DNA from: Fibrobacter sp. | GTDB lineage: Bacteria > Fibrobacterota > Fibrobacteria > Fibrobacterales > Fibrobacteraceae | Direction of reading: 5' to 3' | Length of the DNA: 64,000 nt | NCBI GenBank assembly: GCA_024398965.1 | Contig: JAKSIF010000002.1 | Span: 62,001 to 126,000 of the forward strand | In this document: positions 1-64,000 of the stretch, piece by piece | How positions within the stretch are numbered: position 1 is the stretch's first letter | Layout of the letters: each line of letters starts with the position of its first letter | Made by a program: the position numbers and the translations under genes | The notes under the pieces: model-generated | Seen by the model: only the letters and a program-made list of their open reading frames with translations | Database searches by the model: none | What the model was told of the DNA's origin: nothing

Positions 1-26
1 CTGCCGGTTAACCAGCGGGGTTCATC

Positions 27-1904
27 ATGTACAAGAACCTTGAACAGGCTCTGCTGGATCTTGAAAAAGCAGGCTTATTGAAGCGCATCCACCAGGAAGT
101 GGATCCCAATCTAGAAATGGCGGAAATTGCCAGGCAGGCCTTCGAAATGGGAGGCCCGGCCCTACTGTTTGAACATGTGAAGGGAAGCCCCTTTAGAGCC
201 GCCTGCAATATCTTCGGAACCGAAGAGCGCATGAACTTTCTGTTTCGCAAGAGCCTCAAGGGAACGCAGACCGCCGTTCTGTTCAAGTCCAATCCGGTTG
301 AATTTTTCAAAAGTCCAAACCCGGCTAAACTGCTGAGGGCCGCCTGCACAGGCCTCAACGCCCTCCCCTGCCGATCCGGCTCCATCAAGGATTTCCAGGA
401 ATGTACTTTGGCGGACCTTCCCCAGCTTAAGAGCTGGCCTATGGACGGCGGCGCCTTTATTACACTGCCCCAGGTCGCAACGCGCCCCGCTGAAAACGCA
501 AGCGTCATGACCACCAACGTAGGCATGTACCGCATCCAGATTTCTGGAAACGAATACGGCAACGGCACGAACGGAACTGACGTAGAATGCGGTCTCCATT
601 ACCAGATTAAGCGAGATATTGCAAGGCACCACCGTAAGGCCATCGAAGAAGGCCGCCCCCTTAAGGTAAGCGTCTTTATTGGAGGCCCTCCTGCACATAC
701 CGTAGCAGCGGTGATGCCCATGCCCGAGAACCTGTCCGAACTTGTATTCGCAGGAATGCTCGGTGGCAGACGCTTCCGCTATTTTATTCACGATGGATAC
801 CTTGTTTCCAGCGACGCAGACTTCTGCATTCTGGGAGAAGTAGAACCAGAGCTGAAGCCGGAAGGCCCCTTCGGGGACCATATCGGGTATTACTCCGACA
901 AGCATAACTTCCCCTGCCTCAAGGTAACAAAGGTTCTCTGCAAGAAGAACGCCATCTACCCCTTTACGGTTGTAGGGCGGCCGCCTCAAGAAGACACCTT
1001 GTTCGGAAGTTTCATCCATCAGGTGACAAAGCCCATGGTACCGGCCTCCATTCCTGGACTTCACGCGGTTCACGCGGTTGACGCAGCCGGCGTCCACCCT
1101 CTTTGCCTCGCACTTGCAAGCGAACGATTCCTGCCCTACGCCAAGCCCGAAGACAGGGAACCTATGGAACTTCTCAAGACGGCAAACGCCCTATTGGGAT
1201 TTAATCAGGCAAGCCTTAGCAAGTACCTGCTGATTGCAGCCAAGGAAGACGAGGCCATCGATGGCGCAGGAAACCGTAAGCCAATCAACGTCAACGACGT
1301 CCCGGCGTTCTTCGCCCACGTTCTAGAACGTATAGACCTTAGGCGAGATCTGCATTTCCAGACCTCTACCACCATCGATACGCTGGATTATTCGGGCACC
1401 AGCCTGAATCACGGTTCCAAGCTGGTGATGGCTGCCGCCGGCGTCAAGCGCAGGGACCTTCGTAACAATCCCGAAGACTTGGCAAGCCTCAAACTTCCAG
1501 GCGTCACCGCGGTACAAATCCCGATGGCCGGCGTCCTTACGATTCAAGCCCCCGCTTTCGAGGGGAACGAACGTAACGCTTACATGGAGCAACTTGCCGC
1601 AGCCTTCAAGGCATGGCCATACAAAGAAAACTACCCGTGGGTAACAGTCATCGACAGCAATCCTGTGCTGGACGCGTCTCTTGACGGCCAAAAGCTGGCA
1701 GACTTCCTCTGGCTAACCTTCACCCGCTCCGACCCCGCTCAAGACATCTTCGGCGTAGACGTTTCCATCAGCAATAAGCACTGGGGCTGCAGCGCCCCCA
1801 TGATCGTTGACGCCCGCATCAAGCCACACCACCAGAAGGCACTAACGCTTCCCGCAGAAATCACGGAGCGGGCACGCCGTATTCTTGAATCGGAGTTGAA
1901 GTAA
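27..1904 (+). CDS. ubiD: UbiD family prenylated-FMN decarboxylase
   Basis: Removes a carboxylate from an aromatic acid using prenylated FMN; in this lineage the likely role is quinone (menaquinone) synthesis, which is inference. The product has 625 residues, long as is usual for the non-proteobacterial UbiD type, and starts at ATG 27. NVGMYRIQ (about 164-171) carries the cofactor-contacting arginine. PEGPFGDHIGYYS (about 278-290) carries the catalytic Glu and Asp, and VVGRPPQEDTLFG follows. No UbiX prenyltransferase gene is visible nearby. The stop codon overlaps the next ATG by one base (TAATG), so the following gene is probably translationally coupled although it looks functionally unrelated. 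Confidence 0.9.
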   Translation: MYKNLEQALLDLEKAGLLKRIHQEVDPNLEMAEIARQAFEMGGPALLFEHVKGSPFRAACNIFGTEERMNFLFRKSLKGTQTAVLFKSNPVEFFKSPNPAKLLRAACTGLNALPCRSGSIKDFQECTLADLPQLKSWPMDGGAFITLPQVATRPAENASVMTTNVGMYRIQISGNEYGNGTNGTDVECGLHYQIKRDIARHHRKAIEEGRPLKVSVFIGGPPAHTVAAVMPMPENLSELVFAGMLGGRRFRYFIHDGYLVSSDADFCILGEVEPELKPEGPFGDHIGYYSDKHNFPCLKVTKVLCKKNAIYPFTVVGRPPQEDTLFGSFIHQVTKPMVPASIPGLHAVHAVDAAGVHPLCLALASERFLPYAKPEDREPMELLKTANALLGFNQASLSKYLLIAAKEDEAIDGAGNRKPINVNDVPAFFAHVLERIDLRRDLHFQTSTTIDTLDYSGTSLNHGSKLVMAAAGVKRRDLRNNPEDLASLKLPGVTAVQIPMAGVLTIQAPAFEGNERNAYMEQLAAAFKAWPYKENYPWVTVIDSNPVLDASLDGQKLADFLWLTFTRSDPAQDIFGVDVSISNKHWGCSAPMIVDARIKPHHQKALTLPAEITERARRILESELK

Positions 1905-3556
1905 TGTCCAGAGTGGGGCTGTTCATCTTCGCTGTAGCCCTAATGGCCATCTCGGTTTCCGCCAAAGGAATTTGCGGAACTGCCCATATGGTTCAGCACC
2001 ATCGCGACGCTGCCCAACAGCAAGCAAAAACGGTCTTGGCTCGCGCTACAACAACGGGCTGCACCGATGAAGATTTCTACGATTCCGTCTATACAAAGAA
2101 AACGGAACACTTCCAGATTTTCTACACCCTAAGCGGTCCTCATCAGACCACAATGGAATTTGTTGACACCCTGGCCAAGGATGCTGAATACGCCTGGGAT
2201 TTTCACGTAAAAAAATCGGGAATGAAGTCCCCTGCAGGCGTTCCCACAACCTATCATTACCTGCAAAAAGTCGAAGACAATCTTTATCCCATTGAAATTG
2301 TCGACATCGATTTGCTGAGAGACACCCGCAACCTGTTGGGCGGATCATGCCACGGCTGTTATGGGCTCACCATTCCCTCAGACATCATTCCCGAAAAAAG
2401 TTCCCTGGTTATTGAAAACGATTTCCGTTTTACACCAACACACCACCCAACCAAGGATACCGTAGATTTTAACGGTAAGACATGCGATTACAACATGGCT
2501 ACCGAAGACCTTCTTAACGAAGCCCACGACTACTCCTATGCAGACAAATGGGAAAGCGCTCTTCGAGTAACGACAATCCACGAACTGTATCATGCCGTAC
2601 AGCTGCGCTATGTCGACATGTACAAGTATTGGACATTCTGGTTCGAAGCCTCTGCAGCAGGAACCGAAGAAATTGCAGCTCCAGAAATCGACGATTATCA
2701 TTCCTACCTCAAGTCTCTTTCCAAGTCTGTTGGCACACCCCTCGATAGGTTGATAGAGGACTACGGTGTAGGCATTTTGTACATCTATCTACACAACCAT
2801 GTAAACAAGCAAACCGACAAATTCATTTGGGAAAGCTACGCCTCCCACCCCGAGGAAAGTTTCCAGTTTCAGTTGAACGCTTTCGGAAAAAAGAACAATC
2901 TCTCTGCAGATTCCTTGTTCCACGATTTTGCAACAAGGCTGGCCTTCGCCGGGCAACAGGCATCGGCCATTGATTCAAGCCTTTGGATTGGTGACGATCA
3001 GCCGCTGTGGCCCAATTTCAAACGCACTCATATAAGCGAGAATTCGTCGGAGTTCTTAAATTCCGGCACAGACGTTTTAGAACCTCTTTCCTACAATTTC
3101 TTTGTAGATAAATCTCCGAACCTGGAAAATTTCAAGGGAAACGTAAGCATCGCCATCTATAAGAACAATACGGCAACAACAACCCATCTGTCAACTACAA
3201 ACGCAATTGACTCCGTTATCTCATCCATTTCGAGAGACCCATCCGTTGATTCAACGCTATGGATTCTAAGCCGCTTTGACGAAAGCGAGCCAATCCATAC
3301 CATCGTAAAGGATTCCACTCTTCGAGCCTACCCCACACCTTGGCGTAACGGGAACCTCTGTTTCACACCTCTACCCAAAGGCAAGAAATTCATCGAAATC
3401 CGCAATCGTCGTGGGGATCTTGTAACAAGAGAAAAATACGAAGGGCAAACCCTCTGTATGGAGGAATCCAAGGTCAAAGACCTTATGGTTCCTGGAGTTT
3501 ACCGCTTTAGAGCAGGCTCCAGCGGAAAAACCCAGAACTTTATTGTAATCTATTAA
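1904..3556 (+). CDS. Secreted HExxH zinc metallopeptidase-like protein
   Basis: The 550-residue product has a signal peptide (hydrophobic 4-18, cleavage near SAKG). A zincin motif HELYH sits at about 226-230, followed by WFEASAAGTEE near 247-257, which offers a downstream glutamate as third zinc ligand, as in gluzincin-type enzymes. The mature N-terminal half has several Cys (GSCHGC), consistent with an exported protein. The last 100 residues look like a beta-rich C-terminal module ending in VPGVYRFRAG and QNFIVIY, similar in style to the sorting or adhesion tails of other secreted proteins in this window. The gene overlaps ubiD by one base. The substrate is unknown. The peptidase call rests on the motif and the signal peptide, not on a recognised family. 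Confidence 0.6.
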   Translation: MSRVGLFIFAVALMAISVSAKGICGTAHMVQHHRDAAQQQAKTVLARATTTGCTDEDFYDSVYTKKTEHFQIFYTLSGPHQTTMEFVDTLAKDAEYAWDFHVKKSGMKSPAGVPTTYHYLQKVEDNLYPIEIVDIDLLRDTRNLLGGSCHGCYGLTIPSDIIPEKSSLVIENDFRFTPTHHPTKDTVDFNGKTCDYNMATEDLLNEAHDYSYADKWESALRVTTIHELYHAVQLRYVDMYKYWTFWFEASAAGTEEIAAPEIDDYHSYLKSLSKSVGTPLDRLIEDYGVGILYIYLHNHVNKQTDKFIWESYASHPEESFQFQLNAFGKKNNLSADSLFHDFATRLAFAGQQASAIDSSLWIGDDQPLWPNFKRTHISENSSEFLNSGTDVLEPLSYNFFVDKSPNLENFKGNVSIAIYKNNTATTTHLSTTNAIDSVISSISRDPSVDSTLWILSRFDESEPIHTIVKDSTLRAYPTPWRNGNLCFTPLPKGKKFIEIRNRRGDLVTREKYEGQTLCMEESKVKDLMVPGVYRFRAGSSGKTQNFIVIY

Positions 3557-3584
3557 AGAAGGGGGCTAACTCGCCCCCTTTTCT
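3557..3584. terminator. Bidirectional terminator between convergent genes
   Basis: Perfect 8-bp stem AAGGGGGC / GCCCCCTT with a 6-base loop, followed by TTTTCT on the plus strand and TTCTTT on the minus strand. It separates the metallopeptidase gene (plus) from the GH57 gene (minus), whose stop codon touches its right edge. Confidence 0.85.
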
Positions 3585-5175
3585 AAAGCCAACTGAAAAT
3601 ATTGTTTTCGGATTCCAGCTTCGGCAGAATTGAATTTGCCGCCGGCTTATCGGAATTTCGAAGAACCAACTTGCAGGCTTCAGCAAAAAGCAAGTGACCG
3701 TTATTATAGTGGTCATCAAGGCGACGCTTGGCGTAGCCATCGGCAGAGTGATTATGAATCATGAAGGCCCAGTCAGAAGACTGGAACAGCATCAGTTCAC
3801 GCTCCATCTGCTTAATATAGCGGGTCATCAGCTTACTGGACTTGTTCCCGCCCATACGTTCCTGGATGGATTTCAAATGCTGGATCATGGCTCGCATACG
3901 GTAGGACTGCGGATAATACTTATCGGTCTCACCATTGATCCATACGGAACCGAAGCCGCCTTCGCCCCAGCTGGAGAACGCAGGTTCGTGAGCATCAGGA
4001 GCTGCGGAGGAAGTCATAATCTGGTCGGCACCAGCGAATTCGATTACAGAAGACATGGCGCCACGTTCCAGCATAGATTCCAAGAACAAGGGACCTTCAA
4101 ACCACCAGTGTCCAAAGAGTTCAGCGTCGTAGGGGCAAAGCATGCAAGCCTTGTTGCCATCCATGTTTACCAGCAATTCCGAAATGGTCGCTTCGCGGTT
4201 CATCACAAACAACTTAGCGTGATCTTCTGCCAAGTGCAAGGCATTCCAAGGACGATAAAGCTCCTTGTTCTCGCCGCCTGTAATCCTGTTATATTTAAAG
4301 CCAGTATCAATAGGCGTGTCGCCAGAGAAGAAGTATTCGCCTAGATATTCTCTAGAACGATCCTTGGCAATATCCTTGAAGAATTCTCGGTATTCAGGAT
4401 GGCCCGGATAACCTGTTCGACGACTCCATACTTCCATGGAACTTTTCTGTTCACGGCCCATGCAGTACAGCCCCTGCGTTGTACGCATCGGTGTAAACAC
4501 GCCATACTTGGGATTGGGATTAGCCAACAACACACCGTGAGTTTCCAGGAAGAAATACTGGATTCCAAACTCGGCAAGATACTTGTCCAAACCAGGGAAG
4601 AAACCACATTCAGGCAACCAGACACCCATGGGCTTACGGCCAAAGGCACGTTCAAAGCAACGAATGGTAACGTCCAACTGCATTCGAATAGAATCCGGAT
4701 CGCTCTGGTATGCAGGTAAGAAGGGGTGAGTACCTACGCAAGTCAGCAAGTTTAGCTTGCCCGCTTTTTCAAGAGAAAGAAACTCACCCAACAAGTCATG
4801 ATGGATTCGATTTTCCCAGGTATCAATGAGAGTACGCTGGCGACCCAAATAGAAACTGGAAAGAGATTCCAGTTCCGTACCCTTATTACGTTCCACTTCC
4901 TTTTCAATCAGTTCCATCTGTTTTTGCAAATGGACGGAGAACTTTTCCATCAAAGCCTTGTCTGAAAGCATTTCAATCAAGGGAGCGGAAACACTAAGAT
5001 TAATTGTTCCCGGTACACCCTTTTCGAGGAGACGACGCATAGCCTGCACCAAGGGCAGGTACGTTTCCGCAATGGCCTCAAACAGCCAGTTCTCTTCGAA
5101 AAAACGATCATGATCCGGATGACGCACAAAGGGTAAATGCGCATGCATCAAGAAAAGAATTTTACCAGGAGCCAT
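3583..5175 (-). CDS. GH57 1,4-alpha-glucan branching enzyme (DUF1957 type)
   Basis: Cytoplasmic glycogen-metabolism enzyme that transfers alpha-glucan chains to alpha-1,6 branch points. The 530-residue length is typical of GH57/DUF1957 branching enzymes. N-terminal HAHLPF (11-16) is the first conserved GH57 region. WLPECGFFPGLD (about 184-195) holds the nucleophile Glu, and PYDAELFGHWWFEGP (about 347-361) holds the acid/base Asp. A Trp-rich C-terminal region (SSDWAFMIHNHSADGYA) matches the helical domain of the branching subgroup. It lies downstream of the DUF4912 gene on the same strand, separated by a terminator and an A/T-rich repeat, so it may have its own promoter. DUF4912 and GH57 genes are often neighbours. 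Confidence 0.9.
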   Translation of the reverse strand: MAPGKILFLMHAHLPFVRHPDHDRFFEENWLFEAIAETYLPLVQAMRRLLEKGVPGTINLSVSAPLIEMLSDKALMEKFSVHLQKQMELIEKEVERNKGTELESLSSFYLGRQRTLIDTWENRIHHDLLGEFLSLEKAGKLNLLTCVGTHPFLPAYQSDPDSIRMQLDVTIRCFERAFGRKPMGVWLPECGFFPGLDKYLAEFGIQYFFLETHGVLLANPNPKYGVFTPMRTTQGLYCMGREQKSSMEVWSRRTGYPGHPEYREFFKDIAKDRSREYLGEYFFSGDTPIDTGFKYNRITGGENKELYRPWNALHLAEDHAKLFVMNREATISELLVNMDGNKACMLCPYDAELFGHWWFEGPLFLESMLERGAMSSVIEFAGADQIMTSSAAPDAHEPAFSSWGEGGFGSVWINGETDKYYPQSYRMRAMIQHLKSIQERMGGNKSSKLMTRYIKQMERELMLFQSSDWAFMIHNHSADGYAKRRLDDHYNNGHLLFAEACKLVLRNSDKPAANSILPKLESENNIFSWL

Positions 5176-5182
5176 ACTAATT

Positions 5183-5316
5183 CAATTAACAATTAACAAT
5201 GAACAATTAACAATGAAAAACGATGGATGAACAAAGGTTCCTAAAAAACATTCCTTTCCGTAGGGCGAGCTTAGCTCGCCATACTTTTAATTTTTCACTT
5301 TTCATTTTTCATTGTA
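5183..5316. repeat. A/T-rich intergenic repeats and a small hairpin
   Basis: Between the GH57 and DUF4912 genes are head-to-tail copies of AATTAACAAT-like units (5183-5220), a GC-rich hairpin GGCGAGC-TTA-GCTCGCC (5264-5280), and a run of TTTTTCACTTTTCA-type units (5286-5314). Similar TTCATTTTTCATTCTTCA units recur at 24862-24890. They look like dispersed intergenic sequence rather than coding DNA. Confidence 0.6.
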
Positions 5317-5348
5317 ACAAAATGTTGGCTTTCGCCAACATTTTGTTA
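5315..5348 (-). terminator. 15-bp palindromic terminator of the DUF4912 gene
   Basis: Perfect inverted repeat TAACAAAATGTTGGC (5315-5329) and GCCAACATTTTGTTA (5334-5348) around a 4-base loop. The right arm contains the stop codon of the DUF4912 gene (5346-5348). There is no clean U-tract, only an A/T-rich tail, so strength is uncertain. Confidence 0.7.
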
Positions 5349-6593
5349 CTCAGTGCGCTTTACTACGATAGGAACGATTGTGGTCGGGAAATCGCCATCC
5401 TTATCGGTAGCAAACACAGGAATAACCTTAGTTACATCCGGCAGGTCTTCTTCAAAGCTGAAGGTGCCATCGGGATTCAGCGGGAAGTCTTCACCGCGAA
5501 CCTGAAGATGAGCATCAGGACGGGTGCCACCGTAAACGATGAGACGAGTCTTAACCCACAGGAAGAAATCCTTGCCATAGTTCACAGAATCCTTAGTAGC
5601 CTGAATATTGCTCAAGTCCATTGCCTGGAGAGCAGCACTGGAAAGTGCTCCAGAGAACATGGACTCGGAAGAGCTACCGAAGTTTCCACCAAGAGTATTG
5701 AGCCAGGATTCAGCAGTCTGGCTACTGAAGCCAGAACTCATGAAATTACCCAGGGTGTTTCCACCGAGGGAAGCCTTGGCAAAAGCGTTGTCGGCAGCAG
5801 GAGCGGGAGCAGCCTTGTCAAATACAGCTACGGGAGCAGATTCAACAATGGGATTGAAATTCTTACCCTGAACAGCACCAAGCACAGCAACAACGGACTT
5901 ACCTGCCGTATTTTCTACATACCAGCTGCGTGCATCGGCCGGAACTTCAACATCACGGAACTTAGGCTTCTTGCTACGCTTAACAGTCAGGTCAGAAGAG
6001 ATGTCGAACAAACGGAGAACCAGCTTAGCCTTGCCCTTCTTGGCCTGCTTGATTCGGTTTTCGGATACTTCCCAGAAGGCATGCATCCAGTTAGGATCCT
6101 TCTGCATCAAGACCAAGTATTCTGCGTCAAAAGACTGGGCGAAAGCGGAAATAGTTTCGTCATTGGAAACCTTGACTTCAGTTTTTTCCTCGGCCTTGGT
6201 AGTGGCCTTGGCGGCAGCCTTGGCAGTGACCTTAGCAGCAGGCTTCTTTGCAGAAGTTGCTTTAGCAGCGGCAGTCTTAACAGTCTTACCTTCTGCAGTA
6301 GCCTTGGCGGCAGCCTTTGCCTTAGTGGCAGTAGCCTTTGTTGCAACAGACTTTTTCGCTTCGGCAACCTTGGCCTTTACTGCAGCCAGCTTAGCCTTTG
6401 CTGTGGCACTTGTAGCCTTAACCTTGGCAACAGCCTTTTCGGCCTTTTCCTCAGCATCCTTCAAAGTCTTGACGGTAGCAGAAGTTGCAGCCTTCTTAAC
6501 AGTCTTTGCAGCAGTTGTAGTTTTCTTTACTGCGGTAGCGGCCTTCTTTGTCACGGCCTTTTCTGCAGTTTCGGTTTTCTTAGTAGCAGCCAT
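5346..6593 (-). CDS. DUF4912 protein with histone-H1-like Lys/Ala tail
   Basis: 415 residues. Residues 1-135 are almost entirely Ala, Lys, Thr and Val in short KKAA/TAKA units, resembling histone H1 or the tails of bacterial nucleoid proteins. DUF4912 then spans about 150-265 (FDAEYLVLMQKDPNWMHAFW, later RSWYVEN). The C-terminal part has a beta-rich segment (GRTPDAHLQV-like repeat, LNPDGTFSFEEDLPD) of the type found in polysaccharide-associated DUF4912 proteins. There is no signal peptide. A strong AAGGAGG precedes ATG 6593. The outer membrane protein gene upstream ends 26 bases before it, and GH57 follows. A role linking glycogen metabolism and DNA or nucleoid is speculation. DUF4912 itself has no settled function. 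Confidence 0.75.
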   Translation of the reverse strand: MAATKKTETAEKAVTKKAATAVKKTTTAAKTVKKAATSATVKTLKDAEEKAEKAVAKVKATSATAKAKLAAVKAKVAEAKKSVATKATATKAKAAAKATAEGKTVKTAAAKATSAKKPAAKVTAKAAAKATTKAEEKTEVKVSNDETISAFAQSFDAEYLVLMQKDPNWMHAFWEVSENRIKQAKKGKAKLVLRLFDISSDLTVKRSKKPKFRDVEVPADARSWYVENTAGKSVVAVLGAVQGKNFNPIVESAPVAVFDKAAPAPAADNAFAKASLGGNTLGNFMSSGFSSQTAESWLNTLGGNFGSSSESMFSGALSSAALQAMDLSNIQATKDSVNYGKDFFLWVKTRLIVYGGTRPDAHLQVRGEDFPLNPDGTFSFEEDLPDVTKVIPVFATDKDGDFPTTIVPIVVKRTE

Positions 6594-6619
6594 TTTACTA
6601 GCCTCCTTCTTCTAAACAC

Positions 6620-7861
6620 CTATCGGCGGGTCTGTCCCCAGTTTCCAATTCCTGTCAAGCCAATACGAATGGCGAAGAAAGTTTCGTCCCATTCATCCTT
6701 GGCATCGGCAAAGCGCTTTCCGCCCTGGAACGCAAGGTCAATCATTGTACCCTTACGGCCAAGCGGGAAACCAGCACCTACAGAACCACCGACTTCAAAC
6801 ACATCCTTTACATACCATTCCCTGTACCAGGCACCAGCACGATAGTTGATACGCTTCAGGTACGGGTCATAAAACAACGGACTTCCATCGCACTGGTAAC
6901 CAAGGGACAGCATGAAATCGCTCTGGGTTTCAGTGTATTCGGGCATATTCCAGCCGCCACCCATATTTTCCACATCGTCATCCCAGGCGCGCCAGGTCAA
7001 ATCCAGCATAATGTTATGACGCTTGGCTAAACGATAATTGATACCGGTGGCAAGCATTGCGGGAACATCAATCTTTCGTGTATGCTTTGTTGGAGCCAAA
7101 GTATCCAACTCACTAAAGCGGAAATTGTAGGCCAGCTCATTCTTCAAGGTATAACCGGTCGTGAAGGAGAAGAAGTAAGAGGCAAGCTTACCGCGATACT
7201 GCATAGCTACGGAGTAATAGGCCGGATGGTCCTCGATTTCCCAAGTTCCATCTACGTAATCTGACACAAGTCGATTACCGGCACCCCAGGCATCACTGCT
7301 GTCAACGTCGCTCGTGTTAGGACCAAGAGTCAAGGTTCGGGAAGCATTACCCATGACCACATGAGCGGATGCACCCAACGAGAAAGAACGCAGGAACGGC
7401 AAACGGATTGCATACGTGGGAACAATTTCGTACACGCTGCCCACATACTCAATCTTTGCATCCATGGATGCCTCGGCATCCTTGACTTCTTCATTCATAG
7501 AGGAAGCGTAGTGCTGCCAAAGAGAAACACCCATGGCACCAAAGTCACCCATGGGGAACGACAGGTTGAATGAAGGCAACGACAAATTGGTGGAAACGTA
7601 GGAGTTACCACTATTCTCGGCAATATCCGTTTCAATAAGGGCATTGAAATTAAAGGCGACCTTTGTGTCAAAGGCAAGTCTTGCCGGGTTTACAACAGAA
7701 AGTCCTTCTGCATCTCCAGTCTTTGCATTACCCGCAAAGCCACGACCAGCAGCAGAGGCTGTACCACCCAAGACATGTTCTTCGCCTAAAGCATCCATAC
7801 CAATCATGGAGCCAAAGGACAATCCTGCGGCAAGACCAAGCAAACAAAGAATTTTCTTCAT
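6620..7861 (-). CDS. Outer membrane beta-barrel protein
   Basis: 413 residues with a signal peptide (about 1-26). Alternating hydrophobic and aromatic strands typical of a transmembrane beta-barrel fill the rest, including GAMGVSLWQHYAS, YYSVAMQYRG and INYRAGAWYREWY. It ends in an R-rich tail (GNWGQTRR) rather than the usual C-terminal Phe. The N-terminal GTASAAGRGFAGNAKTGDAE followed by NPARLAF recalls FadL/PorV-type barrels, but I cannot assign the family firmly. Its ATG overlaps the stop of the upstream lipoprotein gene by one base (TAATG), so the two are almost certainly co-translated and may form one envelope complex. Confidence 0.65.
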   Translation of the reverse strand: MKKILCLLGLAAGLSFGSMIGMDALGEEHVLGGTASAAGRGFAGNAKTGDAEGLSVVNPARLAFDTKVAFNFNALIETDIAENSGNSYVSTNLSLPSFNLSFPMGDFGAMGVSLWQHYASSMNEEVKDAEASMDAKIEYVGSVYEIVPTYAIRLPFLRSFSLGASAHVVMGNASRTLTLGPNTSDVDSSDAWGAGNRLVSDYVDGTWEIEDHPAYYSVAMQYRGKLASYFFSFTTGYTLKNELAYNFRFSELDTLAPTKHTRKIDVPAMLATGINYRLAKRHNIMLDLTWRAWDDDVENMGGGWNMPEYTETQSDFMLSLGYQCDGSPLFYDPYLKRINYRAGAWYREWYVKDVFEVGGSVGAGFPLGRKGTMIDLAFQGGKRFADAKDEWDETFFAIRIGLTGIGNWGQTRR

Positions 7862-9267
7862 TAGTCATCCCTCCGCTTGGAAGCCAGCCAGAGTTTCATT
7901 GTCATCTGTCCATTCATGATAGAAGAGAAATCATAGCGGGCATAATCGAAATAATTAAGGAACGTGATAACGGTGTCGCCAGCATCGGTCCTATAGTCGG
8001 TATAGGTTGTATCCTTTTCCTGCATGAACGGATAACCCATGCGCATCATAAACTTCATGGGACGACCATCGCTAGCCTTATTGAGCAACTCTCTTGCACC
8101 GTAGGTCACCTGCAAGGTCAAAGAATCACCATCATGGAACACCAGGTTCTGATGTCCAACCTCGAGAATCTGTTCCTTATTCAAGCGGTAGTTCTCCATG
8201 CGACGAACAACAACATCGGCGCTATCAACAAAAGATCCAACCACAACCTGGATAGGATGTCCAAACTCGGAATTACCATTGGCGTCATCACGGCTCATGG
8301 TAATCTGTGCATGTACCACATTCTGGCGAACGTCATTACCGTCTGCAAGGGGGAATTCATCTCCATAAAATTCCTGAAGGGCCTTCATCACCGGTTCAGA
8401 AGGAATCTCTACGACCAAGGAGTCGTAAACGCCGCCGTGAAGCACAGGGCATTCCACGCATTCCTCATGGTTAGAAACGATGTTTGCCATACGGGACACC
8501 GGAGCTACGATACCGGTTGAATCATCGGAATACACCCAGAGAACCGGAGTATAGATAGTATTGTCGCCGTAGAAGCGATAGACGTGTGAAGCCTCGGGTG
8601 CAGACAGTCTAATCTGAAGACGAGCATTCTTCTCCATCTTCTGGAGTTCCTCCAAAAGGCCGGAGGGCAAGTCAACACGTAACGCAGTATCACCCCTGCT
8701 ATAGGAGATTGCCAAGACTGTATCGCCAGTTGAAGCATCATCCCAATCGGTCAGCGATTCATACCAGGCACTATCAGAAATGGAAGTCAGGCTGTCAAGG
8801 AACTTCTTTTTACCACGGCTACTGTTCAAATCCAGCTTCCAACTAACCTTAAGGTCCAAATCCTCTTCGTAAGGCAAGGAATCCTTAGGGAAGTACTTGC
8901 TCTTATAAATGCTATTCAGCCAAAACAGAGTCAGGAACGTCTGGGCAGAATCGGCGTTCTTTAAGCTTTTGGCAAAACTGGTATCTACAGTAAAGTCGAT
9001 TTCGAGAACAAGATCATGAGATACGTTGGAATAGGCACCCAGGGCAGCTCTTACATCTGCAGACCTAGGAGCGGTATCCAAAAAAGCCTCAACAGAGTTT
9101 GCCTTGATTCCCTCAACATTGACAACCTGAGCCTTATAGCTATCAGGCATTCCGTGGTCAGACAACCAGGAACTCAAGCCGTTTTCGTCGGACTCAAAAA
9201 GGCAGGACGTCAAAGCCAACGCCATCACACATAAAAAGCAAAACAAGCCTATATTCTTCTTTTTCAC
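7861..9267 (-). CDS. Predicted lipoprotein of unknown function
   Basis: 468 residues from a GTG start at 9267, chosen because CGGAG sits 6 bases before it. The N-terminus is a lipoprotein signal with lipobox ALTSC (Cys about 22). The mature protein is Asp/Ser-rich and beta-rich, with no recognised catalytic motif. Segments such as YRFYGDNTIYTPVLWVYSDDS resemble the carbohydrate-binding or DUF-type surface lipoproteins common in Fibrobacter and Bacteroidetes. It is directly coupled to the downstream beta-barrel gene, so it may act at the outer membrane with that barrel. Confidence 0.6.
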   Translation of the reverse strand: MKKKNIGLFCFLCVMALALTSCLFESDENGLSSWLSDHGMPDSYKAQVVNVEGIKANSVEAFLDTAPRSADVRAALGAYSNVSHDLVLEIDFTVDTSFAKSLKNADSAQTFLTLFWLNSIYKSKYFPKDSLPYEEDLDLKVSWKLDLNSSRGKKKFLDSLTSISDSAWYESLTDWDDASTGDTVLAISYSRGDTALRVDLPSGLLEELQKMEKNARLQIRLSAPEASHVYRFYGDNTIYTPVLWVYSDDSTGIVAPVSRMANIVSNHEECVECPVLHGGVYDSLVVEIPSEPVMKALQEFYGDEFPLADGNDVRQNVVHAQITMSRDDANGNSEFGHPIQVVVGSFVDSADVVVRRMENYRLNKEQILEVGHQNLVFHDGDSLTLQVTYGARELLNKASDGRPMKFMMRMGYPFMQEKDTTYTDYRTDAGDTVITFLNYFDYARYDFSSIMNGQMTMKLWLASKRRDD

Positions 9268-9396
9268 TCAGATCTCCGAGTCTATTCTGTAAATTCAACC
9301 TTAATATAGAAAGTTTGAATGGCCGAAATATGAACGAAGTCTTTATAAAGGGGATTTCTTTTTCTATTTTTGGAGCCGTAAAAATCAGAGGAAACT

Positions 9397-10737
9397 ATGA
9401 CTAAGTTCAATGCTCATTTTAGAAACATCAACGGCGACGATACCTACCCGGTTACCGACGTCATTTACCGTTCCAAGGTAGATAACAGCCTTCTGGAAGT
9501 GGAACACGACCGCAAGGCCCTGGCTGAACGCAGCCCCGAAGAATGGAAGAAGCTGTTTGCCGAACGTCGCATGAGCTTTGAACCCGCTGACCAGAGTGGT
9601 ATCTGGAGCAAGCGCGAAATGGTTCTCCCGGACATGCCGGTGGAAGACATCGTGACCATGCGCGAAGGCTGGAGCCCCCTGTTTGACGCAGCCCCCATAG
9701 CCAAGGAACTGGGCATCAAGAGCCTCAAGGTAAAGCTTTGCGGCAACTCCCATACCGGTTCCTTCAAGGATCTCGGCATGACAGTTCTTGTCAGCCAGGT
9801 AAACCACATCATCAAGAAGAACATTCACCCGATCGACGCCGTTGCTTGCGCTTCTACCGGCGACACTTCCGCAGCACTTTCCGCATACTGCGCCAAGGCT
9901 GGCATCCCGTCTATCGTATTCCTGCCCGCAGGCAAGACCAGCGTCGCTCAGCTGATTCAGCCCATCTCCAACGGCAGCATCGTTCTCGCTCTTGACACCG
10001 ACTTCGACGGTTGCATGAAGATCGTTCAGGAAGTCACTAAGGACAATCGCATTTACCTCGCCAACTCCATGAACAGCCTCCGCGTGGAAGGTCAGAAGAC
10101 CATTTCTCCGGAAATCTGCCAGGAACTTGGCTGGAAGGTTCCCGACACCGTGATTATTCCGGGCGGCAACCTGGGTAACGTTTCTGCTCTGGCCAAGGGT
10201 TTCGAAGACTGCAAGGCCATGGGCCTCATCGACCGCATTCCTCGCATTATCGTGGCTCAGGCTGAAAACGCCAACCCCTTCTACCAGGCTTACGAACGCG
10301 GTTTCGACCAGCTGGTTCCCATGCAGGCAAAGAAGACTCTCGCTTCTGCCATCCAGATCGGTAACCCCGTCAGCTACCCCAAGGCAGTACGTGCCATCCA
10401 GAAGACTGGCGGCATGGTAGTGAGCGTTACCGAAGAAGAACTGGCAAATGCAGCACACCGCGGCGACCGCATCGGTCTCTACTGCTGCCCCCACACTGGT
10501 GTGGCCCTGGGCGGCCTCGAAAAGTTGGTTGCAGCTGGCAAGATCGACAAGGACGAAGACGTTGTCGTCATCAGCACCGCTCATGGCCTGAAGTTCACCG
10601 AATTCAAGGTGGGCTACCACGAACAGAAGCTTGAAGGCATCCAGAGCAAGTACGCTAACCCCATCTTCAAGGCTCCCGCCGAAATCGGCCCTGTCATGGA
10701 TATCCTGAAGAAGGAAATGGCTGCAAGAAAACGCTAG
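9397..10737 (+). CDS. thrC: Threonine synthase
   Basis: Converts O-phospho-L-homoserine to L-threonine with PLP. The product has 446 residues. The PLP-binding lysine is K124 in NSHTGSFKDLGM (117-128), and the phosphate-binding loop GGNLGN lies near 255-260. The long N-terminal part (LEVEHDRKALAERSPEEWKK) is the usual small domain of class I enzymes. ATG 9397 is preceded by AGAGGAAAC. The gene stands alone, with no hom or thrB beside it. Its last codons belong to a 25-bp direct repeat that recurs 58 bases downstream. Confidence 0.93.
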   Translation: MTKFNAHFRNINGDDTYPVTDVIYRSKVDNSLLEVEHDRKALAERSPEEWKKLFAERRMSFEPADQSGIWSKREMVLPDMPVEDIVTMREGWSPLFDAAPIAKELGIKSLKVKLCGNSHTGSFKDLGMTVLVSQVNHIIKKNIHPIDAVACASTGDTSAALSAYCAKAGIPSIVFLPAGKTSVAQLIQPISNGSIVLALDTDFDGCMKIVQEVTKDNRIYLANSMNSLRVEGQKTISPEICQELGWKVPDTVIIPGGNLGNVSALAKGFEDCKAMGLIDRIPRIIVAQAENANPFYQAYERGFDQLVPMQAKKTLASAIQIGNPVSYPKAVRAIQKTGGMVVSVTEEELANAAHRGDRIGLYCCPHTGVALGGLEKLVAAGKIDKDEDVVVISTAHGLKFTEFKVGYHEQKLEGIQSKYANPIFKAPAEIGPVMDILKKEMAARKR

Positions 10738-10809
10738 TTTTCGGGAGCCATGGCTCATCCGAAGGGTGAGCCAAATGCTTTTTTGAAAACGCTAGTTTTC
10801 GGGAGCCAT
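10727..10809. repeat. 25-bp direct repeat at the thrC 3' end
   Basis: GAAAACGCTAGTTTTCGGGA plus GCCAT occurs at 10727-10751 and again at 10785-10809. The first copy contains the thrC stop codon. Each copy holds a GAAAAC/GTTTTC hairpin and is followed by a further GC-rich stem, as if the thrC tail and its terminator had been duplicated. Confidence 0.85.
10752..10784 (+). terminator. thrC terminator 1
   Basis: Stem GGCTCATCC / GGGTGAGCC (9 bp with one G-U pair) around GAA, followed by a run of six T at 10779-10784. It stands 15 bases after the thrC stop. Confidence 0.75.
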
Positions 10810-10846
10810 TGGCGCGGTCGAAGGTCGCGCACACCAGAAATTCAAC

Positions 10847-10874
10847 AAGCCTCGGGTAAAACCGAGGCTTTTTT
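10847..10874 (+). terminator. thrC terminator 2
   Basis: Perfect 9-bp stem AAGCCTCGG / CCGAGGCTT with a 6-base loop and six T. It follows a third hairpin at 10812-10829 (GCGCGGTC / GGTCGCGC), giving thrC an unusually redundant set of 3' structures. Confidence 0.85.
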
Positions 10875-10900
10875 GCGTCCCAACCCCGCAATTTCCCACA

Positions 10901-10932
10901 AAAAAGAACGGGTTCTCAAGGAGAACCCGTTC
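10901..10932 (-). terminator. Minus-strand terminator or leader hairpin
   Basis: Perfect 12-bp stem GAACGGGTTCTC (10906-10917) and GAGAACCCGTTC (10921-10932) around AAG. The U-tract (six T) lies on the minus-strand side, so it would stop leftward transcription. On the plus strand it sits just before the small ORF at 10949 and could instead be part of that ORF's leader. Confidence 0.55.
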
Positions 10933-10948
10933 CTAAGAAGGAGAAAAT

Positions 10949-11086
10949 ATGAGCGGCGTCTGGATCCTAGAACTTATCAGGAGGGGAGCAATGATAAAGT
11001 CGTTTGAGGATTACCCTTCTTCCGTTCACGAGTCTAAATATATCCTTCATTTTTTAAAGAAGAACTACCATTTATCTTACATTTAA
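10949..11086 (+). CDS. Possible 45-residue small protein
   Basis: ATG 10949 is preceded by AAGGAG with a 5-base spacer. The frame runs to TAA 11084-11086. A second in-frame ATG at 10991 has its own AGGAGGGG and would give 31 residues (MIKSFEDYPSSVHESKYILH...). The product is basic-aromatic and unlike any family I know. The two good ribosome binding sites argue for translation. The lack of recognisable homology and of a clear promoter argue against it. Confidence 0.25.
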   Translation: MSGVWILELIRRGAMIKSFEDYPSSVHESKYILHFLKKNYHLSYI

Positions 11087-11121
11087 TTGACCGAAAAATT
11101 CAAAAAACGGTAATTTTCAAC

Positions 11122-11160
11122 AAAAAAAGCAACATTCACTTAGAATGCTGCCTTTTTTTC
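11122..11160. terminator. Bidirectional terminator
   Basis: Stem GCAACATTC / GAATGCTGC (9 bp, one mismatch) with a 5-base loop, preceded by seven A and followed by seven T. It would end the leftward transcript of the gene at 11188-12486 and any rightward transcript from the small ORF. Confidence 0.8.
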
Positions 11161-11187
11161 TGAAAATCATGCTTTTGTCTAAAGAGA

Positions 11188-12486
11188 TTACTCTTCGCGG
11201 AAGATAATCTTGCACTTCGGAACAAAACGGAAACCACCACGGCGGTGACGTTCGATTTCGAAGAACTTCTTGACACCTTCTGTAGGCTTGTTGGGGTCAT
11301 CGGAGCCATTGATATGGGCAATAACACGATTCAAGCGGCTTTCGAAGTTGGGACGAAGCGGATCCATGCAAATGGACGGATCTCGCTTGAATTCTCTGTT
11401 TTCATATTCTTCACGGCCTGTAGCAGTGTATTCGCGAAGAAGATTACGAAGAATGCGAGCCGGAACATTACGCATCAGGTGCTTATTGTTCACAGAAACA
11501 GAGTCATCACTCTTGTAGTAAACAATCGTCACAGAATCGTTCATGGCTTCAAGAAGCTGTTCCTGAGCCTTCTGAATGGGCTGCCAAGCATCAAATTCCT
11601 GCTTGACCACAGCACTCATTAGTTTGTTAAAAGGCTCCGGTGCAACAACGTCGGCCTTGTAGTCGAAATAGACTATAGATGCCGGTGCACCATAGTAGCA
11701 ACCCTTGTGAATGAGAACGGAGCCAGTCTTTTCTTCAACAACGTCTTCAAGGGCCTTGACGCAGGCCATCTTGGTTTCTGCTTCAAATTCCCACTTGAGA
11801 CCGAACTCGGACAGGCAGTCGCCAAAGGTCATGTACTTACCGACCTTGCGGCCATTTACATAGACATGACCATCATCTCGCATTTCTGCAGTAGCACGGC
11901 CTTCAAGCGCTTCGACCAGAGAGGTCTGGGTGGCCTTGAATTCTACACACTCATAGGGAGAAGTGCTCAGAAGAATGGGACCGATCTGGACCAAGCCGAT
12001 GAACCAACGCATGGGGTTCACAACAAGTCCACCCGGAGTATCAAAACGGAAGGTGAAGAATTCCTGACGGTTTCCATCCACAACTTCACGACGAAGGAAA
12101 TTAGCATTCGTCAGAAGAGGATAACGCTTGGGAATAATATCCAAGCAAAGCTGACGAACGTCCTTGGTTGCATAGAACTGGGAAACGTAAGGGAGATAAG
12201 AACGGAGAACACTGCGAGCGGGTACGGCTTCGAAGGTTGCACAACGATCAATAATTCGCTGCATGAAGGCATCGGGGCTTTCGCCACGTTCATAAAGCCA
12301 AGCCACCACATTGTTCATGATCAAGCGATGGGTACTTTCGTCAACGAAAGAATCTTCGAAATAAATATCATTCAGCATTTTGACGTTAATGCGAGAATCT
12401 CGCTTGACCAGACTCAAGACATCCTTAACAGGATAGGAAATGAGCAGCTCAATATGGGTAAGCTGAAGGAACAGATTTGAAAGCAC
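11188..12486 (-). CDS. Conserved-looking orphan protein, possible C-terminal winged helix
   Basis: 432 residues from GTG 12486, supported by GAGGTG four bases upstream. I do not recognise the family. It has no signal peptide or membrane helix and looks cytoplasmic. The middle part alternates strands and helices (VYVNGRKVGKYMTFGDCLSE, VLIHKGCYYGAPASIVYFDY). The C-terminal 110 residues (LLREYTATGREEYENREF, then FESRLNRVIAHI and GGFRFVPKCKI) have the helix-helix-wing look of an OmpR-type DNA-binding domain. That is a guess from pattern, not homology. The gene is monocistronic, divergent from mutL and closed by its own terminator. Confidence 0.55.
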   Translation of the reverse strand: MLSNLFLQLTHIELLISYPVKDVLSLVKRDSRINVKMLNDIYFEDSFVDESTHRLIMNNVVAWLYERGESPDAFMQRIIDRCATFEAVPARSVLRSYLPYVSQFYATKDVRQLCLDIIPKRYPLLTNANFLRREVVDGNRQEFFTFRFDTPGGLVVNPMRWFIGLVQIGPILLSTSPYECVEFKATQTSLVEALEGRATAEMRDDGHVYVNGRKVGKYMTFGDCLSEFGLKWEFEAETKMACVKALEDVVEEKTGSVLIHKGCYYGAPASIVYFDYKADVVAPEPFNKLMSAVVKQEFDAWQPIQKAQEQLLEAMNDSVTIVYYKSDDSVSVNNKHLMRNVPARILRNLLREYTATGREEYENREFKRDPSICMDPLRPNFESRLNRVIAHINGSDDPNKPTEGVKKFFEIERHRRGGFRFVPKCKIIFREE

Positions 12487-12580
12487 AATTCACCTCACAA
12501 AAGCGATTTCCCAACAACCCTCGGGAAAAAACCAACGACCATAATTTAGCAAAAAATAAATTATAAAAAGAATAAATGTC

Positions 12581-12592
12581 TATATTTTGCAT
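12581..12592 (+). promoter_or_regulatory. mutL -10 box for a leaderless transcript
   Basis: TATATT (12581-12586) is followed by exactly six bases and then ATG 12593, so the predicted +1 is the A of the start codon. The -35 position (AAATTA) is weak. The same geometry precedes dnaE and two other genes in this window. Confidence 0.55.
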
Positions 12593-14521
12593 ATGAAATC
12601 CGCTGAAATCCATTTTCTATCTGACGAAATCATCAATAAAATCGCAGCTGGCGAAGTTATTGAGCGACCGGCATCTGCGGTCAAGGAACTGGTAGAAAAT
12701 GCCATTGATGCTGGCGCCACGCGCATTCAGGTTTCCATAGAACAAGGTGGAAAAAAGAAGATACAGGTAACGGATAACGGCAAGGGAATGAGCGCCGCCG
12801 ATTTGGATCTATGCTACCTTAGGCACACCACCTCCAAGCTTTTCAATGCAGACGATCTTTTCCATCTGCATACAAACGGTTTTCGCGGCGAAGCCGTTGC
12901 ATCCATAGCCGCGGTATCCAAGCTCACCATCACAAGCGCCACCGACGACGGCGAAAGCGGGCGAATCATCTTAAGCGGCGGAAACGTAGTCGAAAAGGAA
13001 GACGTTCAAGCCAGCCGCGGAACCACCTTCCTTGTTGAAGACCTGTTTTTCAACACTCCTGTTCGACGCACATTCCTGAGCAGCGAAACCGCCGAAAGCA
13101 CACGAGTTTTTGACGTAGTCTTAAAAACAGCCATCGCCCACCCCGAAATTCGATTTGACTACAAGGTCGGAGACAAAACCGTATTTACAGGGGTTCCCGG
13201 CGAATTACGCAGCCGTATTGCAGAGGCCATCGGTTCTAAAATCGCAAAAGCCTTGCTGCCCGTAGATTATACCGAGGCAGGCATTCACGTAACCGGGTTC
13301 GTCTCCCCCACTACAGAAACCAACGGAAAACGAAACCATCAGTTTTTGTTCATGAGGAACCGACCCTTTGAAAGCAAGCTGATAAGCAAGGCTGTGGCAC
13401 AATCCTACGAGCCTTATGGTGCCCAATGCAAGCCTGTATCTGTCTTGTTCCTGGACATGCCAGACATGGAATTCGACGTAAACGTCCACCCCGCTAAAAG
13501 GGAAGTTCGTTTCGCCAACCAGAACCTGGTTTTCCTGGTGGTTCTCCACGCCATTCGAGATACTTTCAAGAAGGATCTGGAAGCCCACTCTCCCATTATC
13601 GACCTGGGCGAGGAACAGCAAAGCACTGCTGAAGAAATCCCGGCTTGGATGAAATCCGCCCAAATCCATGATACGGATTTAAGCAAAAGTTATGATACAG
13701 AAAAAAGGGAAGCTCCTGTTTTTTCTGATTTTGCTCAACCTTCTGCTCCCATTACGGATTTAGGACAAGAATGGAACGGCGGAGCCCCGAGTATGTCCAG
13801 CTGGACTCCCCAGGCAAAGCCCAACAGGGCGAAAAATCATTACGATAATGACGTTGCCCAGGACTTGTTCAGCCAACCTGAGGCTGGCAAGATTATATCT
13901 CTTGAAGGGGAACAGCACAACCAGCCCGTACAGGATCCGCTATGGAACCCGCCGGCGTTCTTCCAGATTGCCAATACCTACATCGCCGGCGAAGACGTCA
14001 ACGGCTTGCTTGTCATCGATCAGCATGCAGCCCATTCCCGCATTCTTTACGAACAGGCATTAAAGATTCTTCAAAGCGGAAACGCCCTCGAAAGCCAAGA
14101 ACTGCTTTTCCCCGAATTGATGGAACTTTCCAAGCTGGAAATCGAAGTATTGAAATCCGTAGAGGACCAGTTCCAGCGTCTAGGATTTTACATCGAGCCT
14201 TTCGGTGGCGATACCTACCAGATTCGAGCCATACCCAGCGCCCTCCCCCTTTCCCGAGCCATCAAGGCGGTAAAGGATTTTCTGGAGAGTATCGGCGACC
14301 GCAACGACGGTAGCGGAGACATGGTGAAAGTTCAAGACGTAATCGCAAAGGCCTGGGCAAAGACCAACGCCTACCAGGCCGGAGACAAGCTCAAGCCCGA
14401 AGAAATGGCAACCTTGGTAAACCAGCTGATGATTACGGAAGATCCGCTGAAATCTCCTTACGGTCAGCCAACGCTGCTACGCTTGACTCTAGACGAACTG
14501 AGCAAGAAATTCAGACATTAG
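12593..14521 (+). CDS. mutL: DNA mismatch repair protein MutL
   Basis: ATP-dependent coordinator of mismatch repair. Start taken at ATG 12593, because a TTG two codons upstream would lie inside the likely +1 region. GHKL ATPase motifs are intact: ELVENAIDAGA (32-42, catalytic Glu and Mg-binding Asn), DNGKGM (about 62-67) and GFRGEAV (about 94-100). A linker rich in Ser/Gln follows, then the dimerisation domain. The endonuclease motif reads DQHAAHSRILYE: the first Glu of DQHA-x2-E-x4-E is replaced by Ser. The usual C-terminal C-P-H-G-R-P motif reads SPYGQPTLL. Nicking activity is therefore doubtful. The 3' end overlaps lpxB (convergent) by 33 bases. Confidence 0.93.
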   Translation: MKSAEIHFLSDEIINKIAAGEVIERPASAVKELVENAIDAGATRIQVSIEQGGKKKIQVTDNGKGMSAADLDLCYLRHTTSKLFNADDLFHLHTNGFRGEAVASIAAVSKLTITSATDDGESGRIILSGGNVVEKEDVQASRGTTFLVEDLFFNTPVRRTFLSSETAESTRVFDVVLKTAIAHPEIRFDYKVGDKTVFTGVPGELRSRIAEAIGSKIAKALLPVDYTEAGIHVTGFVSPTTETNGKRNHQFLFMRNRPFESKLISKAVAQSYEPYGAQCKPVSVLFLDMPDMEFDVNVHPAKREVRFANQNLVFLVVLHAIRDTFKKDLEAHSPIIDLGEEQQSTAEEIPAWMKSAQIHDTDLSKSYDTEKREAPVFSDFAQPSAPITDLGQEWNGGAPSMSSWTPQAKPNRAKNHYDNDVAQDLFSQPEAGKIISLEGEQHNQPVQDPLWNPPAFFQIANTYIAGEDVNGLLVIDQHAAHSRILYEQALKILQSGNALESQELLFPELMELSKLEIEVLKSVEDQFQRLGFYIEPFGGDTYQIRAIPSALPLSRAIKAVKDFLESIGDRNDGSGDMVKVQDVIAKAWAKTNAYQAGDKLKPEEMATLVNQLMITEDPLKSPYGQPTLLRLTLDELSKKFRH

Positions 14522-15628
14522 TTCTGAGGACTTCATTCCCGAAGACAACCGCTTTGCCAATTCCTCCGCAGGGAATTGGCATTTTTCGTTGACAAATTCT
14601 CTTGCTATATTCCGGCAGTCTTCATCGGAAAAATCCAACTGCAGGAACTCCGGGAAAACTTTTTCGTCAAGTATAATATTGGGCAAGGCAAAAAACCTGG
14701 TCCTTACAGAACGTTTTACCAAGTGGTAAGTCAAAAAATCCGGTTTTGTACAAACAACCGTTGGACATCCAGCCAAGGCAAGTTCCAAAGTCGCTGTTCC
14801 AGGAGCAGAAATAGCAGCGAACGCCTTACGATAAAGCCGCAGGCGATCCTCTCCGTTCTGAGGAGACACAACAACCTTAACCTTAGAACGCAAATCCGGG
14901 CAAACCCTGTTTTGCAAATACACATTCATTGCGTCTGCAACGGATTGTCTTGCAGCAAGAATTGTAACATTAGCCTCTTCTCGCTCCACAACGTTTTTCG
15001 CAATTTTCAAATAAGTCGGAAGATTACGCAAGCATTGACGGATTCGGCTTCCAGGCAAAAGCAGCAGTTCCTTTGGCACAGAAGATTGATTGAATTCTAA
15101 ATCTTCGCCAAGAGAATTTTCTACAAAGGGATGTTCTACAGTCACCACATGGCAGCCGGCATTTTCGTAAACCGATTTTTCAAAATCAAAAAATACAGCC
15201 AAATCCACTTTGGACAAACGGGACAAAGTTCTGGCCCGTTTTGACTTCCACGCCCAAACCTGAGGAGGCGCCACATAGAGAGCCGGCTTTCCTAATTTCG
15301 AGGCCAGGGAAACCAGCTTCATATTAAAGCCCGGATAGTCTATGGCAACAAGGCCCAGACAACGTGGGGATTTCAAAGCACTTTTCAAAGCGTTATAGCA
15401 GCGCCTAAGCTTGAAATATCGAGGAAGGACATCTCCAAATCCGGATACCGGAAGGACTTCAAAATCCACGACAGGCTTCAATCCTGCCGACTGCATACGG
15501 ATTCCGCCTGCGCCAAGGATTTCTACCTGGGGCAAAATCTTGACGCACTCCCAAACCAGGGTTTGCCCTATGCAATCCCCGGAATCCTCCCCCGCACAAA
15601 AAAGAATGTAAGGTTTATCGCTTGGCAA
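14489..15628 (-). CDS. lpxB: Lipid-A-disaccharide synthase
   Basis: Inner-membrane GT19 enzyme that joins UDP-2,3-diacylglucosamine and lipid X to form lipid A disaccharide, which shows the organism makes LPS. 379 residues. N-terminal FCAGEDSGD corresponds to the family GExSGD motif, with PQVWAWKSKRARTL and LLLPGSRIRQ downstream. The start is a TTG at 15628 inside the end of dnaE (14-base overlap), because the first beta-strand begins only eight codons later and no better start exists. The 3' end overlaps mutL on the opposite strand. Confidence 0.92.
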   Translation of the reverse strand: MPSDKPYILFCAGEDSGDCIGQTLVWECVKILPQVEILGAGGIRMQSAGLKPVVDFEVLPVSGFGDVLPRYFKLRRCYNALKSALKSPRCLGLVAIDYPGFNMKLVSLASKLGKPALYVAPPQVWAWKSKRARTLSRLSKVDLAVFFDFEKSVYENAGCHVVTVEHPFVENSLGEDLEFNQSSVPKELLLLPGSRIRQCLRNLPTYLKIAKNVVEREEANVTILAARQSVADAMNVYLQNRVCPDLRSKVKVVVSPQNGEDRLRLYRKAFAAISAPGTATLELALAGCPTVVCTKPDFLTYHLVKRSVRTRFFALPNIILDEKVFPEFLQLDFSDEDCRNIAREFVNEKCQFPAEELAKRLSSGMKSSELMSEFLAQFV

Positions 15629-18600
15629 GGCTAGAGACCCACATCTTCATTATGCCAAGGTCCTTACGGAGTGTCTGAAGAAGCTGCGGTTCATAAACAA
15701 CCTTCTTGGATCTCAGATTCAAAACATGGACATAGCCGGACTGGGTTTCCACATGGACAACAAGTTCGCAGCTATGTTCCTCTTCACTGAAGGGAGCGAA
15801 CTGGTCCATAATGTCGTTGAGCTTTTCCAAGAACTGATCGTTGAGAGACGAAGAAGATATGGTGGCATGAACATACTTTACCATGGAGGCGCGAACGCGG
15901 TCCAGCTGCACAACATCTTCCACCGTAATCTGAGGCTTGTCAGTTCCACGAGAACGACCCAGCTCACCCTTCACCAGCACGCGGTCATCCAAGGCCACAG
16001 AGTCGCGGAACTTTTCCCATTCATCCTTCTTGAAGAATATTTCAATTTCTCCATGGAAGTCCTGAATGACACCAACACCCAGTGTTTCACCACGCTTGGT
16101 TTCAAAGGATTTGAGACTTGTTACCACGCCGCCAACAATCAGCGAACTGCCCATTTTTCGTTCCAGTTCTTCTTCGGCCAAGGTACACTTGGTAAAGCCC
16201 TGAAGTTCCGGGCGGAATTCATCCAAGGGGTGACCTGACAGGAAAAGGCCAAGGATATCACGTTCCTTGTTCAGCATTTCCATAGCAGTCCATTCTTCGG
16301 CTTCTTCAAGAACCTCTGCGGAAGAGTCCATAGAAGGCGCGTCACCACCCATGTCGAACAGGGAAATCTGACCACGGTCACGATCTTCCTGGCAGCGGGC
16401 AGCCACTTCCATGGCACGGTCTACTGTAGCCATCAAGACTGCGCGGCTTCCCGGGAATTCATCCATAGCGCCAGCCATGATTAAGCTTTCAAGCAAGCGC
16501 TTGTTCATAGGCGGGCGTTTTTCCTTTTGTTCGCTCTGGTATTCAGCCACACGCTTGCAGAAACTGAAGATATCGGTATAGCGGCCACGACGTTCACGTT
16601 CAGCCACAATATCTTCTACAGCGGCCAAGCCAACGTTTCTGATACCTGCCATGCCAAAGAGAATCTGTCCCTTTTCGTTAGCAACGAATTCACCGTAGGA
16701 TGCGTTAATATTTGGAGAAACCACTTCAATATCAAGGCGTTTGCATTCAAGGATAATCGTAACGATATCCTCGGTCTTACCCATCTTGGAAGTCATGGAT
16801 GCGGCCATGTATTCAGGGCCGTAATGAGTCTTCAAATAAGCCGTTTGGTAGGCCACATAGGCATAAGCTGCTGCATGGCTCTTGTTAAATGCGTATCCGC
16901 AGAAGGGCAGCACAGCATCCCAAACCTTCTGGATCACCGCATGATCATATCCACGGGCTTCGCACTTGGCAAAGAATTCCGGAGTAAGCTTTTCCATCTT
17001 TTCCGGCATCTTCTTTGCCATGATACGGCGGATGTTATCAGCACCACCCAGGGAATAGCCACCCAAGATCTGGGCAAGTTTCATCACCTGTTCCTGGTAC
17101 ACAATCACACCGTATGTTTCGCCAAGAACCTCTTCCAAATCCGGATGGTAGCAGTCAATTTCTTCCTTACCCTGCTTACGGGCAATAAAGTGAGGAATCT
17201 GGTCAATAGGACCAGGGCGGTACAGGGCGTTCATAGCGATCAAGTCGCCAATTCGGTTCGGCTTCAGGTCGCGAAGGTACTTCTGCATACCCGGAGATTC
17301 AAACTGGAACACCGTGGTGGTCATGCCCTTACTGAGCAAGCCGAAGGTTTCCTTGTCATCTAGGGGAATATGGCTCATGTCCACTTCGATGCCACGGTTC
17401 TTTTTTACCATGTTCACCGTGTCCTGAATGATGGACAAGTTGATGAGCCCAAGGAAGTCCATCTTCAGAAGGCCAATGTCTTCTGCATAGTGCTTATCGT
17501 ACATCACCACCGGTGTATCTTCCGGAGCGGCACGATAAAGAGGAGCCAGGTTGTAAATGGGCGTCGGGGTAATCACCACACCGCAGGCATGCACGCCTGT
17601 CTGGCGGGGCAGATCTTCCAAGGTAAGGGCCACATCCCACAGGTTCTGGTAGGAAGCCCTACTTGCAATCATTGCCTGCAAAGGTTCAGGGCTATAGCCA
17701 TCTTCAAGGTTGTTTCCCTTCTTGTCCTTACCGGTCCAGGCCTGCTTCAAGCTGAAGTTTAGCGTACGCTGAGGGAACAGCTTGGTAATCATCTTGGCTT
17801 CCTGAGGAGGCAGGCCAAGCACACGGGCAACGTCGGTAATCACAGCCTTAGACTTGAGCATACCGTAGGTAATAATCTGGCCTACGCATTCCTTACCGTA
17901 CTTCTGGGTCACATAGTCAATCACACGGCCGCGGTCTCTATCCGCAAAGTCCGTATCGATATCAGGCATGGACACACGTTCGGGATTCAAGAATCGTTCG
18001 AAGAGCAAGTCAAACTTAAGGGGGTCAATGTCCGTAATACCGATAATGTAGGTAACAAGAGAACCGGCAGCGGAACCACGTCCCGGGCCCACAGGAATAC
18101 CATTGTTACGTGCCCAGTTAATGAAGTCCCACACAATGAGCAGGTAACCGGCCACGTTCATGTTACGGATACAGTTCAGTTCCTTGTACATGCGCTTGCC
18201 CACATCGGTCTCATGCTCCGGGAACTTAAAGTTCTCTTCGGGGAAGCGCCACTTCAAGAAGTCGTTGCAAAGATGGATAATGTATATATCCGAATCAGAG
18301 CCCGGTTTGCACCAACGATGGACCGCCTTGTTCCAAGCCTTCTGATCATCTTCCGTAAAGAATTCAGGCTGAGATAAGCGATCAATTTCTTTTTTATCGT
18401 CATCAGTCAGAGCGTCTGGTTCAATAGCCTTTTCAGCGCAGTACTGTTCCTGGACTTTCTTCTTTTTATCCTTGATGACGCCAGGCAATTCACGTTCACG
18501 GACTACGGGATATTCAGCCTCGTATTCCGCCTTCATGATAGCCTTAATACTCTGGTATTCCTCACCAGCAAGGAATTCATCAGGAATCTTGAATCGCGGC

Positions 18601-19478
18601 CAGAATTCATCGCCGATACCCGTCTTGACGGTATAGCTACAACGTTCGGCAATCTTTACGGTATTTTCGATGGCTCCAGGAATATGGCCAAACAGTTCCC
18701 GCATTTCCGCTTCGGTTCTAAAGTAGAACTGATCCGTAGGGAAACGCTTGTCCGTGAAATTATTCAAGGTTTCCTTAATAGCGATGCAACGAAGGATCTT
18801 ATGGGACTGAGCGTCGGACTTCTTGATGTAATGAACATCCGCTGTAGCCACAATTTCACGGCCCAGCTCGTTAGCCAGCTGAACCGTAAACTGGTTTACC
18901 AGCTTTTGGGGAGGGAATCCATTATCACAGACGGAGAAGTACAGATGGTCGTGGTCAAAAATCTTGTCCAGTTGTTCTATGTACTCGCGGGCAACAGAAT
19001 TACGCCCTGCAGCAACGCTCTGACCATACTTACTGAAGAAATCGCCTGCAATGGCAATGATGCCTTCCTTGAATTCAGCCACACGTTCCAGGGGAACTGA
19101 AGGAATTTCAGCCCAGCGATCCCCATCTTCGTAGCGGTAACTTACAATACGAAGCAGGTTGTAATAGCCCTTTTCGTTTTCCACCAGCAAAGTCAGACGT
19201 TCAAAGGTCATGGGGTCCTTATTGGACGCGCTGGAGGTATCCACATAGATGTGGCATCCATATACAGACTTAATGGGAGGAAGCCCCTTCTCCTTACGTT
19301 TCTTGTTCAGGCCCTGGCAACGGGTCTGGAATTCCAAAATGCCAAACATGGCGCCATGGTCTGTCAGGGCGATTGCAGGACATTCATTTTCAGCTGCAGC
19401 TGCTAAAATATCATCTAGACGGGCAGAAGCCTGCAAAACAGAGAATTCGGAATGAGTCTGTAAGTGAACAAAAGCCAT
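15615..19478 (-). CDS. dnaE: DNA polymerase III subunit alpha
   Basis: Replicative polymerase catalytic subunit, 1287 residues, slightly longer than the E. coli enzyme (1160). The PHP domain opens the protein (VHLQTHSEFSVLQ, TDHGAMFG near 40-47). The catalytic aspartates are in PDIDTDFADRDRG (about 500-512), with GPGRGSAAGS before it and CGYAFNKSHA further on. An OB-fold follows near 1050-1130. There is an unusual charged insertion around residues 330-390 (KDKKKKVQEQYCAEKAIEPD). The start ATG 19478 has no Shine-Dalgarno but has TATATT six bases upstream, implying a leaderless mRNA. lpxB is coupled downstream. Confidence 0.95.
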   Translation of the reverse strand: MAFVHLQTHSEFSVLQASARLDDILAAAAENECPAIALTDHGAMFGILEFQTRCQGLNKKRKEKGLPPIKSVYGCHIYVDTSSASNKDPMTFERLTLLVENEKGYYNLLRIVSYRYEDGDRWAEIPSVPLERVAEFKEGIIAIAGDFFSKYGQSVAAGRNSVAREYIEQLDKIFDHDHLYFSVCDNGFPPQKLVNQFTVQLANELGREIVATADVHYIKKSDAQSHKILRCIAIKETLNNFTDKRFPTDQFYFRTEAEMRELFGHIPGAIENTVKIAERCSYTVKTGIGDEFWPRFKIPDEFLAGEEYQSIKAIMKAEYEAEYPVVRERELPGVIKDKKKKVQEQYCAEKAIEPDALTDDDKKEIDRLSQPEFFTEDDQKAWNKAVHRWCKPGSDSDIYIIHLCNDFLKWRFPEENFKFPEHETDVGKRMYKELNCIRNMNVAGYLLIVWDFINWARNNGIPVGPGRGSAAGSLVTYIIGITDIDPLKFDLLFERFLNPERVSMPDIDTDFADRDRGRVIDYVTQKYGKECVGQIITYGMLKSKAVITDVARVLGLPPQEAKMITKLFPQRTLNFSLKQAWTGKDKKGNNLEDGYSPEPLQAMIASRASYQNLWDVALTLEDLPRQTGVHACGVVITPTPIYNLAPLYRAAPEDTPVVMYDKHYAEDIGLLKMDFLGLINLSIIQDTVNMVKKNRGIEVDMSHIPLDDKETFGLLSKGMTTTVFQFESPGMQKYLRDLKPNRIGDLIAMNALYRPGPIDQIPHFIARKQGKEEIDCYHPDLEEVLGETYGVIVYQEQVMKLAQILGGYSLGGADNIRRIMAKKMPEKMEKLTPEFFAKCEARGYDHAVIQKVWDAVLPFCGYAFNKSHAAAYAYVAYQTAYLKTHYGPEYMAASMTSKMGKTEDIVTIILECKRLDIEVVSPNINASYGEFVANEKGQILFGMAGIRNVGLAAVEDIVAERERRGRYTDIFSFCKRVAEYQSEQKEKRPPMNKRLLESLIMAGAMDEFPGSRAVLMATVDRAMEVAARCQEDRDRGQISLFDMGGDAPSMDSSAEVLEEAEEWTAMEMLNKERDILGLFLSGHPLDEFRPELQGFTKCTLAEEELERKMGSSLIVGGVVTSLKSFETKRGETLGVGVIQDFHGEIEIFFKKDEWEKFRDSVALDDRVLVKGELGRSRGTDKPQITVEDVVQLDRVRASMVKYVHATISSSSLNDQFLEKLNDIMDQFAPFSEEEHSCELVVHVETQSGYVHVLNLRSKKVVYEPQLLQTLRKDLGIMKMWVSSLAKR

Positions 19479-19490
19479 ATGCCTAATATA
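19479..19490 (-). promoter_or_regulatory. dnaE -10 box for a leaderless transcript
   Basis: On the minus strand TATATT (19490-19485) is followed by AGGCAT and then the dnaE ATG. The -35 region is occupied by the terminator hairpin of the upstream glycosyltransferase gene and matches poorly. Confidence 0.55.
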
Positions 19491-19518
19491 AAAAATGGCC
19501 TTCCCTCTTAGGAAGACC
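19491..19518 (-). terminator. Terminator after the GT2 gene
   Basis: Stem GGTCTTCC / GGAAGGCC (8 bp with a G-U pair) with a 6-base loop, then a T-run on the minus strand that runs into the dnaE -10 box. Terminator and promoter are therefore fused. Confidence 0.75.
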
Positions 19519-19560
19519 TTCTAACTTTTAAAAGGAGCTTGCGAGACATCCAAAAAACGA

Positions 19561-20532
19561 TCATTCTTTTAAAGCATAATCAGTCAACAACTTACAAACT
19601 TTAGCATTGACATTGCCAAATTTCTTTCGGTACTGTTTGCGAATTTTCAATTCCCTAGGAAGCATGAAAATTGCCTGCATCCATGCCTTGGCAAGAGCCT
19701 GACAGATCGCAACCTTGGACAGTTTCTTGCCATCGCCAGACTGGCCGGGAACGCCCTTGGCCATGGCAAGGTATCGAACAAAAGCCCGGAACGGAAGCTT
19801 GAAAACTTCCGTCATAGGAAGTAAGCGAATGGCACCACGGAGTCGATTGCGTTCTGAGTAGAAAAGCTTTAGAGGAGAATAGCGCACCGTGGTCATGGAG
19901 CGTTCATGGAACACCTTGGCCTCCGGGCAGAAAACCGTCTTGTAGCCGGCCAGGTTGTGACGGAAGTACCATTCGGTTTCTTCAAAGAACAAGAAGAAAC
20001 TTGCGTCCATCTTTCCTGCTGCGGCTGCGGCTTCCTTGCGGAAACTCATAACAGCGCCGTAACATCCAAAGACGTCCTTTTCGCGGGCATCCGCTTCAGA
20101 AATATCCTGACCACTGGCCTCGTTCTTTGCAAAAAGATCCTTGCCCAGCAGCACGCCGACAGCGTTGACCACACCGCTCTTTTCCATCACAAGGCTAGCC
20201 ACAGAACCTGCATCAGGATGTCGAGCAAAGCAGGCCAACAAGTTCTCGGCCCAGCTAGGATGGAATTCCAAGTCCATGTTACAAAGGACCTGGATGTCAG
20301 CATCCATGTTCTCCATCAGCTTATTGCAGGCGCCAGCATAACCCAGGTTCTTATCGCTCTTGACAACCTTACATTGAAGACCACTCTTCTTAAGAATCTC
20401 GATAGAATCATCCTTGGAGGCGTTATCCAGCACGAAAACACGCACAGCCGTCGTCTGCATCAAAAGACTGCGGACACAAGCGGTGAGTTCCTCGCCACCG
20501 TTATAATTGATAATACCTACATCAACATTCAT
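19561..20532 (-). CDS. Family 2 glycosyltransferase (rhamnosyltransferase-like)
   Basis: Cytoplasmic-face enzyme that transfers a sugar from a nucleotide donor to a surface glycan. 323 residues from ATG 20532, chosen because AAGAGG precedes it. A TTG 33 bases further upstream lies inside a terminator. Donor-binding elements are VGIINYNGGEELTACVRSLL (4-23), VLDNASKDDS and LCNMDLEFHPSW, the last standing for the DxD-type metal site. FEETEWYFRHNLAGYKTVF is the usual acceptor-side ED-x-D-x2-R region. The C-terminal 100 residues are basic with amphipathic helices. The acceptor is unknown, and no polysaccharide cluster surrounds it. Confidence 0.8.
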   Translation of the reverse strand: MNVDVGIINYNGGEELTACVRSLLMQTTAVRVFVLDNASKDDSIEILKKSGLQCKVVKSDKNLGYAGACNKLMENMDADIQVLCNMDLEFHPSWAENLLACFARHPDAGSVASLVMEKSGVVNAVGVLLGKDLFAKNEASGQDISEADAREKDVFGCYGAVMSFRKEAAAAAGKMDASFFLFFEETEWYFRHNLAGYKTVFCPEAKVFHERSMTTVRYSPLKLFYSERNRLRGAIRLLPMTEVFKLPFRAFVRYLAMAKGVPGQSGDGKKLSKVAICQALAKAWMQAIFMLPRELKIRKQYRKKFGNVNAKVCKLLTDYALKE

Positions 20533-20548
20533 CAAAAACCTCTTAAGC

Positions 20549-20574
20549 AAAAAGCGAAGCCCCAAGGGCTTCGC
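20549..20574 (-). terminator. Terminator between LamG lipoprotein and GT2 genes
   Basis: Stem GCGAAGCCC / GGGCTTCGC (9 bp) with a 3-base loop and five T on the minus strand. It ends only 16 bases before the GT2 start, leaving no room for a separate promoter downstream of it, so GT2 expression may depend on read-through. Confidence 0.8.
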
Positions 20575-20598
20575 CTAAATATACATTTTCACAAATGC

Positions 20599-22602
20599 TT
20601 ATTTGCGGATTCCGTAATAGCGGATGTAATCAATGTAGCCCACAAAGTTGCGATCATGATATGCCTGGTTCATGGCATCATAACCAATACCGAGGCCGTA
20701 GCCCAGCTGGCCAACATCACCACCGCAAGATGCATCGACAGTCTGCTTACCATTCTGGTAAACCTGAATCTTACCTTTGGAGCGAATCACACGGATTTCA
20801 GTCCATTCGTTCAACGACAAGGCTTCACCAGCAAAGACCTGCCATTGGGTACCATGGAAATCTTCATCACGGAGATGCACACGAAGGACACCGTCATCTA
20901 CACGAACCATCCAGCCGTCACCGAAACGTCCAGGAGGCTCAGCCACAATAATGTTCTGAATCGTGCCGTATGCCGTAGGCTTAACGCGGGCATCCACCAC
21001 AAATTCATTACGCTTAAAGGTGCTGGTCAAGTACACCGGCATGCCGTTGCTGCCGTTCAAGGCAAAGGAACCATCTTCAATGTCGCTTGCAGAAAGGTAC
21101 TTAAAGGAATTGTTGCCCATCTTGTCCAGGCCCGGGAATGCAGGATCATTGTATTCCCAATCAGCCAGCAGAACATAGGGCGAGGTTTCTGCAACAGAAC
21201 CACCGCTCAGCTTGTCCGTAGTACCAAAACGGATATAGTCGATATCGCCATCGAAATAACGGGTGTTGTAAGCCTGCTGCATGGCGTCATAGCCGATGCC
21301 CCAGTCGTAACGCATCTGGGTCACGTCGCCCTTGTAGACAGAAGCAACAGTCAACTCGCCATTCTGGAACAGCTTAAGGCTGTCGCCCAGGCGTTCAAAG
21401 CGAATCTCGTTCCATTCATTGAGGATCAGATCCTTTCCTGAAAAGATCTTCCAATCATCGCCATTGGTAGCAGCGTCTCGCATGTGAACGCGAAGAGTAC
21501 CTTCGTCAACGCGAAGCATCCATCCATCAACGCCGCGTCCAGGAGGCTCGGCCACAATGATATTCTGCATGGTGGCGAACTTGGTAGGCTTTACGCGGGC
21601 TTCGATAACAAAGGAATTAATCTTCAAATCGTCAGAAAGCTTTACGGTCAAACCAGACTTTCCATCAAAGTGAGCAACGTCATCGCTCACAGTGACAGAG
21701 CCCGTACCTGCAAGAGCCGTGTGGTCGTTGCCGGTAAAGTCCTTGCCTACAGAAGTTGCGTCATTAAATTCCCACGTGGCAATCCAAGTGGTTACAGCGG
21801 GTTCTTCTGCAGAGCCTTCCTCGGTAATCGGAGCCTGAACCAAAGGAGGCAATTCTTCTTCGATTTCAGAAGGCGTCTCAACGATCTCGACTTCGCGGAC
21901 CTTTTCAAAGCGAACAAACATGACGCGGCCCGGAGTATTTTCAGTCACGGCAGTAGGATCAAAGCCGATGGTAAAGCTACCTTCCAGAGACTTGATTTCA
22001 CTGCTAGAAATAACTGCAGCAACAATTTGGCCGTCGATGTACAGAACCGTCAGAGAGTCTACGCGTTCGGCGCGAACCGTCACCAGTTCATTCAACTTCA
22101 AAACTTCATCTGTTTCCAGCTTATACCAGTCACCCGCCGTAGAGGCGTCGCGCCAGGCAAAGAAAGGCTTGCCGTTTTCGACGCGGAGCGCCCAGGCATC
22201 CTGATTGCCATCGACGCCTGCAGAAGCCAAGGTGATGTAGCCCGAGGAGCTTTCCACAACCACGTCAGCTTCAACGGCAAAGCTGTTTTCGATAAAACTT
22301 TCATCTACTGCGACAGACAGGGTATCGCCCTTGGTGGAATCAATAGCCCAGGCATGTTCTACATCTCTTGTGTATAGAGACAAGCGGGAACGAGCCTGCT
22401 TTGCATTCACCTGCACAGGGGCTGCGCCAGGCAAAACAACTTCAGCATCATCGGTCAAGTCACCATCGATTTCAGATGGATTCTGAACCTCGCTCAGATT
22501 TTTTTCATCAGCTGAGGTACTGGAACTGTCAGAACAGCCAAAGACAGCTGCCAAAGCAGCAGCCCCCAATAGGCTTGCCGAAAGTTTTGCAATTTTGTTC
22601 AT
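20599..22602 (-). CDS. Lipoprotein with three LamG/concanavalin-like repeats
   Basis: 667 residues from ATG 22602, preferred because GAGG precedes it and the lipoprotein signal then starts correctly (lipobox AVFGC, Cys about 22, followed by a Ser-rich tether). Three tandem jelly-roll modules follow. Each has an N-terminal sugar-facing strand (FVIEARVKPT / FVVDARVKPT), a conserved NIIVAEPPGR centre, WMLRVDEGTLRVH and YDAM-QAY near the end. Modules two and three are about half identical. The first, around residues 85-235, is more divergent. LamG-type modules usually bind glycans or proteins, so this is probably a surface carbohydrate-binding lipoprotein. No catalytic motif is visible. Confidence 0.75.
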   Translation of the reverse strand: MNKIAKLSASLLGAAALAAVFGCSDSSSTSADEKNLSEVQNPSEIDGDLTDDAEVVLPGAAPVQVNAKQARSRLSLYTRDVEHAWAIDSTKGDTLSVAVDESFIENSFAVEADVVVESSSGYITLASAGVDGNQDAWALRVENGKPFFAWRDASTAGDWYKLETDEVLKLNELVTVRAERVDSLTVLYIDGQIVAAVISSSEIKSLEGSFTIGFDPTAVTENTPGRVMFVRFEKVREVEIVETPSEIEEELPPLVQAPITEEGSAEEPAVTTWIATWEFNDATSVGKDFTGNDHTALAGTGSVTVSDDVAHFDGKSGLTVKLSDDLKINSFVIEARVKPTKFATMQNIIVAEPPGRGVDGWMLRVDEGTLRVHMRDAATNGDDWKIFSGKDLILNEWNEIRFERLGDSLKLFQNGELTVASVYKGDVTQMRYDWGIGYDAMQQAYNTRYFDGDIDYIRFGTTDKLSGGSVAETSPYVLLADWEYNDPAFPGLDKMGNNSFKYLSASDIEDGSFALNGSNGMPVYLTSTFKRNEFVVDARVKPTAYGTIQNIIVAEPPGRFGDGWMVRVDDGVLRVHLRDEDFHGTQWQVFAGEALSLNEWTEIRVIRSKGKIQVYQNGKQTVDASCGGDVGQLGYGLGIGYDAMNQAYHDRNFVGYIDYIRYYGIRK

Positions 22603-22672
22603 GGAAACCTCGTAACCGGTTTTTCTTTCAATAAATATACAATAAACCATCAGCCATAAATCGCAAAAAATC

Positions 22673-22684
22673 TAAATTAGGGAC
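22673..22684 (+). promoter_or_regulatory. Possible -10 box for a leaderless transcript
   Basis: TAAATT (22673-22678) lies six bases before ATG 22685. There is no Shine-Dalgarno beyond AGGGA overlapping this spacer. The -35 position is poor. Confidence 0.35.
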
Positions 22685-23641
22685 ATGACCACGACCAACC
22701 GCGCAAAAAAGACGATGAAAACCGCTATTAAGTTGGTGGTTACCGCCCTTGGTCTCGGCTACATCTTCTACAAGGTTCCTCTAGGAGACGCTCTTTCACA
22801 CTGGACCGCTGCGGCCCTTCCCTGGCTTTTGCTGATTTTCGCCCTTACCGTGGCACTGATGGCAATTCAGGCAAACCGCTGGCGGGGCCTGCTCCTAGAC
22901 GAAGGCAAGAAGATTTCCTTCAAGACATTCTACAGCTACATCGCCCTCGGCTATTTCTTCAACAACCTGCTGCCCAGCGGATTCGGCGGCGATGCAGTAA
23001 AGACCATCGCCTTCGGCAAGCGTTACGGAAATACGGCGAACTCTGTGGCGGCCATTGTCATTTCTCGCGTCATGGGGCTGTTGGCCATGTTCCTCAGCTT
23101 CTTTGTGGCACTTCCCTTTGTGGCAGCAAAGTACGACATTCCCGCCGCATACACTGCAACCGTCAGCGTTGTCGCCCTGATTGCAGTTTTGGTCATTTTC
23201 GCAGGACTGTTTTCGGACAAAATCAAGCTTCCGGCAAAACTTTCAGCCAAGGTTCCATTCCTGGTAAAGTTGCAAGACGCCTTCTCTATTTACCGTAGCC
23301 ACAAGAAGGCTTTCCTCCTTTCCGGCTTAGACTCCATCTGGCTTCAAGTCGTAACTATCGTCATTCATTGGGCGTACCTCAAGGCCATGGGCGTGGATGT
23401 AGACATAGCTGTCATTACCGTATTTACGACAATCATGGTTACGTTTACGATGCTCCCCATTTCCATCAATGGAGTTGGCATCCGCGAAAATGTGCAGGTT
23501 AGTTTGTACACAGGGCTCTTGGGAATTCCTGCCGACGTTGTGCTTGCGTCCACCCTGTTCAGCTACCTGCCACTGCTATTCCAGGCTGCACAAGGAGCCG
23601 TGGCATTCGCACTGCTCAAGGGCAAGAAAGAATCCGTATAA
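22685..23641 (+). CDS. LPG-synthase-type integral membrane protein (UPF0104)
   Basis: 318 residues with about eight membrane helices, matching the lysylphosphatidylglycerol synthase transmembrane family (UPF0104, flippase-like). Typical features are NRWRGLL after helix two, ALGYFFNNLLPSGFGGDAVK (the family GxxFNxxLPGxxGGD-type motif, about 84-103) and INGVGIRE near 262-269. It lacks the soluble aminoacyl-transferase domain of MprF, so it is more likely a lipid-linked glycan or lipid transporter-like protein than a lysyl transferase. It is transcribed divergently from the LamG lipoprotein. Confidence 0.8.
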   Translation: MTTTNRAKKTMKTAIKLVVTALGLGYIFYKVPLGDALSHWTAAALPWLLLIFALTVALMAIQANRWRGLLLDEGKKISFKTFYSYIALGYFFNNLLPSGFGGDAVKTIAFGKRYGNTANSVAAIVISRVMGLLAMFLSFFVALPFVAAKYDIPAAYTATVSVVALIAVLVIFAGLFSDKIKLPAKLSAKVPFLVKLQDAFSIYRSHKKAFLLSGLDSIWLQVVTIVIHWAYLKAMGVDVDIAVITVFTTIMVTFTMLPISINGVGIRENVQVSLYTGLLGIPADVVLASTLFSYLPLLFQAAQGAVAFALLKGKKESV

Positions 23642-23670
23642 TCCCTACACCAATCAGTGGTTTTATCATA

Positions 23671-23703
23671 AAAAAAACATCCCGCAATCGCGAGATGTTT
23701 TTA
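23671..23703. terminator. Bidirectional terminator
   Basis: Stem AAACATC / GATGTTT extended by CGC / GCG around AATC, preceded by A7 and followed by T5. It separates the convergent membrane protein gene and gpsA. Confidence 0.85.
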
Positions 23704-23730
23704 GTTTCTTGAGAACTTTCGAGAACCAGA

Positions 23731-24744
23731 TTAGTTCCAGTTTTCGGCCTTCAGGTCACGGCCCCAAATTTCATCGAAAACTTCCTTAACAGTCTTGCCA
23801 CCGAAAAGAAGGTCGTAGACAGCATTGACGATAGGCATTTCAACGCCAAGCTTGTCGGCCAGAGCCTTGGTGCTACGGCAGGTAGGAACGCCTTCAGCAA
23901 TCATCTTCATGCCGCCGAGAACCTGTTCAATGGTTTCACCCTTACCGATGTGTTCACCCACATAGCGGTTGCGGCTGTGCTGAGAAAGGCAAGTCACAAT
24001 CAAGTCACCCATACCGGCAAGGCCAGCGAAGGTTTCAGGATTTGCACCCATGGCGCGACCCAGGCGGCACATTTCTGCCTGACCGCGGGTAAGAAGAGCA
24101 GCGCGGGTATTGTCGCCAGCGCCAACACCATAGAGTACGCCAGAAGCAATGGCAATCACGTTCTTCACGGATCCGCAAAGTTCCACACCCACGATATCGG
24201 TGGAAGTGTAAACGCGGAGGTAGGAGCAGCTCATTGCCTGCTGGACAAGCTTTGCAGAATCTTCGTTAGTGGAAGCGGCAACGATTGCAGTCAGCACATG
24301 GCGGCTAACTTCTTCGGCATGAGACGGACCACTGAAAGCAACCATCTTGTCGTCGGTGAGCCAAGGAACCTTTTCAAGGAGAACTTCGCTCATAAGCTGG
24401 TTGGTGCCTTCGAGAATACCCTTGGTAGCGCAAACCACCACAGGCTCCTTACCCTTTTCCGGAGTCCACTTACCAAGATTTTCAGCGACGCCACCCATGA
24501 ACTGGGACGGCACCACGATCATGACCATTTCTGCGCCTTCGAGAGCTGCATTCATGTCGGTGGTATACTTGAAATCTGCCGGAAAAATCACACCAGGAAG
24601 CTTATCCTTGTACTGATGCTCCGTAGAGAGCAGATCCACTTCTGCCTGAGAATTTGTCCAGAATGTAATGTCGTTCTTATTTTCGTAAATCACCTGGCCA
24701 AGGGTAAGACCCCAGCCACCTGTACCCAAAACTGTAACCTTCAT
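23731..24744 (-). CDS. gpsA: Glycerol-3-phosphate dehydrogenase [NAD(P)+]
   Basis: Reduces dihydroxyacetone phosphate to sn-glycerol 3-phosphate, the backbone for phospholipids. 337 residues. Nucleotide-binding GTGGWGLTLG (7-16), substrate-site GPSHAEEV (about 139-146) and the catalytic lysine in GSVKNVIAIASG (about 193-204) are all present. GAGG precedes ATG 24744. plsY, which uses the product of this enzyme, lies 137 bases upstream on the same strand, so two consecutive steps of phospholipid synthesis are clustered. Confidence 0.95.
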   Translation of the reverse strand: MKVTVLGTGGWGLTLGQVIYENKNDITFWTNSQAEVDLLSTEHQYKDKLPGVIFPADFKYTTDMNAALEGAEMVMIVVPSQFMGGVAENLGKWTPEKGKEPVVVCATKGILEGTNQLMSEVLLEKVPWLTDDKMVAFSGPSHAEEVSRHVLTAIVAASTNEDSAKLVQQAMSCSYLRVYTSTDIVGVELCGSVKNVIAIASGVLYGVGAGDNTRAALLTRGQAEMCRLGRAMGANPETFAGLAGMGDLIVTCLSQHSRNRYVGEHIGKGETIEQVLGGMKMIAEGVPTCRSTKALADKLGVEMPIVNAVYDLLFGGKTVKEVFDEIWGRDLKAENWN

Positions 24745-24881
24745 AATGAAACCTCTTTTTTAAACTTATTAAATAATGAAAGATGAAAAATTAATAATGA
24801 TTTTCAACGTGACTTTGCCACCCGTTTAATGACTCGCCAAAGGCGCATTTATCTCATTCTTCACACTTCATTTTTCATTCT

Positions 24882-25553
24882 TCATTTCTTTCTTTTGCTA
24901 CCAAAGCCATTTTCTGTGCCGTTCATCAAGCGCTTGATATTCGCCCTATGCTTGAAGATGATAAATGCACCTGTTACAACGCATGTAATCAACAACGGCA
25001 AGGTAATGTTATCGTACACCGGATAGGGCAAACCGCAGTATTTCATGATAGGCAAAGCGGCAAGCACAACGCAAGCTGCAATGCTTCCAACGGACACATA
25101 CTTTGTTGCAACAGTGAAAATGATCCAAACGCCAAAAGCGCTGAGAGCTGTTACAGGGCAAAGACAAAGGAATACGCCAAGGGCAGCGAGAACGCCTTTA
25201 CCACCGCGGAAACCAGCAAAGCAAGTGTAGCTGTGACCGAGAATCACTAGAATACCAGCCAGGAGCGGCAACCAATTGGTATAATCAGCGCCACCTGCAG
25301 CAATCTGAGCTTCGCACATCTTAAGGGCGATGAACGGACCAAAGAAGCCCTTCAATAAATCCATAAAGACTACGGGAAGCGCAGGCTTCCAGCCCAAGAC
25401 ACGGAATGTATTAGTCAAACCTGCGTTCTTGGAGCCGTAGTCGCGAATATCAAAGTTTTTTCCTTTCGCGAGTTTTGCGATCCAGATTGCGCTGGGGATC
25501 GCCCCCAACACGTACGCTATTGGAAGACTCAGTAAACTGTTCAAGTTCTTCAT
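24882..25553 (-). CDS. plsY: Glycerol-3-phosphate acyltransferase PlsY
   Basis: Inner-membrane enzyme that acylates glycerol 3-phosphate from acyl-phosphate. 223 residues, five predicted membrane helices. Family motifs are YVLGAIPSAIW (14-24), YGSKNAGLTN (39-48, normally GSGN-GATN), GHSYTCFAGFRGGKG (about 101-115) and the C-terminal RHRANIKRL-type motif (KHRANIKRLMNGTEN). The start ATG 25553 lies inside the end of der, giving a 104-base out-of-frame overlap. The motif at residue 14 means the start cannot be moved far downstream. gpsA follows. Confidence 0.92.
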   Translation of the reverse strand: MKNLNSLLSLPIAYVLGAIPSAIWIAKLAKGKNFDIRDYGSKNAGLTNTFRVLGWKPALPVVFMDLLKGFFGPFIALKMCEAQIAAGGADYTNWLPLLAGILVILGHSYTCFAGFRGGKGVLAALGVFLCLCPVTALSAFGVWIIFTVATKYVSVGSIAACVVLAALPIMKYCGLPYPVYDNITLPLLITCVVTGAFIIFKHRANIKRLMNGTENGFGSKRKK

Positions 25554-26886
25554 CCTTTCTAAGGGTTAACTTCATATCGAAATTCAGGCGAAGGGGAGCA
25601 CCCTGCAACTGGAATTCCTCGTAGAATTTTTTCAAGAGATAGCGCTTGTAAGATTCAGCCACCAGATCCGGTGTACGGGTTTCGATGGCGATTACAGGCG
25701 GTTCCACCATAATCTGGCAGGCGCGGGTCAGCTGCACGGTACGAGAATTCTGGCTAGGCACCGGATTCTCTTCGATGAAGCGGGCAAAAGCCTGGGCAAC
25801 ATTGTCACGGCCAAGCACACGGCGGCAGTTGGCATATACAGTTTGAATTGCCTGGACCACACGGCCCACACGCTGACCTTCCTTTGCACTGATGGAAAGA
25901 ATAGGAACGTATTCCAGCATGGGTTCGCGTTCCAGCATTTCCTTAACCATGTGGTCAAAGGACTTGTCATTCTTGTTGGGGAGAATATCCCACTTGTTCA
26001 ATACCAGCACAAGGCCCTTACCGGCCTTGCGGATATCGGTGATAATGCGGAAGTCCTGGACTTCGAGACCGCGGGTGCAGTCTACCATGAGCACAGACAC
26101 GTCGGAACGACGGATACTTTCCAGGGTGCGCATGTTGCTGAAGATTTCAACTTCGTCTTCGACCTTGGCTTTCTTGCGAAGGCCTGCAGTGTCAGTCACC
26201 ACGAACTTCTTTCCATCTACAATAAAGTCGCAGTCGATGGAATCGCGGGTGGTACCCGGGATGTCGCTGACCACGGCGCGGTCTTCGTTCAGCAGGCGAT
26301 TGAGCAAGGTACTCTTACCGGCGTTAGGACGACCGAGGATGGCAAATTTGATGGGGCGTTCTTCCTTACGTTCGCCACGGACCGGCGTGGGAAGAACCGT
26401 AATAACTTCTTCTAGCAGGCTAAGGCAGGCATAACCAGTCAAAGCACTGATGGTACGGGGCTGGCCGAAACCCAACTTCAGGAATTCATAACTTTCCTGA
26501 CGGTCCTGACCGTTTTCGCTCTTGTTTGCCACAAGAATCACCTTCTTGTCCAGCTTGCGGACAAGGCGGGCAAACTGCTGATCCAGCTTGGTAATGCCCA
26601 CACGGACATCCACCATAAAGAGGACTAAGTCAGATTCCTGTACAGCGTTAAAAATCTGGGTGCGAACACTATCGGCCAGCACGTCGATGGAATCATCCGG
26701 CAAAAATCCACCGGTATCTACCACCGTAAATTCATGACCCTTGAAACTCGCAGTCTGGTAATGACGGTCACGGGTAACGCCATCGCGGTCACTGACCACG
26801 GCAGCACGGCGACCGAGGATGCGGTTAAAAAGGGAGGACTTTCCTACGTTAGGACGTCCGATAATACATACAATAGGTAATTTCAT
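25450..26886 (-). CDS. der: Ribosome biogenesis GTPase Der
   Basis: Tandem-GTPase factor for 50S assembly (also called EngA). 478 residues. The first G domain has GRPNVGKSS (10-18) and DTGG. The second has GRPNAGKST (about 188-196), DTAGLRKK and NKWD. The KH-like C-terminal domain ends the family core at GAPLRLNFDM. About 37 further residues (TLRKDEELEQFTESSNS...) form a charged tail that overlaps the plsY reading frame. A -10-like TATATT lies ten bases before ATG 26886 with no Shine-Dalgarno. Confidence 0.94.
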   Translation of the reverse strand: MKLPIVCIIGRPNVGKSSLFNRILGRRAAVVSDRDGVTRDRHYQTASFKGHEFTVVDTGGFLPDDSIDVLADSVRTQIFNAVQESDLVLFMVDVRVGITKLDQQFARLVRKLDKKVILVANKSENGQDRQESYEFLKLGFGQPRTISALTGYACLSLLEEVITVLPTPVRGERKEERPIKFAILGRPNAGKSTLLNRLLNEDRAVVSDIPGTTRDSIDCDFIVDGKKFVVTDTAGLRKKAKVEDEVEIFSNMRTLESIRRSDVSVLMVDCTRGLEVQDFRIITDIRKAGKGLVLVLNKWDILPNKNDKSFDHMVKEMLEREPMLEYVPILSISAKEGQRVGRVVQAIQTVYANCRRVLGRDNVAQAFARFIEENPVPSQNSRTVQLTRACQIMVEPPVIAIETRTPDLVAESYKRYLLKKFYEEFQLQGAPLRLNFDMKLTLRKDEELEQFTESSNSVRVGGDPQRNLDRKTRERKKL

Positions 26887-27037
26887 TATGGTGCGAAATA
26901 TAGAAATCGCCGATATTATTCACACATTTCGCCACTTCAACACAGGCGTTTTTCTGTTGAAAACGCAACTCTTCCTTCAAAATGTCATATTTTGTCACTA
27001 GCAAAATCTATTTTTAGGCTATGACAAGGAGAAGACC

Positions 27038-27193
27038 ATGTTATCCGCATTTCTTATAGTTCTTGGGATTCTGACATTGTTTGGTGCCGGCGATGCAGGC
27101 GACGCTTGTCTCATCACTTTGTTGTTGAAGGTTCTTCCCGGCCTGATGATCATTGCCGGAATCCTAATGTTAGTGACTTGTAGCCATTTTTAA
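27038..27193 (+). CDS. Small two-helix membrane protein
   Basis: 51 residues from ATG 27038, preceded by AAGGAG with a six-base spacer. Two hydrophobic helices (LSAFLIVLGILTLFGAG and VLPGLMIIAGILMLV) are separated by a short acidic GDAGDAC loop, giving a hairpin in the inner membrane, and the C-terminus is TCSHF. The gene was too short for routine ORF calls. It is convergent with mutT and overlaps its last bases (27190-27193). The function is unknown. The clean ribosome binding site and amphipathy make it credible. Confidence 0.6.
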   Translation: MLSAFLIVLGILTLFGAGDAGDACLITLLLKVLPGLMIIAGILMLVTCSHF

Positions 27194-27597
27194 TTGACGG
27201 CGTCGTGTTCGATGCTTTCTACGACGGCAATGTCTGCCGGGAGCCATTCTACAGAACGAAGTTCTGAAACCTTAAGCCAACGGGCAGATTCGTGTTCCAA
27301 CAAAGTCAATTCACCATTTACGATATTGCAGTAGAAGCAGTGCATGGTAATGTGGCGGCCAGGGTAATCGTGTTCAACAGTAGTGATAAACTCCCCCACT
27401 TCCACATCAATGGCCAGTTCTTCCTTGAGTTCCCGGGCTAGAGCCTGCTCCGGAGTTTCACCAGGTTCGGTTTTTCCACCGGGGAATTCCCAGCCTCCCT
27501 TAAAATCACCATACCCACGCTGGGTTGCCAGAAACTCAGTTATACCTTGGGCATTCTTACGGCAAATTACACCAGCAACCACTTCAATCTTTTTCAT
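27190..27597 (-). CDS. mutT: MutT-type Nudix hydrolase (8-oxo-dGTP diphosphatase-like)
   Basis: Hydrolyses oxidised or damaged NTPs to prevent mutation. It has 135 residues, typical for MutT. The Nudix box is complete: GGKTEPGETPEQALARELKE followed by ELAI, satisfying G-x5-E-x7-RE-U-x-EE-x-U (about 38-61). N-terminal KIEVVAGVICRK and the middle FKGGWEFPGG are standard MutT strands. CTP pyrophosphohydrolase activity is an alternative for this subfamily. The start is ATG 27597. Confidence 0.85.
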   Translation of the reverse strand: MKKIEVVAGVICRKNAQGITEFLATQRGYGDFKGGWEFPGGKTEPGETPEQALARELKEELAIDVEVGEFITTVEHDYPGRHITMHCFYCNIVNGELTLLEHESARWLKVSELRSVEWLPADIAVVESIEHDAVN

Positions 27598-27669
27598 GTA
27601 GCCATATGTAGTAAAATTCGTTTTTTTCGATTGTGAAACTTTGAAAAAGCAATGTCTTCAATAGTTTAC

Positions 27670-27698
27670 TTGACTCGAGTATTTTTATAAGATATATT
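27670..27698 (+). promoter_or_regulatory. Sigma-70-type promoter of the secreted glycosidase-like gene
   Basis: TTGACT (27670-27675), 17-base spacer, TATATT (27693-27698). The predicted start is near 27705, giving a leader of about 30 bases before ATG 27736. Confidence 0.8.
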
Positions 27699-27735
27699 AT
27701 GTTATAGGCAATTTTGCCTTGGATGTGATGGGATT

Positions 27736-29208
27736 ATGAAAAAGACACTTTCTCTTTTAAGTGCCGCTTTGGTGGCTACTTCTTTCGCTGCGGATCGCGG
27801 CATTGCGCTAAACAAGACTATCGAAACTTTGGAGCCCATGAAGGGCATCGTGTTCTGGCCTGATCAGGCCAAGAGCAGCAAGGATTATTTGGGAGCCATT
27901 TCCCTGGAATTTTCCTACTGCCTCCCCTGCGCCGTTGTGACCGGCAAGACTGGAGATAAGCTGAATTACGACTGGAGTTCCTTTGAAAAGATGCTGAACG
28001 ATGTGGCCAGCCGCGGGCACCAGGCCATCGTGCGATTCCGTATCGAGTATCCCAGCGAAACCATTAGAAACACATCGGGCTGCACCCAGAATGTGAAAGG
28101 CGCCACCGCCGTTCCCCTGTACATCAAGAACATGGCGGGCTACACCGAGACTTACTCCGAAGACCCGGGTGGCGACGGCCCCACTTTTTACGCCGACTGG
28201 AGCAGTACAGAGCTGATGTGGTTCTACAAGCAGTTCTATACGGACTTTGCAGCCGCCTACGACAAGGACCCGCGAATCGCGTTTGTGCAAGTGGGCTTTG
28301 GACATTGGGGCGAGTACCACATTTACGGCACCACGAAAAAGTTTGGCGTCAACTTTGCCACCAAGGATTACCAAGCAGAATTCCTGAAGCACGTGGCCGC
28401 TCAATTTACAGAAACGCCCTGGAGCGTTTCCATTGACGCTGCGGACAACAGCTACTCTCCCGTTATCGACGACAAGAGTTTGCTGGCGCTGAACTTCGGC
28501 CTATTCGACGATTCCTTTATGCACGCGGAGCACGACATTTCGCAGGGCTACGGCGACAACGAAAGGAACTGGCGAGACATGGGTCTAGACCGCTGGAAAA
28601 CAGCACCCGGCGGTGGCGAAGTTAGCTACTACACACCCAAGGACCAGCAGGAATTCTTGAATCCCGATGGTCTTTACGGAATCACCTGGGAACAGGCCGC
28701 CAGCAAGTACCACATGACTTATGTTATCGGTAATAACTCCCCCGACGGCAAGTACGCTACTAAGGAACGCCTCTACGAAGCCAGTTCCTTCGCAGGCTAC
28801 AAGTTCGAAATTACCGCCTTCACGGCCAACGAAAATTCTGCATCGGTAACGGTAAAGAACATCGGTATCGCCCCGCTGTACCACAACGCCTACGTTACCA
28901 TCAAAGGCAAGCGCAGCGAAACATCTCTGAAGGGTTTGATTCCCGGCGAAGAAATCGTCTGCAAGATTGACGGTTTGAACATCGCAGCTGACGAAAGTCC
29001 CGAACCAACCATTACCAGCGACAAACTGCTGGAAGGCAAGACCATTCCGTATCAAGCAAAGCTTGAGGCAAGCGAGGCTCCTTTGAAAATCGGTACTGCA
29101 CAACAGGTCATTCCGACAAATACCGCCAAATCCCTAGTTGACATCAAAGGCCGCACACGTAACAAATCAAGAGACCTGCCTAAAGGGCATTACATCTTGA
29201 AATTTTAA
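27736..29208 (+). CDS. Secreted glycosidase-like protein (DUF4874/DUF4832 type)
   Basis: 490 residues with a clear signal peptide (KKTLSLLSAALVATSFAA). The body looks like a TIM-barrel hydrolase: YLGAISLEFSYC, then FEKMLNDVASRGHQAIVRFR and IAFVQVGFGHWGEYH, a strand ending in a Glu as in GH-clan A-like enzymes. This order matches DUF4874 followed by DUF4832, found in secreted polysaccharide enzymes, and a beta-sandwich (FEITAFTANENSASVTVKNI) follows. The extreme C-terminus (GRTRNKSRDLPKGHYILKF) resembles the gliding/T9SS-like tails of Fibrobacter exoproteins. The gene is alone, with its own strong promoter. The substrate is unknown. Confidence 0.65.
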   Translation: MKKTLSLLSAALVATSFAADRGIALNKTIETLEPMKGIVFWPDQAKSSKDYLGAISLEFSYCLPCAVVTGKTGDKLNYDWSSFEKMLNDVASRGHQAIVRFRIEYPSETIRNTSGCTQNVKGATAVPLYIKNMAGYTETYSEDPGGDGPTFYADWSSTELMWFYKQFYTDFAAAYDKDPRIAFVQVGFGHWGEYHIYGTTKKFGVNFATKDYQAEFLKHVAAQFTETPWSVSIDAADNSYSPVIDDKSLLALNFGLFDDSFMHAEHDISQGYGDNERNWRDMGLDRWKTAPGGGEVSYYTPKDQQEFLNPDGLYGITWEQAASKYHMTYVIGNNSPDGKYATKERLYEASSFAGYKFEITAFTANENSASVTVKNIGIAPLYHNAYVTIKGKRSETSLKGLIPGEEIVCKIDGLNIAADESPEPTITSDKLLEGKTIPYQAKLEASEAPLKIGTAQQVIPTNTAKSLVDIKGRTRNKSRDLPKGHYILKF

Positions 29209-29222
29209 CAACACCGCAGCCT

Positions 29223-29780
29223 TTAATGCAATCCACGAAGGTTTATATCTACATTAAAAACAGATTCAATCACCTTAACCACAATCAACAATACAACTGC
29301 TAGGACTGATCCTAAGAGAATCAACCATTTAAAGTTCTCTCGAGATTCTTTTTGCAACCGCTGGATTGTTTCGTGGGTTTTGCCCTGTTCAATATTGTAT
29401 TTGGAATCGTAAACCGGCCTGATATACCTGCCGCTGGAAGTATACCCAATAATTTCTACATCCTTATGTTTCTCGTAGGTTTCGTCAACTGTTTTCTTGA
29501 CTTCTTCAAGATCCTCGGCAGTCAATCCACCTTTCCGATAGATTTTTTCTTCCGAAGGTAATTCTGGCAATGGCATTGTCGACAACAGTCCTGCCCACAA
29601 CAGTCTATCCGATGTTTCCAGTTCACCAATCCGTTTATTTACAATATCAATTCTTTCTGAAGTCTTGTCTTTTTTAACGATATCCAGAACTTCGTACAAC
29701 TCATCTAGCGGGAGCTTGCGAATCTGGTTCTCGTAATCTTGAAGGTATTTGGGATCTTTCAAATTGACTTTGTCGAACAT
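29223..29780 (-). CDS. Tail-anchored hypothetical protein
   Basis: 185 residues from ATG 29780; an in-frame TTG six codons upstream lies between the promoter elements and is unlikely. The first 150 residues are charged and helical (KLPLDELYEVLDIVKKDKTS, AEDLEEVKKTVDETYEKHKD). One C-terminal membrane helix (FKWLILLGSVLAVVLLIVVK) is followed by a short VFNVDINLRGLH tail. I do not recognise a family. It lies next to the toxin-antitoxin patch, so it may be accessory. Confidence 0.6.
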   Translation of the reverse strand: MFDKVNLKDPKYLQDYENQIRKLPLDELYEVLDIVKKDKTSERIDIVNKRIGELETSDRLLWAGLLSTMPLPELPSEEKIYRKGGLTAEDLEEVKKTVDETYEKHKDVEIIGYTSSGRYIRPVYDSKYNIEQGKTHETIQRLQKESRENFKWLILLGSVLAVVLLIVVKVIESVFNVDINLRGLH

Positions 29781-29788
29781 TGAATAAA

Positions 29789-29817
29789 ATTCTAACAAAT
29801 TCGGGCATTTTTGTCAA
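29789..29817 (-). promoter_or_regulatory. Promoter of the tail-anchored protein gene
   Basis: On the minus strand: TTGACA (29817-29812), 17-base spacer, TAGAAT (29794-29789), then 8 bases to ATG 29780. The 5' leader would be about one or two bases, another near-leaderless arrangement. Confidence 0.7.
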
Positions 29818-29905
29818 TTGTCAGAATTTGGCATTCCGTCTTATTTATATTTCTGCACAGCGAAAAAAATTCGGGAACCAGTCGATCTCCGTTTCTTAGA
29901 TGAAT

Positions 29906-29938
29906 ACCGTCGCTTTTTACGCATGTAGCGACAGGAGG
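29906..29938. repeat. 33-bp hairpin/RBS element, copy 1
   Basis: The 33 bases from ACCGTCGC to CAGGAGG are identical to 30698-30730. GTCGCT and AGCGAC form a 6-bp stem around a 12-base loop, and AGGAGG plus an A-rich spacer leads to ATG 29944. That ATG opens a 24-codon frame that overruns the start of the toxin gene at 30006. A -10-like TATATT lies at 29846-29851. Confidence 0.85.
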
Positions 29939-29964
29939 AAAAAATGAGTACACAAGTAATGTAC

Positions 29965-29993
29965 TTGACATTTTGTATCCGATTAGATACATT
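29965..29993 (+). promoter_or_regulatory. Toxin-antitoxin promoter with operator-like inverted repeat
   Basis: TTGACA (29965-29970), 17-base spacer, TACATT (29988-29993). The inverted repeat TGTATC-N6-GATACA (29974-29991) overlaps the spacer and -10, as expected for autorepression by the antitoxin. AGGAGG (29995-30000) lies so close to the -10 that a transcript from here would start in or just after it. Confidence 0.65.
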
Positions 29994-30005
29994 TAGGAGG
30001 TTAAG

Positions 30006-30311
30006 ATGTTTTCAATAGAGAAAACTGAAACCTTCTCTAAATGGTACGCGAACCTTAAGGACAATCAGGCAAAGCAGAGAATATTCTCTCGATTATTGAG
30101 AGTTGAACTAGGAAATCTTGGTGATGTCAAAAACATTGGTGACGGGATATCCGAAATGCGATTCGATGTTGGACCTGGATATAGGCTCTACTACGCCATA
30201 CGAGGACAAGTTGTAATCATTCTCCTATGTGGTGGAGACAAATCAACACAACGGCGAGACATTGAAAAGGCAAAGGAAATGTGGAGGGCGATTCAAAATG
30301 AAAACAAGTAA
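30006..30311 (+). CDS. RelE/ParE-superfamily toxin, HI1419 type
   Basis: 101 residues, a basic mRNA-interferase-fold toxin of the addiction-module killer family typified by HI1419. Recognisable elements are FSKWYANLKDNQAKQRIFSR in the first helix, GISEMRFDVGPGYRLYY in the core strands and IILLCGGDKSTQRRDIEKAK at the end, including the G-x-G-Y-R-x-Y-Y and GGDK-x2-Q motifs of this group. ATG 30006 is preceded by AGGAGG. It overlaps the antitoxin gene by 14 bases, toxin first, as usual for this family. Confidence 0.88.
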   Translation: MFSIEKTETFSKWYANLKDNQAKQRIFSRLLRVELGNLGDVKNIGDGISEMRFDVGPGYRLYYAIRGQVVIILLCGGDKSTQRRDIEKAKEMWRAIQNENK

Positions 30312-30642
30312 GCTGGATTTATCAGAGCTTTTGGATAACGAGGAGGTTATCGCAAGAGTCATCAGCGACGCATTGCAGTCAAACGACAGCACCATTTTGT
30401 TGAGGACCATCGGATACGTTGCCAAGGCACGCGGCATCGCACAAATTGCAAAAGCAACAGGCCTCGGCAGAGAAAGTCTTTACAAGGCACTGAATGAAGA
30501 TGCCCACCCCCGTTTTGACACCATTTTACGCGTATTGAACGCACTAAATGTTCAAATGATCGCGGTTCCTAAAGTTCGCACAAAGAGAAAAGTTTCCCGC
30601 AAACTTGCCGTGGCCGAAAAGAAAGCCGCTTACAAAGTTTAG
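30298..30642 (+). CDS. HTH antitoxin, HI1420 type
   Basis: 114 residues from ATG 30298, which overlaps the toxin end. An upstream in-frame start would bury most of the toxin gene and is not needed. The lambda-repressor-like HTH covers IAQIAKATGLGRESLYKALN and FDTILRVLNALNVQM. It is the downstream partner of HI1419-like toxins, neutralising the toxin and probably binding the TGTATC/GATACA site. The C-terminus is Lys/Arg-rich (TKRKVSRKLAVAEKKAAYK), longer than usual. Confidence 0.88.
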   Translation: MKTSKLDLSELLDNEEVIARVISDALQSNDSTILLRTIGYVAKARGIAQIAKATGLGRESLYKALNEDAHPRFDTILRVLNALNVQMIAVPKVRTKRKVSRKLAVAEKKAAYKV

Positions 30643-30697
30643 GCAAATGTTTCGCCGAACTTAAACCACTTTTTGATAAATAAAACCGAAGCACGAA

Positions 30698-30730
30698 ACC
30701 GTCGCTTTTTACGCATGTAGCGACAGGAGG
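30698..30730. repeat. 33-bp hairpin/RBS element, copy 2
   Basis: Exact copy of 29906-29938: a 6-bp stem GTCGCT/AGCGAC, then AGGAGG, followed by GAAA and ATG 30735. That ATG gives only 27 codons (MTKISLAKSTIMVLLYLYFH...) that run across the operator of the next module. Confidence 0.85.
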
Positions 30731-30755
30731 GAAAATGACAAAAATATCGCTTGCC

Positions 30756-30789
30756 AAAAGTACCATTATGGTACTTTTATATCTATATT
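30756..30789 (+). promoter_or_regulatory. Operator palindrome and -10 of the mqsRA-like module
   Basis: Perfect inverted repeat AAAAGTACCA-TTA-TGGTACTTTT (30756-30778), comparable to the palindromes bound by MqsA, followed by TATATT (30784-30789). The -35 would fall inside the palindrome, so MqsA binding should block RNA polymerase. Confidence 0.65.
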
Positions 30790-30808
30790 TTCATTGTAAC
30801 AGATTCTT

Positions 30809-31003
30809 TTGCTTTTGAGGAGGCATTCTGAATGGAACACCTCGGCAAAGCACACTTTGACAACCGACGCTGACACAACGCTTTGGCAAGATGTTTACCA
30901 TTCCTCCGACAAAAAAGAGGATGGTTCTTGCGTAAAGCTGTACATCAAAATTCAAATAGCAAAAAATGGAAACGGAGTCATTATTTCGTTCAAGGAGTTA
31001 TAG
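30809..31003 (+). pseudogene. mqsR: Truncated MqsR-type toxin
   Basis: The frame carries only the C-terminal half of MqsR: TTDADTTLWQDVYHSSD and LYIKIQIAKNGNGVIISFKE match the E. coli segment TTYSDHTIWQDVY...VYLKI...LIVSFKE. The conserved catalytic Gln and Tyr are present, but the first 45-50 residues, including the region with the conserved Lys, are missing. The frame opens with TTG codons and no correct start. The only good ribosome binding site (GAGGAGG, 30817-30823) leads to ATG 30832 in another frame that stops after 13 codons. The toxin is probably inactive. The stop abuts the mqsA ATG. Confidence 0.7.
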
Positions 31004-31492
31004 ATGATTATAAAGACATGCCCTATTTGCGAAGCAAAAGTAATTCGTAAAAAAATCACAGATACATACACCTACAAGGGAAAGAGTATCACAATCAAAA
31101 ACATTCCCATCTACCACTGTACAGGCTGTGGCGAAGACTTTTGCGATGAAGAACGAGAAGGTTCCATCAACAAAAAGCTTGACGCTCTCTACAGGGAAGC
31201 GGAGGGCTTATTGCAGCCTCAGGAAATCGTAGAAATCCGCAAGAAGTTCGGTTACTCCCAGGAAGAATTTGCTGAAATCGTGGGTGGCGGACCGAAGGCC
31301 TTTGCCAAGTATGAAAAAGGAACTGTAACACAGAGCCGTTCCATGGATAACCTGCTTCGCATCCTGCGGGATTCCACAGACGCCATGGCCATTCTAACAA
31401 ATCAAAAAGCCCTCTGTGCCTGCGAAGCCAAAAGTGTTTATCAGGTAAAAAAAGACAAGAGTTCGTCCTGTTCAAAGACATCTCGTTCGTGA
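31004..31492 (+). CDS. mqsA: MqsA-type antitoxin and repressor
   Basis: 162 residues. The N-terminal zinc-binding domain has CPIC (6-9) and CTGC (about 39-42). The C-terminal Xre-type HTH contains IRKKFGYSQEEFAEIVGGGP and AFAKYEKGTVTQSRSMDNLL, closely following E. coli MqsA (KKLSLTQKEASEIFGGGVNAF). The AAGGAG for ATG 31004 is embedded in the last toxin codons. The C-terminal 30 residues (ACEAKSVYQVKKDKSSSCSK...) extend beyond E. coli MqsA. It probably still represses its own promoter, and a free antitoxin may also act on other genes. Confidence 0.88.
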   Translation: MIIKTCPICEAKVIRKKITDTYTYKGKSITIKNIPIYHCTGCGEDFCDEEREGSINKKLDALYREAEGLLQPQEIVEIRKKFGYSQEEFAEIVGGGPKAFAKYEKGTVTQSRSMDNLLRILRDSTDAMAILTNQKALCACEAKSVYQVKKDKSSSCSKTSRS

Positions 31493-31549
31493 AGTTCACT
31501 TTTTTTTCTAAATTTGCCCACATTAAGAAATTATTTGTGGAAGTAAAAA

Positions 31550-31694
31550 ATGGAAATATAGACAAGGCGAATGAAGCGCGGGCACTTGTGCACGCATTTC
31601 TGAGCCGAAGGATATTATGGAAATATAGACAAGGCGAGTGTCGCGACAGAATGTTTACATTTTGGCATGACCGAGCCGAAGGATATTATGGAAA
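31550..31694 (+). repeat. Tandem duplication of the valS start region
   Basis: Two units of about 70 bases. ATGGAAATATAGACAAGGCG(A) occurs at 31550-31570 and 31617-31637. GAGCCGAAGGATATTATGGA(AA) occurs at 31602-31623 and 31673-31694. The last copy holds the ribosome binding site and ATG of valS. The previous copy has the same ribosome binding site and ATG but reads ATG-GAA-ATA-TAG, a three-codon decoy frame. Confidence 0.85.
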
Positions 31695-34435
31695 CACGTT
31701 ATAATTCTTCAGAAGTTGAAGCCCGCTGGCACCAGACCTGGGCTGACAAAAATAGCTTTGCACCTAGCGGTAAGGGCGAACCGTTCTCTGTCGTCATTCC
31801 GCCTCCTAACGTGACCGGCGCCCTGCACCTGGGCCACGCCTTGAACGACACCCTTCAGGATATTTTGGTACGCTACCGCCGTAAGACTGGCCGCGACACT
31901 TTGTGGATTCCGGGTACGGACCACGCCGGTATCGCAACCCAGGCTGTTGTGGAAAAGCGTTTGTTCCAGGACGAACACAAGACCCGTCACGACATTGGCC
32001 GCGACGCTCTGGTGGAACGCATCTGGAAGTGGAAGGAAGAATATGAAGCCCGCATTACCAAGCAGTTGAAGAGCTTGGGCGTGAGCTGCGACTGGAGCCG
32101 TCAGCGCTTCACCTTGGACCCCATCTGCGCCAAGGCTGTTCGCCACGCCTTCTTCAACCTGTTCAAGAAGGGCTTGATCTACCGCGGTAAGCGTCTGGTG
32201 AACTGGGACACCAAGCTCCAGACTGCCGTTGCCGACGACGAAATCTATTACGAACATGTGAAGGGTCACTTCTGGACCTTCAAGTATCCTCTGGCCGATG
32301 GTTCGGGCTTCATTCCCGTTTCCACCACCCGTCCGGAAACCATCATGGGCGACACCGCTCTTGCCGTGCACCCCAGCGACGAACGCTATGCACAGTTCAT
32401 CGGCAAGATGCTGAAGGTTCCCTTCGTTGATCGCGAAATTCCCGTGATTGCAGACGCCATCCTCGTGGACAAGGACTTCGGTACTGGTTCCGTGAAGGTG
32501 ACTCCGGCACACGACCCCAACGACTATGCTACCGGCCTCCGTCACAAGCTCCCCATGATCAACATCATGAACGACGACGGCTCCCTGAATGAAAACGCCG
32601 GCAAGTTCCAGGGCCTTAAGGGCCAGGCTGCCCGCGACGCCGTTGTGGCAGGCCTCGAAGAACTGGGCCTCCTCATCAAGGTGGAAGACCACGAAATGGA
32701 CGTGGGCCACTCCGACCGCTCTAAGACTGTTATTGAACCGTACCTCAGCGACCAGTGGTTCGTGAAGATGGACGTTCTTGCTGAAAACGCAATGAACGCC
32801 GTGAAGTCCGGTGAAATCAAGATTATCCCCGAACGTTATGCCAACAAGTACCTTGACTGGCTGGGCGAAAAGCGCGACTGGTGCATTAGCCGTCAGCTCT
32901 GGTGGGGCCACCGCATTCCTATCTGGCACACCGACGCAAGCGAAGAAGAACTGAAGGCCGTATTCGGCAACCGTGAAGACATCTTCTTCTACAAGGCAGA
33001 AAACGGCGGCTACCTGGTCTGCTCTCAGGAAGAAAATCTTGCAGAAGACGCAGTTCCGGGTCACGTTCTCAAGCAGGAAGACGACGTTCTTGACACTTGG
33101 TTCTCCAGTGGTCTCTGGCCCCACTCTACCATGGGTTGGCCGGAAAACACCGACACTCTTAAGAAGTACTACCCCACTTCCGTGCTGGTAACCAGCCGCG
33201 ACATCATCACCCTCTGGGTGGCTCGCATGGTGCTGTTCTCCCAGGAAAACATGGGTACGATTCCGTTCCACACCGTTTACATCCACCCGAAGATCCTGGA
33301 CGGCAATGGCATGACCATGAGTAAGTCCAAGGGTAACGGCGTGGACCCCATGGACATCGAACGCAAGTACGGTACCGACGCTCTCCGTTTCGTGATGGCA
33401 AGCCTCTGCACCGACAACCAGGACGTTCGTCTGCCGGTGAAGAAGGAAAAGCAGGAAGACGGTACCGAAATCAACACTTCTGAAAAGTTCGAAATCGGCC
33501 GCAACTTCTCCAACAAGATTTGGAACGCTTGCCGCTTCCTCTACCCGCAGCTGGAACAGGCTGGCGCCCTTGCCGCCGAACTTCCCATGGACAAGAATTT
33601 GTTCGCACTGGAAGACAAGTGGATCCTTTCTCGCCTGCAGACCACCATCAAGGATGCTACCCGCATGCTGGAAGAATACCACTTCGCAGAACTGGCAGGC
33701 TTCCTCTACCGCTTCGTGTGGGATGACGTTTGCAGCCAGTACCTTGAAATCAAGAAGGCTGTGATCAACCGTGAAACTTTGGACGCCGAAAAGAAGAACG
33801 CCATGGCAATCCTCAGCTACGTGCTGAAGAATGTTCTTGACCTTCTCCATCCGGTAATGCCCTTCATCACTGAAGAACTGAACAGCATCCTGTTCCAGGG
33901 CTCCGAAATGGTGATCAGCCGCCCCTGGCCCACAGCTGATGAATCTCTCATCAACAAGGATATCGAAGCCGCATTCGACCAGGCATTCGCCGTGGTAGAA
34001 GCCGTTCGCGGTGTCCGTGGCCGTTACAGCGTTTCTCCGGCAACCAAGCTGAAGGCCGTTGTTTCTGTGGACGATGCAGCAACCGAAGCTTCCGTGAATG
34101 CATGCCTCGCCATCATCACCGAACTGGGTGGCATTGAAAGCATTACCGTTGGCGTGAAGGCCGCAAAGCCCAAGTTCAGCGCCTCTGCTGTTGTGCCCGG
34201 TGGCGAACTCTTCATCCCGCTGGAAGGTATCCTTGACCCGGCTGCAGAAATTGCACGCCTCGAAAAGGAAATCGAAAAGGCAAAGAGCTTTGCTGCTAGC
34301 ATCGAAAAGAAGCTCAGCAACGAGAAGTTCGTTTCTGGCGCTCCCGAAGCCGTCGTCAACGCAGAACGTGTTAAGCTGGCAACTCAGCAAGACATCATTG
34401 CTAAGAATGAGAAGGCTTTGGCAGAACTGAAGTAA
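31688..34435 (+). CDS. valS: Valyl-tRNA synthetase
   Basis: Charges tRNA-Val. 915 residues from ATG 31688, which has AAGGA upstream; an ATG seven codons earlier has none. Class I signatures are PNVTGALHLGHAL (HIGH-type, about 35-47) and MSKSKGNG (KMSKS-type, about 545). The CP1 editing domain (TTRPETIMGDTAL), the anticodon-binding domain and the C-terminal coiled coil (AAEIARLEKEIEKAK, near the end) complete the family order. Codon use is strongly biased towards GC-ending codons, as expected for a highly expressed gene. No T-box leader is seen upstream. Confidence 0.96.
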   Translation: METRYNSSEVEARWHQTWADKNSFAPSGKGEPFSVVIPPPNVTGALHLGHALNDTLQDILVRYRRKTGRDTLWIPGTDHAGIATQAVVEKRLFQDEHKTRHDIGRDALVERIWKWKEEYEARITKQLKSLGVSCDWSRQRFTLDPICAKAVRHAFFNLFKKGLIYRGKRLVNWDTKLQTAVADDEIYYEHVKGHFWTFKYPLADGSGFIPVSTTRPETIMGDTALAVHPSDERYAQFIGKMLKVPFVDREIPVIADAILVDKDFGTGSVKVTPAHDPNDYATGLRHKLPMINIMNDDGSLNENAGKFQGLKGQAARDAVVAGLEELGLLIKVEDHEMDVGHSDRSKTVIEPYLSDQWFVKMDVLAENAMNAVKSGEIKIIPERYANKYLDWLGEKRDWCISRQLWWGHRIPIWHTDASEEELKAVFGNREDIFFYKAENGGYLVCSQEENLAEDAVPGHVLKQEDDVLDTWFSSGLWPHSTMGWPENTDTLKKYYPTSVLVTSRDIITLWVARMVLFSQENMGTIPFHTVYIHPKILDGNGMTMSKSKGNGVDPMDIERKYGTDALRFVMASLCTDNQDVRLPVKKEKQEDGTEINTSEKFEIGRNFSNKIWNACRFLYPQLEQAGALAAELPMDKNLFALEDKWILSRLQTTIKDATRMLEEYHFAELAGFLYRFVWDDVCSQYLEIKKAVINRETLDAEKKNAMAILSYVLKNVLDLLHPVMPFITEELNSILFQGSEMVISRPWPTADESLINKDIEAAFDQAFAVVEAVRGVRGRYSVSPATKLKAVVSVDDAATEASVNACLAIITELGGIESITVGVKAAKPKFSASAVVPGGELFIPLEGILDPAAEIARLEKEIEKAKSFAASIEKKLSNEKFVSGAPEAVVNAERVKLATQQDIIAKNEKALAELK

Positions 34436-34456
34436 TCCTTCGAACCAATCAAGATT

Positions 34457-34493
34457 AAAAGAGGTCGTCCAAACGGGCGCCCTCTTTTTTTTT
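34457..34493 (+). terminator. valS terminator
   Basis: Stem AAGAGG / CCTCTT extended by five more pairs past one mismatch, with an AAAC loop, then nine T. It lies 22 bases after the valS stop. Confidence 0.85.
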
Positions 34494-34521
34494 CAATTTA
34501 TTTATTCTAATTTTCCCCATT

Positions 34522-36639
34522 ATGGTTAGGAAACAATTCTTTGCAACAGTCGCATCCCTCCTAGGAGCATTTTTATTCGTTACGTCTTGCAGCAGCACAG
34601 ACACGTCTTCAACAGAAGTAAACGAAACTGAACTTAGTTCATCATCTAGCGACAAACTCCAAGGTTCTTCGACTTCAGACTCACCAACGTCGAGTTCCTC
34701 TGTAGAAGACTCCGAAATGGACCCGGAAGCGGTCCACACCATCACAGGCTTTGTAAATCGAGGCCAGCTGAAGGTCGGATCCGAAGTTATCCTTCGCGAA
34801 CTGGACAGCACTCTCGCCCAGACCGGTACTGTCTACAAGGCAAAAATCCAGGACGAGACAGGTTCCTATGTCATGGAAAATGTCAAGTTGGAAAGCCCCT
34901 ACGTTCACCTTAAGGTCACAGGGGATTTCACGTCTCTATGCGGTGGTGATGAGTTCCAATATTCTCCCATTTCCATAGAAGCTTATGCCGACGTTCGCAA
35001 AGGCGATACAATCAACTTGAACATTCTGACCCACTTGCAGGCTCAGAAACTGCCCTTCTATATTAACAAGGGAATAGCCTTCACGGACGCCCTAAACGAG
35101 GCCCAGCAAGATTTTGCAAAGTTGTTCCTGTTAGATTCCATCGATAGTGATTTCAACAAGATTGACCTAATAAACTCAAATGTCAACTCGCCCTACCTTC
35201 TTGGCCTTACCGCCCTTTTCGACATAGATCATATTCTTCTAAGTCCAAAACCGGATCTAAGCACAGAGGCCTATGACCCGAAAGACTTAAATATCTACTG
35301 GAACAATGCATACCAGATTATCAATGGAACCTACTGTTTTAAGTTCAAGGAAAGCATTCAAAAATTCGGTTACAGTCCTCTCTCTGGCAAGGCAAAGGAT
35401 TACCTAAAGAACCTTTGGGAAAGCATGGCACAACTGGGAGAATGTTCTACTTCAAACCGTCTTGAAATCAAGTCTCCTGCCTACAACGAAAAAACTCATT
35501 TCTACTGCGAGTCATCCAAGTGGATTCAACCGAAACAATGCATGGAACTAGACGATATTATCCTAGATACTCTAACGCCCCTCAAAAAAGGCAAAATTTT
35601 CCAAAGTCCCTACTGCAGCGAAAACGCCTACAAATATGATGGGGAATGGAAATTCGCTGACAATGTAGACGTTGGACTTGGATTGGCATGCACCAACGAA
35701 ACTCTTGAATTTACCGGAGCCAGCGGAAGAAAATGCTATCAATGCTTATTCACCTCCTGGGTCGGCATGAAGTGGAAAGAAGTGGATCCGTCCATTTGCG
35801 AAGTCTATGAACACACCTGCTCTGAAGATGGCGAAGTATTTAAGGGAACCGTAGATCCCTCGATTGCCTATGTCTGTGATGACGGCCAAGCCCGACAGGT
35901 TACCACACGAGACTCCCTCCTGGATTACGTCTGCATTACAAGCAGTCCTAAAAAGTCTGTAGCCGTAGGCAAAACCACATTCATATGCAACGCAGGCAAA
36001 TGGGAAGTCTCCTTCGGCGATTCCCTGGACAACGTTCTTGTCGACAAACGTGACGGAAAAGTCTACCAGACAATAGGCGTCGGCAACCAACGTTGGATGG
36101 CACAAAATCTGGATTACCAGGATTCCGTAAGCACACCGATTCTAAGCGAATCCATCTATACCGGAGATGGAAACGACGTCTATTTTCTTGGCACGCTCTA
36201 CAATTGGAATGCCGCTATGAATAGTGAAGGTTCCTGGAAAGATTCCAAATTGGAAAAACCTGTTCAGGGCATCTGCCCCGAAGGTTATCACATTCCTTCC
36301 TCTGCAGAGTGGGACACCTTAACCGCCTTCGTGAACAAATTCCGTGAATCCAAAAATGAAGCGGCAAGCTTAAAGGCAAAATCCTGGGACAGTTGGTATC
36401 CTCCCGACAACAAGGACCTCGAAGGAACGAATGAATTCGGCACAAATATTGATGCCAGCGGTTTTGTCGGAAAAGACAACAAGTATGTGTACGCCAACAA
36501 GCAAGTTTACCTTTGGACAAGCGATGCGGACTCCAGCGGTTTTGCCCTGCAACACCTTTCTATAACATCTTCAAAGATGGACCGTGAAATCCATAACTAT
36601 CCACGAGTCAAGGCAGCCATTCGCTGCGTTGAAGATTAA
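34522..36639 (+). CDS. FISUMP-domain surface lipoprotein 1
   Basis: 705 residues. Lipoprotein signal with lipobox FVTSC (Cys about 23), then a Ser/Thr-rich tether. A beta-sandwich carboxypeptidase-regulatory-like domain follows (ITGFVNRGQLKVGSEVILRE, DSTLAQTGTVYKA). The middle contains several Cys-paired units of the form C...(Y)-x-C-x2-G-x-W, for example SENAYKYDGEWK and TTFICNAGKWEV. The last 200 residues are the FISUMP domain (VGNQRWMAQNLDY, GTLYNWNAAM, GICPEGYHIPSSAEWDTL, final IRCVED), a marker of Fibrobacter. The function of FISUMP is unknown, with surface binding likely. The paralogue follows 15 bases downstream. Confidence 0.88.
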   Translation: MVRKQFFATVASLLGAFLFVTSCSSTDTSSTEVNETELSSSSSDKLQGSSTSDSPTSSSSVEDSEMDPEAVHTITGFVNRGQLKVGSEVILRELDSTLAQTGTVYKAKIQDETGSYVMENVKLESPYVHLKVTGDFTSLCGGDEFQYSPISIEAYADVRKGDTINLNILTHLQAQKLPFYINKGIAFTDALNEAQQDFAKLFLLDSIDSDFNKIDLINSNVNSPYLLGLTALFDIDHILLSPKPDLSTEAYDPKDLNIYWNNAYQIINGTYCFKFKESIQKFGYSPLSGKAKDYLKNLWESMAQLGECSTSNRLEIKSPAYNEKTHFYCESSKWIQPKQCMELDDIILDTLTPLKKGKIFQSPYCSENAYKYDGEWKFADNVDVGLGLACTNETLEFTGASGRKCYQCLFTSWVGMKWKEVDPSICEVYEHTCSEDGEVFKGTVDPSIAYVCDDGQARQVTTRDSLLDYVCITSSPKKSVAVGKTTFICNAGKWEVSFGDSLDNVLVDKRDGKVYQTIGVGNQRWMAQNLDYQDSVSTPILSESIYTGDGNDVYFLGTLYNWNAAMNSEGSWKDSKLEKPVQGICPEGYHIPSSAEWDTLTAFVNKFRESKNEAASLKAKSWDSWYPPDNKDLEGTNEFGTNIDASGFVGKDNKYVYANKQVYLWTSDADSSGFALQHLSITSSKMDREIHNYPRVKAAIRCVED

Positions 36640-36654
36640 CAGGAGGGGCCTTCT

Positions 36655-38823
36655 ATGATTTTTCAAGCAAAGAAAATTTTCGCAATTTTATGGTGCTCCG
36701 TATTATTTGTCCTATCCGGATCAATCATGGCTGGTTGCTCTTCATCGGACTCCAGTTCAAGCCATTCTGAAGAAATCAATCCTGACGACAAAGATTCTAC
36801 CGAAATTTCGGACTCTTCCTTAACATACGAAACGGAAATCTTTGAGAAGGCGGATTACCAGGCCGCTGGACGAAGCGCTTTCAATTACTTAGCCCCCAAA
36901 AGCGAAGTCACTCTATACGAACTGGACGGCAGCCTTGCCCAAACCGGCAAGGAATTTACCACAGAAACAACGGGTGACTGGGGAGCATTTTCTTTTTCCA
37001 AGGTGTCATTAGTATCGCCCTACGTTCTAATCAAAATGAGAGGGCATTATGGATATAGAGGCGATCCCGAGCCATCATACCACACAACAGACACAACCTT
37101 CTATTTCGCCATAGCCGACTTAAGAAGCGAAGACTCCATTTACTTTTCAAAAGCCTCTACCATCGAAGCTTTCAGAACGCTGGATATCGCTCAAGATAAG
37201 AACATTCGTTTTGACAAGGCTTTGTTGAAGGCTCGTAATGAAATTACCACTGCGTTATACCAAGATTCCAATTTAGTTTCGAAACCATTCAGCAAATACG
37301 CAAGAAACGATATCGAAGATAAAGCCAGTAGACTTCTTTATCTCATTGACTTTGCTTTTAATGTAAATGACTCTGCCCTGTGCTACAATATGCTAAGAAA
37401 CGGGCTATGGATTTCCGACTCCGTTCAGATTGCAAGGGCAGACTTCGCATTCAATTCCCTTACCGCAGATAGAAATCCCTTTTGCGAAGCGAAAATGTCA
37501 AGTGACTATTTTGCCGGAGCCCTAGGAATCGATTTCTGCCGTCATCAAATTCAAGGCAATTCAGTCAAAGTGGCAAATGAGCTCAGCAGTTTTAACAACC
37601 GCGTTCTTGTTTGCGGTCAAGACGAAATTTGGGCACCCATCTCTTTGTCTGAAAACGACACCCTTGATTGGAGTGCCGGGCAAGACGCCGAGTTGCGTAA
37701 TGGACCTTTCACAGGAATCACCTATGCCTATGATTCCATCCTTGGTACATGGACATCCGCACACCTTATAGATTCCATTCCCTGCATAAGTTCCCTCGTT
37801 GGTGCCATTGCACAACAGGAAATCATTGGATTCAGAACACTTTATTCCATCTGCACTAGTCAGCGCTTCTGGGACACAACTACTGCGGACGAATATGAAA
37901 AGCAACAAAAGGCTTGCCGTGGTTCAGCCGACGCTCAAGTTGAAAACTTCGATTATATCAAGAAATTTGTCTGCAAGCAAGGATCTACTGATACAAACCC
38001 AGAAGAACCAGAGCAGGAAAATCCAGCCACTTTGCTGGAGCGCGAACAACTGGTCAACCTCTGCGGCGAGGAAGAAGATTTCCGCAAAGGCGTTATCGAC
38101 ACAACCATTTATTACCACTGCTACAAGGGTGAACTCAGTGTGGCGAATGCCTTTGACCTTGCCATAGGCCATGCCTGCAACCAGGAACATAAAGGGTACG
38201 CGCATTACCAGAATTCTATATACAACTGCAATGGCTTTAGATGGTCCTACGCAACAGACAGCTTGATTAGAGACTCCATCGTCGACACTCGCGACAATCA
38301 AGTCTACAAGACCATCGGCATCGGAAGTCAAGTCTGGCTGGCAGAAAACCTCCGCTATGACATAGATTCCAGCTGGTGCTATGGAGACAGCACGGAGTAC
38401 TGCCAATACGGAAAGATTTACCCGTGGAACGAGGTGATTGATGTAAACAACCCCAAGAAAAACTTCTGCCCCGAAGGCTGGCACGTTCCCAACAACGCTG
38501 AATTCGACACACTCACCACCTTTGCACAAAGCTGGTTCAAGAATCAAAGCATCCAACATATTCTTGGAGCAACAAAGGGATGGGAATACGGCGGTTGGCA
38601 GGATAGCGGTCTCGACCTTGTTGGTTTTGGAGCATATCCTCTTGGACATAGAACGTTGAACGGTGCCTACCAAGGGCGAATCACATCCATTTTCCTATGC
38701 AGCGCCGATTATGAAGAGGACGAAGGCTACGTACTTATGATGAATCGCAGCGACTTCACCAAGTTCGTTCCCTACAAGCAAAAACCCAATTTGACTTGTA
38801 ACGTTCGTTGCCTGAAGGACTAA
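36655..38823 (+). CDS. FISUMP-domain surface lipoprotein 2
   Basis: 722 residues, paralogue of the upstream gene with the same order: lipobox IMAGC (Cys about 28), Ser-rich tether, beta-sandwich (VTLYELDGSLAQTGKEFTTE), Cys-paired units (YHCYKGELSVANAF, YNCNGFRWSY) and a C-terminal FISUMP domain from about 538 (IGIGSQVWLAENLRYD, GKIYPWNEV, NFCPEGWHVPNNAEFDTL, final VRCLKD). AGGAGG lies seven bases before ATG 36655, so it forms an operon with the first lipoprotein. The two share domain order but are only moderately similar, suggesting an old duplication and different ligands. Confidence 0.88.
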   Translation: MIFQAKKIFAILWCSVLFVLSGSIMAGCSSSDSSSSHSEEINPDDKDSTEISDSSLTYETEIFEKADYQAAGRSAFNYLAPKSEVTLYELDGSLAQTGKEFTTETTGDWGAFSFSKVSLVSPYVLIKMRGHYGYRGDPEPSYHTTDTTFYFAIADLRSEDSIYFSKASTIEAFRTLDIAQDKNIRFDKALLKARNEITTALYQDSNLVSKPFSKYARNDIEDKASRLLYLIDFAFNVNDSALCYNMLRNGLWISDSVQIARADFAFNSLTADRNPFCEAKMSSDYFAGALGIDFCRHQIQGNSVKVANELSSFNNRVLVCGQDEIWAPISLSENDTLDWSAGQDAELRNGPFTGITYAYDSILGTWTSAHLIDSIPCISSLVGAIAQQEIIGFRTLYSICTSQRFWDTTTADEYEKQQKACRGSADAQVENFDYIKKFVCKQGSTDTNPEEPEQENPATLLEREQLVNLCGEEEDFRKGVIDTTIYYHCYKGELSVANAFDLAIGHACNQEHKGYAHYQNSIYNCNGFRWSYATDSLIRDSIVDTRDNQVYKTIGIGSQVWLAENLRYDIDSSWCYGDSTEYCQYGKIYPWNEVIDVNNPKKNFCPEGWHVPNNAEFDTLTTFAQSWFKNQSIQHILGATKGWEYGGWQDSGLDLVGFGAYPLGHRTLNGAYQGRITSIFLCSADYEEDEGYVLMMNRSDFTKFVPYKQKPNLTCNVRCLKD

Positions 38824-38843
38824 ATCCTAAGCCCAGACAAGCT

Positions 38844-39743
38844 TTATTCAGCCCAATGATTACCGTTGTAATTACGGGCTGTATCTGCATCCATTCCTAT
38901 TTGACGGATCAAATCCTCTAGGCTTGAGAACTTCTGTTCCGGACGCAGATAACCCATCAGGTCAAGAACCAGATGTTGGCCATAAATATCTTCGTTGAAG
39001 TCTAGCAGGTAGGCCTCAATGGCCATAAAATGAGTTCCCGGAGTAGACGGCTGAATTCCAATGTTCACAACGGAGCGAAGAATTCGTCCATCGGCCAAAC
39101 GGGCGTTTGCCACATACACACCGCCCTTGGGCAGGAACTTAAACTTTTCAACCTGAAGGTTGGCCGTGGGAAAACCGAGGGTTCGCCCCATGCGTTTTCC
39201 TACAACCACTTCGCCAGTCAAACGATAAGGGCGACCAAGATAAGTTTGGGCGCGATCCACGTCTCCCATTTCCAGGGCAGTACGCACCGCAGAGGAACTG
39301 ACCCGTTCGCCCTTATGCAACACAATGGATAGCATCTGGGTACTCAGTTCCGGGAAGGCAGCCGTAATGGTTTCGTAGTTGCCCTTGCCACCGGCGCCAA
39401 AGTTATGGTCGTGACCAAAAAACATGGAGCACACGTTGCGCTTTTCAATCAGTTCCTGACGGACAAACTGGTCAAAGGGCAAGTTCATGACTTCACGGGT
39501 AAAAGGCAGAACCAAAAAATCCAAGCCGAGACTTTCGATGAATTCACGTTTTTCATCGGTGGTGGTCAGCAGCAGCGGATTGCCTTCACCGCGGATTACG
39601 TAATTAGAATGAGGTTCAAAGCTGATTACCGTAGGGCGCAAGCCGTTGGCTTCAGCCACAGCCTTCAGGGAACGGAAAAGCACTTGATGGCCCAAATGGC
39701 AGCCATCAAAATTTCCCATGGTAACAGCGCGTTTTACACTCAT
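38844..39743 (-). CDS. ribF: Bifunctional riboflavin kinase / FAD synthetase
   Basis: Makes FMN from riboflavin and ATP, then FAD. 299 residues. The FAD-synthetase half starts with VTMGNFDGCHLGHQVLF (nucleotidyl-transferase GNFDG-xH-x-GH motif, 8-24). VSSSAVRTAL follows near 147. The riboflavin kinase half contains GRTLGFPTANL (about 183-193) and the acidic IEAYLLDFNEDIYG. It is the last gene of the rimP-nusA-infB-rbfA-truB operon, 20 bases after truB, a placement seen in many bacteria. Confidence 0.95.
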   Translation of the reverse strand: MSVKRAVTMGNFDGCHLGHQVLFRSLKAVAEANGLRPTVISFEPHSNYVIRGEGNPLLLTTTDEKREFIESLGLDFLVLPFTREVMNLPFDQFVRQELIEKRNVCSMFFGHDHNFGAGGKGNYETITAAFPELSTQMLSIVLHKGERVSSSAVRTALEMGDVDRAQTYLGRPYRLTGEVVVGKRMGRTLGFPTANLQVEKFKFLPKGGVYVANARLADGRILRSVVNIGIQPSTPGTHFMAIEAYLLDFNEDIYGQHLVLDLMGYLRPEQKFSSLEDLIRQIGMDADTARNYNGNHWAE

Positions 39744-39763
39744 ATCTCTACGTTCGGAAAAAA

Positions 39764-40771
39764 CTACTCGTCCGCGGCCAAGTAAATCTTGGGTCTAATG
39801 CGGCCCGGTTCATAATGGCAAAAACTCAGAACCTCGCCTTTCAAGTTGGCTACAAAAATATTGCCTTCAGCATCAACACCTTCAATGGGTGTTTTCCAAG
39901 GAAGATAATTACCCTGGCGAATCACAGCTACCTGGGAATCATCCAAACGGACTACCGGGAAATCAAGAATCTGATCCACCGGAATCAAATGTTCGCGAGT
40001 CAAATTTTCTCCACGAACCGCCTTGTCCAAGGTCACGTTGCCGATGCGATGGCGTCGTATTCCGGAGACACAGCCGCAAGTTCCAAGAGCCCGTGCAATG
40101 TCACGGCCCAACGCACGTATATAGGTACCCTTACTGCATTCGCAAATCAAGTCGAACGTAGCAATAGCCTTGCCAGAACAGCCTTCGGTTGCATCGTTGG
40201 CGACCACATCGGTCACCTTCAGAGAGCTGATGTTGATCTTGCGGGCCTTCAGTTCGATATCACGGCCTCGTTCCATCAGGTCGCTGGCTCGGACACCGTT
40301 AATCTTTACGGCGCAGTACTTGGGCGGCACCTGTTCAATGTCACCAATGAACTGGGGTAGAACAGCCTCAAGATCCTGCAAACTAATTTGCGTTTGTGGA
40401 TTGCTAGATTCTTCGACTTCGAACCTTTCGGTTCTACGCTCAGAATGACACTCTGAAAGTCCAGAGTCTAGAGACTCGTCTCTCGTCGTTCCTCTCTCGT
40501 CTGTCGCAATCACTTCGCCATCCCATTCCAGGGTATCGGTCTGGTAGCCCAGATGAAGTCTAAAGCTATAGCACTTGTCCTTTGCTTCAACAAAGGGCAA
40601 CAAACGGGTGACGCGGCCGGTGGCAGCAATAATCAAACCTGAGGCACGTAAATCAAGCGTACCTGCGTGGCCAACTCGCTTTGTAGAAAAGACCCTTTTC
40701 AGTGGGAAAAGGGCCTTAAAAGAAGTTTCACCAGCAATCTTGTCTAACAGGACAAAGCCAGAATTGGACAA
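39764..40771 (-). CDS. truB: tRNA pseudouridine-55 synthase, with repeat-derived insertion
   Basis: Converts U55 of tRNAs to pseudouridine. 335 residues from TTG 40771, immediately after the rbfA stop, with AAAGGGGA upstream. The catalytic Asp is in GHAGTLDLRASG (about 34-45), and VPPKYCAVKINGVRASDL follows around residue 157. Between EWDGEVIATD and SLQDLEAVL there are about 40 extra residues (DESLDSGLSECHSERRTE, RFEVEESSNPQTQ) that TruB proteins normally lack. The DNA there looks like a dispersed repeat inserted in frame. It falls in a surface region between two conserved blocks, so activity may be retained. Confidence 0.92.
   Translation of the reverse strand: MSNSGFVLLDKIAGETSFKALFPLKRVFSTKRVGHAGTLDLRASGLIIAATGRVTRLLPFVEAKDKCYSFRLHLGYQTDTLEWDGEVIATDERGTTRDESLDSGLSECHSERRTERFEVEESSNPQTQISLQDLEAVLPQFIGDIEQVPPKYCAVKINGVRASDLMERGRDIELKARKINISSLKVTDVVANDATEGCSGKAIATFDLICECSKGTYIRALGRDIARALGTCGCVSGIRRHRIGNVTLDKAVRGENLTREHLIPVDQILDFPVVRLDDSQVAVIRQGNYLPWKTPIEGVDAEGNIFVANLKGEVLSFCHYEPGRIRPKIYLAADE
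40383..40512. repeat. Repeat element inserted in truB
   Basis: About 130 bases with simple-repeat character foreign to the gene. On the minus strand they run from GACGAGAGAGGAACGACGAG through GAGTC-TCTA-GACTC and GTCATTCTGAGCG to GAACC-GAAA-GGTTC and GAAGAATCTAG. The two small palindromes and the CATTCTGAGCG...GAAGAATCTAG frame are typical of dispersed intergenic repeats in Fibrobacter-like genomes (recalled, not checked). The length keeps the truB frame open. Confidence 0.7.
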
Positions 40772-41125
40772 TTAGAGTTCCCCTTTCTGTTTCAGTTCTG
40801 CAAGAATGCTTTCGATATGCATGGCATGTTCCAAGTTCTCGTCTAGCACAAAGTTCAGTTCGGGAATCTTGCGAATCTTAAGGGCCTTGCCAAGAACCCC
40901 GCGGATAAATCCGGCAGAGTTCTTGAGACCAATGAGAGAATCGCGCTTTTCCTTATCGGAACCCATCACGGAGACCATGATCTTTGCGTAGCTCAGGTCA
41001 TCGTCAATAGTGACGCGGGTAATGCTGGACAAAGAGCTCACGCGAGGATCCTTGAGACCCTTCTGGATCATCTTGGAGATTTCCTCGCGGAACTGTTCGC
41101 CTAATCTGTCGGTTCTACGACTCAT
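40772..41125 (-). CDS. rbfA: Ribosome-binding factor A
   Basis: KH-fold factor for late 30S maturation and cold adaptation. 117 residues. N-terminal SRRTDRLGEQFREEISKMIQ, central KDPRVSSLSSITRVTIDDDL and SYAKIMVSV, and C-terminal PELNFVLDENLEHAMHIESI are all diagnostic. Its ATG overlaps the infB stop by one base, and its stop abuts the truB start. Confidence 0.95.
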   Translation of the reverse strand: MSRRTDRLGEQFREEISKMIQKGLKDPRVSSLSSITRVTIDDDLSYAKIMVSVMGSDKEKRDSLIGLKNSAGFIRGVLGKALKIRKIPELNFVLDENLEHAMHIESILAELKQKGEL

Positions 41126-44100
41126 TAAACGGATTCCTCTTCGTTAGCCTTCTTAGCCTTTTCTTCGGCTTCTTCGCGGGCAACGTCCTTCAAGGTACGA
41201 GCAACAGAGACTTCCTTGAAGAAGATCAAGCTATCGCCTTCACGAATATCGTCGTAACCCTTAAGACCGATACCGCATTCAAAGCCGCGGGCAACGGACT
41301 TGACGTCGTCCTTCATGCGCTTCAGAGACTGAACAACGGTAGTACCAAGTTCTACGCCGTTGCGGTATACGCGCACATGGCTTTCGCGGTCCACGGAACC
41401 GTCGGTAACCATACAGCCGGCGATGAGACCGACCTTGGGAACCTTGAAGACCTGGCGGATTTCTGCTTCACCGCTAAGTTCTTCACGGAGAGTGGGCTTG
41501 AGGAGGCCTTCAACAGCGTTGGTGATATCTTCGATACAGTCGTAAATCACGCGGTAATTGCGGATTTCGATGCCTTCCTTCTGGGCCATTTCGCGGACAG
41601 CGAGAGACGGCATCAAGTGGAAGGAAACAATGATAGCCTGAGCGGTTGTTGCAAGAAGGATATCGGATTCAGTGATGGTACCAACACCCTTACGGATGAT
41701 GTTAACACGGACTTCCTTGTTGGTGAGCTTTTCGAGAGAAGCTGCGAGAGCTTCGGCAGAACCACCCACGTCAGCCTTGACGATGAGGTTAAGTTCAGAG
41801 AGCTTACCATCCTTCTTTTCATTGAAGGTGTTTTCGAGAGATACTGTCTTACGGGCGCGGAGATCGCGTTCACGGGCAGCCATACGGCGCTTGGAAGCAA
41901 TTTCACGTGCGGTCTTTTCGTCTTCAACCACGATAAGATCGTCACCGGCCTGAGGAGTACCATCGAAACCAAGAACCTGGCAAGGAGCAGAAGGCGGAAC
42001 TTCCTTAAGCTGTTCACCACGTTCATTAAACATTGCACGGACACGACCTGCATAGATACCGCAGACAAACGGGTCACCCACATGGAGGGTACCGTTCTGC
42101 ACGAGGATCGTAGCCATGGAACCCTTACCCACGTCAAGCTTGGATTCCACAACAGCACCACGTGCGTGTGCATCCGGGTTAGCCTTAAGTTCAAGAACTT
42201 CGGCTTCGAGAGCAAGAGTTTCAAGAAGTTCGTCCATACCCTGACCGGTACGTGCGGAAACTTCGATACAGCTGGTAGAACCACCCCACTGTTCCACTTC
42301 TACGCCGCGTTCAGCAAGCTGGGCACGGATCTTGTCGGGATTTGCAGTGGGAAGGTCAATCTTGGTAATAGCGACCACCATCGGAACCTTTTCGCGCTTG
42401 GCAAGTTCGATGGATTCAACAGTCTGGGGCATGACCATGGAGTCTGCTGCCACAACCAGCACGATAACGTCGGTGACCTGAGAACCACGGGCACGCATTG
42501 CGGAGAATGCTTCATGACCCGGAGTATCAAGGAAGGTAACCTTACCCTGGCTGGTGGTAACTTCGTATGCACCAATATGCTGGGTAATGCCGCCGGATTC
42601 GCCAGCCACAACGTGGGTCTTACGGATCCAGTCGAGCAAGGAGGTCTTACCATGGTCAACGTGACCCATCACGGTAACCACCGGATGACGGGGCTGCTGA
42701 TTTTCTTCGACTTCGGTTTCTACACCGAGAGCTTCTTCTTCGTATTCTTCCATCAGCTGAGCTTCAAAGCCGAATTCGTCGGCCAGGAGCTGGATGGTTT
42801 CAAAGTCGAGGCGAGCATTGATGGTCACCATCATGCCCATTTCCATGCACTTCGCAATAACGCGAGCAGGCATCTGTTCCATCAGGCCAGCGAGTTCGCC
42901 AACAGTGATGAAGTCAGAAGTCTTCAGGATCTTCTTTTCGTCGCCAGTTTCGCCTTCGGCCTTTTCCTTACGGTAGACCTTCTTGACAGGCTTCTTGGAG
43001 AGGTCAGCCATCACGCGGGAAACGTTCTGACGAACGGCTTCCTGCTGCTGTTCTCTCTGCTGGTCGCGATCCTTACCGTTGTTGCGACGGTTCTTGTCGT
43101 TCTGACCATGACGGCCATTCTGCTGAGAGCCCTTGCCGCCCTTGCCACCCTGACCGGCACCAAAGCCGCCCTGAGCTGCATTATTGCTAGCGTTAAAGGC
43201 ATCCTGCATGGAGCTACCGGTAAAGCCACCGGTACGTCCTGTAAAGGTGCGTCCGCCGTTATTGTTGTTGCGGTCGCCGCCCTGGCCACCCTGACCCGGA
43301 CGACGGTTACCGCCATTGCGGTTGTCCTGACCGTTGTTGTTCAAGCGGCCAAAAGTACCTGTGTAACCCTGCTGGTTGCCACCGTTTCCGCGGGGACCAT
43401 TGCCAGGGCGGTGTCCGCCGCGGCTCTGCTGAGCCATCTGGCGAGACTTTTCGATACGAGCAAGAATTGCTGCATCGGGTTTGAAAACTTGAGCCTTCAT
43501 AGGCGGCTGCTTCAGTTCCATGCCCGGGGTAACCATGGCAGGTTCTGCTGCAGGAGCCTTTGCGGCAGCGGGAGCTTCGGCCTTGGTGGGAGCTGCAGGT
43601 GCCGCAGGCTTCACTTCGGCCTTGGGAGCCGGCTTCGGTGCTACAGGAGCCTCGACCTTGGCAGGTTCTGCCTTCGGGGCAGAAGCTTCAACAGGAGCTG
43701 CCTTTGCAGGTTCTGCCTTGGGAGTTTCTACAGCCTTCGCGGGCTCAGCCTTAACTGCAGGCTTTACCTCGGCCTTGGGAGCGACAGCGGGTGCTGCAAC
43801 TTCAGCAGGCTTTACTGCGGGAGCCTCAACCTTGGCAGGTTCTGCCTTCGGGGCAGCAGGCTTTACAGTTGCAGTAGTTTTAACAGCAGTGGGCTTACCC
43901 TTAATGAGGGTTGCCTTAAGCTTGCGTCCACCGGCAGCGGGAGCTGCTGCGGTCTTACTGGCCGTAGCGCTGGCAGCCTCGGAAGTGGAGGACTTCTTCA
44001 GGTTCTTGTTTCGGGCTTCGGCCTTGGCACGTTCGGCTTCGGCGGCGGCTTCGATCTTCGCATAGTCCGCGGCATCGACCTTGGACATGTGGGTACGTAC

Positions 44101-44196
44101 AGTGACGCCCGCATCGCGAAGAAGCTTCATCACAACGTCAACCTTGACGCCGTGAGATTCAGCCCAATCTGTTGGTTTAATTTGTTCAGTTGCCAT
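41125..44196 (-). CDS. infB: Translation initiation factor IF-2
   Basis: GTPase that places fMet-tRNA on the 30S subunit. 1023 residues, of which the first 400 or so form a low-complexity tail rich in Ala, Pro, Lys and Glu (KAEPAKVEAPAV-type units) and then Gly/Asn/Arg (RGNGGNQQGYTG). The G domain begins with VVTVMGHVDHGKTS (about 503-516), followed by DTPGHEAF and NKID-type TKID. Domains II-IV follow, with EGLLKPTLREELSGEAEIRQ. The N-terminal IF2_N motif (TDWAESHGVKVDVVMKLLRD) is present. AAAGG precedes ATG 44196. It lies between nusA and rbfA. Confidence 0.96.
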   Translation of the reverse strand: MATEQIKPTDWAESHGVKVDVVMKLLRDAGVTVRTHMSKVDAADYAKIEAAAEAERAKAEARNKNLKKSSTSEAASATASKTAAAPAAGGRKLKATLIKGKPTAVKTTATVKPAAPKAEPAKVEAPAVKPAEVAAPAVAPKAEVKPAVKAEPAKAVETPKAEPAKAAPVEASAPKAEPAKVEAPVAPKPAPKAEVKPAAPAAPTKAEAPAAAKAPAAEPAMVTPGMELKQPPMKAQVFKPDAAILARIEKSRQMAQQSRGGHRPGNGPRGNGGNQQGYTGTFGRLNNNGQDNRNGGNRRPGQGGQGGDRNNNNGGRTFTGRTGGFTGSSMQDAFNASNNAAQGGFGAGQGGKGGKGSQQNGRHGQNDKNRRNNGKDRDQQREQQQEAVRQNVSRVMADLSKKPVKKVYRKEKAEGETGDEKKILKTSDFITVGELAGLMEQMPARVIAKCMEMGMMVTINARLDFETIQLLADEFGFEAQLMEEYEEEALGVETEVEENQQPRHPVVTVMGHVDHGKTSLLDWIRKTHVVAGESGGITQHIGAYEVTTSQGKVTFLDTPGHEAFSAMRARGSQVTDVIVLVVAADSMVMPQTVESIELAKREKVPMVVAITKIDLPTANPDKIRAQLAERGVEVEQWGGSTSCIEVSARTGQGMDELLETLALEAEVLELKANPDAHARGAVVESKLDVGKGSMATILVQNGTLHVGDPFVCGIYAGRVRAMFNERGEQLKEVPPSAPCQVLGFDGTPQAGDDLIVVEDEKTAREIASKRRMAARERDLRARKTVSLENTFNEKKDGKLSELNLIVKADVGGSAEALAASLEKLTNKEVRVNIIRKGVGTITESDILLATTAQAIIVSFHLMPSLAVREMAQKEGIEIRNYRVIYDCIEDITNAVEGLLKPTLREELSGEAEIRQVFKVPKVGLIAGCMVTDGSVDRESHVRVYRNGVELGTTVVQSLKRMKDDVKSVARGFECGIGLKGYDDIREGDSLIFFKEVSVARTLKDVAREEAEEKAKKANEEESV

Positions 44197-44222
44197 TTAT
44201 AGCCTTTTCCAAAGTTCCTGTA

Positions 44223-45395
44223 TTAGCGGCCAGCCTTGCGGTTTGCGTGGGCCATGTCTGCTGCGGAAGGAGACGTAATCATCTTCTTGGTTTCGTCGTC
44301 CTTTTCGGACCATTCCTTTTCACCGAAGACGTCGAGATTACGCTGCACCAGTTCGGCAGCCAGCTTAACGTTCTGGCCGTTCTTACCGATAGCAAGAGCC
44401 AGGTTTTCGTCGCTGATAATCACAACGGTACGACGAGTGTCGGGCACGTGGATCAGCTTGATAACGTTTGCCGGAGCAAGAGCGCGCTGGATGAACACAT
44501 CCAGGTCCGGATTCCACTGGACGATATCGATACGTTCGTTACCCAGTTCACGGACGATAGTCTGAACGCGGGCACCCTTCATACCGACGCATGCGCCAAC
44601 GGGGTCGATCTTTTCGTCGCGAGAATGAACAGCGATCTTTGCACGGAAACCAGGTTCGCGAGCAACACCCTTCATTTCGACAACGCCTTCGTAGATTTCG
44701 GGAACTTCCTGACGGAAGAGTTCCTTGAGGAAGTCGCCATTAGCGCGGGAAAGAATCACCTGGGCGCCGTTCTTGGTATTTTCATCAACGCGGGCGATAA
44801 CAGCCTTAATGGAATTGCCCTGAGCCCAACGTTCGCGTTTGATCTGTTCGCGGTAGGGAATCATGGCTTCGGTCTGCTTGCCGAGACGAACGACGATGTT
44901 ACTTTGTTCCAAACGAATCACTTCGCCGTTAACCATGGTGCCGATGCGGCTGCGGTAGGTGTCAGTGATCTTCTGACGTTCAGCATCACGGATCTGCTGG
45001 TTCAAAAGCTGCTTAGCAGTCTGGATTGCCTGACGGCCAAAGTTGGAAATAGGAATTTCCATTTCGAGAGAGTCACCGGGCTGAGCATCTTCGTTGAATT
45101 CGCGAGCTTCTTCAACCAGCATATAGCCCTTATCCAGTTCTTCAACCTGGGCAGCGGTCATCTCGGGGTCATAGTCCGGATAGTCATCAACGACGGCCAC
45201 GCGGAGGAACACACGGATTTCGTTGTTTTCTTCGTCGAAATCAACTTCGATTTTCTTTTCGATGTGCAAGTACTTGCGGGCAGCAGTGATCAAAGCTTCC
45301 TTAAGTGCATTGAGCACAATGGAATCTTCCATATCCTTTGCTTCGACGACCGTCTTGAGCACCTCGAGCAAATTTTCTTTCGGTTCGTTCTTCAT
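44223..45395 (-). CDS. nusA: Transcription termination/antitermination protein NusA
   Basis: RNA polymerase-binding factor for pausing, termination and antitermination. 390 residues. The N-terminal RNAP-binding domain (LKEALITAARKYLH), the S1 domain (about 135-200, NGEVIRLEQSNIVVRLGKQT) and two KH domains (DPVGACVGMKGARVQTIVRE, ISDENLALAIGKNGQNVKLA) are in the standard order. The C-terminal acidic repeats of E. coli NusA are absent, as in many phyla. ATG 45395 has AGGAAGG. No ylxR-like gene separates it from infB. Confidence 0.95.
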   Translation of the reverse strand: MKNEPKENLLEVLKTVVEAKDMEDSIVLNALKEALITAARKYLHIEKKIEVDFDEENNEIRVFLRVAVVDDYPDYDPEMTAAQVEELDKGYMLVEEAREFNEDAQPGDSLEMEIPISNFGRQAIQTAKQLLNQQIRDAERQKITDTYRSRIGTMVNGEVIRLEQSNIVVRLGKQTEAMIPYREQIKRERWAQGNSIKAVIARVDENTKNGAQVILSRANGDFLKELFRQEVPEIYEGVVEMKGVAREPGFRAKIAVHSRDEKIDPVGACVGMKGARVQTIVRELGNERIDIVQWNPDLDVFIQRALAPANVIKLIHVPDTRRTVVIISDENLALAIGKNGQNVKLAAELVQRNLDVFGEKEWSEKDDETKKMITSPSAADMAHANRKAGR

Positions 45396-45410
45396 AGCAT
45401 GACCTTCCTA

Positions 45411-45857
45411 TTAGATTTGTACATCCACTTTTGCCACAAGCACTTCGTCGCGAGGAATGATTTCTTCTTCCTTCTTGCCTTTGAGTGCCAGGGTTAAATT
45501 CTTTTCATCCACTTCAATCAGCTTACCCACCACAGGCTTACCTGCAGGGCGGGTCACGCGGATAAAGCGACCCTTATTTCTGATGAAATCTGCATCCGAC
45601 TTCAAGGGGCGGTCCAAGCCCGGGGAAGAAACTTCCAGGGTGTAGGCGCCTTCGATAATCTCGGGATCAAGGTCCAGGGCGTCGGAAAGGAAATGGCTCA
45701 CATTGGTGCAATCATCAATGGAAACGCCTTCCGGCTTATCAATGTAGAGGCGCAGCGTCTTACGCTTGCCTGCGCGGAACATATCCTGTTCCACCAGAGA
45801 GACTCCGGCGGCTTCGCATGCCTTAGCAATCAGCGAATCCAACTTCTCGTTAGCCAA
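45411..45857 (-). CDS. rimP: Ribosome maturation factor RimP
   Basis: Assists 30S assembly. 148 residues. CEAAGVSLVEQDMF (near 14-27), LRLYIDKPEGVSIDDCTNVS and YTLEVSSPGLDRPLKSDADF (the family LEVSSPG-x-DRPL motif) are clear. The start is TTG 45857 with GAGGT upstream. It is the first gene of the operon that runs through ribF. Confidence 0.95.
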   Translation of the reverse strand: MANEKLDSLIAKACEAAGVSLVEQDMFRAGKRKTLRLYIDKPEGVSIDDCTNVSHFLSDALDLDPEIIEGAYTLEVSSPGLDRPLKSDADFIRNKGRFIRVTRPAGKPVVGKLIEVDEKNLTLALKGKKEEEIIPRDEVLVAKVDVQI

Positions 45858-45879
45858 TTAGACCTCGTTTTTATAATAA

Positions 45880-45896
45880 AATAGCCGCCCGCTATT
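45880..45896 (-). promoter_or_regulatory. Hairpin in the rimP operon leader
   Basis: Inverted repeat AATAGC-CGCCC-GCTATT. On the minus strand it is followed by a TTTTATTAT tract and then the rimP ribosome binding site. It could be an attenuator or a NusA autoregulation site; this is inference. Confidence 0.4.
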
Positions 45897-45953
45897 GGAA
45901 GATATCACATCCAGACCTTGGACTGAGTATTTTCCACGGGCAGTCTAAAACCG

Positions 45954-45982
45954 TTGGTAAATATAAAAAAAAATGTTATCTT
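45954..45982 (+). promoter_or_regulatory. Promoter of the 69-residue membrane protein gene
   Basis: TTGGTA (45954-45959), 17-base spacer, TATCTT (45977-45982), then ten bases to ATG 45993, so the leader would be only about four bases. Confidence 0.5.
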
Positions 45983-45992
45983 ATGGCTCACT

Positions 45993-46202
45993 ATGGCATA
46001 CGTACTACTTATTTTGGCCTCAATTGTGGGTCTTGCAGGCTCCGGATACTTCCTGCGCAAGAATATTCTTGCCATCCGCGAAAAAAACAAGAACGAACCC
46101 AAGGCTTACAAGCGCGCACTGAACTACGTGCTCACAGGTCTGTGGTACGGCTACCTGATTATCTTCTTCCTGGGCCTTACCATCAACAACTTGATCGGCT
46201 AA
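45993..46202 (+). CDS. Small two-helix membrane protein
   Basis: 69 residues from ATG 45993, the first ATG after the predicted promoter; a TTG at 45954 falls in the -35 box. Two membrane helices (YVLLILASIVGLAGSGYFL and YLIIFFLGLTINNLIG) flank a basic loop (RKNILAIREKNKNEPKAYKR). I do not recognise a family. The stop overlaps the end of the convergent Nudix gene by four bases. It lies back to back with the rimP operon. Confidence 0.65.
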   Translation: MAYVLLILASIVGLAGSGYFLRKNILAIREKNKNEPKAYKRALNYVLTGLWYGYLIIFFLGLTINNLIG

Positions 46203-46921
46203 AGGCTTCGACCCTGGGAGCGGAGCCAACGTTCATACAGGAACAACGCAATTAGATTCTTGCCGTCCACAAACTTGCGGGCGGCTTCTTCGTATGGCAG
46301 CACCTCGGTACGGATCCATTCGATTTCCTCAGTGTACTCCTGGTCCTTGCCGTCCATGGCCTTCAGCTCTTCCGCAGTGACTTCCCGTTCGATTGCATAC
46401 AAACGAATGCGCTCATCCAGAAGTCCACAGCTAGCAGCAAAGCCTTCGCTTGCCCCCTGGTACCAGAAATCCATCAGGTCAATCAGTTCGGAATCCTGGG
46501 CCTTGATCTGTGCTTCTTCTTCCAGCTCAGAAAGCGCCACCTTGCGATAGTCACCGGTCCAGTCCAAAATGCCTGCAGGAATTTCCAAGGAGGCTTGTTC
46601 TGAAATTGCAAAGCGGGGCTGACGAACCAACAGCAGGTACGGTTTGCCTTCGCAGCGAAGTACAACCAAAATGCCAACCGCATTACCGCGAACCAGAACA
46701 ATGCCGTGAACCGGGCGGCCATCCGGAAGAGTCGCCGTTGCCTCCAGCTTGATGAACAAGGGCTGACGTCCCTTGCGCAAGAAATCAACCGAGGCAAAAT
46801 GCACTTTGGTCACATTGAACTTCTTCTGAGAGGCTTCCAACCAGTCCTTATAAATACGGGAGTCTAGAACAACCTGCTTATCGGATTCTGCAATTTCTTG
46901 AGCAAAGGAATATTCAATCAT
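46199..46921 (-). CDS. Nudix hydrolase, ADP-sugar pyrophosphatase-like, degenerate box
   Basis: 240 residues from ATG 46921, chosen because AAAAGGGG lies just upstream; a TTG further upstream overlaps the preceding gene. The fold matches ADP-ribose/UDP-sugar pyrophosphatases: GIVLVRGNAVGILVVL, then LLLVRQPRFAISEQASLEIP before the box. The Nudix box reads GILDWTGDYRKVALSELEEE, in which the first Glu is Gly and the Arg of RE-x2-EE is Ser, while the E-x2-E-E cluster remains. Activity or metal binding may be altered. It is the last gene of an envelope operon. Confidence 0.7.
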   Translation of the reverse strand: MIEYSFAQEIAESDKQVVLDSRIYKDWLEASQKKFNVTKVHFASVDFLRKGRQPLFIKLEATATLPDGRPVHGIVLVRGNAVGILVVLRCEGKPYLLLVRQPRFAISEQASLEIPAGILDWTGDYRKVALSELEEEAQIKAQDSELIDLMDFWYQGASEGFAASCGLLDERIRLYAIEREVTAEELKAMDGKDQEYTEEIEWIRTEVLPYEEAARKFVDGKNLIALFLYERWLRSQGRSL

Positions 46922-46943
46922 AAATCCCCTTTTGCCGAAAAGC

Positions 46944-48068
46944 CTACTTCTCTTCGACAATCAATGTATCGGGAGCCACAGAAGCTTCTTCCCAAATTTT
47001 AGACAACGTATCAAGAATAGCTACGGAGTCATTGTCCACAACCATCTTGCTTCCACTCATATTGTAAACCATCCACTGGGGTTTTGAAGCAGGACCGCAG
47101 AATGTTTCCGTTTCATCGGGAATCATCAGTTCTCGAATAAAGCGGACGCGTTGCCCTACCCCGTAGTAGGCGTAAGAAAAGGAATTGTAGGAAGCGCATT
47201 CCGGAATTTTTTCTGTATAGTATGTGCTATAGTGCCAAATCGTATCGGGGCGTTCCTGCAAGGATCCCAAAGAATTGGAATCATTCTCCCACTTGGAGTT
47301 TATGCAGTAAACTAGGTTCGTATCTGCACAACGGTAATGAATCGGAACCAAGTTCGTGTCGTTGACGCTCCAGCTGTTCGGATACAATGTATCGGGAACC
47401 GTAGACTCACACATGTCGATACGGTGAGTGCAGTTGGACTTCATGGTCCGCCAGAAAAAAACGCGAGGCGTCAGGGAGTCGAGTACACGAATCATCGAAG
47501 GGATCGCCTTGGATTTTTTCTTTTCCTTGGTTCGTAGAGGAAAGTTGTGCGCATCCGCAAAGCTGGAATCCATATAGACAAAGAAAGTATCCCGTTGGAA
47601 GGAACCTCGACGTATGGAAATGGAATCCAGGATAGAGTCGGCATCGTTTTTCACCTTGAGGACAGAAACCCCGGAAATAAGATTTTCGCCAAGGATGATC
47701 TTCAAAGTTGTATCAGGCCTAAAGTATGGGGCGGCACAATCCTCTTCGGTAGCATGGATGTTAATGACCGGCTGGAGCAAAAGCACAGAATCCTGCTTTT
47801 CGTACTTGCGCTCAATGGAGGTAAGGGCACAATTGGAAAAGGACCAGATATCCTTTAGTTCAAGGAACAAGGTGTCACTGACCAAATGGAAAGCACGGCC
47901 TGAGTCCAGAGAAGCCCCCAGGAAGAAACCATGACCCGTAAACTCGTTTTCGCTGGAGGAAACACTGATAGGCCCATCGGAATCTTTTTCACAACCCACA
48001 AACATGAGCAAGGCGCAAGCCATGCACAAGGCGGCAACAAGACTCTTGATGTACTGGGGTTGGTTCAT
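46944..48068 (-). CDS. Predicted lipoprotein with Cys-paired modules
   Basis: 374 residues. Lipoprotein signal with lipobox MFVGC (Cys about 26), then a Ser-rich tether. The body is beta-rich. Its second half has Cys pairs in the pattern YRCADTNLVYCINSKWEND, the same C-x-(n)-C-x2-G/S-x-W style seen in the FISUMP lipoproteins, but no FISUMP domain is present. Its start has no ribosome binding site and lies 13 bases after the upstream gene, suggesting translational coupling. Function unknown. Confidence 0.6.
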   Translation of the reverse strand: MNQPQYIKSLVAALCMACALLMFVGCEKDSDGPISVSSSENEFTGHGFFLGASLDSGRAFHLVSDTLFLELKDIWSFSNCALTSIERKYEKQDSVLLLQPVINIHATEEDCAAPYFRPDTTLKIILGENLISGVSVLKVKNDADSILDSISIRRGSFQRDTFFVYMDSSFADAHNFPLRTKEKKKSKAIPSMIRVLDSLTPRVFFWRTMKSNCTHRIDMCESTVPDTLYPNSWSVNDTNLVPIHYRCADTNLVYCINSKWENDSNSLGSLQERPDTIWHYSTYYTEKIPECASYNSFSYAYYGVGQRVRFIRELMIPDETETFCGPASKPQWMVYNMSGSKMVVDNDSVAILDTLSKIWEEASVAPDTLIVEEK

Positions 48069-48081
48069 AGAACCAAAGTTA

Positions 48082-49002
48082 TTAAAAACCTAGACTTTTT
48101 TCAAAGGTAGCCATGTCTTTTGCGTCTACCGGATGGGCTGCAGCGTAGAAATCCTTCCAGCGGATAAACAGACCATTCTGGCGGACAGTCAAGAAGAAAA
48201 TGGAACTATCCTGAGGATTAAGCCTGCCAACAGACGCATCGGCAAGAACCAGGCTGCCTACAGACAAACTATCGTTCAAGGCTCCCATGCCGGAGGTTCT
48301 GCTAGTCACATTGTATCCGTGGTCTATTTCCACAAAGTATCCCAAGGAATCCTTCCCCATATCCAGAACCTTGCCCGGAAGCACGGGGAGAATAGGAGCT
48401 TCACCGATTCCCCTGAAAACGTCCATTGCCAGGAGGGATTCATGGCCTTCAAAATCGAAGTCGTCGGTAATGGTCAAGGCAGACCACTGCATAGGAAGCT
48501 GCGGGCATACGCCAGGGAACCTACATCCGGAATTCTTGGAAACCCAAACGTAATTGGAATCCTTGTTCGCCAAGTGAAGATACTCATAAACATTGCCATC
48601 TTCATGAAGTACCAGGCGAGCATTGGAAAAATCATCTGCCGGGGCAACCCAATGAAGCTTGGATGCAGCGCCACTGCGCAAGGAAGCCACATACCGCAAG
48701 AACGGATTGGGCAAGCTAAGGGACAATGTGGAATCGTTTATAATCCATGAACACTGGGCAAGGCCCTTTTCAAGGGCAAAGGGTGTTCCACCATAGCTTT
48801 TGCAAATGTTCTCCCAGTTTTCCATGTCCTCGGTTTCTTCGTTACCTGGCAAGGGCAGAGCATTGGCGATTGTCGTAACAAGCCCTGTCCAGTAAACAAA
48901 GAACGCAGCAACCGCCACAAATATCAAACGGAGCAAAGGGAACTTGTGGCGAGAAATGACTCGCTTTTTCTTTCCCTTATATTCCTGAAATTCGATGGGC
49001 AT
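48082..49002 (-). CDS. Membrane-anchored degenerate LytM/M23-like protein
   Basis: 306 residues with a basic N-terminus and one membrane helix (LLRLIFVAVAAFFVYWTGLV), so the bulk is periplasmic. The C-terminal 100 residues follow the M23/LytM fold: APILPVLPGKVLDMGKDSLG, YFVEIDHGYNVTSRTSGMGA and the DSLSVGSLVLADASVGRL strand pair. The metal ligands are mostly lost: the H-x3-D region is not seen, and the usual H-L-H-F-E reads SSIFFLTV. It is thus probably a non-catalytic amidase activator of the EnvC/NlpD kind or a structural protein. It lies between the STAS-like gene and a lipoprotein gene. Confidence 0.65.
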   Translation of the reverse strand: MPIEFQEYKGKKKRVISRHKFPLLRLIFVAVAAFFVYWTGLVTTIANALPLPGNEETEDMENWENICKSYGGTPFALEKGLAQCSWIINDSTLSLSLPNPFLRYVASLRSGAASKLHWVAPADDFSNARLVLHEDGNVYEYLHLANKDSNYVWVSKNSGCRFPGVCPQLPMQWSALTITDDFDFEGHESLLAMDVFRGIGEAPILPVLPGKVLDMGKDSLGYFVEIDHGYNVTSRTSGMGALNDSLSVGSLVLADASVGRLNPQDSSIFFLTVRQNGLFIRWKDFYAAAHPVDAKDMATFEKSLGF

Positions 49003-49007
49003 CGAAA

Positions 49008-49661
49008 CTAGAAGCTAAAGAATGCGAAGGTTCCACCAATAGCAGCCAAGATCAGCAGCACGACGATAACAACCGTACGCACAGAGGACGGTTCCTCGTC
49101 AAAGGGAACATCAAGGCCACCCTTCTTCTTATTTTCGTCCTTTACGATGGCGTTGAAGCTCTTGGTAAAACGACGATGGGTACCGGTGCGGCGATCCAGG
49201 GACTGAGAAGCCTTCTGGGCAATGTCGCCGCGGATATTCTGGGAAGCAACCGCACCGCGGTGATGCTCCTGAACTTCTTCTTCGGGAGCTTCCTGCTCGG
49301 CGGTCTGAGCCTGCAGGGAGAAAGACATCAAGTCCTCCTCAAGGGAAAAGACTCGAATGGACTTGTCGAGGCCTGCCTTTTTGAGGCCATCCACAATAAT
49401 CTTGTTGTTGGTAAGAACCGCGAACATGCCGCCACGCTTATGCATTTCCTGCTGGAACTGGATAAAGGCGTTGTAGGCATCGCTGTAAACGAAATCCAGG
49501 CCGGTCAAGTCAACGGCAAGGAACTTTTCATCGGCCTTGTCAGTCAAAAGCTGGCGAACGTCCTTTTTGAACTGTTCAGCATCAAAGGCCCCTATAGGAT
49601 TAAGGGGTGCAGAGATCAAGTCAAAACTTCCGACTTCGCGATAATTCTTCAACTGAGGCAT
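49008..49661 (-). CDS. STAS-domain protein with C-terminal membrane anchor
   Basis: 217 residues from ATG 49661, placed six bases after TATATT; an ORF start 48 bases upstream is in the promoter. The STAS fold occupies about 5-110: IGAFDAEQFKKDVRQLL, FLAVDLTGLDFVYSDAYNAF (the position of the phosphorylated Ser in anti-sigma antagonists) and VLTNNKIIVDGLKKAGLDK. A Glu/Gln-rich linker follows, then a C-terminal helix VRTVVIVVLLILAAIGGTFA anchors it, leaving the STAS domain in the cytoplasm. It heads a four-gene operon (LytM-like, lipoprotein, Nudix) and may link cytoplasmic state to the envelope. Confidence 0.75.
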   Translation of the reverse strand: MPQLKNYREVGSFDLISAPLNPIGAFDAEQFKKDVRQLLTDKADEKFLAVDLTGLDFVYSDAYNAFIQFQQEMHKRGGMFAVLTNNKIIVDGLKKAGLDKSIRVFSLEEDLMSFSLQAQTAEQEAPEEEVQEHHRGAVASQNIRGDIAQKASQSLDRRTGTHRRFTKSFNAIVKDENKKKGGLDVPFDEEPSSVRTVVIVVLLILAAIGGTFAFFSF

Positions 49662-49696
49662 ACTAGAAATATAAACTAAAAAAGGGAAAATGTGAA
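49662..49696 (-). promoter_or_regulatory. Promoter of the STAS operon, leaderless geometry
   Basis: Minus strand: TTCACA (49696-49691), 17-base spacer, TATATT (49673-49668), TCTAGT, then ATG 49661. This is the most complete example of the -10/N6/ATG arrangement here. Confidence 0.7.
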
Positions 49697-49730
49697 ACTC
49701 ATCACACAAAAAGCATTGTAAAAAGACGCC

Positions 49731-51035
49731 TTACTCTAGAATTTCGTCATCTTCCTCAACGATCATGGGTTTTGCAGGAGCTACAGGAGCAGATTCAACC
49801 TTTTCTACAGCAGGCGCTGCGGCAGGTTCTTCCAACTTTTCCTCGGAGACGGTCTCAGGAACGGTTTCGGGAATCACTTCGGCGGGAGCAGCCTCCTCGT
49901 AGTAGTCTTCCTCCACCTCTTCGGTCAAGACCTTGCGGCCGCTAGGATAGTCCACGGCCTCGGGAGTTCCCGCCCTAGGCTTCTTGGCAAACAGGTAAGG
50001 GCTTACACTCACACTGACGCGGTGTACAGGAGAAAGCACCGGATGAGATTCGAAGGCGTAGTCAACCTTCAGGAACTTGGCGATTACAAGACCGGCACCA
50101 GCAGTCACGCTCTGCAATGTAGAGAAGCTACTGAGACCAGCACGAAGAGTCAAACCGAAGTCAAAGGCGAATTCAAGACCGCCGCGGCCGCCCTGCAGCC
50201 AGTCCAGCGGGTCTTCCCAGAACCGGCCACCCACATCGGGATCCGTCTCGAAATCAAGTGCTCTCGCTTCGTGATGGAACATTCCTGCGCCCTGCCAGTA
50301 GAAGTTCAGCTTTCCGTAAAGGTACGGAACCGGCAGGCCATAGCTTGCTGCCAGGTAGAACTCGGGAGAGGAATATTCAAAGGTTCCAGATTCCCAGCTG
50401 GCGGCGGAACTGGTCCAGCCCTTGAGAAGGCCAGACACATACAAGTCCTTCAGTACCTTAAAGTGCAGGCCCGCGTCACCGCGGAAGCCAAAGCCGGTCT
50501 GGTCCATGTCGCGGTACAGACCGTGAAAGGATACGCCCAAGTCTAGGCGGTCCGTAAGCCTTTTACCGAAGGACACAGAAAAAACGTAATCTGCAATAGA
50601 AAGAGTTCTGTAGTCGGAACCTTCCGGCAAGGGTTCGCCATCCCTAATGTAAGGAATGTCATCGGCACCAAAGCGGGCGAAGGCGATTCCCAAGCCCTGG
50701 CCTTCAGCCAGAGGAATGGTTGCCGAGGCAAAGTCGTACTTGGTATCCTCGAAGTATTCCGTATGGGAGAAACTTGCCCAGGCGTAATTCATGTTGGCCA
50801 GCTGATAGGGATTGGACAGCAATCCAAGATAGTCCCCATCCACAGCCATGACTGCGGAACCGAGGGCAGCCGAGCGGGCACCCGGTTCAATATCCAGGGT
50901 GGCGTTGGCCCCAGTCACTCGTTCTGCGGCAAAGACATTGCAGGAAGCGGCAACAGCCAAAAGCACCCCGCGGAACAACGAAAACTTCCGGGCGGTAGAA
51001 CTTGCCGATTTTGCAAAAAACTTCCTGATTGTCAT
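49731..51035 (-). CDS. PorV/UPF0164-like outer membrane protein with Glu/Pro-rich tail
   Basis: 434 residues from ATG 51035, chosen because a good signal peptide (FSLFRGVLLAVAASCNVFA) starts only there. The first mature part, IEPGARSAALGSAVMAVDGD followed by LLSNPYQLA, matches the conserved start of PorV/UPF0164 barrels (GARS-x-GMG-x2-A...NPA). Strands such as FYLAASYGLPVPYLYGKLNF follow. After the barrel comes a 90-residue Glu/Pro/Ala-rich tail (PETVPETVSEEKLEEPAAAP), probably periplasmic. Possible partner of a T9SS-like secretion machinery, by analogy with PorV. Confidence 0.7.
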   Translation of the reverse strand: MTIRKFFAKSASSTARKFSLFRGVLLAVAASCNVFAAERVTGANATLDIEPGARSAALGSAVMAVDGDYLGLLSNPYQLANMNYAWASFSHTEYFEDTKYDFASATIPLAEGQGLGIAFARFGADDIPYIRDGEPLPEGSDYRTLSIADYVFSVSFGKRLTDRLDLGVSFHGLYRDMDQTGFGFRGDAGLHFKVLKDLYVSGLLKGWTSSAASWESGTFEYSSPEFYLAASYGLPVPYLYGKLNFYWQGAGMFHHEARALDFETDPDVGGRFWEDPLDWLQGGRGGLEFAFDFGLTLRAGLSSFSTLQSVTAGAGLVIAKFLKVDYAFESHPVLSPVHRVSVSVSPYLFAKKPRAGTPEAVDYPSGRKVLTEEVEEDYYEEAAPAEVIPETVPETVSEEKLEEPAAAPAVEKVESAPVAPAKPMIVEEDDEILE

Positions 51036-51092
51036 ATCTTGTCTTGCAAGATAGATTATTTTTGAATCGTAAACCAATACAGCCCCAGCAAA

Positions 51093-52034
51093 ATGAACCT
51101 TTCGGAATATATCCAACAGTTTTTGACCTACCTTACGGCACAGCGGCGATTCTCCCCCAGAACCGTCGATACCTACCGCAAGTCCCTGGACAAATTCATG
51201 GTTCACCTGAATGGCGATTGCAGCCCCCAAAAAAACGGCGTTGCAAAAGAAAGCGAAACGCCGGATCAGCCCCTGGCCGCCTTTTCCGAAATGAACGTCA
51301 AGGGTTTTGTGTGGGACTTAAAAATCAAGCAGGGCCTGGCCCCCACCAGCATCTGCGAACATCTTGCCGCCCTAAAGAGCTTTGGCAAGTACCTGGTCCG
51401 TTCCAACGTGCTGCAGACAAATCCCGCCGGAAACGTACCCATGCCCAAGAAGCCCAAGCGTCTGGTAAGCTTCATGGGGCAAAAGGACCTGGCCTTCGAC
51501 AAATTTCCCGATCTTGAGAACCCTACCCTGCCTCAGGTTCGAGCCAGACTGCTGCTAGAGCTGATATACGGATCCGGCCTTCGAATTTCCGAATGCCAAG
51601 GGCTTTGCTGGAACCAGATCATGACCTCGGAGCATTTGGTACGGGTGTTCGGTAAGGGTAGCAAGGAACGAATCGTCCCCGTAACAGAAGAACTGCTTTC
51701 CCGCATCGGCGAATTCAAGCAGATGCAGATCGAGGCGGGCCACGTGCCCACGGCCACCGGCTATGTCTTTTTAAGCGAAGACGGCAAGCCCTATGGCATA
51801 CGTACCCTTCGTAACGACATCCATAACCTACTGCGACTCATTGGCTGGGAAGGCAAGGCAAGCCCCCACGTACTTCGCCACAGTTTTGCAACACACCTGC
51901 TGGAAAACGGCGCCGAAATCATGAGCGTCAAGGAAATGCTGGGTCACGAAAGCATATCTACCACCCAGGTGTACACACACGTCAGTGCAGAACGCCTTCG
52001 CGAGGCTTTCAAGAAAACCCACCCGAGAGCATAG
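51093..52034 (+). CDS. xerC: Tyrosine recombinase XerC/XerD
   Basis: Chromosome-dimer resolution recombinase acting at dif, 313 residues. N-terminal SAM-like domain (RFSPRTVDTYRKSLDKFMVH) and catalytic domain with GSGLRISE (first Arg), KGSKERIVP, HVLRHSFATHLL (His and Arg), LGHESISTTQVYTHV (His and Tyr nucleophile). It has about 15 extra residues (SPQKNGVAKESETPD) in the N-terminal domain. It is divergent from the PorV-like gene, with no neighbouring mobile element, so a housekeeping role is likely. Xer C versus D cannot be told apart from sequence alone here. Confidence 0.9.
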   Translation: MNLSEYIQQFLTYLTAQRRFSPRTVDTYRKSLDKFMVHLNGDCSPQKNGVAKESETPDQPLAAFSEMNVKGFVWDLKIKQGLAPTSICEHLAALKSFGKYLVRSNVLQTNPAGNVPMPKKPKRLVSFMGQKDLAFDKFPDLENPTLPQVRARLLLELIYGSGLRISECQGLCWNQIMTSEHLVRVFGKGSKERIVPVTEELLSRIGEFKQMQIEAGHVPTATGYVFLSEDGKPYGIRTLRNDIHNLLRLIGWEGKASPHVLRHSFATHLLENGAEIMSVKEMLGHESISTTQVYTHVSAERLREAFKKTHPRA

Positions 52035-52052
52035 CGGCCTTGCCGAACAATA

Positions 52053-53186
52053 CTAAAACTGGATATCCCGCAAAGATATTCTGCGATACTTGATTCGAAG
52101 AGAAACTTTACTGAAAAAATCAATCCAATAGGCGATTTCCGCCCATATGGTTTCTACAGCATCGTAGCGGAAATATTTCAGGGAATCCCGTCTTTTGCCA
52201 AACCACCAATAGAGCCATTTCAAACGGACTTTTTCAGAGTGGTATCCAAAGTTCCCGTTTTTCAAAATATCCTTCAACATCCACTCTCCGCGGAATGAAT
52301 CCGGTTTGCAGAGCATCAACGATTCATCAAGCCCGAGAGTTTGCCGAAGGACCCACATGATTGCCGCGGCGGCATGAGACAACCCCAAGGAACCTAGACG
52401 ACGAGATATTTCATTTCTGTCTTCGACAGATGAACTTCTAAGGAGAATGTAATAATCCAGCAATTGACGCAGGCCAACACCACCTGTGACAAAATGACGA
52501 TGGACATGAGACAACTGCATCGCCAAGGCAAATTTAACGTTCGGAACATAGTAGCCCTCAGGAGTCCGTTCCCGACAAGAAAGTTCGCCATTCAAAAATT
52601 TCACTAATCGTCTTGTTGAAAAGGGATTCATGTTTCCCGACGAAGGAGTAAAGTGAACTTCTACGTCAACCCCATCTTTATTTTTGGGCAAGTGTACATG
52701 ATGTTTTGTAGAATAGCCACGATTCTTGAGACCATGTTGACCAAGAAACTCTACAACACGTTTCTTTCCGCCTGACACCCAGATGTCGATGTCTCCCGGC
52801 TGCCGACAGAGCGGATTCGGGTAAAGTCTAGCGTTGGCCTGCCCTTTCAGAATAGCAGTTTGGAAATTTTCTTTTTCAAAGAAGTTCGTTTGAAGAGCAC
52901 ATTCTTTGTTCAAGAGTTCATTTAGACCGCGCACAGTCTCCGCCTCGCTGGCCCACTGGAACATCAGTTCCATGGGAGGGCGCAGTTCCTGGGGCAACTT
53001 CATCACCCCGTCAAACGCAAGCCCCAGAAGAGTCTGCCGGTCCGCCTCGTTGTAAATGCGTTCCCACTCATCCGCAGACAGCCGCGGAAACGCGCCAACA
53101 CTTGCCCCCGGACACCCAAGCGCAATACGCAACAGAAGGAAAAAATTATCGTATCGGGAAAAATCCACCGGCAAAACGATCCCCAA
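52053..53186 (-). CDS. NTP_transf_5 nucleotidyltransferase family protein
   Basis: 377 residues from TTG 53186, with AAAGG upstream. It belongs to the uncharacterised nucleotidyltransferase family PF14907: a helical N-terminal part, then AILKGQANARLYPNPLCRQP and GDIDIWV (about 113-139) with the D-x-D metal site, and a third acidic position in VDVEVHF. The family is often found near peptide-modification (lasso/RiPP) or surface polymer genes. The enzyme presumably transfers a nucleotidyl group to an unknown target. It begins 11 bases after the small gene at 53198 and is the last member of the DUF3791-DUF3990 operon. Confidence 0.75.
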   Translation of the reverse strand: MGIVLPVDFSRYDNFFLLLRIALGCPGASVGAFPRLSADEWERIYNEADRQTLLGLAFDGVMKLPQELRPPMELMFQWASEAETVRGLNELLNKECALQTNFFEKENFQTAILKGQANARLYPNPLCRQPGDIDIWVSGGKKRVVEFLGQHGLKNRGYSTKHHVHLPKNKDGVDVEVHFTPSSGNMNPFSTRRLVKFLNGELSCRERTPEGYYVPNVKFALAMQLSHVHRHFVTGGVGLRQLLDYYILLRSSSVEDRNEISRRLGSLGLSHAAAAIMWVLRQTLGLDESLMLCKPDSFRGEWMLKDILKNGNFGYHSEKVRLKWLYWWFGKRRDSLKYFRYDAVETIWAEIAYWIDFFSKVSLRIKYRRISLRDIQF

Positions 53187-53197
53187 AGCACCCTTTC

Positions 53198-53419
53198 TTA
53201 TGCATTTTGAGAAATATACTCGTCCCGAAGGATTTCATAAATATACGAGGCACTACGGGCACGCAAGCCTGTTTCCGGTTTGTTCAACGAGTCAAAAATC
53301 TTTGACTTATAAACAAAGTTAAAGGCGGTCTCCAGGTCAATTGAAAAATCATCCACAAGCAACTGGACATTCTTCTCCACAATCCTAGAAACCAAGGACT
53401 CGCTTTGCGCTGTCGTCAT
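53198..53419 (-). CDS. Small partner protein of the DUF3990 cassette
   Basis: 73 residues, alpha-helical and acidic (VEKNVQLLVDDFSIDLETAF, then SKIFDSLNKPETGLRARSAS and YIYEILRDEYIS). Small proteins with the pattern S-x2-F-x2-L-x4-TGL-x2-(Q/R)S-x2-Y(I/V)YE-x-L-x2-E are commonly encoded beside DUF3990 genes. A role as cognate inhibitor or substrate adaptor is inference. Its ATG overlaps the DUF3990 stop by one base, so synthesis is coupled to that protein. Confidence 0.6.
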   Translation of the reverse strand: MTTAQSESLVSRIVEKNVQLLVDDFSIDLETAFNFVYKSKIFDSLNKPETGLRARSASYIYEILRDEYISQNA

Positions 53420-53892
53420 TAACCTTGCCTCCGTAAATAACCTAGAGCCTTCTCTGTCAAAAAACAGAACTGATTGTTCAGGTTCTTGTACTCTAGCTCC
53501 TTCGCCAATTCATCGAGAGTTCTCAAACCATCTTCATACAAGTTCAGAAGATACGCAACGCCATCGTCCGCAATCGGTCCCTGAACAATGTCAAAGGGGT
53601 TCTGAAACTGTTGTGAACGACTTCTATTCTTGAAGATAAAGTCTGCCCATTCCTTTGTAGGACCATCAAACCGCATAACCTTGAGATTTTCGGATGCAAG
53701 TTCATTCTCGTCAAAAAAATATTCCTGGACAACAGGATTTCCACCCCAGATGTCTGAACGTTTTTTCGCCAATTCTAGAGCCTGTTCACGAATGTCGGTA
53801 ACATAGAAACCCCTGCCGAAATCCTTGTAAGGTTTCGTCTTACTCAGGTCAATCGTCGTAAATTCCGCGTTGGTTCCATGATATAGAATCAT
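53419..53892 (-). CDS. DUF3990 ADP-ribosyltransferase-like protein
   Basis: 157 residues of the DUF3990 family, which belongs to the ADP-ribosyltransferase fold. MILYHGTNAEFTTIDLSK (first NAD-contact strand, Y-H-G-T), DFGRGFYVTDIREQALELAK (second conserved block) and IVQGPIADDGVAYLL (third block with acidic residues where the catalytic Glu/Gln lies) are in the family order. Targets are unknown. It overlaps the DUF3791 gene by four bases (ATGA) and the small gene by one base. The tight coupling resembles toxin-antitoxin or effector-immunity operons, which is inference. Confidence 0.8.
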   Translation of the reverse strand: MILYHGTNAEFTTIDLSKTKPYKDFGRGFYVTDIREQALELAKKRSDIWGGNPVVQEYFFDENELASENLKVMRFDGPTKEWADFIFKNRSRSQQFQNPFDIVQGPIADDGVAYLLNLYEDGLRTLDELAKELEYKNLNNQFCFLTEKALGYLRRQG

Positions 53893-54107
53893 CCGATTGT
53901 ACCCCCGTTTCGCTTGCAGATGACAACCAGGTCGTCAAGGGCCTCGTCCGTTGGGAGAAGATGTTCCACTGCGTAATGTTCGTCAAGAAAACGAATCCCC
54001 TTAAACTGGCACAGGTATTCAGCCGCCACCTGCAGGGTAAGCTGAAAACGCTTGGCAAAAAGCCTGATGCACATGTTTATATACGGGATTTTATACTTGT
54101 TCAACAT
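53889..54107 (-). CDS. DUF3791 family protein
   Basis: 72 residues from ATG 54107, six bases after a TATATT box. It fits DUF3791, a small family nearly always next to DUF3990: MCIRLFAKRFQLTLQVAAEY, FKGIRFLDEHYAVEHLLPTD and the terminal DDLVVICKRNGGTIG. It is the first gene of the four-gene operon. It may act as antitoxin or substrate-recognition partner for the ADP-ribosyltransferase-like protein. Confidence 0.78.
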   Translation of the reverse strand: MLNKYKIPYINMCIRLFAKRFQLTLQVAAEYLCQFKGIRFLDEHYAVEHLLPTDEALDDLVVICKRNGGTIG

Positions 54108-54142
54108 ACTACGAATATAACAATATTTCCACTAATCCGCAA
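54108..54142 (-). promoter_or_regulatory. Promoter of the DUF3791-DUF3990 operon, leaderless geometry
   Basis: Minus strand: TTGCGG (54142-54137), 17-base spacer, TATATT (54119-54114), CGTAGT, ATG 54107. Its -35 begins inside the T-run of the upstream terminator, so the cassette is insulated from the peptide genes yet placed directly behind them. Confidence 0.6.
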
Positions 54143-54167
54143 AAAAACACCCTGCATTCTGCAGGGT
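54141..54167 (-). terminator. Terminator after the tandem peptide genes
   Basis: Perfect 8-bp stem ACCCTGCA / TGCAGGGT with a TTC loop, followed on the minus strand by GTTTTTTT. It is seven bases beyond the stop of the second peptide gene. Confidence 0.85.
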
Positions 54168-54173
54168 TTTGTC

Positions 54174-54344
54174 TTAATCTTGAGAGCACTGGCTGCCGAA
54201 GCAGGGAGTGATAACGTCAGGGTCACCACTTCCCGACAGCAGGCTTGCCCGCTGCTTCAGCTTGATGACCTTGAGTTTGGGCTGTACGTATTCCTTCTTT
54301 TTATTCATCTGCATTTTTGTTTCTTTGGTCTTAAACATTTTCAT
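54174..54344 (-). CDS. Short leader-type peptide B (RiPP-precursor-like)
   Basis: 56 residues from ATG 54344, preceded by AGGAGGAAA. The N-terminus is Lys-rich (MKMFKTKETKMQMNKKK). The block EYVQPKLKVIKLKQRASLLS is shared with peptide A in the form Y-x2-P-x2-KV-x2-LK-x-R-x-SLL. After GSGD comes a short divergent tail, PDVITPCFGSQCSQD, with two Cys. A conserved leader-like part plus a Cys-containing variable tail after a Gly-Ser-Gly is what one expects of a processed or modified peptide. No modifying enzyme of a known class is adjacent, so the role is inference. Alternative starts at MQMNKKK are possible. Confidence 0.65.
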   Translation of the reverse strand: MKMFKTKETKMQMNKKKEYVQPKLKVIKLKQRASLLSGSGDPDVITPCFGSQCSQD

Positions 54345-54480
54345 TTTCCTCCTGGAATCCATCCAGGGTAAATTCTCCATGATTCATACTGGCCTGCAAG
54401 AGACTTGTGCGGTGCTTCAGCGTCACCACCTTCATGCAGGGTTTTGCGTAAGATTTTCTGTCGGTTGACTTTTTTTGCAT
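54331..54480 (-). CDS. Short leader-type peptide A (RiPP-precursor-like)
   Basis: 49 residues from ATG 54480, with CAGGAAA upstream and only 12 bases after the stop of the giant gene, so it is probably in the same transcript. SYAKPCMKVVTLKHRTSLLQ matches the shared block of peptide B. The tail ASMNHGEFTLDGFQEENENV is acidic and lacks Cys. It overlaps peptide B by 14 bases in another frame. No signal peptide or membrane helix is present. It is too short for routine ORF calling, and the paralogy with peptide B is the main support. Confidence 0.6.
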   Translation of the reverse strand: MQKKSTDRKSYAKPCMKVVTLKHRTSLLQASMNHGEFTLDGFQEENENV

Positions 54481-54492
54481 TTTCCTGTCGCC

Positions 54493-57400
54493 TTATTTGA
54501 TAATCACTTTCTTGCCGTTGTTGTAGTAGGTCCCCTTGACAGTGGGCTTGCCGTTGAGGCGACGGCCCTTCATGTCAAACCAGCGGTCAGCCTTTTCAAG
54601 GGTTATATTGCCGGTGCGGGTGTTCATCTGGCCCACAAAGGTGACTTCGCCATCGGCATTGCCGAACAGGACTGCGATCACTTCGGGCACATCTTCTGCG
54701 ATAGCTCTGGATACGCCGCGGTATGCCGGAGCACGCAGCATTCCGTTGCCGGAGTTAGACTGATCTGAGGTTCTACTGAGCACAGCGCGCATGGGCTTGA
54801 CGCTCACGTCAGAACCGCCCTTCACGAAGTCACCGGCCTTGTAGATGCCATCTACATCATCGGCGGCGGCGAAGCCATAGACGCATTCCAGGGCGGTGCA
54901 ACCGTTTTCCCAATATCTGTTGGCGTAGGAGCCTGAGAATTCCCAATCGCCCACCTTGGGGTTGTTCAATTCAGCGGTCTGCACGGAAACAGGAGAACCC
55001 AAGGTCATGTTCAGATTCGTAGCTTCTTCCTTTAGGATGACGGCGTAGGGAACGCCGGCTTCCAGGGCGGCAACCTTGACTTCCGTTCTGAATTCGGCTG
55101 TATAGACACCGTCTTCCACAGTTACGCCCGTAAAGGCGTAGAAGTCTGCATTGGCCGTTGTACCTTCGTTGGTGGAGAAGGGCAGCACAATGGTATTGGC
55201 GATGTTCAGGCCTTCAGGGCTAGCCACGAAAGTGCGTTCAAATTCAACAGAGTTCACTTCCACCGGATTAGGCACATTTGCTGTTTCCGTGGAATTACCG
55301 AGAATCGTCGCCTTGGACTTGTCGGCAGCAATCACGATGGAACCGTAGTTGAATTCAATCTTTCCGCTGAAATCAGGGTAAGAAATTTCATCGGCAAGAT
55401 TCTGGCCCCAGACAGAACCGTCAATTCCATTGTGGAGAAGGGCTGCAACAGTACCATTAGAAAATTCTTCTCCAGTTTTGAAGCCGGATCCAAAAGAATC
55501 CCCATAGACTAGGGCAATCAGTTTTTCTGCAGAACCGGTCTTTGCAAAACTGTTTGTGACAGAACCGCAGTTGAAACCTATCACGCCGCCTACATAGGAG
55601 TATTCACCTGTAGTATTCACGGAACCGCTGTTGTAGCAGTTCGTGACGGAACCTTCGTTGGATCCTGTCACGCCGCCTACATTGGAGTATTCACCTGTAG
55701 TATTCACGGAACCGCTGTTGTAGCAGTTTGTGACGGAACCTTCGTTGAATCCTGTCACGCCGCCGACATAGTTTTGTCCTCGGAAGTAGGAATCCTCAAC
55801 GCCTACATTCTCAACCTTTCCGTCAGAACCTACATACCCAAACAAACCGACATTTTCTTCTGATTCATCATTGAAATACAGTCCCTTGATAGCAAAGCCT
55901 TGCCCATCGAAAGTTCCTGTATATTGTTTACTGCGGTTTCCAATGAGAGTCCAGGTCCTAAAGCTAGTTCCGTTGGTCACATTACCATCAGCATCCTTTA
56001 CCAACTGAGACTGCAATGGATTTGTTGCACTGCCGTTCACATAGATGTTTTTCGTCAGCCTGCCGCAAATACTTACTCCAGAAGGCATGTCGGCTGGAAC
56101 GCTAACAGTTCCGTTCACAAGGGCGGCAAAGCCGTACAATTGTTCTACATTAGAAATTTCGTAGCACTGATTACCAGCCAGCACAGGAATTTCTTGCCAC
56201 CTGGCATAGAAAGTCTTTGCTCCGGAGGCGTCGGCTGCGATGGAGGACACTGGTTCGCCAGAGAAGTCAGCACTGTTGTACCAACCAACAAAGCCATAGC
56301 CTTCGCGGGTAGGAATAGCAAGTGAAAGTTCTACACCCTCAAGGTAAACCGAAGGATTTGCGGAATTATCCACATCCGAGTTTATAGCATCCTTACCATT
56401 CAACTCGTATGTAATGGTATAGGCAAAACTCCACTTGGCGTAATATTTCTTTGTCCAGATGGTGTTTTCGCCAACGGTTTGCGCTGTTGCAGAAATCTGA
56501 GCGGCGGCGACGATGGTTTTGACAGCGTCACCAGAGAAGTCCTCATTTTCATACCAGCCAGCAAAGGCATAACCTTCGCGGGTGGGGATCGGCAGCTCAG
56601 TTTCGGTTCCGTAGGAATGTGTACTTGCGGCATTAGCTGCGTTAGAACCTTCGTTCAGAACATATTCAAGATTGAATTTCACTACGCCAGGCTGCAGATT
56701 TCCTTCTGCATCATAAGTGTTGGAAAGAACAGGATAAGCGTCCGTGCCAACATTCTGCCCCCAGACGTAGCCATTCGTTCCATTGTGGAGAAGTATTGCG
56801 ACGGTACCGTCATGGAATTCAGTTTCGTCCCTAAAGGCAACACCTGCTGGACTGACAAGGCCAACCGGTGATCCAGACTTTGCAAAGCAGTTCTTGATGG
56901 AACCATCGTTGATTCCGGTAACGCTACCTACAAAAATATCGCCGCCAGTGACAGAACCGCTATTGTAGCTGTTTGCGATGGAACCTACATTGATTCCAGC
57001 AACGCCACCGACATAATTATCGCCGCCAGCAACAGAACTGCTATTGTAGCTGTTTGCAATGGAACCTTGATTATATCCAGCTACGCCACCGACAACGTTT
57101 AAACCTCGGATGTAGGAATCCTCAACACCTACATTCTCAACCTTTCCGTCAGAACCTACATACCCAAACAAACCTACACTATCTTTTGATCCTTCATTGA
57201 AATACAGTCCCTTGATAGCAAAGCCTTGCCCATCGAAAGTTCCTGTATATTGTTTACTGCTGTTTCCAATGGGAGTCCAGGTCCTGAATCCGCCTTCGGT
57301 CACCGTATTCAGTTTGCCTTCGTCATCCAGCACATTCTCGTTCACCACAATTTCATTCGCCAGCTTGCCACAGATGTTTGAACCAACCGGATAACCACTG

Positions 57401-60400
57401 GGGAGTTGTGATGCCGTGATAACTCCATTCACAAGGGCCGCAAAGCTATACAGCTGATTAACGCTGGAGATTTCGAAACATTCACTGACGGTGCCCTTAT
57501 TCACCAGAGTCGGAAGTTCCTGCCACTTGGCATAGAAGGTCAATGCTCCGGTAGCGTCGTCTGCAATGGAAGCCACGGCTTCGCCAAAGAAGTCAGCACT
57601 TTTGTACCAACCCACAAAGGCATACCCCTCGCGAGTAGGAACAAGCAGCGTAGTTGGCGTACCATACTGATAATCGGTTGAACTAATTTCGCTACCATCT
57701 TCATCAACATAGGTAACCTTGAACTTAGCCAACTCAACAGTCACATCGACAGACTGTTCCTCCACGCCAAACCAGTTATCGTTTTCCTCGACCTTGTAGT
57801 AAACCGTATAATTGCCTGCAGCATCAGCGCAAGGAATATCGGTGGAATAAGCAGTCTGTGACCCGCCTTCCATTAACACGCTGTAAAGCATATCCCCAGA
57901 GTTCGAGGATCCAGAGGCTACAAGTGCGACGCATGCACCAGCGTACTTCGGATTGGCAGAAGTCGGGGGTTCAACTGTGGGCGTAGCCTTCGTGATATTA
58001 AAGGATTTTGAAACAGAACCGAATTCCGCATAATCACCCTTGAATGTAACAGTTACAGTTGCGGTGCCAACATTTATATTGTTGGAATATGAATATTCGT
58101 AGTCGGTACCTTCGGTGAAATTAAGAGAACCTAATGAAACCGTTGGCTTTGGTGTAATTGTTTCTCCTGTATATGTCTGATCCTCGACATCAAAAGCAGG
58201 GATTCCTGTATATATGATTTTACGTTCTCCATTTTCAATAATGCCGAAATAATCATTTTTACTTACAGACACATCAATATCATCGTGCATATAAATTATG
58301 CTTTCGCCGTTCTTGATGCTTGATGCATCCACCACATCGACATCGTCGTATATAGTCACAGTACCAATTTCATTCTTAGAACCATAATATGTATAACCCG
58401 TACCAATGCCATTTGCTTCTGTACCGCCAACAGCCTTTACAGAACCACCCTTAATGGTAATATTGCCAAGTCTTGCAGTTTTCGAAGTAACCTCACTAAT
58501 GATTACTCCTGTTCCGATGCCTGAACCCCACCGGGAATATCCAATTGCCGTGATATTTCCACCTTCAATTACAATATCTCCACCTATGGCATCAACATTC
58601 CATGCTTGACTCAAGCCAATACCAGCAGAATTATGATTACCCGATACGGTTAATGAACCTTCACCCCTAATTGTCAGAGTTGATCCTAAGCCTCCAACTT
58701 GAATACCAGCCTTTTGATAAGCACCAGTTACATTATTTTCACCCACAAGAGTAATGGATGCCGAACCATCACAGATAATTCCACCATTGATTGTAGCACC
58801 TGAAAGAGAAATGTTAGCCTTATCAGCAACCATCACTGTATATTGAGTTGTACCACTAAGTACATCTCCATCTACAGCAGTGAAATTATTAGTTGCTTCG
58901 GACAAATTAATAAAACTTTCACGATTTATGGTTGCAGAAATGTTTATATTAGATGTTCCTATAGTCACACCATATACACTATTTGATGCAACCAACATAT
59001 TTGTTCCATCAGAAACATCAGTTGCTGTATAAGGAAACAAAGGTCTAAACTCAACTACTGTTCCAGAAATATATTTACCGTCACCATCTGCAGGATTGGA
59101 TGTTCTAATAATTTCCATGTGCTCGGGGAAATCAACAGAATATGTTTCCGCGACCTCTGCCGCCACATTTACATCACCATCTGGCATAACAAAGGTGTAT
59201 GTACCTTCTCCTACATCAGACAATGACACTGCTCCTCCATTTATCTTTACTGATGAAGCATCAACAGCAACACCAAGAGTCAGTGTAATCAACTCTCCAG
59301 CAAGAGCATATTCTGGATTTACTGTTATATGAGCCTTAATATCATCATCAATTACAGTATGGTGATTCAAGGCTTTGGTTCGAATAATTCGCCATTCTCC
59401 TTCACCAGAATCGTCAAATATCTCATCCTTAGCAACACCAGTGACTATACTTCCTTCATTCTTAAAATTAACGGTAATATTTTCTTTATTCCCTATACAT
59501 CCAGAATTATTAGATGTTGCAACGATTTTCTTAATTCCGTTCGAAATATTAATTGTTATACTGCCAGTTCCGGATTGTCCAGCGCCAATGCCCTTTGCAT
59601 AAATAACACCACCGTTTAGATTAACGGCACTAGCTTTTCCACTTTGACCACTGCCAATCCCAGCACCACTTCCCTTAGCATCTGCTGCATCGACAATTCC
59701 ACCATTAATCGTAATCGATCCAACCGATCTAAACTGAACTGATCCAATACCAGCCCCTAGATTTCCTCGTGCTGTAATTTTTCCACCATTAATCGTTATC
59801 GAACCCGCGTCACCACTACCATACGCACACCCGATTCCCGCATATGGAGTCAACGAATTGGGAGATGAAGCATTCAACGTACCCATATTCATTTCATCTT
59901 CCGTTTGTGCATATACATTAAAAGATGCTGTTGTTGCTACAGTGATTCCTTTATTTGCATTAAGTGTTTTACCATTTGCCAATATCAAATGAACTTCACC
60001 ATTTACAGTAATACGATCATCAACTGTTACATCTTCATAGACAACATACCAACCTTCATCCCATGTAGTCATACTGCTTGTAACTTTCGTTGCGTCCTCC
60101 ATCAATCGCACCATATTTCCATCAGAATTCAGATACGAAACAACCTGCGTCTCGGCTTCTATTATTTCCGTTGTCAAATCGGCATCTAAGAAAAACTTGC
60201 CGCATACAGAGCACTGCCAGTATTCAATATGATTCGCGTCAGCTTCATGATGCTCAGTTACATGAGCCAACATCGCTGTCACACATTCATCTACATCTAA
60301 CCCTATTTCACCATTCTCGTCTTCAAAATATTTTCCATCCCCACGAAGATAACATTCTCTCAATACACCTTGCTGGGTGCAAGTTGCCGACTGCGGAGTG

Positions 60401-60951
60401 AGATGAGTATATGTCACATTATAGCCATACAGTCTAATTTCTGTTAAACCTATATTTCGGTCTTCTTCTGTACATTCAAAGCGGAAAAATCTATATTGAT
60501 TGTTCACTTCATTGACAACAGGGTAATTATGTTCTGTTCCCGAATAGGTCTGATCGATGTACTCTGATACTAAAACATAGTCATCATCTTCATCAGCCTT
60601 AGCGAATAATCTCCACTCCGACGGATGAAATTCACTTTCGTCATATGAATTTAGTTTGTATCCCTTTAAGAAAATAGGAACATCTGATCTAAATTCAACA
60701 TATGAGAAACCTGAAGCAGGTTCAATATCTCTCCACCTTGTAGATGGATCTCCATCCACTACATTCGAATAGGTATACCTAGTATTAGTGATAGAACCAT
60801 CCGTTGCCGTAAAACCTGTGAATAAAGTGTAGTCTTTGCCTTCAATCGAGATGGGAGATTGTTCTGTTGCAGCAAAGGCATTTGCCGAGAACAACAGCGC
60901 CAGCACCATGACCAGCGTGGTCAAATAAGAGTTAATGCCATTACGCATCAT
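54493..60951 (-). CDS. Giant secreted multi-domain repeat protein
   Basis: 2152 residues with AAGGAG before ATG 60951. Signal peptide to about residue 28 (FSANAFA). A discoidin-like F5/8C region follows (about 35-180, SNVVDGDPSTRWRDIEPASG). Next is a Cys-pair segment (YWQCSVCGKFFLDADLTTEI), then long beta-helical carbohydrate-binding-type repeats to about 900 (SITINGGKITARGNLGAGIG). At least three Flg_new/InlB-B repeats (PTREGYAFVGWY...FYAKW; about 1077-1150, 1424-1514, 1514-1587) alternate with GLUG motifs (VGGVTGFNEGSVTNCYNSGS; about 1250-1350 and 1670-1800). The last 35 residues (WFDMKGRRLNGKPTVKGTYY) look like a T9SS type A sorting tail. Probably a cell-surface adhesin. Two peptide genes follow closely. 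Confidence 0.82.
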   Translation of the reverse strand: MMRNGINSYLTTLVMVLALLFSANAFAATEQSPISIEGKDYTLFTGFTATDGSITNTRYTYSNVVDGDPSTRWRDIEPASGFSYVEFRSDVPIFLKGYKLNSYDESEFHPSEWRLFAKADEDDDYVLVSEYIDQTYSGTEHNYPVVNEVNNQYRFFRFECTEEDRNIGLTEIRLYGYNVTYTHLTPQSATCTQQGVLRECYLRGDGKYFEDENGEIGLDVDECVTAMLAHVTEHHEADANHIEYWQCSVCGKFFLDADLTTEIIEAETQVVSYLNSDGNMVRLMEDATKVTSSMTTWDEGWYVVYEDVTVDDRITVNGEVHLILANGKTLNANKGITVATTASFNVYAQTEDEMNMGTLNASSPNSLTPYAGIGCAYGSGDAGSITINGGKITARGNLGAGIGSVQFRSVGSITINGGIVDAADAKGSGAGIGSGQSGKASAVNLNGGVIYAKGIGAGQSGTGSITINISNGIKKIVATSNNSGCIGNKENITVNFKNEGSIVTGVAKDEIFDDSGEGEWRIIRTKALNHHTVIDDDIKAHITVNPEYALAGELITLTLGVAVDASSVKINGGAVSLSDVGEGTYTFVMPDGDVNVAAEVAETYSVDFPEHMEIIRTSNPADGDGKYISGTVVEFRPLFPYTATDVSDGTNMLVASNSVYGVTIGTSNINISATINRESFINLSEATNNFTAVDGDVLSGTTQYTVMVADKANISLSGATINGGIICDGSASITLVGENNVTGAYQKAGIQVGGLGSTLTIRGEGSLTVSGNHNSAGIGLSQAWNVDAIGGDIVIEGGNITAIGYSRWGSGIGTGVIISEVTSKTARLGNITIKGGSVKAVGGTEANGIGTGYTYYGSKNEIGTVTIYDDVDVVDASSIKNGESIIYMHDDIDVSVSKNDYFGIIENGERKIIYTGIPAFDVEDQTYTGETITPKPTVSLGSLNFTEGTDYEYSYSNNINVGTATVTVTFKGDYAEFGSVSKSFNITKATPTVEPPTSANPKYAGACVALVASGSSNSGDMLYSVLMEGGSQTAYSTDIPCADAAGNYTVYYKVEENDNWFGVEEQSVDVTVELAKFKVTYVDEDGSEISSTDYQYGTPTTLLVPTREGYAFVGWYKSADFFGEAVASIADDATGALTFYAKWQELPTLVNKGTVSECFEISSVNQLYSFAALVNGVITASQLPSGYPVGSNICGKLANEIVVNENVLDDEGKLNTVTEGGFRTWTPIGNSSKQYTGTFDGQGFAIKGLYFNEGSKDSVGLFGYVGSDGKVENVGVEDSYIRGLNVVGGVAGYNQGSIANSYNSSSVAGGDNYVGGVAGINVGSIANSYNSGSVTGGDIFVGSVTGINDGSIKNCFAKSGSPVGLVSPAGVAFRDETEFHDGTVAILLHNGTNGYVWGQNVGTDAYPVLSNTYDAEGNLQPGVVKFNLEYVLNEGSNAANAASTHSYGTETELPIPTREGYAFAGWYENEDFSGDAVKTIVAAAQISATAQTVGENTIWTKKYYAKWSFAYTITYELNGKDAINSDVDNSANPSVYLEGVELSLAIPTREGYGFVGWYNSADFSGEPVSSIAADASGAKTFYARWQEIPVLAGNQCYEISNVEQLYGFAALVNGTVSVPADMPSGVSICGRLTKNIYVNGSATNPLQSQLVKDADGNVTNGTSFRTWTLIGNRSKQYTGTFDGQGFAIKGLYFNDESEENVGLFGYVGSDGKVENVGVEDSYFRGQNYVGGVTGFNEGSVTNCYNSGSVNTTGEYSNVGGVTGSNEGSVTNCYNSGSVNTTGEYSYVGGVIGFNCGSVTNSFAKTGSAEKLIALVYGDSFGSGFKTGEEFSNGTVAALLHNGIDGSVWGQNLADEISYPDFSGKIEFNYGSIVIAADKSKATILGNSTETANVPNPVEVNSVEFERTFVASPEGLNIANTIVLPFSTNEGTTANADFYAFTGVTVEDGVYTAEFRTEVKVAALEAGVPYAVILKEEATNLNMTLGSPVSVQTAELNNPKVGDWEFSGSYANRYWENGCTALECVYGFAAADDVDGIYKAGDFVKGGSDVSVKPMRAVLSRTSDQSNSGNGMLRAPAYRGVSRAIAEDVPEVIAVLFGNADGEVTFVGQMNTRTGNITLEKADRWFDMKGRRLNGKPTVKGTYYNNGKKVIIK
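55602..55937 (-). repeat. Internal DNA repeats in the giant gene
   Basis: Two nearly identical 72-bp units encode the GLUG module NSGSVNTTGEYS (about 55605-55748). A block of about 150 bases (55795-55937) recurs at 57118-57260 with few changes and encodes QYTGTFDGQGFAIKGLYFN...VENVGVEDSY. Such near-identity at DNA level implies recent duplication or recombination inside the gene. Confidence 0.8.
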
Positions 60952-61122
60952 GATTTATTTTCTCCTTAAAACCAAAGAGCCGCGACCGCAAAAAGCGGAC
61001 TCGGCAAAACGCGACAACGGGCGCAAAAATGCGCACAACGCAAGAAAGCCCATGGCGAACAACTCGCACGGGATTTTTTTAATGTATGGGAAGAACCGGA
61101 ATGACCGCCAGTAGGTAAACTT

Positions 61123-61242
61123 CTAGTTACATTGGGGGGGGGAGGTAATGGACTTACGGACCTGCGCCACAAGGCCACAGCCCGCAAAGGCTCCCTCAGC
61201 GGTCGCCACAAACTTCAGTCCATCACACGCGACGATATTCAT
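61123..61242 (-). CDS. Possible 39-residue leader ORF with a C9 tract
   Basis: ATG 61242 lies eight bases after TATATT. The frame (MNIVACDGLKFVATAEGAFA...SITSPPQCN) ends at TAG 61123-61125 and contains nine consecutive C (plus-strand G, 61134-61142) near its end. If one C is lost, the frame continues to TAA 60966-60968, whose bases are part of the AAGGAG of the giant gene. It might be a translated leader. No homology is known. Confidence 0.3.
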   Translation of the reverse strand: MNIVACDGLKFVATAEGAFAGCGLVAQVRKSITSPPQCN

Positions 61243-61250
61243 TTGGTACA

Positions 61251-61279
61251 AATATAGTTGCCCGTAAGATTTTTGTAAA
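61251..61279 (-). promoter_or_regulatory. Likely promoter of the giant gene operon
   Basis: Minus strand: TTTACA (61279-61274), 17-base spacer, TATATT (61256-61251). The leader to ATG 60951 would be about 290 bases and contains the C9 tract and two CGC-AAAAA-GCG-type hairpins (61057-60986 region: CCGC-AAAAA-GCGG and GCGCA-AAAA-TGCGC). The -35 lies in the 62-bp repeat. Confidence 0.6.
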
Positions 61280-61331
61280 GATTGAACACCCTTCAAGAAG
61301 GCCAAAAACCGCTTTTACAGCGCCTTGATTT
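61271..61331. repeat. 62-bp direct repeat, left copy
   Basis: TTTTGTAAAGATTGAACACC... to ...GCGCCTTGATTT matches 62229-62290 with one substitution and one missing T. The right copy is the last codons and 3' flank of the Rpn-type gene, so this left copy contains the same gene tail (codons for IKAL and stop on the minus strand) without the gene. Confidence 0.88.
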
Positions 61332-61354
61332 TTAATATTTCGTTTTTGTATATT
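61325..61354 (+). promoter_or_regulatory. Promoter-like sequence ahead of the structured region
   Basis: TTGATT (61325-61330), 18-base spacer, TATATT (61349-61354), predicted start near 61361. Confidence 0.5.
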
Positions 61355-61360
61355 GTCAAC

Positions 61361-61480
61361 CGAGTGAGTGATCCCCATTCGTGGGGCAAGTAAAACTCTC
61401 TGCTTGACGTCGTTGCCTTAGTTTATACCTGGCAACAGGAACCCTATGGGGAGACGGGCCCCAGATGACCAACGTAGAGC
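61361..61480 (+). ncRNA. Candidate structured RNA, family unknown
   Basis: No ORF fits this stretch. Three GC-rich hairpins follow a promoter-like sequence: CCCCA-TTCG-TGGGG (61373-61386, a UUCG tetraloop), GTTGCC-N13-GGCAAC (61412-61436) and TGGGG-N7-CCCCA (61447-61463). The region could be a free small RNA or the leader of the toxin-antitoxin operon. I do not recognise an Rfam class, and no U-tract terminator is seen before the next promoter. Confidence 0.35.
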
Positions 61481-61482
61481 TC

Positions 61483-61511
61483 TTGACATTATGTCAAAAA
61501 TGACATATATT
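61483..61511 (+). promoter_or_regulatory. Toxin-antitoxin promoter with embedded operator
   Basis: TTGACA (61483-61488), 17-base spacer, TATATT (61506-61511). TGACAT-T-ATGTCA (61484-61496) is a perfect inverted repeat over the -35, and a third TGACAT (61501-61506) touches the -10. The toxin ATG 61514 is only two bases past the -10, too close for a +1 upstream of it. Confidence 0.7.
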
Positions 61512-61513
61512 TA

Positions 61514-61846
61514 ATGAGTCCAAAACATAAACCTTTGGCTTGGTTGAGTTCTCAACCAAAATCTCCGCCGTTGTCACAAAAGGCTAGAATTGAAACAGGA
61601 TACCTACTTCGCTTGTTACAATCAGGCTTATCTTTGTCAATGCCGCAAAGTCGACCCATGCCGTCAATTGGCGCACGTTGTCATGAATTGCGTATCAACG
61701 ACGAAAACAAGACATGGCGGATTTTTTATCGAATCGATGATGATGCGATAATCGTGATTCATTGGGTTGATAAGAAAACAAACAAAACTCCGCAGGATGT
61801 AATAGAACTCTGCAAGAAACGGCTTTCCGCTTACGAGGCAAAGTGA
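61514..61846 (+). CDS. Gp49-like (HigB-type) toxin
   Basis: 110 residues of the phage-derived Gp49-like/HigB family, RelE-fold ribosome-dependent RNases. KPLAWLSS at the N-terminus, then TGYLLRLLQSGLSLSMPQSR, GARCHELRI, WRIFYRIDDDAIIVIHWVDK and KKTNKTPQDVIELCKKRLSA follow the family layout. ATG 61514 conflicts with the promoter, whose predicted +1 lies inside the first codons. An internal TTG (codon 8) or transcription from further upstream may be used. The antitoxin gene follows after six bases. Confidence 0.82.
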   Translation: MSPKHKPLAWLSSQPKSPPLSQKARIETGYLLRLLQSGLSLSMPQSRPMPSIGARCHELRINDENKTWRIFYRIDDDAIIVIHWVDKKTNKTPQDVIELCKKRLSAYEAK

Positions 61847-61852
61847 GGCTGC

Positions 61853-62164
61853 ATGGAAAAGGCAAAAAAAGAAAGGCTAGAAAAGAACGGATGGAAGGTT
61901 GGCGACATCGACGAATTTCTGGACCTGAACGAAGCTGAAATGGCGATTATCGAAATGAAGGTTGCGCTCGCCAAGGCTCTTGTGGCAAAGCGAAAGAAAA
62001 GTGGATTGTCTCAAGAAGAAGTCGCAAGAATGTCGGGAACAAGTCAATCGCGCCTGGCAAAAATGGAAAAGGCAAATTCCAGCGTGTCTTTGGAATTGTT
62101 GATTCGGGCTCTGTTCTCCTTGGGCTCCAGCAAAAAAGAACTTCTAAAGGCTATGGCTGGATGA
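61853..62164 (+). CDS. Xre-family HTH antitoxin
   Basis: 103 residues. A Lys/Glu-rich N-terminal helix (DIDEFLDLNEAEMAIIEMKV) is followed by a complete HTH: ALVAKRKKSGLSQEEVARMS and GTSQSRLAKMEKANSSVSLE. This is the usual partner of Gp49-like toxins and should bind both the toxin and the TGACAT sites in the promoter. The whole module sits between the two 62-bp repeats. Confidence 0.87.
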   Translation: MEKAKKERLEKNGWKVGDIDEFLDLNEAEMAIIEMKVALAKALVAKRKKSGLSQEEVARMSGTSQSRLAKMEKANSSVSLELLIRALFSLGSSKKELLKAMAG

Positions 62165-62228
62165 CGCCGAGCGAACTCTAAAAAAAGAGAACGTCGGCTA
62201 GTGCCGCGACTACAAAGGCCAACAGAGC

Positions 62229-62290
62229 TTTTGTAAAGATTGAACACCCTTCAAGAAGGCCAAAAAACGCTTTTTACAGCGCCTTGATTT
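62229..62290. repeat. 62-bp direct repeat, right copy
   Basis: Matches 61271-61331. It covers the stop codon, the last five codons and about 45 bases of 3' flank of the Rpn-type gene. Confidence 0.88.
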
Positions 62291-63056
62291 CTTCGGGAGT
62301 GAGGCCAGAAACTGAGGCAATTTCTTCCAAAGTAAGTTTTCCCTGAACACGCAACGCCTTGGCGAGTTCCTTGTTCTTGTCACTCTGCCCTTTCTCGTAA
62401 CGAATGTTAAGTTCCTGTTCCAGGGTCATGTAAGCCTTCTTTGCAATAGGGTCCTTGCGGTACTGTTCCACGAGATCGTGGATGCGCTTCATCTTTGCGG
62501 ATCCGTGCTCCTGCGTGGCGAAGTACTGCATGTATTCGCGAATGGAGTTGTCCTTGATTTCGCGGTACTTCTTAAAGATATAAAAGTTTTTATAACAAAG
62601 GTCGCCCATTAAAATATTTGGGTCGCTTTCTTCGCGGTTCTGGAACCTGTAAACGGGCTTGTCCTTGCCGAAGATGTCGTCCGGGCAAATGAACAGAATG
62701 TACTGTTCTTGAAGTTTGGTGTAATTCACTCCCTTGGCGAGGACATCTAGGTCGCACATTCCCTGGTAGTAGCGGGCGCGCTTGGGCAGTTCGCCGGTAT
62801 CGACCATCTGCAACTCAATATCGAAGTAACGACCTGTGCTAGGCAATTCCTCCTTCACGAGCACATCGAAGCGGACGCTCTTGTGGAAGGGATCTTCCTG
62901 GGTCGTGGCTTCGGCGACCACGGAAATCTTGTCGATGGAAATTTTCAGGACGTCCTGCAGAAAATCCTTGGCCACATCCTCGTTGCTGAATACCTTGGCA
63001 AACATAAAGTTGTCGGTAATGTCCAGGTCTTCGTACTTTTTCATTTGATAGCTCAT
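62274..63056 (-). CDS. Rpn-family PD-(D/E)XK nuclease
   Basis: 260 residues from ATG 63056, preceded by GAGGATAAA; an upstream in-frame start has no support. It belongs to the Rpn/PDDEXK_2 group of recombination-promoting nucleases, often labelled transposase. YEDLDITDNFMFAKVFSNED opens the family. FDVLVKEE then GRYFDIELQM provide the D...E-x-Q catalytic core (about 78-100), and RARYYQGMCDLDVLAKGVNY follows. The C-terminal tail (KLTLEEIASVSGLTPEEIKA) resembles a small HTH, as in many family members. Such genes occur in several copies per Fibrobacter genome. The 3' end is the right copy of the 62-bp repeat. Confidence 0.85.
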   Translation of the reverse strand: MSYQMKKYEDLDITDNFMFAKVFSNEDVAKDFLQDVLKISIDKISVVAEATTQEDPFHKSVRFDVLVKEELPSTGRYFDIELQMVDTGELPKRARYYQGMCDLDVLAKGVNYTKLQEQYILFICPDDIFGKDKPVYRFQNREESDPNILMGDLCYKNFYIFKKYREIKDNSIREYMQYFATQEHGSAKMKRIHDLVEQYRKDPIAKKAYMTLEQELNIRYEKGQSDKNKELAKALRVQGKLTLEEIASVSGLTPEEIKAL

Positions 63057-63060
63057 TTTA

Positions 63061-63138
63061 TCCTCAAAAAAAATCCACAACGTCGTCGTGTCCCTTTGCC
63101 GGGAGGACTTCGTCATGGATCTATTAAACTATTTTGAG
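63061..63138. other. Inverted repeat upstream of the Rpn gene
   Basis: TCCTCAAAA (63061-63069, including the ribosome binding site of the Rpn gene) and TTTTGAGGA (63130-63138) are exact inverted copies 60 bases apart. Pairing would hide the ribosome binding site. A 23-codon plus-strand frame (ATG 63115) between them is probably chance. Confidence 0.4.
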
Positions 63139-63189
63139 GACAATATATTTATCGACTTTCGCGCAGGCAACCCATTTTTCAATTGACAT

Positions 63190-63375
63190 TCATTTTGCAA
63201 ACAACTGTTTGCATGAGAGTCGCGGCGGCCAAGCTTGCTTGTGCCGACATGACCGAATGCTAGGTTGTTCTACAAACAACTGTTGACACGAGTGTCGTGA
63301 CCATGGCAAGTTTACTTGCCATTGGACACCTGTCCTCGCTTGACGGGGATGACCGAGGGCAAGGTTGTTCTTTCT
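63190..63375. repeat. Imperfect tandem palindromic repeats
   Basis: Two related units of about 85 bases, each starting with CAAACAACTGTT and ending with ATGACCGA...GGTTGTTCT. They contain inverted repeats TGCAAAC-AACT-GTTTGCA (63196-63213), GACAC-GA-GTGTC (63285-63296) and ATGGCAAG-TTTA-CTTGCCAT (63303-63322). No ORF is seen. It separates the Rpn gene from the truncated outer membrane protein gene. Confidence 0.7.
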
Positions 63376-63390
63376 TCCTAGTACTTGAAA

Positions 63391-64000
63391 CTAGAAGAAG
63401 CTACCCTTGACGCCAACGGCAATGGTCCATTGCTGGCCAAAGTCGCTCCAGTCCGGAGCGTTCCACTTGCGCATGGGTTTTTCGTCGTACTCGTCCTTGG
63501 GATCAGCGGCATTAGCCTTGTCGTGGAGCGGTACGGATAGAGCCAGGAACACAGGGAAATCGGCGTCGGAGAACTCAATGCCGTAGGCAAATGCCACAGA
63601 CCAAGCCTGATGATCAGGGTCTGGGCGCGGATCGTAAGTACCGGCCTTTTCTGAGGAAATCCATGCAACCCCAAGAGGTGCGGAGAAGTTTACGCCAAAG
63701 GACTGTACAATGCCCGGGCGGCCACGATAGCCGTAGGCAATGGAGCCCCCAACCGTTGGCGGCGTGTAGGCGCCAAGGTCGTTTTCACCATAGGGCTTAA
63801 AGCGGTACTTGAAACGCTTTCCGGAAACATCCATGTCATCCCAGTAGGAATCGTTGAACTCATTCTCGCCAGAAATCAGGTGCATGGCAAAGGGATGGGT
63901 ATAGGTCAAGCCATAAAGCCAGATTCCCTTGTCTGTATCGCGGCTGTAATCCCAGCCCAATGTAAGGCTATAAAGACCGGAACCCTTCTGGAAACTGCTG
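63391..64000 (-). CDS. Outer membrane beta-barrel protein, 5' end outside window
   Basis: The frame is open to the right edge (codons continue upstream of 63960 without a start that looks real), so only the C-terminal 203 residues are visible. Alternating strands (GSIAYGYRGRPGIVQSFGVN, QAWSVAFAYGIEFSD, WTIAVGVKGSFF) and the final Phe are typical of an outer membrane barrel recognised by the BAM machinery. I cannot name the family. Confidence 0.6.
   Translation of the reverse strand, partial: SSFQKGSGLYSLTLGWDYSRDTDKGIWLYGLTYTHPFAMHLISGENEFNDSYWDDMDVSGKRFKYRFKPYGENDLGAYTPPTVGGSIAYGYRGRPGIVQSFGVNFSAPLGVAWISSEKAGTYDPRPDPDHQAWSVAFAYGIEFSDADFPVFLALSVPLHDKANAADPKDEYDEKPMRKWNAPDWSDFGQQWTIAVGVKGSFF

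Follow-up and report, generated by a model that had tools for sequence, protein, structure and literature searches.

Repeats that have become protein sequence have been described in Rickettsia and in a small number of other bacteria. As described in PMC3733652 (Di Nocera et al. 2013), CGTC-tagged REPs have stems of 8–9 bp and loops of 4–5 nt, and in-frame intragenic repeats occur in other bacteria with truB among the host genes, including RPE-1 in R. conorii truB; the main text of that paper contains no mention of Fibrobacter. Rickettsia palindromic elements (RPE) measure 100–150 bp and carry a conserved peptide, and an ATGAC motif is reported for RPE-4/6/7, according to PMC10969869 and PMC3767692.

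Here we describe tagged hairpin repeats within genes of Fibrobacter, a gut genus of another phylum, starting from a window of 64,000 nt (the whole stretch of DNA that was analysed; contig JAKSIF010000002.1 of GCA_024398965.1, positions 62,001–126,000). Fibrobacter, unlike Rickettsia, is not an intracellular bacterium. No report of such repeats in Fibrobacter was found in the literature searched, which mostly excluded subscription papers; as far as these searches go, the host genus, the recurrence of several repeat families at one loop and the stasis of shared inserts are new.

The window contains truB as an uninterrupted ORF of 335 codons on the minus strand (40771–39764). The score of its product exceeds the family cut-off of TIGR00431 (NCBIfam), and the features of the TruB family are kept, namely the TruB_N domain (PF01509 in Pfam, TIGR00431) and KRVGHAGTLD with the GxLD motif, the Asp of which we take to be the catalytic residue. 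The neighbours, named from position and sequence, are presumably rbfA (41125–40772) and ribF (39743–38844), flanking truB, and infB (44196–41125). The features discussed below are the following:

39764..40771, minus strand: truB, tRNA pseudouridine(55) synthase; ORF of 335 aa, start TTG; PF01509 2e-39, TIGR00431 1e-59
40365..40510, minus strand: 146-nt tract identical in the sister genome G071; all 145 truB differences (of 1005 nt) lie outside it
40451..40507, minus strand: low-complexity 5' part of the insert, with GAGTC-TCTA-GACTC and units resembling GACGAGAG; encodes approximately TDERGTTRDESLDSGLSE
40404..40450, minus strand: F1, the dispersed hairpin unit in truB (about 47 nt), TGTCATTCTGAGCG-inner hairpin-CGAAGTCGAAGAATCTAG; in-frame peptide CHSERRTERFEVEESS
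40442..40446, minus strand: 5' arm of the F1 outer stem, ATTCT on the minus strand; the unpaired tag TGTC (40447–40450) stands ahead of it
40421..40434, minus strand: inner hairpin of F1, GAACC-GAAA-GGTTC; its sequence differs between copies, with pairing kept
40408..40412, minus strand: 3' arm of the F1 outer stem, AGAAT on the minus strand

The insert thus consists of two parts, the low-complexity 5' part (40507–40451) and the hairpin unit (40450–40404), and the reading frame is open through the whole of it. A preliminary description of this DNA had proposed a dispersed palindromic repeat of about 130 bases, inserted in frame into truB between two conserved blocks and adding about 40 residues. 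Both palindromes that it named are present (GAACC-TTTC-GGTTC at 40421–40434 and GAGTC-TAGA-GACTC at 40464–40477), as is the encoded peptide SECHSERRTERFEVEESSN. Its placement agrees with an alignment to solved TruB structures (the solved relatives of the product are 1sgv and 1k8w); there the insert is placed between positions 110 and 116 of the E. coli protein (1k8w). The added length turned out to be smaller, about 33 codons relative to the shortest relatives (loop of 65 vs 32) and 24 relative to the nearest insert-free ones (41). The residues of 1k8w around the site are presumably a core beta strand followed by a helix, and the insert probably lies in a surface loop of TruB; this position is drawn from the 1k8w alignment and inference, a single-sequence structure prediction (mean pLDDT 30) being uninformative. 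A search of 39700–41200 against Rfam was negative with E values up to 1 allowed.

The 130 bases used as a query matched 23 places in the window's own genome (3,588,035 nt in 151 contigs), 22 of them besides the insert itself. The dispersed part indeed exists, but it comprises only about 47 nt (40404–40450). The whole 130 nt as one mobile element was rejected: matches at other sites cover at most query bases 17–76, and the core ACGAGAGACGAG of the 5' part is found in truB only, with no second copy in 1.58 Mb of the own genome.

We then counted copies of the unit by a head-plus-tail pattern over 1,576,796 nt of the own genome, namely six whole contigs and parts of six more. The pattern held GTCAT fixed with up to two mismatches, left the first tag base free and favoured AT pairs. 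It identified 37 F1 copies, compared with none in three third-order shuffles. Exact heads in the sampled sequence numbered 24 for F1 and 16 for a second tagged family, F2, vs 0 and 2 after shuffling. The consensus of the aligned copies is TGTCATYCTGAGCG-variable inner hairpin-CGAAGTCGAAGRATCYAG. Thirty-five of the 37 copies start with TGTC (24) or CGTC (11), and the tails, compared with the short unpaired tail fitting CCA of CGTC-tagged REPs, end in ATCCAG in 11 and in ATCTAG in 20 of the 37. The unit is built from a 5-bp outer stem, two additional pairs, bulges and a 4–5-bp inner hairpin. Both the outer stem and the inner hairpin covary across 20 aligned copies. The first two outer-stem pairs are AT/AT in all 20, bases which the search pattern favoured; the third pair reads C-G in 13 copies and T-A in the other seven, and one pair of the inner hairpin, formed in 18 of the 20 copies, is G-C in six, C-G in four, A-T in six and T-A in two. 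An inner stem of 4–5 bp was found in each of eight long copies tested (shuffle frequencies 0.002 to 0.058). For folding energy, the truB unit by itself has a z of −2.1 and the whole 130 nt a z of −0.6. A structural search free of family motifs (GTCAT + arm ... arm' + ATC) was dropped, having yielded 19 sites vs 10 in one shuffle and 4–13 for permuted words.

F1 resembles the CGTC-tagged REPs of PMC3733652 in the unpaired CGTC or TGTC tag, the AT first two stem pairs, the absence of an attached transposase gene and the in-frame intragenic copies; it differs in its 5-bp outer stem, its bulges and variable inner hairpin, and in having more than half of the counted copies in genes. Because of its stem and loop size it is called CGTC-REP-like here and is placed outside the four published families. 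With RPE it shares the dispersal of palindromic DNA, in frame, over many unrelated genes, truB included (PMC3733652), and the ATGAC of RPE-4/6/7 (PMC10969869 and PMC3767692) is the reverse complement of the GTCAT in F1; unlike in RPE, the repeated unit has about 30–50 nt, is read in two frames and occurs in a different phylum. Like the GTAG REPs, which are moved by RAYT transposases, F1 is a short hairpin repeat with some copies within genes (PMC3733652), whereas its tag is TGTC/CGTC, not GTAG, and Y1_Tnp genes lack flanking F1. The own genome harbors two IS200-type Y1_Tnp genes (L134 and L135, on C32 and C9) with open frames of 163 and 160 codons; inspection of both loci, for this transposase class only, revealed no F1 unit flanking either. 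At one of them an F2-like tagged hairpin lies more than 100 nt downstream of the ORF. This distant unit was not taken as a link, and a connection to RAYT was rejected. We know of no enzyme that moves CGTC-type repeats. The F1 unit presumably moves as DNA by means of a mobilising enzyme, and a flanking transposase was not seen.

Next we analyzed the positions of the 37 copies relative to ORFs of at least 150 aa, chosen by a greedy longest-ORF rule, under which some copies near ORF starts may precede the true start. Twenty copies lie wholly within ORFs, 15 between ORFs and two across an ORF edge. Nineteen of the 20 intra-ORF copies are in the sense orientation and one is antisense; the sense copies are read as VILS.. 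in 12 cases and as CHSE.. in seven, that is, in two frames. Stop-free frames alone predict a sense fraction of 0.49 (P=1.4e-5 for the own genome). Forty regions around matches were examined in two relatives: G055 has 20 copies there (six sense and no antisense within ORFs), and G023 has 24 (ten sense and four antisense), a weaker bias. Pooled over the three genomes, 35 of 40 intra-ORF copies are sense (P=4e-7). Hosts with Pfam or NCBIfam domains include topoisomerase III (topB), CobA-HemD (cobA-hemD) and an AhbA-AhbB fusion (ahbAB), as well as a UvrA-like protein, a HAD phosphatase, a TolQ/ExbB protein and a U32 peptidase. The insertion had been called unusual in the preliminary description; an in-frame repeat in truB it is, but the host genes are many, and insertions in truB had already been reported in other bacteria (PMC3733652). 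For annotation, CHSERSEESS or VILSEAKNL within a protein may be read as a mark of repeat insertion. Separately, serine-rich linkers of three surface-type ORFs contain in-frame hairpin units (SSSSVILSDSEGSSSS, SSSSVIPGTDPGSSSS; L116:5256–6533, L206:12609–13895 and L115:18261–19385, own genome C7 and C3), as if hairpin repeats helped to build such linkers.

A search of 101 genomes of the family matched truB in 92; 70 of these genes were taken and 65 parsed, 64 from the genus and one from outside it, five taken from other genera being left out as they lack the anchor motif. We set eight loop motif families (F1–F8) from short motifs. At least one of the eight is found in 39 of the 64 genus loops, and the other 25 orthologues carry none; together with the many copies elsewhere, these orthologues bear out the proposal of a dispersed palindromic repeat inserted in frame. 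A GTCAT-tagged hairpin is present in 34 of the 64 loops (F1 in 15, F2 in 11 and F3 in eight). On the truB tree, computed with the loop left out, the minimum number of changes is 11 for F1, nine for F2, five each for F3 and F4, three for F5, seven for F6, and three each for F7 and F8. The loop sequence differs in nearly every clade, and the window's own insert occurs, within a clade of ten species, only in its genome (G000) and in G071, the opposite of a segment present in all Fibrobacter truB genes with no copies elsewhere. The truB loop is therefore a recurrent landing site at which relatives hold other hairpin families.

A joined F1+F2 query gave repeated matches in all ten genus genomes tried. 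In contrast, the motifs tried for F4, F5 and F7 occurred in the sampled part of G000 about as often as expected by chance, and the large loop of G046, which includes F7, matched only the truB locus when used as a query in G046, G066 and G029; the idea that every truB loop insert is a dispersed repeat was accordingly given up, dispersal being shown for F1 and F2 only. Other hosts behave like truB. In TopB (found in 68 of 71 genomes, 30 aligned) and in CobA-HemD (found in 63 of 71, 30 aligned; ORFs of 497–704 aa where not cut short), there are sites at which the repeat-like peptide varies from species to species. The control gene ribF, matched in 64 of 71 genomes, is a single stretch with no large insertions, except in G087, where it gives two partial matches on two contigs. 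Ordinary enzymes such as TruB, topoisomerase III and those of the heme pathway thus bear repeats at recurring sites, and 64 genomes are at hand to trace the process.

Could an assembly or binning artefact have put the repeat into truB? The G071 assembly is a draft in about 80 contigs with a completeness of 82%, but the reading frame is unbroken, the insert sits in the interior of contigs of 82 kb and 210 kb, and similar inserts occur in near-complete assemblies of 9–30 contigs (G034, G042, G055, G061). We regard an artefact as scarcely credible.

It is very probable that a tagged REP-like hairpin entered truB in frame, at a permissive surface loop of the protein which serves as a recurrent landing site. 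The reading draws on the dispersal of the unit, its frame, the sense bias, the covarying hairpin, the clade-limited presence and the recurrence at the same loop. A CGTC/TGTC-tagged REP-like hairpin, a short non-autonomous dispersed repeat, would enter truB in the sense direction, arriving together with or beside unrelated low-complexity DNA. It would land in the permissive loop between the core beta strand and the next helix, where frame-keeping insertions that add a hydrophilic peptide (CHSER.. or VILSE..) would survive and others would be purged. The loop is probably neutral for TruB, and the longer, insert-bearing protein is presumably made. No pair of closely related strains offered an empty and a filled site, so that no target duplication could be read.

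The inserts shared between genomes have changed little. The truB genes of G000 and G071 show 145 differences over 1005 nt, with 124 silent and eight replacement codons, and yet gene positions 261–406, which hold the insert, are identical. Over 4 kb, truB and ribF of the two genomes differ by about 10 per 60 nt right up to both edges of this tract; the longest other identical run in the two genes is at most 39 nt, and the end of infB has one of 101. Full conservation of the insert peptide and DNA between G000 and G071 might be expected of an old selected TruB extension with a protein function of its own, its likeness to the repeat being due to low-complexity convergence. The conservation, however, reaches silent sites, the loop is different in nearly every clade, and the covarying hairpin also occurs in unrelated genes, between genes and in many phyla, which makes such an extension highly improbable.

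Insertion of a repeat into the loop remains our preferred reading, and the stasis extends beyond this pair of genomes. Fifteen loop pairs have equal lengths and the same labels, a choice which favours similarity, although the labels come from short motifs; 14 of them differ by 0–0.019 at a core third-position divergence of 0.07–0.43, the outlier being G094/G088 (0.148, 12 of 81). Ten sister pairs, one per clade and including two with unlabelled loops, show 20 differences vs 85.8 expected from the all-site core rate or 211.9 from the third-position rate. Seven unlabelled pairs are bimodal, two at 0.02–0.04 and five at 0.52–0.71. Shared inserts of TopB and CobA-HemD are alike in this respect, with, for example, 29 codons unchanged at a core third-position divergence of 0.355, these being the best cases from a list sorted by similarity. 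In the heme cluster, G100 has the AhbB copy, edges included, in identical form inside a segment of 80% identity, and G071 lacks the HemD copy. One copy between genes shows almost no change from G000 to G071; since its spacer is conserved too, conservation of non-coding DNA in general may account for this near-identity.

Two explanations of the stasis were weighed. The first adds to the insertion model a recent spread of shared inserts between species, by recombination or as movable cassettes, and we give it an even chance. Loops are either near-identical or wholly different, with little between; the F8+F6 part of the G087 loop matches the G042 group at all but 1–2 of 107 nt at a core third-position divergence of 0.24–0.26, although G087 is placed away from that group in the truB tree; and gene clusters of relatives are mosaics of 80% and 93–96% identical segments. 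Simple recombination is disfavoured, however: its tracts should reach into the flanks, and the sharp edges of the G000/G071 tract at the loop speak against it. Nor does G000 hold a second full-length copy that could have been the donor. Sharp edges would instead fit the second explanation, by which shared inserts are old, vertically inherited and constrained as nucleotide sequence (through a hairpin acting as RNA or DNA, or an element read on another strand), as would the few differences in nine of ten sister pairs across insert families and the intergenic copy likewise conserved in G000 and G071. On the other hand, the conserved tract extends beyond the hairpin, inserts of unrelated sequence all behave alike, unlike what one specific function would produce, and the G094/G088 pair differs at 12 of 81; constraint of this kind seems rather unlikely. 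We favour recent lateral spread or turnover over nucleotide-level constraint, neither being proved.

More tentatively, loops of Fibrobacter proteins may be sockets, in which hairpin cassettes are swapped as complete units, both within a species and from one to another, at a pace that exceeds the divergence of the host genes, with few point mutations meanwhile. This, if true, would need either a system that moves CGTC-type repeats precisely as DNA or selection on hairpin DNA or RNA within coding sequence. Shared inserts that are near-identical while the surrounding silent sites diverge by up to 0.43 offer a direct handle on the movement and persistence of such repeats. A separate observation concerns the heme/siroheme cluster (L105, own genome C5, about 50–55 kb), which compared with its counterpart in G100 (L432) is a mosaic of segments of 93–96% identity beside one of 80%, pointing to recombination between species.

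In a wider search, a 29-nt pattern of the unit was found in at least 119 stretches, in many phyla. Among the matches listed (80 loci with 89 copies, some from Fibrobacter), 22 copies are contained in ORFs of 150 aa or more, with 14 in the sense and eight in the antisense orientation; this in-ORF share of the matches listed is below the 20 of 37 in the own genome (P=0.002), the pattern and the ORF rule being slightly different. A truB match was obtained in 41 of 45 genomes that carry the pattern. One Magasanikbacteria draft (Patescibacteria, L386) has a TruB with a related unit (CHPFDRLRAGSKQSEESS / CHPFDRLRAGSKQSEESSSS) just before KVGHAGTLD, in a different loop from the Fibrobacter insert. 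In alphaproteobacteria, truB was matched in 359 of 385 genomes (two with two matches), and no large insert was seen among the best-scoring matches listed. Finally, the truB match at C4:8964–9566 of G146, the genome of L290, contains 16 in-frame TGA codons and no stop of another kind, which suggests that this genome may read TGA as an amino acid.

Follow-up and report, generated by a model that had tools for sequence, protein, structure and literature searches.

Candidate LPP-type precursor peptide genes behind a tail-bearing surface protein gene in Fibrobacter

Two small genes follow a giant surface protein gene in the window, by which we mean the whole stretch of 64,000 nucleotides analysed. 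They very probably encode precursors of the linear polyphosphorylated peptide (LPP) type, served in trans by a maturation cassette on contig C5, far from the window. At the sequence level, this assignment is built on a peptide family with a conserved leader, the cassette, the co-occurrence of the two across genomes, the pairing of the precursors with one kind of surface protein, and matching catalytic and recognition residues. An earlier note, made from the letters of this DNA, had read the pair as ribosomally made, processed peptides; this reading is supported, with processing as its predicted part.

The window locus and its peptide family

Both small genes lie on the minus strand, at 54331-54480 (49 aa) and 54174-54344 (56 aa), and have 14 bases in common; the first starts 12 bases past the stop of the 2152-aa gene. 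These coordinates, as given in the earlier note, stand uncorrected. The note had claimed a ribosome binding site for each frame; AGGAGG is found in front of the start of the 56-aa ORF, for which there are several candidate start codons (ATG at 54350, 54344 or 54338, with more in-frame Met codons downstream). The peptide operon ends, as had been claimed, at a terminator, which is intrinsic (54167-54149, fold z = -2.5), and a single transcript probably carries the giant surface protein gene together with both precursor genes. Disruption of the frames in a relative had been named as a sign against the pair; neither is interrupted in a second genome (G047), where a 319-base region shows 2 base differences. 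The features of the locus are as follows.

54493..60951, minus strand: secreted repeat protein of 2152 aa, with an N-terminal signal-like segment, Listeria-Bacteroides repeats and GLUG motifs; heads the operon
54496..54630, minus strand: distinct C-terminal tail of this protein, last 45 residues, QMNTRTGNITLEKADRWFDMKGRRLNGKPTVKGTYYNNGKKVIIK; marks peptide-linked proteins
54331..54480, minus strand: predicted precursor peptide gene 1, 49 aa, MQKKSTDRKSYAKPCMKVVTLKHRTSLL / QASMNHGEFTLDGFQEENENV; intact in G047
54397..54480, minus strand: predicted leader of peptide 1, residues 1-28, with Y11xxP14 and LL at its end; from the 86-sequence alignment and the LppA cleavage site (PMC13381572)
54334..54396, minus strand: predicted core of peptide 1, residues 29-49; the conserved Ser31, core residue 3, is the predicted phosphorylation site
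54174..54344, minus strand: predicted precursor peptide gene 2, 56 aa, ...KKKEYVQPKLKVIKLKQRASLL / SGSGDPDVITPCFGSQCSQD
54237..54344, minus strand: predicted leader of peptide 2, residues 1-36, with Y19xxP22; from the alignment and the LppA site
54177..54236, minus strand: predicted core of peptide 2, residues 37-56; conserved Ser39 would be core residue 3
54149..54167, minus strand: intrinsic terminator of the operon
52053..53186, minus strand: LppN-like nucleotidyltransferase of the NTP_transf_5 family; keeps its active-site motifs and every residue that is invariant among its relatives, GxxNxxLYP and GDIDIW included

Between the peptide pair and the NTP_transf_5 gene lies a DUF3990 gene (E 3e-47; 53419-53892, minus strand), which resembles an inserted module and is accompanied by short ORFs at 53198-53419 and 53889-54107; elsewhere, in further copies of the locus, this position is taken by an AAA ATPase gene. 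Upstream of the surface gene there is a PDDEXK_2 gene (PD-(D/E)XK nuclease family transposase-type; 62274-63116, minus strand).

Peptides 1 and 2 have in common the block Y-x2-P-x2-K-V-x2-LK-x-R-x-SLL, with V-I instead of V-V in peptide 2. The block, first pointed out in the earlier note, is real: a search with peptide 1 recovered peptide 2 and more copies in the same genome, which has ten peptide copies, namely the window pair, pairs on contigs C7 (twice) and C84, and singles on C76 and C5. Within the taxonomic family, a profile search revealed relatives in 76 of 111 genomes, almost all of them Fibrobacter, with up to 12 per genome. What emerged is the picture that the earlier note had expected of such a family, with many short genes that combine a common N-terminal block, variable tails and constant neighbours. 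The peptides gave no significant Pfam or NCBIfam match.

An alignment of 86 non-redundant peptides, Prevotella-group sequences included, follows the pattern K-K-x-Y-x2-P-x-[ML]...L-L-x-x-S, after which comes a variable acidic tail. The Tyr and Pro are present in 86 of 86 sequences, and Ser or Thr occupies the last position of L-L-x-x-[ST] in 84 of 85. The Tyr-Ser distance is 20 in 77 of 85 peptides, 19 in five and 21 in three, and the stretch after the Ser has a median of 17 residues and is net acidic in 95% of the peptides. Among related pairs, identity averages 67% in the leaders compared to 25% in the tails, which bears out the proposal of a conserved leader and a variable core. A double-glycine (C39) leader was rejected, as G[GA] occurs near the junction in only 5 of 85 peptides.

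Contig C7 (L012:39-9667) carries two units of a surface gene and a peptide pair, ~6.5 kb apart. The first peptides of the two units are identical, and the second-peptide copies are identical over their leading 75 of 75 bases and differ in their cores; a common leader with unlike cores looks like core exchange after duplication. In addition, an orphan peptide gene on C76 (L014:1737-1916), possibly a remnant, stands without a tail protein, yet it still has the N-terminal stretch which at other loci overlaps the tail gene.

The maturation cassette and its likeness to LPP systems

The C5 cluster is the sole maturation cassette of the window genome. It is composed of NTP_transf_5, tail protein, peptide, HprK-like kinase, S26-like peptidase, PqqD and ABC exporter genes, in this order. 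The kinase-peptidase-PqqD-ABC order is present in 12 Fibrobacter loci, and a scan of genome contigs found the cassette also in Prevotella, Segatella baroniae B14, Xylanibacter ruminicola and Bacteroidaceae. Several of these Bacteroidota cassettes are preceded by a tail protein and then a peptide, some with NTP_transf_5 as well. PqqD is single-copy in 72 of the 111 family genomes, and 71 of those 72 also carry peptides; neither is found in 34 genomes, peptides only in five, some of which are incomplete assemblies, and PqqD only in one. The precursors are scattered, with up to ~12 per genome versus one cassette; most are not adjacent to it, and some lie inside the cassette operon. Because the cassette is absent from the window locus, we infer from this co-occurrence that maturation takes place in trans. 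At one further locus (L101; G030:C1:341907-342876), NTP_transf_5 and the cassette come directly behind a strong tail protein, with no peptide detected; the precursor was either lost or diverged.

The LPP system described by Popov et al. (Nature Communications, May 2026; PMC13381572) comprises LppA, LppB (RRE), LppK, LppS, LppD and LppN. LppA has a YxxP leader, Ser3 and a variable C-terminus. LppK phosphorylates Ser3, and LppS, with the catalytic residues S29/H68/D93, cleaves two residues before Ser3 in an RRE-dependent manner, the YxxP being held by N33 and D70 of LppB (PMC13381572). Both LPP and the present system have a YxxP-leader precursor with a conserved Ser and a variable C-terminus, a discrete RRE, an HprK-like kinase, an SpI-like Ser/His peptidase, an MsbA-like exporter and an NTP transferase. 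LPP clusters have no lasso cyclase, and none was noticed in the gene maps of the clusters here. Moreover, LPP loci often lie beside polysaccharide genes, and polysaccharide-type genes likewise adjoin the C5 cluster.

The likeness extends to individual residues. The PqqD-type protein (Pfam PqqD, E 4e-13) has the lasso recognition protein TfuB1 as its nearest solved relative, and its invariant N35 and D74 align with an Asn and an Asp of TfuB1. By way of TfuB1, we take these two as putative counterparts of the YxxP-holding N33 and D70 of LppB; the lasso PqqD chaperone in PDB entry 9x90 is without the Asn/Asp pair. In the S26-like peptidase, S29, H77 and the Asp of GDGN are invariant in 14 sequences and fit the S29/H68/D93 of LppS as the presumed catalytic residues; its match to sigpep_I (E 6e-4) is under the family cut-off. 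The kinase gave weak HprK matches under the curated family cut-offs, has an invariant P-loop SGTGKST, and its predicted structure (pLDDT 87) adopts an HprK/PEPCK fold. The ABC transporter of the cassette is an MsbA-like exporter. As for the NTP_transf_5 family, which the earlier note had linked to some RiPP clusters, the hint held up: each of the four NTP_transf_5 genes in this genome has peptide genes nearby, and in ten near-complete genomes the gene is directly behind a peptide gene in 9 of 19 cases. Fold search with the enzyme gave a weak nucleotidyltransferase-like match (5uvd), with CCA-adding enzymes weaker still, and a PDB sequence search gave no match.

By analogy with the LPP pathway, the PqqD-type protein would bind the Y-x-x-P leader, and the HprK-like kinase would phosphorylate the conserved Ser, core residue 3, a modification that we consider likely. 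The S26-like Ser/His peptidase would then remove the leader. As LppA is cut two residues before its Ser, the cut is predicted after L-L, which would yield the cores QASMNHGEF... (peptide 1) and SGSGDPDVI... (peptide 2). The short acidic core would be exported by the ABC transporter, and the NTP_transf_5 enzyme, one copy of which is encoded 1 kb downstream in the window, would probably put a further group on the phosphate.

Compared to LPP, the leaders here end in LL rather than FET, so that the predicted cut follows a Leu where LppA has Thr. The Tyr-Ser distance is 20 versus 18 in the LPP consensus, and the cores are shorter and acidic. The authors of the LPP study describe these peptides as confined to Bacillota (PMC13381572), whereas the present system is found in Fibrobacterota and Bacteroidota; our literature search found no Fibrobacter or Prevotella versions. 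Here the precursors are scattered, and their partner is a tail-bearing surface protein; neither feature appears in the text of the LPP paper (PMC13381572). The same architecture in two further phyla suggests either the same family or an independent assembly.

Pairing with the tail-bearing surface protein

The surface proteins linked to the peptides end in a tail with the consensus N-T-x-T-G-E...R-W-[FY]-D-L-x-G-R-x-L-N-x-K-P-x-x-K-G-x-Y-Y-x-N-G-K-x-V-I-V-K, which has no Pfam or NCBIfam match. About 62 of the 66 distinct peptides first collected sit behind a large secreted protein with this tail, and in the window genome each of the five tail genes has peptide genes behind it. Across ten other Fibrobacter genomes, a peptide lies within 400 bases downstream for 31 of 33 strong tail matches, compared to a chance expectation of ~0.03% for the pairing; matches without a detected peptide amount to 4 of 12 among the weaker ones and 2 of 33 among the strong ones. 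Seen from the peptides of these ten genomes, the tail is upstream of 52 of 57, and the other five are without a tail protein. The tail gene and the peptide gene often overlap or lie at most 50 bases apart, and the paired surface proteins in the ten genomes range from ~290 to 2660 residues.

The tail resembles the T9SS sorting tail (Por_Secre_tail, PF18962) in that both are short C-terminal segments of large secreted proteins and contain D-L-x-G-R as well as a G-x-Y stretch at the end. However, Por_Secre_tail has 27 matches in the genome, and none of the five peptide-linked tails is among them, so this identity was rejected.

The near-strict pairing, with genes that frequently overlap or lie within 50 bases of each other, together with the location of most peptide genes away from the cassette, would also suit small co-translated helpers of the tail-bearing protein (chaperone, escort or inhibitor) that are never processed. 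We find this explanation improbable. The contrast between leader and core is sharp, most clearly in the C7 copies with their identical leaders and different cores; YxxP and Ser are invariant, as in LppA; and the peptides co-occur with PqqD across genomes, with some of their genes within the cassette operon. Recent duplication of one locus, leaving the neighbours functionally unlinked, might be read from the C2, C7 and C84 loci, which are near-identical in part, NTP_transf_5 N-terminus included, but is most unlikely given that the pairing far exceeds its chance expectation and holds for proteins of such different lengths in the ten other Fibrobacter genomes and also in Bacteroidota.

If the peptides are LPP-type precursors, their product would most likely act at the cell surface, because the peptide genes are nearly always behind one tail type. 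For the more specific claim that the matured product acts together with the surface protein, we see an even chance; physical binding of the two is doubtful, and a product that stays with or on the tail protein is speculative. Tentatively, several large secreted proteins might each have their own paired phosphopeptide, with tail and peptide recognising each other or being joined at the surface, possibly via a phosphate-linked group that NTP_transf_5 attaches. If so, the peptides would form an exchangeable set of surface tags, with one cassette maturing all of them. This machinery is frequent among fibre-degrading bacteria of gut and rumen from two phyla, and nearly all of its precursors are tied to one kind of surface protein. 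The pairing offers a concrete handle on LPP function and directs attention to the cell surface.

Lasso peptides and HprK-related systems

Lasso peptide precursors would have the same leader, and a B2 peptidase together with an asparagine-synthetase-like cyclase would close the core into a lasso. The YxxPx[ML] leader, PqqD, kinase, NTP_transf_5 and ABC transporter are common to paeninodin- and Bsf-type lasso clusters, and TfuB1, the solved protein closest to our PqqD, belongs to a lasso system. The phosphorylated or phosphoglycosylated lasso peptides paeninodin, pseudomycoidin and Bsf (PMC8498205, PMC10368454) have a similar YxxPxL-type leader (WxxP in paeninodins), and their PqqD, HprK-like kinase, nucleotidyltransferase and ABC exporter are also found in the present system; BsfK phosphorylates core Ser3 behind a YxxPxL leader (PMC10368454). 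Unlike these systems, however, the window genome has no match to Transglut_core3 (B2, PF13471), and no macrolactam cyclase was noticed in the gene maps of the mapped clusters. The lasso core pattern is likewise missing: a small residue 1 (G/A/S/C) with Asp/Glu at 7-9 occurs, at the best cleavage offset, in 47% of the peptides, and there is no conserved Thr(-2). A lasso system is therefore largely refuted, and we give it very little credence.

The HPr-rel-A system (TIGR04352/TIGR04353) also combines an HprK-related kinase with a PqqD-family protein. Membership was rejected, as the scores of 15 versus 200 and 16 versus 35 bits are far under the curated cut-offs. In one Fibrobacter locus (L097:11747-13159), the HprK-like kinase and the S26-like peptidase are fused in a single ORF.
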